Shown here one piece after another: positions 1 to 28,701 of a DNA stretch of 28,701 bases (positions are counted from its first letter, which is position 1; each line of letters opens with the position of its first letter). The stretch is taken from positions 1 to 28,701 of the IMG/VR virus record IMGVR_UViG_3300036760_000092; one strand, given 5' to 3'. Under the pieces are notes generated by a model. It did not search any database, had not been told where the DNA came from, and saw nothing but the letters and a program-made list of their open reading frames with translations. The position numbers were made by a program, and so were the translations under genes. This DNA is from a virus.

Positions 1-457
1 CCATGAGCAGAAAACTAGACATCCCGCGCCAGTCGAACGGCGTGCCATCGGCGCGCAGCAGCAAATCGCCGTCACGACGCAAGGCGCCCACTTCGGCAGG
101 GAACGGATCGACCGGCTTCGGAATCGTGAACAGGCCGCGCCGGTAGTCCCAGCCCTCCAGCGGAATCGGGGACATCACCTCGGACCACGGTTGGTAGCCA
201 TTCGCTGAAGCGCTGACGGTCGCCGCCGTCAGATTGCGCGGCACGGTATCAAACCGCCAGACGCCAGCGGCATCGGTCAAACCGCCGAGCCGCCAGTCTT
301 GATACGGCGGCTGGCCGACAAATGATACGGACGCCCCCGCGAGCGGCTGGAGTGTGACCACGTCCACCACGGTGATCCGCACGACCTTACTGGTCGGCAC
401 GGGCGGTTGTGGAGGCTTGGGCGGCTTGGGCTTGCCCCAGCCGAAGATGTCACCCAT
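1..457 (-). CDS. Partial secreted or virion protein: Pro-rich start, CarboxypepD_reg-like domain, start of a possible glycosidase domain
   Basis: Open frame from ATG at 457 that runs without a stop to the left edge, giving about 152 residues; the C-terminus lies outside the window. Residues 8-21 are a Lys/Pro-rich linker. Residues 25-92 look like a carboxypeptidase-regulatory (Ig-like beta sandwich) domain, with the pattern 'PLAGASVSF' ... 'GLTDAAGVWRFDTVP'. From about residue 123 a new domain begins with 'RADGTPFDWRGMSSF', which resembles the N-terminal strand of GH5-like (TIM-barrel) glycoside hydrolases; that part is inference from a short stretch. The start lies 11 bases after the endolysin stop, with no clear Shine-Dalgarno site. 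Its place next to the lysis genes would fit a cell-surface polysaccharide enzyme or appendage protein. Confidence 0.7.
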   Translation of the reverse strand, partial: MGDIFGWGKPKPPKPPQPPVPTSKVVRITVVDVVTLQPLAGASVSFVGQPPYQDWRLGGLTDAAGVWRFDTVPRNLTAATVSASANGYQPWSEVMSPIPLEGWDYRRGLFTIPKPVDPFPAEVGALRRDGDLLLRADGTPFDWRGMSSFLLM

Positions 458-468
458 TGTCGTGCAGT

Positions 469-861
469 CTACGCCGAAACGGTCGTCGGAGGATACACCG
501 TTCCGCGCGCCCGCTGGCAGTGCAGATGCGGCCCCGTCGCCTTCGCGCTCACGACCTGAATGGCCTGCAACGCCAGCACGACGGACGACTCTGGAACTTC
601 ATACTGCACATAGAACAGCGGCCCCAGCATCGTCACTAGCCAGTGATACCGCTCGACCACTTGCGTGGGATTCCACGCGAACACGCTCACGTCAAATGCC
701 TCACCAGTCGGATGTGCGCCAGTCGTGTGCGAGTCACTGCCACTCGTCACAAGCCAATCCTCGTGGAAATGCTGCGTCGCCGCCTGAAACACCGAGAGCA
801 GCACGACCCCAGCCGACGACGGCACGAGTGTGACCCCTGGCGCAAACCGGACGACGTTCAT
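469..861 (-). CDS. Endolysin-like peptidase, M15 (D-Ala-D-Ala carboxypeptidase-like) family
   Basis: A 130-aa protein with the zinc-peptidase pattern of M15/VanY-type enzymes. 'SHTTGAHPTGEAFDVSV' (residues 44-60) carries His50 and Asp57 in the H-x6-D spacing, and 'GPHLHCQ' (110-116) offers the third ligand His114 or His112. Family members cleave peptide bonds in peptidoglycan stem peptides and act as phage endolysins or virion lysins. There is no signal peptide, so release would depend on a holin. The gene overlaps the upstream 75-aa gene by ATGA, and a coiled-coil/one-TM gene typical of a holin lies just before that. This is likely the lysis enzyme; a carboxypeptidase and an endopeptidase cannot be told apart here. 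Confidence 0.75.
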   Translation of the reverse strand: MNVVRFAPGVTLVPSSAGVVLLSVFQAATQHFHEDWLVTSGSDSHTTGAHPTGEAFDVSVFAWNPTQVVERYHWLVTMLGPLFYVQYEVPESSVVLALQAIQVVSAKATGPHLHCQRARGTVYPPTTVSA

Positions 862-1085
862 AGCGTGTCCAGCCGACGTTTTGGCAACCGCACGGCATCC
901 GGCCCAAACGACGGGGACGCCACCAGCCCAAACTTACTCCGGCGCATCTCGATCGCCCGCGCGGCCACCCGCTGCTGAAACGTCTCCCGGTCCACGCCCG
1001 CCCACCACGAATCACTCGGCGCGTGCAGGTCCGTCGTGAACGCCCCCTGCGTAAACGACGACGTGTCCCGAGGGCGGGGACTCAT
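858..1085 (-). CDS. Small hypothetical protein in the lysis group
   Basis: A 75-aa protein starting at ATG 1085, which overlaps the stop of the holin-like gene by ATGA; its own stop overlaps the endolysin start in the same way. Translational coupling on both sides argues that it is real. It is basic and contains 'SWWAGVDRETFQQRV' followed by an Arg-rich helix. No signal peptide, transmembrane segment or lipobox is visible, so it does not look like a spanin. I do not recognise a family. Its position between holin and endolysin suggests a role in lysis or simple co-expression. Confidence 0.6.
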   Translation of the reverse strand: MSPRPRDTSSFTQGAFTTDLHAPSDSWWAGVDRETFQQRVAARAIEMRRSKFGLVASPSFGPDAVRLPKRRLDTL

Positions 1086-1462
1086 AACACCTTGAGCAGC
1101 TTCAGCAGCCCAATCACAACCCCGACGCTCGCCACCGACGTGACCACGACCGTCCGCAGCATCGGCCACGTCACGGTGCCGACTTCCCCATCCCCAAACG
1201 GCTTGGGCGGATCGAGCCCGTGGAGCCGGGCAATCTCGCGCATCGCCTGATTGGCCTTCTCGTGCGTGCGATCCGCCTGCTCCTTCAGCCCGAGCAGCCC
1301 AGTTTCCGTGGACGCCACGCGCTCCCCTAACATCCACAACCGCTCAATGCGCTGTTCCAGCCCATCAAACCGCTTGTTCACGGCTTCGAGCCCATACTGA
1401 ATCTGCCCGGACAACTGCCCGAGCCGCTGGTCAATCGAGTCGAGGTCACGCGGGGTCGCCAT
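1082..1462 (-). CDS. Holin-like protein: coiled coil with C-terminal membrane helix
   Basis: A 126-aa protein. Residues 1-80 have heptad-like spacing of Leu/Ile/Val among charged residues (for example 'DSIDQRLGQLSGQIQYGLE'), which suggests a long coiled coil. Residues 104-121 form a single hydrophobic segment, followed by a short basic/hydrophobic tail. This layout recalls XhlA-type hemolysin/holin-associated proteins. It lies directly upstream of the endolysin pair and 5 bases downstream of the tail-collar gene. A holin or holin-accessory role is inferred from topology and context; a tail or membrane-anchored structural protein is the alternative. Confidence 0.55.
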   Translation of the reverse strand: MATPRDLDSIDQRLGQLSGQIQYGLEAVNKRFDGLEQRIERLWMLGERVASTETGLLGLKEQADRTHEKANQAMREIARLHGLDPPKPFGDGEVGTVTWPMLRTVVVTSVASVGVVIGLLKLLKVL

Positions 1463-1467
1463 ACCGC

Positions 1468-2466
1468 CTACGTTTTGATGATCGCGGTAAAGACGAGCGC
1501 GGGTGGATTCCCGGTGCCGGTGTTGCCCGTGCCGCTCGCCCCGGTGTTCCCCGTGCCGCCGGTCGCCGTGGTGCCGGTCGCAACCCCACCGGCGGGATTG
1601 ACCGACGCCGCGGTAATCCCCGTCGTCGCGCTCGCGCTATTCCGGTTGTAGTCCGCGATCGGATCGGCATCTCCACCGGCCTGATACTTCGCCGCCCCAC
1701 CCTCCGCGCCGCCCCCATGCACATGCCCAGGGTCGGTCACATTCACGGTGTGGGTGTGGTTCACCACATCGGTATACGTGTGCGTGTGCGACGGCCCCGC
1801 GTGCGTGTGACTCGGCCCCGTATGCACGTGGTCAATCGCGCCAAACGTGCCGCCCAAGGTCGAGCCGGTCCCCGCCGCGGCCTTGAAAAACGGAAACGTC
1901 CCGACACAGTTGGGGACATTGAAATGCGTCCCATCCGCCGCGCCATACGTCGTGCTGATCACCGTAAACAGCGACGCGTAAGCCGTCCGGAGATAACTCG
2001 CGCCGTCACAGAGCAGCCAGCCAGTCGGCGCCGCCGCCGCCCCATACATCAGCACCGACCCCGCCGGCACAATCCCGGACATCGCTGTCCAGGTCGCACC
2101 ATCGGTCGTGCCGATAAGCTGTCCCGGCGCGCTCGGTGACGGAATGACGACCCCGGAATCGGCCGGCAAGTCTACATTGTCGCGCGTCCACACGACGACC
2201 CCAGCCGAGTCCTTGAGGGTGAACTTGTAGCTCACCGCCGTATCGCCGTAGATGCCGACTTGTGTCCCGCTCACACTCGGACGACCCGCCGAATTGAGCG
2301 TGATCACGCTGCCGTTGGAATGGCCGCCTGCCAAGTCCGGATCGTTGTAGGTCAGGACCGGCGTAGTTGTGCCCGCAAGGAAGCTGGACAGCGTGCCGCC
2401 TGAATATGCCGCGCCGACCGCATCGCCAAACTGGAAGATGGGCAGGGGAATCAGCAGACCAGCCAT
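1468..2466 (-). CDS. Tail fibre/tailspike with head-binding-like N-terminus and phage tail-collar domain
   Basis: A 332-aa protein in three parts. Residues 10-105 ('AYSGGTLSSFLAGTTTPV', then 'LNSAGRPSV' and 'YKFTLKDSAGVVVWTRDN') match the beta-rich virion-attachment domain seen at the start of P22-type tailspikes. Residues 134-195 ('AGSVLMYGAAAAPTGWLLCDG', 'YASLFTVISTTYG', 'FNVPN') form a classic phage tail-collar domain. Residues 213-250 hold repeated His-x-His motifs (HVH, HTH, HTHT, HVH) that coordinate metal ions along the axis of trimeric fibres. The C-terminus is Gly/Thr/Asn-rich and ends in a beta strand. It is likely the receptor-binding appendage. It starts one base before the stop of the 653-aa ejection-type gene, so the two are tightly linked. 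Confidence 0.82.
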   Translation of the reverse strand: MAGLLIPLPIFQFGDAVGAAYSGGTLSSFLAGTTTPVLTYNDPDLAGGHSNGSVITLNSAGRPSVSGTQVGIYGDTAVSYKFTLKDSAGVVVWTRDNVDLPADSGVVIPSPSAPGQLIGTTDGATWTAMSGIVPAGSVLMYGAAAAPTGWLLCDGASYLRTAYASLFTVISTTYGAADGTHFNVPNCVGTFPFFKAAAGTGSTLGGTFGAIDHVHTGPSHTHAGPSHTHTYTDVVNHTHTVNVTDPGHVHGGGAEGGAAKYQAGGDADPIADYNRNSASATTGITAASVNPAGGVATGTTATGGTGNTGASGTGNTGTGNPPALVFTAIIKT

Positions 2467-4428
2467 TTACCACGACCCTCCACTCGACTTCGCCACACTT
2501 TGCGTCACCACACTGACAGCGCGAAGCTTCCGCAAGGCGGCTTCGATCGCTGGGGCTTCTCCTGTGCGAAGCGCCTTGGCAACATCGGCTAAATAGCGAG
2601 CCATTACAATCTTTCGCCCTTCAGTCAGCGCCTTGAGTCCCGTCTCAAGAGTCGGGCCGAGAATCCCACCGACCACCGCCCCGAGACGACCGGCCGACTG
2701 CCCACCCACTATCGCTCCAGTCAACCGCGAAATGATCGTGCGTGCAACCTTGGGACGACTCCGATCCACTTCTTCGGCCGCTTGAATCACGTCATCAACC
2801 TTGCGATAGAACGAGTAATCCTTATTGATCGCTGCCGTCGCCGGATCGGCCGTCGCCAACGTCTCACGCAGCACACCCGCGACATCAGCCGATCCATTCG
2901 CTTGACCGAGAACTTTCTGAAAGTCTTGCGTGACCGACGGGTTATATTTCGCCTTCGCCACTTGGTCATGAGCCTGACGGATCGTGCGAAGACTGTCATA
3001 CGTCGCGGCCGGTCCCAACTTCTGCACGTCCGCTATCGCTTGGGTGATCACATCCGCGTGGGACTGATACGGAGCGGCTACCACCGGACTGCCAAGCGGA
3101 CCTGTCTGAGCCGTCTCAAAGTCTTCGATCGGCAACATCGTGCGTCCTAGAGGGCGTCCTGGTTGTGGAGACGGCCCCCCACGAATACGCGCATCAGCCA
3201 CCTCGATCGCCCGTTTAACCATCGCGGTGGGCAACCGCTGCCCACTCTCGATGTAGCCTTTCAACGTGCGCGCCATCGACACCCGCGTGCCGGTTCCACC
3301 GATGTCATGCAACACCGGAGAACCGGCAATCCCAGGCGTGAAGCTTTTCTCCCGATAATCCAAGGACGGGTCCGCCGCCACGGCACGACTCGACGGCTCT
3401 TGATCGAGCCGCACATACGGGAACTCATCGAGTTCGGCTTGAATCCGTTTCAACTCAGCTTGATACTCAGCCGGCAGAGACGCAAAGGCTGACTGCGTCG
3501 GCGCAGAGGTCGGAAGCTTCGGAGACAACCCCATCGACTTGAGACGCGCATGGGCTTCCGCCCCTTCCGCCGGATGCGCGGTGATCCGCGCGAGTCGATC
3601 TTTCAAGGCCGAGACCACCACCGAGGTATCAATGAGATCATGCGGATTCCGGGCCTGAGCCGCCTCATCGAGCCGACCTTCCAACACGGCGCGTTGATCG
3701 GCCACCTTCTGACCTAGCCCCGATCGCGTCAGCGCGCCCATCTCAGGCTCCGCCGCCAAGCGCTCAGACGTCTGAATCGCCATGTTTGCGAACCGAGTTT
3801 TGTTCGCCCCGACTTTCGGCGTGATCACATCGGCCATCCGACGTGATGACCCACGCGCAGCCATCTCGGCCACCGTGGGCGCCCCTGGGACGTGCCGTGC
3901 CACTTTGGCACCAGCAGCGACCAGACCAGGAGCGGCGACTGTGGTCATCAGGCCAGCCGCTTCCCCTAATCCTCCAGCCACATCACCCGATCCGATTGTT
4001 TCTCCCACATCTGCGGCGGCCGGTCCGACGAGCGGCAACGCCCCCGCCAGCGCATAACCCATCGCTTCAACGTGGCGCCCTTGGTCGAACGCATCTTTGG
4101 CCTTCTGAAACTGCGCGTATTGCGCCATCCCAAGATTGAATCCACTGGTCATCGGGTTCGTCGTCGCCAAGTCGATGATGCCTTTTGCCATCGCAATCGG
4201 ATTCATCTGTTTCAGAAACCCCAACGCCCAGCGCGCCACGTCATGCCCAGGATCGGGAGGCGCATCCACCGGCTTCTTCGGGTCGTAAGGATTGATCGCG
4301 TAAGAATCTCCAGGTTGACGAGGCAGGTCCGACGAGGCGGTCGTCACCACCCCGCCGAATTGTTTTGCCAACGCCGAGGACGGCGTGCCGCCAAACTGCT
4401 TCGCCAGCTCAGACGAGGACTGCGGCAT
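2467..4428 (-). CDS. Large internal/ejection-type virion protein (653 aa)
   Basis: The start is ATG 4428, which overlaps the stop of the previous gene (TAATG) and follows AAGG; upstream in-frame codons belong to the neighbour's shadow. The N-terminus carries two near-identical units, 'SELAKQFGG' and 'SALAKQFGG' (residues 6-26), and a decayed third around residues 33-41. Residues about 115-185 are Ala/Gly-rich and partly hydrophobic. Most of the rest is helical and rich in Ala, Gln, Lys and Glu, with a second Gly-rich hydrophobic patch near residues 575-600. Composition, length and position fit the P22 gp16-type DNA-ejection proteins, the last of the ejection block. No enzymatic motif (transglycosylase or peptidase) was seen. 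Identification is by context. Confidence 0.65.
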   Translation of the reverse strand: MPQSSSELAKQFGGTPSSALAKQFGGVVTTASSDLPRQPGDSYAINPYDPKKPVDAPPDPGHDVARWALGFLKQMNPIAMAKGIIDLATTNPMTSGFNLGMAQYAQFQKAKDAFDQGRHVEAMGYALAGALPLVGPAAADVGETIGSGDVAGGLGEAAGLMTTVAAPGLVAAGAKVARHVPGAPTVAEMAARGSSRRMADVITPKVGANKTRFANMAIQTSERLAAEPEMGALTRSGLGQKVADQRAVLEGRLDEAAQARNPHDLIDTSVVVSALKDRLARITAHPAEGAEAHARLKSMGLSPKLPTSAPTQSAFASLPAEYQAELKRIQAELDEFPYVRLDQEPSSRAVAADPSLDYREKSFTPGIAGSPVLHDIGGTGTRVSMARTLKGYIESGQRLPTAMVKRAIEVADARIRGGPSPQPGRPLGRTMLPIEDFETAQTGPLGSPVVAAPYQSHADVITQAIADVQKLGPAATYDSLRTIRQAHDQVAKAKYNPSVTQDFQKVLGQANGSADVAGVLRETLATADPATAAINKDYSFYRKVDDVIQAAEEVDRSRPKVARTIISRLTGAIVGGQSAGRLGAVVGGILGPTLETGLKALTEGRKIVMARYLADVAKALRTGEAPAIEAALRKLRAVSVVTQSVAKSSGGSW

Positions 4429-6104
4429 TACCCACCGGCCTTCTTGAACGCATCCGCCGCCGCTTGTGTCGGGAACGTATACGACTGCCCGTCTTTGCCG
4501 AGCACGGTGACATTCCCACCGCCACCTTGCGGAGACGCCACGAGGTTCTTCCCATGCAGCCGGTCGGAGTATTCCTGCATCCAATCGCGCGTGCCCTGTA
4601 ACGACCCGATAAACGTCGGATAATCCTGTTTCATGGCGGTCATGAACGTCGAGAGGTGTTCGATCATCTGAATACTCCCCCCCGCCCGCGCGCCGCCGTG
4701 CGCCCGCGCCACCGCCGTCGTCAACAGCCCGAGGTCGGTCCGAAACCGTCCGATCTCCTGCGCCGTCTTCGCATCCCCTCCGGCCACTTCGCCCGCACCC
4801 AGTTTCCCAGCGAGAAAATCCGCCCATCGGCCCGCAATCGGCCCTAACACGCCCTTCTGGTCCAACGCCCGCGCTTGCGCTTCGATCTGGGTGATCATGG
4901 GCAAGATCGCATCAGCCGTCTCTCCCATTTGGCGGGTCTGACTCGACAACTTATTGAGATCAACCCCCGCTTTCGCCAGCCCTGCATCGACTGCCTTTTT
5001 CATTGCCTGATCGGTAATGAGCGCCTTGACTGTCGGATCGGCCTGCACTTGACGCACCCAGTATGCGACATCTTCCGCCGAGAGCGCGCCCCCGCTGGTG
5101 AGCTTTAATCGCTCCGCGGCAAGCTTTTCCTCCGCGCGATTATGTCGAGCGGTTTCCGCCTGCCCCGCCGCCTGCCCGGCGAGGGTCGCCACCTTCTCCG
5201 CGCCTTCCAGATACCCCGTCAGCCGAGTTTCGGTGTCCGTGTTCCAGTCCTTCGGCAGCACCTGGCCCATCCTCGGATCGACCGCGACCGCCAATGCGCG
5301 ATTGGCCGCATACTGCTGCGGATTGGTCAACAGATGCTTCACCGTGGCCGTGAACGCCGCCTCCTCGGCCTTCGTCTTGTTCTCGGCATTGGTATAACCT
5401 TGCCCGACCACCTGTAAGGCGGCGTGTTGGTCGGTCAGCGTCTGCCCGTACGTCTGCGTGAGATGCACCACATTGGCCCAAGCCTTCGGGTCGAACGGGT
5501 CGCCCGGTTTCCCCGCCACTTCTTGGGCATACTGGATTTCCGGCTGAGAGAACCCGGACTGCTGCATCACCGTCAGCATCGCCGCGCGGGCGGTATCCGC
5601 GCCCCGCTGGTCGGTGACACCATTCGCCATGTGTCCGAGCAAATCGAGGCCTGACTTGCGCGAGCCCAGCGATTCGGTAATCGCCTGAAACCTCGACTTC
5701 TGCGTGTCCCACTCCTCTTTATCGGCGAGTTCCGCCTTCGCGTCCAGTTGCAGCGCGAGCGCGCCTTTGCCTTGCTTCCGCAGTTGGTCAGCCACGAACC
5801 GCAACCGATCCGCACGGGTCATCGGCCCGCCCGAGGGCATCCCTTGCGGCGCTTGAGCTGGATCCGGTGGCGCGCTCGGGTCCGTCAGGGGCAGGCCGGT
5901 GCCCTTGCCTTGCTCAGGGTCCGGTTGGGCCGGATCGACAGGCTGGTGCGGCGCGGGAGCCAGCGTGGCACTCGGCATCGGCAGCGAGGCGAGCTTATCC
6001 AGCACATCCGAATCCCGCTGCTGGCGCAGTTGCTCAAAGAGCTTCGGCAAGTCCGCAAGGGACTTCCCGAGCGCCTGAAACGCATACGCCCGCCCGTAGC
6101 CCAT
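4428..6104 (-). CDS. Internal/ejection-type virion protein (558 aa)
   Basis: It starts at ATG 6104 overlapping the previous stop (TAATG), with GGGAGG just upstream. Residues 1-40 are helical, 45-95 form a Pro/Asp-rich linker, and from about 95 to the end the protein is mostly alpha-helical and rich in Ala, Gln and Asp. It ends in a short beta-rich module, 'VTVLGKDGQSYTFPTQAAA', that looks like a small substrate- or wall-binding finger. No membrane helix or catalytic signature is obvious. Its place between two other long Ala-rich proteins downstream of the tail machine genes suggests a P22 gp20-like ejected protein. Confidence 0.62.
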   Translation of the reverse strand: MGYGRAYAFQALGKSLADLPKLFEQLRQQRDSDVLDKLASLPMPSATLAPAPHQPVDPAQPDPEQGKGTGLPLTDPSAPPDPAQAPQGMPSGGPMTRADRLRFVADQLRKQGKGALALQLDAKAELADKEEWDTQKSRFQAITESLGSRKSGLDLLGHMANGVTDQRGADTARAAMLTVMQQSGFSQPEIQYAQEVAGKPGDPFDPKAWANVVHLTQTYGQTLTDQHAALQVVGQGYTNAENKTKAEEAAFTATVKHLLTNPQQYAANRALAVAVDPRMGQVLPKDWNTDTETRLTGYLEGAEKVATLAGQAAGQAETARHNRAEEKLAAERLKLTSGGALSAEDVAYWVRQVQADPTVKALITDQAMKKAVDAGLAKAGVDLNKLSSQTRQMGETADAILPMITQIEAQARALDQKGVLGPIAGRWADFLAGKLGAGEVAGGDAKTAQEIGRFRTDLGLLTTAVARAHGGARAGGSIQMIEHLSTFMTAMKQDYPTFIGSLQGTRDWMQEYSDRLHGKNLVASPQGGGGNVTVLGKDGQSYTFPTQAAADAFKKAGG

Positions 6105-6115
6105 TACGCGCCTCC
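6101..6115. repeat. Gene-junction repeat, copy 1 (CCATTACGCGCCTCC)
   Basis: Fifteen bases identical to 7021-7035. On the minus strand it carries GGAGG, a stop TAA and an overlapping ATG, coupling the 306-aa and 558-aa genes. Confidence 0.8.
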
Positions 6116-7024
6116 CGCCGAGGCGGCCGTTATCCCCTGCGCGGAAATGGTCGCGTCTCGGTTAAACGTCGCCGCCTGGTTCGTGTTGAAGATGTTGAAC
6201 CGGCCGAGATACTCGTTCCAGGCGTTCTGATACGCCTGATTGCTCGCGGTCAGCGCATTCGCCGTGTTCGTGTCAAAGATGGATTTCGCCGTGCCTTCGT
6301 TCAAGCTATACAGCCCGGCCTCACGGGTGAGCGCGTCGTTGTATTTCGACCCGGCGTAATCGGTCGCAAACTGCGATAAGCCTTGGAACGTGTTCGGGGT
6401 GAAGTAGCTGCCACGCGCCGCCGCCGAGTGCTCAAGCGCCCCCTGCCCTTGTTTGAGGCCGAGCGCGTAGCCGGGCTCGTTCTGGACTTGATCCATCGTC
6501 GGCGCCGCGAACGGGTCAAATGCGAACTGATCGGGGACATACGCCGCTGGAGCCGCAAACTTTTCCTCAAAGTCGTGGAAGTAGGGGTTCGCCGGGTCCA
6601 GCGCCGATCCGCCCGCCTCACCCTCGCCCCCACCTGTCCCGGTCTGCCACGTCCAGGCCACGCCGCCACTGTCGGCGCCTTGAATGACATCAACAATCGT
6701 GCCATCGGCAAGCTGAATCTTCCCAGCGATGCCCTTCGCGTTCTTGAGCACTTTGATGCCGGCATTGTTCAAGAACCGTTCAACGATGAGCAGTTCGGAC
6801 GGCTTCGGAGGACGCTTCCCTGTGAGATATTGGAAATACGCCTTCGGGTCCGCTCTCGGGTCGCCCGTGTAGCCGGCGTATTGCTGATAACCTTGAAGCT
6901 TCGCAGCGGCCGAGACCACACTGCCCACGCCGCCTGCGGACGGATCCGGCACCGTCGGGACGCCCCCACCCGTACCTGGACCTTTCTGTCCCGGATCATC
7001 GAAGTCCGCCCAGGTGACCGCCAT
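6104..7024 (-). CDS. Internal/virion protein (306 aa) of the ejection block
   Basis: The start ATG 7024 overlaps the upstream stop (TAATG) and is preceded by GGAGG. The first 40 residues are Gly/Pro-rich and disordered-looking. Residues 80-140 have alternating strand patterns ('GIKVLKNAKGIAGKIQLADG' type, then 'VAWTWQTG'). From about residue 185 the chain becomes helical and Asn/Gln/Ala-rich and ends in 'AQGITAASAGGA'. The helical half resembles phage internal proteins that pack with DNA. No known domain was recognised. It shares an identical 15-bp gene-junction sequence with its downstream neighbour. Confidence 0.58.
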   Translation of the reverse strand: MAVTWADFDDPGQKGPGTGGGVPTVPDPSAGGVGSVVSAAAKLQGYQQYAGYTGDPRADPKAYFQYLTGKRPPKPSELLIVERFLNNAGIKVLKNAKGIAGKIQLADGTIVDVIQGADSGGVAWTWQTGTGGGEGEAGGSALDPANPYFHDFEEKFAAPAAYVPDQFAFDPFAAPTMDQVQNEPGYALGLKQGQGALEHSAAARGSYFTPNTFQGLSQFATDYAGSKYNDALTREAGLYSLNEGTAKSIFDTNTANALTASNQAYQNAWNEYLGRFNIFNTNQAATFNRDATISAQGITAASAGGA

Positions 7025-7035
7025 TACGCGCCTCC
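7021..7035. repeat. Gene-junction repeat, copy 2 (CCATTACGCGCCTCC)
   Basis: Same 15 bases as 6101-6115, here coupling the 192-aa and 306-aa genes by GGAGG and TAATG. Confidence 0.8.
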
Positions 7036-7602
7036 GGTGCCCAATTGGGCAAACCAATACTCGGCATCGGTCGGGGGCACATAGCGCACCTGCCCCTGCG
7101 TATCCGACACGGGCACATACCCTGGTTGCTGCGTCGTGGACGGCATCGTCCCAGACGGCGGCTGGGCTGGGCTTGAGGTCGGCGCGGTCGGCTGCTGGCC
7201 GTTCAGTTGTGCCAAACTCATGGCCTGTGCGAGGGCTGCCCGCACCCGGGGGGGAGACGCCGGCGTCGGTGGCCTCACACCAGCATCACGCCCTTGAACC
7301 GGCGGAGCCGTGAGACCCATTTTGGTCCGGAGATCTGACAGCGCCATGCCCCCGGCATTCGTCCACGGGCTGAGGCGCTCCACGAGGGCCGCTTTCCTCG
7401 CGGCCGCCTCCTGTAAGGCTTGCTGATCCGCCGCCTGTTTCGCGTCAAACTCGCGCTGCTGCTCGGCCAGCTTCGCGGCGTCCGCCTTCTGCTGGGCTGC
7501 GAGTTGCTCATCCTCAGCCGCGCCCTGCTCATGGGCGCCATACACAGCCGCCGCGGTGGACGCCCCGGCCGTAATCGCCGCCGCAATCACTACTGGAGGC
7601 AT
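7024..7602 (-). CDS. Small internal/ejection-type protein with hydrophobic N-terminus and coiled coil (192 aa), gp7-like by position
   Basis: I chose ATG 7602 because AGGAG lies 6-7 bases upstream; a longer frame to 7641 would overlap the neighbour with no better site. Residues 4-22 are a hydrophobic Ala-rich helix ('VVIAAAITAGASTAAAV'). Residues 28-80 are a charged Gln/Lys/Glu/Ala coiled coil, and the C-terminal half is Pro/Gln/Ser-rich and ends in 'YWFAQLGTGGA'. A hydrophobic helix followed by a coiled coil is common in the first ejection protein of short-tailed phages, and gene order matches P22 gp7. The assignment is inferred. Confidence 0.58.
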   Translation of the reverse strand: MPPVVIAAAITAGASTAAAVYGAHEQGAAEDEQLAAQQKADAAKLAEQQREFDAKQAADQQALQEAAARKAALVERLSPWTNAGGMALSDLRTKMGLTAPPVQGRDAGVRPPTPASPPRVRAALAQAMSLAQLNGQQPTAPTSSPAQPPSGTMPSTTQQPGYVPVSDTQGQVRYVPPTDAEYWFAQLGTGGA

Positions 7603-8003
7603 ATCGACTCCTTCTCCCACTGAGCTTTCGACAATCGCCATCGAGTGCCGTCACGACGAAAGCCCGCAATCCGAGCTAACCCGATGGCCGCGAGGTTCTC
7701 GGTCATCCACGCGGCCACGAGTTCGACACACGGCGTCTGCTCAAACATCAACCGCATGCCCAGACGCATCGTCGTCAGGACTTCCGCGCGAGTGCGCGTC
7801 GGCAGAAACGCCGCATGCACATGATAGACCCGTGGGGCATCGACAAACGGAGCCGCGAGAAAGCCGCCTGACTCGCTTTGTATCCACCGGACTCCAGGCG
7901 CGGCAAAGATCGCCGCCACATCAATCGGCGGCGGTCCCCCCATAAACGGAGCGACCTCTGGGTGATTCATCACCGACGACCAAAACGTTAAATCGGCCCT
8001 CAT
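7590..8003 (-). CDS. P22 gp14-like (DUF2824) virion assembly protein, GNAT-like fold
   Basis: A 137-aa protein with a layout recalling small GNAT-fold proteins: central 'VYHVHAAFLPTRTRAEV', then a helix, then 'LVAAWMTENLAAIGLARIAGF', matching the acetyl-CoA-site helix and the following strand. P22 gene 14 and its DUF2824 relatives lie between the tail genes and gene 7, which is exactly this place. The acetyltransferase fold in that family is thought to serve assembly rather than catalysis. It overlaps the upstream gene by ATGA and the downstream gene by 13 bases. Confidence 0.6.
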   Translation of the reverse strand: MRADLTFWSSVMNHPEVAPFMGGPPPIDVAAIFAAPGVRWIQSESGGFLAAPFVDAPRVYHVHAAFLPTRTRAEVLTTMRLGMRLMFEQTPCVELVAAWMTENLAAIGLARIAGFRRDGTRWRLSKAQWEKESICLQ

Positions 8004-8488
8004 GCGATCGCCTGTTCCACGGGTAACGCTTCGACCCGGACATCCAGCGCATAGTGCATGGCCGATGCCGCGTTACTCGCGTAGGCCGTCGCATATGTCA
8101 CCGCCGTGTCCTGATCAACCCGAATCATCACGGCCCCGGACTGCACCGTCGCCGTGGTATTCCCCGTGATCGCCGCCCCGCTGATCGTTTTCGCCACGCC
8201 CTGATCCGTAAATCCAATCGTCACGGTGAGACTCGAGCTGACTCCCGCCGCGGTCACAATCGCCGCATACCAGAACACCCGGAACAGCCCAGATGGAGTC
8301 GGCTGCCTGGTCGTCACGATCGTCGTCGTCGCAATCGCCGCCGACTGGTCCGAGAGACTGACCGTCCAGGTCCGAAGACTGCGATACACCTGCTCGAGCC
8401 AGAGCGCCCAGGCCCGTGTGACGAGCGTCGCCGCCTCGATGAGCACCGAGGACACGGGCGGACGGGAAATCGACGACTGGGACGCCAT
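8000..8488 (-). CDS. Hypothetical tail/virion protein (162 aa) in the P22 gp26 position
   Basis: The start ATG 8488 overlaps the stop of the gp10-like gene, so the pair is coupled. Residues 10-45 are a helix with aromatic and hydrophobic heptads ('IEAATLVTRAWALWLEQVY'). The remainder is Thr/Ser/Val/Ala-rich beta sequence ending in 'AMHYALDVRVEAL'. That pattern is common in small phage tail proteins with a short helical stem and a beta-sandwich head. P22 has its tail needle (gp26) at this position, but this protein is short and lacks a long coiled coil, so equivalence is only positional. Confidence 0.55.
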   Translation of the reverse strand: MASQSSISRPPVSSVLIEAATLVTRAWALWLEQVYRSLRTWTVSLSDQSAAIATTTIVTTRQPTPSGLFRVFWYAAIVTAAGVSSSLTVTIGFTDQGVAKTISGAAITGNTTATVQSGAVMIRVDQDTAVTYATAYASNAASAMHYALDVRVEALPVEQAIA

Positions 8489-9933
8489 CAGCTCGTGCCC
8501 ACCTGCGGGTTGATCAGATAGAACTGTTGCACCCAATACGGCACCGGATCGGTCGCGATGATCCGCCAGATGCGTGACCGAGACTGCCCCAACCGCAGCC
8601 AACGCACGCGCGTCTGGGCCGCGCCACTCGCGCCGAGACTGCGCGGCAGTTCCGTGCTCCACGTCTGCCCCTGATCATCGGACCACTGGAGCACAATCTG
8701 CGGGTCGGTCGTCGTCAGATCGCCCACGCCCACCTGACAATCCAGTTGCGCGCCACCCGAGAAGTTGATGACGCGCAGTTCCTCATTAATCGTTGGCGCT
8801 TGTCGCAGTCGGCGGATGTGCGATCCGTCGCTTTCCGTGTAGATGTCCGTGCCCAGACGGGAGATGACGCCCGTCACCCGGTCCCCGACATAGGACACAT
8901 CAAACGCATGGGTATGATGACTCGGCCTCGCCGCTTCATACGCCCCGGTCCCAGTGTTCCAGTAGGCCCGCTTGTGCCACAAGCCATTCACGAGGTCAAA
9001 GGTCCACGACACCTCGGCATCCGGCAGGTTCAACACGTAGAACGTGTGCCCGTTCTGCTGATAACTGAAGACATCGGCATCGTCCACCGTCGTATAGGTC
9101 TGGAGTTCGGTCGCGAGCGCCTGTGTGCTAATCGTCTGCGCCTCGAAGCCGCTCGACCGATAGACCGCGCGCGTGCCCTGCTCGTTGTGGCCGAGCCAGA
9201 CCAACGATTCATCGAGTCGCGCGCCGGCAAACTGCGCCGCCAGCCCTTGCTGCATAAAGGCGCCCTGAATCGGTCCCATCGGAAACGGAAACGTCCCCTT
9301 GTCTTCCCACACTTCGGTCGTCTGCGAGCCGAGTAGCCAGATGTTCCGGTGAATCACGAACATGCCTTGCCAGCGGTCGGCCGCGGTGTTGCGTTGTGCG
9401 GATCCACCCCCGCCGGCGCCGGTCCCGGTCCAGTCCGTGCCATCAAACAGCGCCGAACACTTGAGCGTCGAGGTCGTCGCGTCGAGCGCGAGAAAGTAGC
9501 CGTCCAGAAACGCCCCCTGCTGACAGCCGGTCAGCACGAGGGTCAGCGTGTTGGCAATCGTGTCAAAGATGTAGCCGTTGTTGCCGGCCGTGATGAAGAC
9601 TTCATGGCCGCCATCGCCGCTACTACACAGCGTCGCCGGATTGTTGTCTTGCGCGACCATGCCCCACGCGGTAAACGTGTTGGTCGTGAAAAACTCATAG
9701 AACACCGCGCCGTTGACCGCAAAGGCCCGGCCGTTCACCTCAAACAGCGCCTTGTTCGGGTAGGTCGGGAGCGTGAACCGCGCGGACGCCCCTGGGGTGT
9801 TCACGAGCGTGATCGGGGTCTTCGCGGTCGGGTAGTCGCTCAACTCCGGCATCCAGTTGATGCACTCCTGGAAGGCGGTATTCGAGCTGAGTGGCGAATA
9901 CGCCGGCCCGCTGAAGCCTGCCACAACCGCCAC
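8488..9933 (-). CDS. P22 gp10-like tail hub / packaged-DNA stabilisation protein
   Basis: A 481-aa protein starting at GTG 9933, with GGAGGG 9 bases upstream. It opens with 'SNTAFQECINWMPE', the typical start of the P22 gp10/phage stabilisation family, and continues as repeated beta strands consistent with the beta-propeller of that tail hub ('LLGSQTTEVWEDKGTFPFP', 'LVWLGHNEQGTRAVYRS', 'FDLVNGLWHKR'). It ends in a beta-sandwich-like module ('LQWSDDQGQTWSTELPRSL', 'IWRIIATDPVPYW'). In P22 gp10 seals the DNA-filled head below gp4 and carries the needle and tailspikes. Length is close to P22 gp10 (about 470 aa). Confidence 0.85.
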   Translation of the reverse strand: MAVVAGFSGPAYSPLSSNTAFQECINWMPELSDYPTAKTPITLVNTPGASARFTLPTYPNKALFEVNGRAFAVNGAVFYEFFTTNTFTAWGMVAQDNNPATLCSSGDGGHEVFITAGNNGYIFDTIANTLTLVLTGCQQGAFLDGYFLALDATTSTLKCSALFDGTDWTGTGAGGGGSAQRNTAADRWQGMFVIHRNIWLLGSQTTEVWEDKGTFPFPMGPIQGAFMQQGLAAQFAGARLDESLVWLGHNEQGTRAVYRSSGFEAQTISTQALATELQTYTTVDDADVFSYQQNGHTFYVLNLPDAEVSWTFDLVNGLWHKRAYWNTGTGAYEAARPSHHTHAFDVSYVGDRVTGVISRLGTDIYTESDGSHIRRLRQAPTINEELRVINFSGGAQLDCQVGVGDLTTTDPQIVLQWSDDQGQTWSTELPRSLGASGAAQTRVRWLRLGQSRSRIWRIIATDPVPYWVQQFYLINPQVGTS

Positions 9934-9938
9934 GCGCG

Positions 9939-10112
9939 TTAGCCCTCCACCGTCTGAGGCACGGTCGTCGGTGACGCCTTCAGCGCGTCGCGTTCCGCCG
10001 TGAGCGCGGCGACCTGATCGGTCAACGCCTCGACGCGCAGCGTCAAGTTAATGACATCGATGTCCTTCGCCCCGAGCGTGTCACGAATGATCTGATCCAA
10101 GGTCCGCGCCAT
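9939..10112 (-). CDS. 57-aa coiled-coil protein
   Basis: Short gene with ATG at 10112 and TAA at 9939-9941. Residues 14-46 hold a clear heptad pattern ('VINLTLRVEALTDQVAALTA'), which predicts a parallel coiled coil; the tail is Thr/Pro-rich. It starts one base after the stop of the zinc-binding gene, and its stop lies 5 bases before the GTG of the gp10-like gene. The Shine-Dalgarno site of the gp10-like gene is inside its last codons. It may be a small assembly or fibre accessory protein. No family was recognised. Confidence 0.65.
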   Translation of the reverse strand: MARTLDQIIRDTLGAKDIDVINLTLRVEALTDQVAALTAERDALKASPTTVPQTVEG

Positions 10113-10113
10113 G

Positions 10114-10332
10114 TCACTCCACCACCGAAAACAACGACCCAGACGACACGAGCGGCCCGCAACAGGCGCCCGTCACCCGGCCTTGGATGACTTCCTTCAA
10201 CGCTTCCCAGGCCCGCGCGGTGTAGCGGCCTCGACAGCCGTGACAGAACCAGTGCCCACACTGCGGACAGAACGCCACCGGCTGGTCCGTCTTGCATAGA
10301 TGGCAGCGGCCCGTGGTCAGTCCACTCGACAT
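10114..10332 (-). CDS. Small zinc-binding protein with three CxxC pairs
   Basis: A 72-aa protein starting at ATG 10332 with AAGG upstream; it overlaps the end of the 264-aa fibre-like gene by 16 bases. Cysteines occur as C10-x2-C13, C22-x2-C25 and C30-x2-C33, with His27 and His31 between them ('CHLCKTDQPVAFCPQCGHWF'). This is enough for one or two zinc sites of ribbon or treble-clef type. A helix ('ARAWEALKEVIQ') follows, then 'ACCGP'. It sits inside the virion gene block, where a metal-binding regulator is not expected, so it may be structural or a protein-protein adaptor. Confidence 0.68.
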   Translation of the reverse strand: MSSGLTTGRCHLCKTDQPVAFCPQCGHWFCHGCRGRYTARAWEALKEVIQGRVTGACCGPLVSSGSLFSVVE

Positions 10333-11111
10333 ACACGCACCTTCATAAAGGCTGGACGGTTATCGAACTGGGCGCCCGTGAACGCCGGGGCGGAGTTCGT
10401 GCCCGTGGCGGTCGTGTTGTGGGTGTGCGTGCTCAGGGCGGTCCCCGTGAAGGTGGGCGCACTGTTCGACCCGCTCGGCGTGCCGCCACTCACGGCGGAA
10501 CTCACGACACTGTCGCCCGTGAACGTCTCGGCCCCGACTGTCGTGGCGGCGCCGGTAAACGTATGCGTATGTGACGATCCGGCCGCGCTCGTCACCGGCG
10601 AGCCCGTAAATGTCGGACCTGCGTGCGTGTGTCCATTGTCCGCAGCATTGCTCGCTGACGTGCCCACCTTGACCGCCGCGCCCCCAGTCGCCGCCACGGT
10701 GCCATTGGTGCCGGCGGCGGTCACACTGTGCGTATGGGCCGCTTCGGCCGCGTTGGACCCCAGGGGCGTGATCGACACCGTGCCATTCGTCCCGGTCGCC
10801 GTGGTCGTATGGGTGTGCGTGCCCAGCGCGTTCCCGGTAAAGGTCGGCGCGGAGTTGGTGCCCGCCGGCGTGCCCGCCGAGACCGCGTCACTGGTCGCCC
10901 CGGACCCGGTAAAGGTCGGGGCGGCGACCGTGCCGGCCGGCGTGATCGTATCCGAGCCGCCGGTCGTGCCGATGTCCAACACCGTCGCGGTGACGAGCAA
11001 GATTTTCCCCGCGATGTCCGTCGCCTCGGTTGTGCCTTGCGGGCACGCGATGTCCGAGGTGAAAAACAGCAACGCGCCCGACGGGAGGGTAATGCCGGTC
11101 TGTGACACCAT
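10317..11111 (-). CDS. Tail fibre/collar-like protein with repeated His-Thr-His motifs
   Basis: A 264-aa protein that is Thr/Gly/Ser/Ala-rich with five HTH(T) clusters (residues 98-101, 126-128, 161-163, 181-183, 228-231). In T4 gp12-type and lambda side-tail-fibre proteins such motifs bind iron or zinc along a trimeric shaft. A 31-residue unit occurs twice (79-109 and 209-239). The C-terminus 'NRPAFMKVRVCRVD' matches the last strands of collar-type fibre tips. The start 'ITLPSGALLFFTSDIACPQG' resembles a degraded collar domain. The gene begins with a one-base overlap (TGATG) with the 95-aa gene. It is likely a trimeric appendage or short fibre. Confidence 0.72.
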   Translation of the reverse strand: MVSQTGITLPSGALLFFTSDIACPQGTTEATDIAGKILLVTATVLDIGTTGGSDTITPAGTVAAPTFTGSGATSDAVSAGTPAGTNSAPTFTGNALGTHTHTTTATGTNGTVSITPLGSNAAEAAHTHSVTAAGTNGTVAATGGAAVKVGTSASNAADNGHTHAGPTFTGSPVTSAAGSSHTHTFTGAATTVGAETFTGDSVVSSAVSGGTPSGSNSAPTFTGTALSTHTHNTTATGTNSAPAFTGAQFDNRPAFMKVRVCRVD

Positions 11112-11398
11112 CAGCCTTTGGACGCCAAGAGGTCGTCTTCCGAGAGTTGGAGTGTGGACGCGACCGCGGTCAGATCGGACGCCTTGAGCGCGCTGATTTT
11201 CGTCAGCACCGAGTCGCCCTTGACGGCCCGATAATGAGTGACCACGCCCCTGAGCGCCGCGTGGGCGAGTTCGTCGACGAGTTCGGCCACCGTGGGCACG
11301 ATGACGCCGACGAGGCCCGAGGCGGCGCGTTCATCCGCCGCCAGTTGACAGGCGGCCACTTCGTCATCGGTGAGCGTGAGCGGGACAGCTTGGGGCAT
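11111..11398 (-). CDS. Hypothetical protein (95 aa) in the fibre cluster
   Basis: Small acidic, mostly helical protein starting at ATG 11398 with GGAG 5-8 bases upstream. The first half reads 'LTLTDDEVAACQLAADERA', then a hydrophobic helix 'VPTVAELVDELAHAALRGVV', and the end reads 'LKASDLTAVASTLQLSEDDL'. No transmembrane segment or known domain. It is coupled by TGATG to the downstream HTH-repeat fibre gene, so it may act as its assembly partner or chaperone; this is inference from position. Confidence 0.6.
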   Translation of the reverse strand: MPQAVPLTLTDDEVAACQLAADERAASGLVGVIVPTVAELVDELAHAALRGVVTHYRAVKGDSVLTKISALKASDLTAVASTLQLSEDDLLASKG

Positions 11399-11407
11399 GC
11401 GAGACTC

Positions 11408-12568
11408 CTAGTAGGGTTTGCACTTGTAGGCGATGACATCGCCCGCGACCATCACGCCTTGGATTTCGACGGTGGTGGTGGTTTTGCGCACCGAGCGCAT
11501 CAGGTTGGCGGTCGTCTCATCCTGCGCATCGCAGTTCCACAGATGGGGCGCGGCGACCGAAAACGTGAGCGTGCAATTGGTGCCACTTGTGGCGCCGACG
11601 GTGAAGAAGCCCGCCGAGTTGAGCGAATTGGCCCCGATGGTCGGGGAGGTCGTGCCGCAGGAGTTGGCGGAGGTGCTGGTAACAGAGGTCAGTGCGCCAG
11701 AGACGAGGTATTCACCGATGGCGGTTCCCGCCGTTCCTTTGTTGATTTCAAGGATGCCAGCGGCGTTGCGAGCCAATGCGGTGTCGGCGGCGGTGCCCAG
11801 CGAGCCTGGATGCCACCTGATTCCACCGTTCGGATTGGAACCATTCAAGATGCCGAAATAGCCACCATCACCCGAGGCCAGTTCCCCCAACTCTAACCCG
11901 GCACCATTGGTAATCACCGCCGAGCGCGTCGCCGGGCTGGCCGCAAAGCCGAAGGTATTACCCCCACTAGCCTCAAACACATTCACCGACTTCACACTGG
12001 TCGAGAGCACCAGATTCCCCGCGAGCGTCAGCGTATCCGTCGTCTTGGCGTAGGTCATCCCGGCGTCGCCCGCGGGCGTGTTCGCGCCATCCGCGAACAG
12101 CACCTGCGTATCGCCGACCGTGATCCCCCCACCGCACGCCGAGCCGTTCGCAATGTGATTGCCGCTGGCGTCAATCTTCACGCAGTCGCCAGAGGTCTGC
12201 GTGCCGGTCGTCGTGACAAACGCCGTCGTGCTCCCGCTGCGTGTGCCGACTCCTGGCGCGACCCCCGCGCCTCCGCCAATGACCGGCAGATTCGCCGTGA
12301 GCGCCCCAGACGACACGATCGTGCCAGCCGCCGAATACGCCAGCACGCCCCCGCTGGTCCCTCCGGTCAACCCCGTGCCGCCATTGGCGACCGGCAGCGT
12401 ATCGCCCAGGCTCGTGATCACGCCCGTCGTCGTCGCGCCGCGTAGGATGCCCGATGACAACGCGCCGATGGCTTGCTCCGCGCTCAGGCTGCCATTGGCC
12501 GTCTGGGTAATGTAGGTCGCATCGGTCGGGGCACCGCTGCCTGAACTGGGGAAATGAGAATCCGGCAT
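11408..12568 (-). CDS. Tail fibre-type structural protein (386 aa)
   Basis: Long low-complexity protein rich in Gly, Thr, Ser and Ala. Residues 70-110 hold the 'LPVANGGTGLTGGTSGGVL' signature common in phage fibre shafts. Residues 160-310 consist of short beta-strand repeats ('TYAKTTDTLTLAGNLVLSTS', 'SAVITNGAGLELGEL'). The C-terminal 90 residues are a distinct domain with paired cysteines ('NSCGTTSP', 'GTNCTLTFS', 'LWNCDA', 'YKCKPY'), probably a compact beta tip. It starts 2 bases after the neighbouring gene's stop. I infer a trimeric fibre or appendage; receptor specificity is unknown. Confidence 0.68.
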   Translation of the reverse strand: MPDSHFPSSGSGAPTDATYITQTANGSLSAEQAIGALSSGILRGATTTGVITSLGDTLPVANGGTGLTGGTSGGVLAYSAAGTIVSSGALTANLPVIGGGAGVAPGVGTRSGSTTAFVTTTGTQTSGDCVKIDASGNHIANGSACGGGITVGDTQVLFADGANTPAGDAGMTYAKTTDTLTLAGNLVLSTSVKSVNVFEASGGNTFGFAASPATRSAVITNGAGLELGELASGDGGYFGILNGSNPNGGIRWHPGSLGTAADTALARNAAGILEINKGTAGTAIGEYLVSGALTSVTSTSANSCGTTSPTIGANSLNSAGFFTVGATSGTNCTLTFSVAAPHLWNCDAQDETTANLMRSVRKTTTTVEIQGVMVAGDVIAYKCKPY

Positions 12569-12570
12569 GA

Positions 12571-12936
12571 CTACACCGCCACCAAGACCACATCCAAGGT
12601 CGCCACCGTCACCGTCGTGCCAATCCGCACGCGCACGAAATGATAGGCGAACTGCGACAGGTGATAGGCATACTGCCCATCGGTGCCCACGCTCGCATCC
12701 ACATCCACGGTCGCAATCGCGCTGAACGTCTGATTGGGCGTGGCCTCGGTCGTGGGGTCGAAGTCCGATTCCTCAATGACACACGTCCCAGCGCCCGGAT
12801 TGCCGTTCGTCTTGAAGTAGAACGTCAAATTGGTATAGGGCCGCACATCGACCCACGGACTCGTGCCGCCGGCATTCGCGCCGACCGTGGCCCCGGTGAT
12901 CAACTTGACGCGCAACGGACTGATCGTGGTGCTCAT
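12571..12936 (-). CDS. Hypothetical beta-rich virion protein (121 aa)
   Basis: Starts at ATG 12936 with GAGG 5-8 bases upstream. The sequence is almost all beta strand ('VDVRPYTNLTFYFKTNG', 'AYHLSQFAYHFVRVRIG', 'ATLDVVLVAV'), like small jelly-roll or Ig-like decoration or appendage-anchor proteins. No cysteines beyond one, no membrane helix. It lies between the gp4-like adaptor and the 386-aa fibre gene, 6 bases after the former. A role in linking fibre and tail is plausible but unproven. Confidence 0.62.
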   Translation of the reverse strand: MSTTISPLRVKLITGATVGANAGGTSPWVDVRPYTNLTFYFKTNGNPGAGTCVIEESDFDPTTEATPNQTFSAIATVDVDASVGTDGQYAYHLSQFAYHFVRVRIGTTVTVATLDVVLVAV

Positions 12937-12942
12937 GTCGCC

Positions 12943-13686
12943 TCAGTGGTTCGTGTTGATGTTATACCCGTAGCGCCACGCGCCCTTATTGAGCACGCTC
13001 GTGTCGTTCATCAGGTCGCACAACTTCAGATTCGCCCGCTTGAAGTCGCGCAGCGTGCTGATCGCCAGTGCGCGAATCTCGTCGGCCACCACCCGCGCAT
13101 TCGGCGGCCCGAGCCGCAGCGCCAGCTGATATTCCAGCGCGTCGGCACAGCCCGGCGGCAAGTCGTAACTCGTGCTCAGCGTCGCAAACGCCGCAATCTG
13201 CTGCCCCCGATAGAGCGCCAGCGAGTTCGCCGCCGTGTTCGGAACCGGCCACAGATTGATCGTGCCTAAATCACTCGCATACGTCGGGTTGTAGTAGAGC
13301 AGCGTCGGCTGCGCGCTTGTGAGTGCCTTAATCTGCACCGCCTGCCAGGCATCGTCGGTGATGACCGCGAGCGGAATCTCGACCACAGGCGAGGACGACC
13401 CGAGCAACAGGCCCGCCCCCGTGATCGTGGGCGGCCTGGTCGTGTTGAACGTGCCCCCGGACCCGATCGTGTAGGGATTGGACGGCCCGCCCTGGTTCGC
13501 CACGAGGCTAAACGTCTCGCGCGCGACAAACGGCCACGTCAACGACTGAGTGTGCCAGCTCGCGACGAGCTGATTAAGCCGGCGCAAGCCATCCGCCGCC
13601 TGATCGGCCGTCAGGGCTTCCCCGACCGCATAGACGCCGAGGTCATCCAGCGCCGCCGTAATGATCTGGAGCGCCGTGACGCTCAC
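12943..13686 (-). CDS. P22 gp4-like tail accessory factor (head-to-tail adaptor)
   Basis: A 247-aa protein starting at GTG 13686, with a strong GGAGG 4-5 bases upstream. The opening 'ALQIITAALDDLGVYAVGE' followed by 'ADGLRRLNQLVASWHTQSL' is characteristic of the P22 gp4/tail accessory family. The central 'LGTINLWPVPNTAANSLALY' strand region and the helical 'GCADALEYQLALRLGPP' segment also fit. In P22 a ring of gp4 attaches to the portal and receives gp10. P22 gp4 is shorter (about 166 aa); the N-terminal beta insert here accounts for the extra length. Unlike P22, several genes separate it from the gp10-like gene. Confidence 0.82.
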   Translation of the reverse strand: MSVTALQIITAALDDLGVYAVGEALTADQAADGLRRLNQLVASWHTQSLTWPFVARETFSLVANQGGPSNPYTIGSGGTFNTTRPPTITGAGLLLGSSSPVVEIPLAVITDDAWQAVQIKALTSAQPTLLYYNPTYASDLGTINLWPVPNTAANSLALYRGQQIAAFATLSTSYDLPPGCADALEYQLALRLGPPNARVVADEIRALAISTLRDFKRANLKLCDLMNDTSVLNKGAWRYGYNINTNH

Positions 13687-13695
13687 GCGCCCTCC

Positions 13696-14697
13696 TTACG
13701 TCGGGTTCACGCCCACGCCACTGGTCGCCGCCGTCACCGTGCCGCCGTCAATCACGATCTGGCCTCGGCTGGTCGCGTCCGTGCCGAACTCGGTGATCCC
13801 CACGAGCGAGCACTCCTTCATGAACAGCATCCCGCCCATCGAGGCGGCCAACGTCGCCAACCCGCTCATGACCGTGCTGGTGGAGTTCACCGCATTGATG
13901 AAGGCGCAGTCGCGGAAATACTGGAACCGATCCGACCCGGCCGCCGCCGAGACAATGATCCCCAGGACCGTCGCCGAGGAGGTCATGATCGGGAACACGC
14001 AGTCGATGAACTGGTTCCGGGGGCACCCGCCCGAGAACTCGACCGACGCATTCGCCGCCGTGCGGGTGATCGTATCGACCCCGATCACACAGTTGACGAA
14101 CATGTTTTCGCCCGTCGTGCTGATCTTGAGGGTGCGCGAGGTCGCACTCTGCGCCGACTCGTTATCGCCCATCCCGGCGATGTGGCAGTCCACAAACAGA
14201 TTGCGTCCCCCACTGACCGTCAGGCAAATCGACGCGGTGGCGCCCGTGGTAAACCCCTGAAACCACTGGAGGTTCTGGAACCGACACCCGGACCCGCTCA
14301 CCGTGAAAAAGTTCGCGAACGCCGTGATCGCCGCCGTCGGGGCGATGCGCGAGCGGTTTGAGAGGTTCACGCCGGAACTCGCCCCGACCAGGTTGGTCGC
14401 GTTCTTCGACCACGTAAACGCGCTCGACAGTCGCGCGGTCGCCGCCGTCGTGCCATCGCCCACCAACACGATCGTGTCATTGTTCCCAGATACGCAGGCG
14501 TTGTAGGCGACCGTCAACGTGGCAAAGGGTTTCCCCTGCGATCCATCCCCAGACGTGTCCGACCCACTCGCCGGATCGAGATAGTAGGTGTTGCCGACCT
14601 GGAACAGCCCCGCATACAACTCGGAGAAGTTCGCCTGAATGTTGCCCGCCGTCTTGGCCGTGAACGCGCCGGTAATCGAAACGGGAAGCTGTGCCAT
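13696..14697 (-). CDS. Parallel beta-helix (pectate-lyase-like fold) virion protein
   Basis: A 333-aa protein starting at ATG 14697 with AGGGG upstream. After an N-terminal anchor of about 35 residues comes 'YYLDPASGSDTSGDGSQGKP', the usual entry to right-handed beta-helix proteins. Repeated short strands with Asn, Cys and Phe stacks follow ('CRFQNLQWFQGF', 'NLFVDCHIAGMG', 'NMFVNCVIGVD', 'NQFIDCVFP', 'FRDCAFINAV', 'FMKECSLVGI'), each one turn of roughly 25 residues. This fold is typical of tailspikes and some capsid-decorating proteins. No lyase or hydrolase site can be identified by eye, and the N-terminus lacks an obvious head-binding domain. Confidence 0.72.
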   Translation of the reverse strand: MAQLPVSITGAFTAKTAGNIQANFSELYAGLFQVGNTYYLDPASGSDTSGDGSQGKPFATLTVAYNACVSGNNDTIVLVGDGTTAATARLSSAFTWSKNATNLVGASSGVNLSNRSRIAPTAAITAFANFFTVSGSGCRFQNLQWFQGFTTGATASICLTVSGGRNLFVDCHIAGMGDNESAQSATSRTLKISTTGENMFVNCVIGVDTITRTAANASVEFSGGCPRNQFIDCVFPIMTSSATVLGIIVSAAAGSDRFQYFRDCAFINAVNSTSTVMSGLATLAASMGGMLFMKECSLVGITEFGTDATSRGQIVIDGGTVTAATSGVGVNPT

Positions 14698-14731
14698 GAT
14701 GAGTGCCCCTTAATGGGTCCGCTGAAACGTC

Positions 14732-15172
14732 TTACGCGGGAGAAACAACTTTCCGTGGCCGGCCGGGACGGCGGACGGGGGTTCTGGGAATCTCTCCCAG
14801 GTGCCCATCCGCGTCTCGAATGGCCGCCTCGGCCTCCGTGCGGGCCTGTTCACCCACGCGCCGGAGATCCGCATTGAGTTCCGCCGCCGCCGTGGCGACC
14901 GCCCGATCCGCCGCGTGCGACGCCTCGAGCGCCGCCTGCTGGGAGGGGAAGAAGCCCCGGGACAGGAGATTACGCTCCGTCAGGTCGGAGTCGGCAATCA
15001 GCGTTTCCACAATTTTCAGGTTGCCGCCATCGGGACGGCCTGCCCGAAAGACCATCTTCGGGAACTCCCGATAGACATACGGCCGCTCGCCCGGCCCCAC
15101 GTCCGAGTGCAGGGCTTCCCACTTGCGCCGCTCTTTCGAGTAGCCCGAATCCGGATTGTGCAGAATCGCCAT
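14732..15172 (-). CDS. Hypothetical protein with C-terminal AT-hook-like motif (146 aa)
   Basis: Starts at ATG 15172 with GGAGG at good spacing. Residues 1-70 are mixed ('SGYSKERRKWEALHSDVG', 'MVFRAGRPDGGNLKIVETL'). Residues 75-120 are an Ala/Glu/Arg-rich helix, likely coiled. The tail 'RRPGRPRKVV' contains the R-P-G-R-P core of AT-hook DNA-binding motifs. The gene sits between coat-associated and beta-helix genes, so it is expressed with virion proteins. A DNA-contacting internal or connector protein is possible. No family was recognised. Confidence 0.6.
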   Translation of the reverse strand: MAILHNPDSGYSKERRKWEALHSDVGPGERPYVYREFPKMVFRAGRPDGGNLKIVETLIADSDLTERNLLSRGFFPSQQAALEASHAADRAVATAAAELNADLRRVGEQARTEAEAAIRDADGHLGEIPRTPVRRPGRPRKVVSPA

Positions 15173-15182
15173 GCGTCCTCCG

Positions 15183-15812
15183 TTACGTGATGGTCACGCC
15201 GATCGAGCTGATTTCCTGCCACAGCCCATTCGCCGCTTCCAGCACCAACGACGCGCCGATGTAGGCCGCATACGTCGCGGTCGTGTGGGGTGATCCACTG
15301 ACCGCATCCGCGATCAGGCTGGTCGCCGTGAGCACATGCGCCGCCGCCGTGGCTGACGTGATCGTGACCCGCAGCCCGTCCTGTGCCTTCGACGGCGCCG
15401 CGAGCGTGGTCGAGGACAACGCGGACGCCTTCGTGATGACGTAGGTGGTGTTCTTCGCCGGCACGGGGATCACCCCGTTCTGGCCGATGGTCGCCTGATC
15501 GTCCACATACGGCGGCCTGAGCGTGGACGCCCCGACTTGTGCGTTCGGGAAATCCGCCGCCGTCGCTGACGTGATCGCGGGCGCGAGAATGTCATGCGCG
15601 GACGCGGCGGTCCCTTCCGACCCCCGGCCGCGGACGGTGACGGTGCCAGACACGGGCACTTGGACGACATACATGAACTCACCATCGACCTGGAGCAACT
15701 GCCCAGGCGTGCTGATGGCCCCAACGGCGGGAAAGCCCGTGGTCGAGGTGATCGACAGCGTCAGATCAGACGCCGTGCAGGACGCCGCCAGTGAGGTTCT
15801 GGTCAAAGCCAT
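15183..15812 (-). CDS. Hypothetical head/virion protein after the coat gene (209 aa)
   Basis: I chose ATG 15812 ('MALTRTSLAASC...'), which lies 2 bases after the coat stop with GGAG upstream; a longer frame upstream only runs antisense to codon use inside the coat gene. The protein is Ser/Thr/Ala/Val-rich with beta strands ('LLQVDGEFMYVVQVPVSG', 'TVTVRGRGSEGT'). It ends in 'GASLVLEAANGLWQEISSIG', a beta hairpin typical of phage decoration or spike proteins. Being the first gene after coat, it may be a head decoration protein, but no family was recognised. Confidence 0.62.
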   Translation of the reverse strand: MALTRTSLAASCTASDLTLSITSTTGFPAVGAISTPGQLLQVDGEFMYVVQVPVSGTVTVRGRGSEGTAASAHDILAPAITSATAADFPNAQVGASTLRPPYVDDQATIGQNGVIPVPAKNTTYVITKASALSSTTLAAPSKAQDGLRVTITSATAAAHVLTATSLIADAVSGSPHTTATYAAYIGASLVLEAANGLWQEISSIGVTIT

Positions 15813-15814
15813 GA

Positions 15815-23114: not shown

Positions 23115-23203
23115 GCGCTGGCGCGTCATGCGGCCTCCGGCGCGCAACGGCCGGCTCGGGGGGCGGCCCAGGGCACGGCGCAGTGTAGCACGGGAACACG
23201 TCG

Positions 23204-23476
23204 TCAGCCCCGGCCAATCAGCACCGCCCACGCCTCATCCAGGGTCGTCACGATCCGCCGCTCGCCACGCCAGCCGTCGAACCAGTGCGCCTCAGCGGGG
23301 GTGAGTTGGGCGCCTGGCCGCTTGACCTCGAACAGCACGTTGCGCCCGCGAAAGCCGACGAGGAGATCCGGGCAGCCCTGCCCAATCGACGCGAGGCTCT
23401 GCACGGTCGCGCCCACCGCCCGCAACCCGGCCACGATCGCCGCCTGGTTGGCATCGAGACGGGGCTTATGACGCAT
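23204..23476 (-). CDS. VRR-NUC domain nuclease
   Basis: A 90-aa stand-alone nuclease of the PD-(D/E)xK fold. 'GQGCPDLLVGFRGRNVLFEV' (residues 33-52) supplies Asp37, Glu50 and Lys52 of the catalytic set, with Gln11 in the first helix. Phage VRR-NUC proteins of this size are thought to cut branched DNA and may act as Holliday-junction resolvases in recombination or packaging. It overlaps the methyltransferase stop by one base (TGATG). It is the last gene of the right-hand minus-strand block and converges with the XRE operon. Confidence 0.85.
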   Translation of the reverse strand: MRHKPRLDANQAAIVAGLRAVGATVQSLASIGQGCPDLLVGFRGRNVLFEVKRPGAQLTPAEAHWFDGWRGERRIVTTLDEAWAVLIGRG

Positions 23477-24786
23477 CAGGCTGTCTCATCGGCGTGCAGG
23501 AGATCGAGCGTCGGCGGCTCGACGTGTATGACTTCGACCGGCTCACTCATCAACGGCAGACAGTCCGCGATCCGCTGCTGCGCAATTGCGACGTATTTCG
23601 CTTCGCGCTCGACGCCGACAAACTCGCGATCCTCGAAACGGCAGGCCATGCCAGTGGTGCCACTGCCGCAGAATGGATCGAGCACGATCCCGCGCGGCGG
23701 TGTAACCAGCCGCACGAGCCAGCGCATCAGCTCGACCGGCTTGACCGTCGGATGGCTATTGCGTCTTGGTCTTGGTCTTGGTCTTGGTCTTGGTGAACCG
23801 TCGCCGTTCGCGGCGTGTCCGCGTGGCCCGCTCGTCTCATAGTCTTGCGGCTCGTCGCTACAGCCGCGATCCCGCTCGGCGCGTCCTGGCTTCGCGACGT
23901 AGAAAAATCGTGAGGCACCGCCGACGTCGAGGCCCCGCGCTGGCGCGCAAGCTTCCTGTCCCTTAAACTCTCCGAACACGTCGCGGAACTTGTCAGACTG
24001 ACGCCGAGTCGGATTCGCGCCGCTCGTCAATTCGCCGCTCTGCTCGTCGAGCATCGCCGCGGCGACGTCATCGAGCGCCACGTTCGCAGGCCAGCGACCA
24101 ACACTAGACATCTCCCCGGTTCTTCGCGCGCTTGACGTCTTGAATATTGCAGGTATCGTGGACTTCTGAACACCTACCATTTCTGGCTTAAATCCTTCAA
24201 CTCGGCAGGCGTCAATGTTCAAGGCGCCCGTTCCGTACGCTTCGACATTGGCCGTGATCGATCCCTGGACCGGCTTGCGTGCCAGCACAATCGGCTCAAA
24301 CGCGGGCTTCAACGCCGTGCCGAGTCCGCCGTCCAGGTTGAGGCTTTTCGGAAAGCCTTGACCGAACAGCCAGCACAGTGAATCGCGGACCTCGAATCCG
24401 GCTTCCTCCAGCCCGCAGGCCAGCCGGTGATAACTGCGCGGCGCCCCGCATACCAACACGTGCGCGCCGGGCTTCAAGACGCGCCAGACTTCAGCGCCCC
24501 AGGCGCGACACCACGCTTGAAACTGGCGCATCGACTGCGGCGAGTAGTCGTACTGCACCGCCGCGCCAGCCGACCAAGACTTGCGATTCTTCAGATTCGG
24601 ATTCTGGTGAGCGGTGTGATCGGCTGTCTTGCCGCCACGAAACTCCTTCACGGTGCCGGGCGTGAACGTGTCCCATTCTTCACCCATGAAGCCAATTCCG
24701 TACGGCGGATCGGTTACACAGGCGTCAATTGACGCATCGGCCAGTGTCGGCAGAACGTCAAATAGATCGCCGTGCCAGAGTGTCAT
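23476..24786 (-). CDS. DNA N4-cytosine/N6-adenine methyltransferase, beta class
   Basis: A 436-aa protein with GGAG about 10 bases upstream of ATG 24786. Catalytic 'DPPYGIGFMGEEWD' lies at residues 26-39 and SAM-binding 'VLDPFCGSGTTGMA' near 368-381. The catalytic motif before the SAM motif is the beta-class order (pfam01555 type). 'HPTVKPVELMRWL' precedes the SAM motif. The middle (about 120-320) is the likely target-recognition region. Just before 'HPTVKP' a Pro-Arg dipeptide is repeated five times, encoded by a perfect hexamer repeat. No restriction endonuclease partner is visible nearby, so it may protect phage DNA from host restriction. The target base cannot be read from the motif alone. 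Confidence 0.9.
   Translation of the reverse strand: MTLWHGDLFDVLPTLADASIDACVTDPPYGIGFMGEEWDTFTPGTVKEFRGGKTADHTAHQNPNLKNRKSWSAGAAVQYDYSPQSMRQFQAWCRAWGAEVWRVLKPGAHVLVCGAPRSYHRLACGLEEAGFEVRDSLCWLFGQGFPKSLNLDGGLGTALKPAFEPIVLARKPVQGSITANVEAYGTGALNIDACRVEGFKPEMVGVQKSTIPAIFKTSSARRTGEMSSVGRWPANVALDDVAAAMLDEQSGELTSGANPTRRQSDKFRDVFGEFKGQEACAPARGLDVGGASRFFYVAKPGRAERDRGCSDEPQDYETSGPRGHAANGDGSPRPRPRPRPRRNSHPTVKPVELMRWLVRLVTPPRGIVLDPFCGSGTTGMACRFEDREFVGVEREAKYVAIAQQRIADCLPLMSEPVEVIHVEPPTLDLLHADETA
23764..23793. repeat. Hexamer microsatellite (TCTTGG)5 in the methyltransferase gene
   Basis: Five perfect copies, encoding five Pro-Arg dipeptides on the minus strand just before the 'HPTVKP' motif. Because the unit is 6 bases, copy-number change would alter linker length without shifting the frame. 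Confidence 0.9.
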
Positions 24787-24826
24787 CGCCCGTCATCTCC
24801 ATCCGCCTGCGCCACGCCGATCGGCC

Positions 24827-25042
24827 TTAGCACGTCCACGCCCCCTCACGCCCCACGGTCTTCCCGTAGCACTGCACCAGCCCGGTGGTCTGAGACAGCC
24901 CGCGATCCGCCCAGCTCAGCCCGAGCTCGCGCCGGCGAATCGCGTCCCGACAGTCCGCGCAAATCAGTAGATCAGTGCCACGCCCCATCGCCACCTTCAC
25001 AGGCGTCAACACGTCGCGGCCACAAGGCCGGCAGATCGCCAT
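24827..25042 (-). CDS. Small zinc-finger protein (71 aa)
   Basis: Starts at ATG 25042, with AGGGG in the upstream gene's last codons acting as ribosome site. It has C4-x2-C7 and C28-x2-C31 ('ICRPCGRD' and 'ICADCRDA'), which would hold one zinc in a ribbon-like fold, followed by a basic helix 'IRRRELGLSWADRG'. Such small phage zinc proteins often accompany replication genes, but no specific family was recognised. It is separated from the methyltransferase by about 40 bases. Confidence 0.65.
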   Translation of the reverse strand: MAICRPCGRDVLTPVKVAMGRGTDLLICADCRDAIRRRELGLSWADRGLSQTTGLVQCYGKTVGREGAWTC

Positions 25043-25043
25043 G

Positions 25044-25059
25044 CGCTACCCCTGCCCCG
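25044..25059. repeat. Gene-end repeat, copy 1 (CGCTACCCCTGCCCCG)
   Basis: Sixteen bases identical to 25465-25480. It encodes the C-terminal Gly-Gln-Gly and stop of the DUF4326 gene and gives the AGGGG ribosome site of the 71-aa gene. Confidence 0.8.
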
Positions 25060-25462
25060 CCGCTGGGTCACGATTCGCCAACTCCAACAGCACGTCGGCG
25101 TGACATGGGACTCGATTTCCGGCGGCATCTTCGAGCGGACACCAGCAGGCGAGATTCTTCCCGCGAAGCTCAGTGAGTAGTAGGGTCCGCGTGGTTTGGG
25201 AATCAAGCCCTCGATACCAGCGGAACCATTCGACTGCCTCAGTGTTGGTGAGGATCGTGGTGTAACTGGCGTCCTGGTGGCCCTCGAACGCTTCGAGGTA
25301 GGTGAACCGAATACTTAGTCGGGGAATCCCGCCGTACGCATCGCGCTTGTAGTGATGGCCGATACGGAACGGGTTTCCCCAGCGCCCTGGCCGCGACACC
25401 TTCACCGTGTTCACTGGTATGCGCCAGCCCTTCTTCCGCGACAGCTGCACCCGAATAGGCAT
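25046..25462 (-). CDS. DUF4326 family protein (138 aa)
   Basis: I chose ATG 25462 because 'MPIRVQLSRKKGWRIP' is the usual family start and AGGGG lies 8 bases upstream. Conserved blocks are 'VSRPGRWGNPF' near residue 22 and 'LRGKNLACWCPL' near residue 97, followed by 'VPCHADVLLELAN'. The Cys-Trp-Cys and Cys-His pair could bind metal. DUF4326 proteins are frequent in phages and bacteria and their function is not established. The gene is closely packed in the replication block (4 bases after the helicase-loader-like gene). Confidence 0.85.
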   Translation of the reverse strand: MPIRVQLSRKKGWRIPVNTVKVSRPGRWGNPFRIGHHYKRDAYGGIPRLSIRFTYLEAFEGHQDASYTTILTNTEAVEWFRWYRGLDSQTTRTLLLTELRGKNLACWCPLEDAAGNRVPCHADVLLELANRDPAAGQG

Positions 25463-25464
25463 AT

Positions 25465-25480
25465 CGCTACCCCTGCCCCG
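25465..25480. repeat. Gene-end repeat, copy 2 (CGCTACCCCTGCCCCG)
   Basis: Encodes the C-terminal Gly-Gln-Gly and stop of the helicase-loader-like gene and gives the AGGGG ribosome site of the DUF4326 gene. Confidence 0.8.
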
Positions 25481-25934
25481 TCGCCTGCGCGGCCTTGACC
25501 GCACGGGCCTCGTAACTCAAAGAGTCTCGCTGCATCACATGTGTGCAGCGCGTGACAAACGTATGGCCGCGCTTACACACCGCGGTATACCGCCCGTTCG
25601 TCCAATACCCGTCCACATCAGGGCGCCCACAGGTTTTCTTCGCCCCGCCGAGACACGTCTCGAACATCCACCCCGTGTCCTCACACGAGGGGCACTTCAC
25701 CCAGGTGCGCGGGTCCGTCTCAAGCACGACCGAATGTGCGGCATTCTGCACCGACTCGACGACTTCAGCCAGCTTCGGCCAGAACGTCGCCGTCGTTTCG
25801 AGCGCCCGACAGCCAGCCGCCACCGCCGCCTCAGAGAATGGCGTCAGACGCTCCAGATACAGCGACCGGCTTTCGGAGTCCAACACCCGCCCAGTCGCCA
25901 CCGCGAGCCGTTGGAGCGCCTCCAGGCGCGTCAT
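25467..25934 (-). CDS. Putative helicase loader-like replication protein with zinc-binding segment
   Basis: A 155-aa protein overlapping the initiator stop by ATGA. Residues 1-65 are helical ('YLERLTPFSEAAVAAGCRAL', then 'FWPKLAEVVESV'), a pattern like the N-terminal domain of phage helicase loaders such as SPP1 G39P. Residues 81-131 hold 'CPSCEDTGW', C94, C102, C120 with H124, and C130-x-H132, enough for one or two zinc sites. In many phages an initiator gene is followed by a loader that delivers DnaB-type helicase. The assignment is inferred from this order and the N-terminal pattern; sequence proof is lacking. Confidence 0.6.
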   Translation of the reverse strand: MTRLEALQRLAVATGRVLDSESRSLYLERLTPFSEAAVAAGCRALETTATFWPKLAEVVESVQNAAHSVVLETDPRTWVKCPSCEDTGWMFETCLGGAKKTCGRPDVDGYWTNGRYTAVCKRGHTFVTRCTHVMQRDSLSYEARAVKAAQATGQG

Positions 25935-26740
25935 GTCTTGATCCCTCGCGCATGCAGATCGGCCAGTTCAGCCGGCGTGATTTCCTGATAGAACCGACTT
26001 TTGGTCGGCACGGGATTGAACGGCTCATCTTCCCAGCCACGAGCGTTCAGGTAAGAGGCTGGATGGGGGATGAACTGTCCATCATCCTTCACCCAGTCCG
26101 GTTGGTTCTTCTGCCACTCGAGCGCGGTTCGGATGCTCTCAAGTGGAGGCTGTTGCTTAACCCATGCCTTCTCAGCCTGCCCTTTCCCTTTCTTCTTCGG
26201 ATAGAGCGTCCAAAAGGTCAGGAAATCACGGCTCACGGTCAGCGAGCGCAGCGCGCGAGCGGAAGGGGGTTGATCTGTTGCTTTGATCTGATCTGTTTCT
26301 GCTAGTGCTTCTGATGGTGTTACATTGCGTTTCTTTTCGTTACCACCGTTACCGAGCGTTACCGATGCGTTACCAGTGGCTTTTTGCTGGCGAAACCGGC
26401 GAACGCGCTCACGGGTCTGGTCTTGAATGACCGCTCGTGTCACCATGTCGCGATACTTCTTCGCGTTGATGATGATCCAGCCGTCAGGGAATCGTTCAAG
26501 GCGCCGCCCCTCAAACTCCTGATTCGGCGCCTTCAAGTCTGGCCCTTCAAGCTTGGCAATCGCGGCTTCCGCTTGCTTCACGGTCACTCGGGCGCGGAGC
26601 GCGACATTCTCAACCGCCGCGAACCGGCACAACCCTATCTCATCCATCGCGGCGATCATCGTCACCCAGACGATGCGCGTCGGCATGTCTTCGAGCCAGA
26701 CTGACGAGTCGAGAATCTTCGTAAAAAGCTTGTTATACAT
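25931..26740 (-). CDS. Replication initiator (lambda O/DnaD-like organisation)
   Basis: I chose ATG 26740 ('MYNKLFTKILDSSVW'); longer frames overlap the HNH gene. This gives 269 aa. Residues 1-100 look like a winged-helix DNA-binding domain ('RIVWVTMIAAMDEIGLCRF', 'RFPDGWIIINAKKYRD'). Residues 105-165 are a polar linker. Residues 170-238 are the C-terminal module common in phage replication proteins ('FWTLYPKKKGKGQAEKAW', 'FIPHPASYLNARGWEDE'), which usually contacts the helicase or loader. The linker-coding DNA contains four CGTTACC iterons and an AT-rich tract, so the origin is probably inside this gene. No clear Shine-Dalgarno site is seen. Confidence 0.8.
   Translation of the reverse strand: MYNKLFTKILDSSVWLEDMPTRIVWVTMIAAMDEIGLCRFAAVENVALRARVTVKQAEAAIAKLEGPDLKAPNQEFEGRRLERFPDGWIIINAKKYRDMVTRAVIQDQTRERVRRFRQQKATGNASVTLGNGGNEKKRNVTPSEALAETDQIKATDQPPSARALRSLTVSRDFLTFWTLYPKKKGKGQAEKAWVKQQPPLESIRTALEWQKNQPDWVKDDGQFIPHPASYLNARGWEDEPFNPVPTKSRFYQEITPAELADLHARGIKT
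26281..26337. other. AT-rich tract next to the iterons (putative unwinding element)
   Basis: By my count 36 of the 60 bases 26281-26340 are A or T, clearly above the GC-rich surroundings. It lies immediately downstream of the iterons in the direction of the initiator gene, the same iteron-then-AT order as in lambda ori. Confidence 0.55.
26338..26374. repeat. Four iterons (CGTTACC) inside the initiator gene, putative replication origin
   Basis: CGTTACC at 26338, 26347, 26357 and 26368, in steps of 9, 10 and 11 bases, so each lies about one helical turn from the next. On the coding strand the unit is GGTAACG and falls in codons 122-134 of the initiator, in the linker between its two domains. 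A fifth copy lies upstream of the gene. Confidence 0.7.
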
Positions 26741-26753
26741 CGACGTGGGCACT

Positions 26754-26773
26754 GTAACGGAAGATGCGTTACC
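26754..26773. promoter_or_regulatory. Iteron-type dyad upstream of the initiator gene (possible autoregulatory operator)
   Basis: GTAACG (26754-26759) and CGTTAC (26767-26772) form an inverted repeat with a 7-base spacer, 14 bases before the initiator ATG. The right arm is part of GATGCGTTACC (26763-26773), an 11-mer identical to that at 26364-26374 among the internal iterons. It overlaps the HNH stop codon. Confidence 0.5.
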
Positions 26774-27461
26774 TGTCAACCAGCCGGTAGCTCCACACGC
26801 CGCCCCGCTCGTGCCGCTTCTCAATCCGAGACTGACGCGCACACTGCTTACACGACTGATAGCGATAGCCTCGGCGGGTTTTCCATTGCGTATTCTCGTC
26901 CGTGAACTCATGACCATGCACACACTGGCGGTGACGCGCGTAAGGCCCAATCAGACGAACCGTTCGTCTCACGGTGAGACCGCGAGCATAGAGACGCTTT
27001 CGGTAAGCCACGCCTTTGATCACCGCACAGGCGCAACAAAAGCGATCCCCCCTGCCGTCAAGGCCGAGATTGTCCCCAATCAGCGCGTGCCCGCGTTTAC
27101 AATGCGTCTTCTGAGCGTTGAGGGCAGATGGACTGAGGCTCCGGCGGTTATTCTCGTGAGGCGTGACGGGTTCAAGATGGGCCGGATTGACGCAAGACCG
27201 AATGCGGCAAAGATGATCAAGGTGGAGGCCGTGCGGAATCGGCCCGACGTTGATTTCGTAGGACAGCCGATGCGCAAGACGGCTACGGCCATGTTGCCCA
27301 CTCTCGGTAATGTGTCCATACCCTGTATTGAGAATAGCGCCTCGCCATAACCAACACGACTCAGTTTTCTCAACCTTGACCCAAAATCGGTCGATGAGTG
27401 GAACAGGAAACGGGCCATGATGGATCATGAACTTACGGCAGGTTGATGGCGAGATGTCCAC
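26769..27461 (-). CDS. HNH endonuclease with two extra zinc knuckles
   Basis: I chose GTG 27461 because GGAGG lies 9 bases upstream; ATG 27428 is an alternative. Residues 36-68 ('CWLWRGA', 'GYGHI', 'RLAHRLSYE') and 'LDHLCRIRSCVNPAHLEPVT' (81-100) form the HNH fold, with His83, Asn92 and His95 as active-site and Cys85/Cys90 as supporting residues. Two C-x2-GH ... C-x2-C knuckles follow (C121/H125/C142/C145 and C180/H184/C204/C207). Such proteins act as free-standing homing endonucleases or packaging-associated nickases. It lies upstream of the initiator, and its stop codon overlaps the operator-like dyad there. Confidence 0.87.
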   Translation of the reverse strand: MDISPSTCRKFMIHHGPFPVPLIDRFWVKVEKTESCWLWRGAILNTGYGHITESGQHGRSRLAHRLSYEINVGPIPHGLHLDHLCRIRSCVNPAHLEPVTPHENNRRSLSPSALNAQKTHCKRGHALIGDNLGLDGRGDRFCCACAVIKGVAYRKRLYARGLTVRRTVRLIGPYARHRQCVHGHEFTDENTQWKTRRGYRYQSCKQCARQSRIEKRHERGGVWSYRLVDR

Positions 27462-27470
27462 GGCTGCGTG

Positions 27471-27514
27471 CCTCCAAAGTCAGCCGCGCCCCTGCTTTGG
27501 ATCAGGGACGCGGC
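27471..27514 (-). promoter_or_regulatory. Hairpin and alternative SD-masking pairing before the HNH gene
   Basis: A GC-rich hairpin (27483-27494 pairing with 27503-27514, 11 of 12 pairs, 8-base loop) stands in the 107-base gap before the HNH start. Seven loop bases (27495-27501) are perfectly complementary to 27473-27479, which overlaps the GGAGG ribosome site (27471-27475). There is no U-run, so it is not a typical terminator. The rest of the gap (27515-27568) shows nothing convincing. Confidence 0.45.
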
Positions 27515-27568
27515 GGCCAGTCGCTCGCTGCTTCCCGTCGGAAACAGCATCCTCATTCTACCACGCGC

Positions 27569-27763
27569 TCATCGGCGTCCCACGCGCACAATCCACACCC
27601 ACGGCCCGAGTTCGATCTCGATCGCCAGCGAGCGGGAGGCCCACGACACCTGCAGGCCCAGCGCGAAGCCGGGCAGTGTGGCCACCATCGCGTGCAGCAC
27701 GAGCGGGCCGAGAGAGCGGGTCATCGGCTCACCCGCTTCCCCGCTATCGGCGTCACGTTTCAT
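27569..27763 (-). CDS. Small hypothetical protein (64 aa)
   Basis: Starts at ATG 27763, overlapping the upstream stop by ATGA; an internal ATG at residue 14 is an alternative. The central part is hydrophobic ('LVLHAMVATLPGFALGLQVS') but too interrupted for a firm membrane call, and the end is a beta strand 'IEIELGPWVWIVRVGRR'. No family was recognised. Coupling to the neighbour supports expression. Confidence 0.5.
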   Translation of the reverse strand: MKRDADSGEAGEPMTRSLGPLVLHAMVATLPGFALGLQVSWASRSLAIEIELGPWVWIVRVGRR

Positions 27764-27951
27764 GATTGCGTCTCGCTCGGTATCGGGCGCAGATGGCGCG
27801 GCGACAAGATCCGTACGCCAGGGTATCCGTCGTCGTGCACAATGACGCGCTTCGGCGTGACGTGAGCGACAGTGCAGGGCCGTAGCCGCTCGGGCTGGCC
27901 GCGCTTCGCGGCAATCACGTAGTACACACGGTCGCCGGGCAAGTACGTCAT
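27760..27951 (-). CDS. Small SH3/KOW-like beta-barrel protein (63 aa)
   Basis: I chose ATG 27951, which has GGAGG about 6 bases upstream; the longer frame to 28098 would run over the 129-aa gene. 'YLPGDRVYYVIAAKRG' followed by 'CTVAHVTPKRVIVHDDG' and 'RILSPRHLRPI' gives five short strands with a Gly-Asp turn, like small SH3-fold phage proteins. Function unknown. It belongs to the early block upstream of the replication genes. Confidence 0.62.
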   Translation of the reverse strand: MTYLPGDRVYYVIAAKRGQPERLRPCTVAHVTPKRVIVHDDGYPGVRILSPRHLRPIPSETQS

Positions 27952-27988
27952 CGGCCCTCCGCGCGCGCCAAGAGGACGTGCCGCAGGC

Positions 27989-28378
27989 TCATGGCTGGCG
28001 CTCCGGCGGATCGGCGGAGAGCAGGGCACGCAGAGATAGAAATGCCTGTTTGACACGCTCGACTTGGGTCGGTGGATGGCGGTAAACATCCAGTTCAATC
28101 GGCATGAGCGCGTCGTATGCTTCCCGACTCGCCTGCACGAGCGCGGCGTGCTGGGCCGCGAGCGCGGTCATCTGGTCGCTCAATTCGTCGCCCGACGAGA
28201 GGAATCCGTCTGCGCGCCGCTCCGCGCCTGTCAGCGCGGCGATCAGGCGGGCGTGATCGGCCAGCACGACATCGAGATCGCCGTCGAGATCGAAGCTGTC
28301 GAAGCTGCGCTGCCCGCGGAGATATTGGTCCAGCCGCGCGAGCGCCTGCTGGACCTCGGCGTGTGGATGCTCAGACAT
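27989..28378 (-). CDS. Hypothetical helical protein (129 aa)
   Basis: Starts at ATG 28378 with GGAG upstream, 5 bases after the previous stop. Acidic and almost wholly helical, with two heptad-like stretches ('VQQALARLDQYLRG', 'DQMTALAAQHAALVQASREA') and an Asp-rich strip 'FDSFDLDGDLDVVLADH'. No DNA-binding or catalytic motif is seen. Likely a small early phage protein of unknown role. Confidence 0.62.
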   Translation of the reverse strand: MSEHPHAEVQQALARLDQYLRGQRSFDSFDLDGDLDVVLADHARLIAALTGAERRADGFLSSGDELSDQMTALAAQHAALVQASREAYDALMPIELDVYRHPPTQVERVKQAFLSLRALLSADPPERQP

Positions 28379-28383
28379 GGGCG

Positions 28384-28596
28384 TCAGGCTCCTCTCGTCG
28401 GGGCGGCGTTCGCACTTCGCGGCGTTCTCGCTTCACGGCGTTCCAGCACGGCGTTCTCGCCAACAGACCCAACCGTGGTGTAGACCTTGAGCTCGCCCAT
28501 AAGCTTGTCGCGCTCGCGCTCGCGCTTCAGCACGATCCCAATCACTAGTAGGTTGTTCTGCTGAAACAACACCCAATCGCCCTCTTTGCACCTCAT
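28384..28596 (-). CDS. Small hypothetical protein with SH3-like N-terminus (70 aa)
   Basis: Starts at ATG 28596, only 3 bases after the stop of the gene cut by the right edge and with GAGG upstream. 'KEGDWVLFQQNNLLVIGIVL' and 'LKVYTTVGSVGENAVLERR' form beta strands with a Gly-Asp turn, similar in style to the 63-aa barrel protein downstream. The C-terminal 20 residues are Arg/Ala-rich. No family was recognised. Confidence 0.58.
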   Translation of the reverse strand: MRCKEGDWVLFQQNNLLVIGIVLKRERERDKLMGELKVYTTVGSVGENAVLERREARTPRSANAAPTRGA

Positions 28597-28599
28597 CGC

Positions 28600-28701
28600 T
28601 CAGCCTCGCATCTCTGGGGCTGGCGGTAGGGCGCGCTCGGCCTCCGTCGTGAGCACCGCCACGACATCGCGAAGCTGCTGACGCTCCTCGGCGGCCCCTG
28701 C
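28600..28701 (-). CDS. C-terminal end of an unknown protein cut by the window edge
   Basis: An open frame from the right edge to TGA at 28600-28602 encodes 33 residues, a charged helix ('AEERQQLRDVVAVLTTEAE') and a Pro-rich end. It fits the tight packing with the next gene (3-base gap), so it is probably the end of another early gene. Nothing can be said about function. Confidence 0.5.
   Translation of the reverse strand, partial: AGAAEERQQLRDVVAVLTTEAERALPPAPEMRG

Follow-up and report, generated by a model that had tools for sequence, protein, structure and literature searches.

The question raised by this locus is why four copies of one heptamer lie close together inside the coding sequence of a single phage gene. 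The window, by which we mean the whole stretch of DNA analysed, is an entire virus record, a linear 28.7-kb fragment (28,701 bases) of 64% G+C, and its portal, coat and terminase matches identify it as a P22-like fragment. A preliminary description, made from the sequence alone, proposed that the heptamers form a lambda-like replication origin embedded in the gene of its initiator. Our results suggest, with high confidence, that the array is indeed a phage replication origin inside its own initiator gene, of the lambda/SPP1 type, combined with a self-repression like that of plasmid Rep proteins and forming an exchangeable module. Binding, melting, helicase loading and repression are the functions that we infer for its parts. 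The gene and the domains of its product are as follows.

25931..26740, minus strand: initiator gene, 269 aa, start at 26740 (PHROG 9474/9327/270, AlphaFold2, BFVD)
residues ~10-92: winged-helix DNA-binding domain
residues 93-123: long helix
residues 125-160: disordered linker
residues ~170-240: helical replication-initiation/primosomal C-terminal domain

By profile, the product of this gene is an initiator. The PHROG 270, 9474 and 9327 replication initiation/primosomal profiles match its linker and C-terminal part with E=6.7e-18, 4.6e-20 and 7.6e-20, respectively. No Pfam family matches the protein, Phage_rep_O (PF04492) included, and the absence of a match in the binding domain agrees with the earlier suggestion of a diverged or independent initiator-origin pair; nor was an AAA+ domain found in it. 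The AlphaFold2 model, which was built from an eight-sequence alignment and has a mean pLDDT of 69.7, has a single wHTH, followed by a long helix, then a stretch of disorder, and ends in a C-terminal domain made of helices. Searching the PDB with the initiator gave no sequence match and no significant fold match, and the significant fold matches in the BFVD viral structure library include several phage replisome organizers. Relatives of the initiator came from alignment-based searches: a viral_contigs scan with the single protein found no relative, tblastn of the N-terminal 131 residues against the phage collection gave no match, and a seven-sequence alignment of the binding domain was too diverged to scan with. 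The repeats within the linker-coding DNA are listed here in gene direction.

26368..26374, minus strand: iteron 1, GGTAACG in gene direction
26357..26363, minus strand: iteron 2, GGTAACG, in a frame that differs from that of the other three
26347..26353, minus strand: iteron 3, GGTAACG
26338..26344, minus strand: iteron 4, GGTAACG
26316..26324, core 26319-26323, minus strand: degenerate fifth iteron TGTAACACC, with a GTAAC-then-ATCAGA junction common to close relatives

The four exact copies, which read CGTTACC on the plus strand, are present with the spacing given in the preliminary description. Their starts are 11, 10 and 9 bp apart in gene direction, and they fall in two reading frames. They occupy gene positions 367-403 and encode residues 123-135, and their placement in a disordered linker is right because the pLDDT of the AlphaFold2 model is below 50 at residues 125-167. 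Rather than being equally common elsewhere in the genome, CGTTACC occurs six times as an exact copy in the whole 28,701-base record, against 2.0 expected, a count reached in one of 100 shuffles; five of the six are within the initiator gene or in the promoter of that gene, and the sixth is at 8022. In 5000 synonymous-codon shuffles of the initiator gene, no 7-mer occurred four times within 45 bp. The degenerate fifth iteron, a fifth exact copy with an inverted half-copy upstream of the gene and CAGA repeats beyond the array had escaped the preliminary description. Beyond the array in gene direction lie the following elements.

26267..26337, minus strand: A-rich, strand-asymmetric tract (low stability, AT skew, CAGANN tract in relatives)
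26313-26310, 26301-26298, 26295-26292, 26290-26287 and 26277-26274: five CAGA motifs in this tract
26265..26269, minus strand: CCCCC run at the end of the tract (homologues commonly have a C-run at this place, frequently paired with a run of Gs)

The 60 bases past the last iteron, which had been described as AT-rich, are 62% A+T with an AT skew of 0.68, A-rich on the coding strand, and the A-rich tract encodes residues ~136-157. By nearest-neighbour energy only two other 60-bp sites in the record are less stable than these 60 bases (bottom 0.1% of windows). GC skew, one of the checks that had been suggested, proved uninformative: it is negative along the whole record and gives no origin signal, which counts against the origin reading. 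The sequence features of the tract suggest that it is probably an unwinding or single-strand loading element. Here the first CAGA follows the start of the core of the degenerate fifth iteron by 10 bp. Of the 46 binding-domain relatives with arrays, 32 have a CAGA-rich tract close to the repeats (26 of 3196 background windows have the pattern), and in 30 of these 32 it is 3' of the last core; the distance from the last core to the CAGANN tract has a median of 22 bp, with smaller groups near 11 and 33 bp. A frame-independent CAGA tract is ruled out in the binding-domain family. All 32 tracts start in one frame, so the tract could also serve the protein through an amino-acid constraint. Three relatives (L195, L249 and L251) have a tract of the opposite strand sense, of the reverse-complement type TCTGCT, TCTGCTTCTGC, and this suggests that the loading strand can be switched. 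A hairpin at the C-run of this origin was also considered, folds no better than shuffles (z -0.08) and is not claimed as a part of the origin. C-runs of at least five are found just before the C-terminal domain in homologue linkers (for example L095, L104, L143, L146 and L163), at 0.33 per 60 bp versus 0.022 in the background. They often have the form CCCCC..CCCCC..GGGGG, which could form a hairpin, and may be a further origin element.

The iteron also recurs upstream of the start codon, where two features overlap.

26754..26773, no strand assigned: putative autoregulatory operator, inverted iteron half-sites GGTAACG-N7-CGTTAC in gene direction (sequence and covariation)
26751..26779, minus strand: sigma-70-like promoter TTGACA-N17-TACAGT (10/12 consensus positions)

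The fifth exact copy is at 26767-26773, just upstream of the start codon, and the inverted half-copy is at 26754-26758. The promoter is the only promoter-like site in 26200-27600, and the putative operator lies between its hexamers and overlaps the second. Judged by sequence and by the covariation described below, the inverted pair is probably the operator through which the initiator represses its own synthesis. At 26740-26756 only 10 bases separate the end of the -10 hexamer from the start codon, and there is no evident Shine-Dalgarno sequence; with the hexamer so near, the mRNA of the initiator may be almost leaderless. The arrangement looks similar in several relatives.

The repeats extend to most of the binding-domain family. 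A further 80 loci, together with the earlier relatives, gave 66 non-redundant binding-domain genes, 63 of them usable for counting a fixed list of cores (GTAAC, GTCAC, GTCAAC, GTCCC, GTGGAC, GTAAAC, GTAATG and TGCAAC). One core is present at least three times in 46 of the 63 loci; its copies use two or more frames in 45 of these 46, and the spacing is mostly 9-11 bp, so the spacing of 9, 10 and 11 bp seen here is typical of the family. About a quarter (17/63) have no clear array by the fixed core list, which counts against the origin reading. The core of the linker recurs in the 100 bp upstream of the gene, with 74 matched copies at the 46 loci. Shuffling the labels, a procedure that takes related loci as independent, gives 30 matched copies (maximum 51 in 2000), and there are three copies at 400-500 bp upstream. 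The linker core and the upstream core thus change together. For example, L184 has TGTCCC repeats in its linker and TGTCCCG-N8-CGGGACA upstream, and L179 has TGTAATG repeats in its linker and GTAATG-N6-CATTAC upstream. Upstream inverted arms with a core found at least three times in the locus's own linker are present at 42% of loci, compared with 15% when the linkers of other loci are used and 3% for a control upstream segment. However, an exact inverted pair of the locus's own core lies upstream in only 15 of 46 loci, which counts against the operator reading. Two relatives (L181 and L182) are 141-aa proteins with the binding domain only, no in-gene repeats and several GTTAC/GTAAC copies upstream; they are possibly stand-alone regulators derived from initiators.

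The same kind of C-terminal domain is found by profile in only 16 of the 66 binding-domain genes, and the others fall into several clusters and singletons. One illustration is L174: its binding domain is identical to that of our initiator at 79 of 110 positions and its C-terminal part is another one, yet it keeps both the GGTAACG repeats and the CAGA tract; in L175 the exchanged C-terminal part matches an O-like initiator profile. Relatives lacking the repeats while keeping the linker would be hard to reconcile with an embedded origin, and what we find is that the repeats are kept even where the C-terminal domain is a different protein. Across exchanges of the C-terminal domain, the repeats, the A-rich CAGANN tract and their spacing are for the most part retained.

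The exchange is also seen from the other side. From 160 loci in viral and prokaryotic contigs, ten phage records and this gene we obtained 126 non-redundant genes, picked by their C-terminal domain and not by their linker. The N-termini joined to this domain vary widely and include DUF1376, DUF6291, HTH_36, Phage_rep_org_N and Phage_rep_O, the lambda O type, which is carried by three of 120 homologues. Within the 200 bp that directly precede the C-terminal domain, 76% of the 126 genes have a 7-mer at least three times and 40% have one at least four times, as against ~9% and ~1% of flanking windows. With simple repeats set aside, 74 of the 126 linker regions contain an 8-mer at least three times, as do 78 of the 1515 control windows (5%). 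The repeat sequence differs from gene to gene, each gene tending to have its own repeat family. The repeats of 59 of these 74 genes use two or more reading frames, and those of 23 occur in both orientations; the spacings peak at 11 and 21-22 bp, with a helical vector of ~0.6 versus 0.14 for the codon period. Because they occur in several frames and on both strands, with a helical and not a codon period, the linker repeats are, on this sequence pattern, sites at the level of DNA and not of protein. Many phage initiator genes that look unrelated share this layout. One initiator homologue from Bacteroidales (L149) has nine 12-bp tandem copies with CGTACCAC in its linker, 104 bp before the C-terminal domain.

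Pfam matches among 92 downstream neighbours in relatives, in counts that can overlap, are DnaB-like helicase (40), IstB/DnaC-like ATPase (24), lambda P (2) and G39P (1). In our record, which is a fragment, no helicase or loader was recognised in the ORFs tested around the initiator, and this counts against the origin reading; an HNH gene lies upstream of the initiator. Two further repeat clusters are present in the record. Between the portal and large terminase genes (20594-20634) there are about four tandem copies of the 10-bp unit GAGGCCGAAC, possibly a regulatory or packaging-related site, and near the record end (28404-28456) GAACGCC occurs four times at 13-16 bp intervals.

We propose that the winged-helix domain would bind the GGTAACG iterons and that, as these are about one helical turn apart, initiator molecules would stack on one face of the DNA. 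Stacking would strain the adjacent A-rich CAGA tract until it opens, and the C-terminal domain, tethered by a disordered linker for which the origin itself codes, would bring the replicative helicase or the helicase loader to the strand so exposed. The winged-helix domain may also occupy the inverted half-sites in its own promoter and so repress its own synthesis, as the Rep of an iteron plasmid does. With operator, binding domain, iterons and melting tract in one stretch, these parts could travel and diverge together, leaving the C-terminal domain free to be exchanged.

The array might instead consist of extra self-repression sites, a roadblock or sponge that reinforces the promoter operator, with the true origin elsewhere. 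The same core does occur as an inverted pair in the promoter, and the protein is probably a repressor as well. Yet a roadblock would need neither the low-stability tract nor its spacing, and the repeats are a direct, helically phased array that is followed by such a tract at preferred distances, in the order seen in lambda and SPP1 origins. The helicases and loaders that neighbour the gene in relatives also argue for replication, and we consider the roadblock or sponge improbable. These neighbours argue likewise against a centromere-like partition site or a packaging site bound by a wHTH protein. Partition systems also have wHTH or RHH proteins with iteron arrays, which gives the idea some appeal, but none of the nearby ORFs that were tested was recognisable as a partition ATPase, the profiles matched by the protein are replication initiation/primosomal and O-like, and its structural matches are replisome organizers; a partition or packaging site is in our judgement very improbable.

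Selection on the protein could also produce repeats, the DNA pattern being a by-product of a repeated NASVTLGN-like linker, and close relatives do have similar linker peptides (NASVT, GNA). A peptide repeat does not explain why the copies, at spacings of 9, 10 and 11 bp, fall into two frames here, why 45 of 46 binding-domain relatives use two or more frames, why some homologues have copies on both strands, why no synonymous shuffle reproduced the cluster or why the same core is found upstream of the gene. We find this explanation hardly credible. An origin embedded in its initiator gene remains the reading that we prefer, and it can be taken one step further. We speculate, by analogy and tentatively, that the period-6 CAGANN unit may be a distinct origin element, a strand-specific, single-stranded recognition site for the initiator or the loader that lies at whole helical turns (~11, 22 or 33 bp) from the last iteron, a phage counterpart of the DnaA-trio or DnaD element, and that with operator, DNA-binding domain and iterons it may make up one exchangeable cassette open to fusion with many helicase-recruiting domains. 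If so, the specificity of initiators for their sites could be read from sequence across phages.

Embedded origins have long been known in single phages. In the literature searched, where an earlier description is possible, we did not find it described that they are general among 126 diverged initiators, that linker and promoter sites covary, that the CAGANN tract has a preferred phasing or that binding domains and C-terminal domains are exchanged in both directions around the origin. To our knowledge most phage origins are unmapped. If the pattern holds, an origin and the recognition sequence of its initiator could be read from the linker of the gene and cross-checked against the promoter, and low-complexity linkers (AEAEAE, TDTDTD, VTxxN) would be explained as being coded by the origin. 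The covariation supplies many natural pairs of a winged-helix domain and its target site, and with them a direct route to a recognition code.

Among known systems, oriLambda of lambdoid phages lies in the middle of O (PMC7466680). The order and position proposed in the preliminary description hold in this comparison: as in lambda O and the Stx lambdoid phages, the iterons are in the initiator gene between the DNA-binding and partner-binding domains, at 349-433 in lambda O and 367-403 here, and in each an A-rich, strand-asymmetric tract lies 3' of them (68% AT and skew 0.46 in lambda, 62% and 0.68 here). The iteron is unlike that of lambda, as had been noted; GGTAACG is absent from the annotated lambda iterons (L254 2535-2619), and its two matches in the lambda stretch are elsewhere. 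Lambda iterons are 18 bp long and ~20-24 bp apart, whereas those here are 7-mers ~10 bp apart. By Pfam the binding domain here is not Phage_rep_O, no neighbour of the lambda P (helicase loader) type is among the ORFs tested in this fragment, and here, unlike in lambda, an iteron-type operator lies in the initiator's own promoter. In SPP1, according to PMC6316719, oriL is within gene 38 and has direct repeats and an AT-rich unwinding element, with which a helicase loader and the helicase act. The layout is alike, direct repeats and an A-rich unwinding tract inside the initiator gene, but SPP1 has a second origin, oriR, and a G39P-type neighbour was found at only one homologue locus.

Rep proteins of iteron plasmids (R6K pi, F RepE and others) initiate at direct iterons and repress their own synthesis through related half-sites at the rep promoter. 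R6K pi is cited as an autorepressor, and plasmid Reps are described as having two winged-helix domains, in PMC4980987. Half-sites at the initiator promoter are present here, as an inverted pair, and covary with the iterons in relatives; unlike the plasmid Reps, our initiator has one wHTH in its model, an exchangeable C-terminal domain and iterons inside the gene. At bacterial oriC, PMC10201434 and PMC4980987 describe how single-strand recognition at the DnaA-trio and the DnaD recognition element, beside duplex initiator sites, sets the loading strand. Short elements next to duplex initiator sites are common to both, single-strand binding here being an analogy; the unit here is CAGANN, with a period of 6, and it lies next to the sites of a phage initiator; we found no AAA+ domain in this protein. 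Taken by its layout, the locus would work like oriLambda, yet by binding domain, iteron sequence and neighbour it stands outside the lambda O family.
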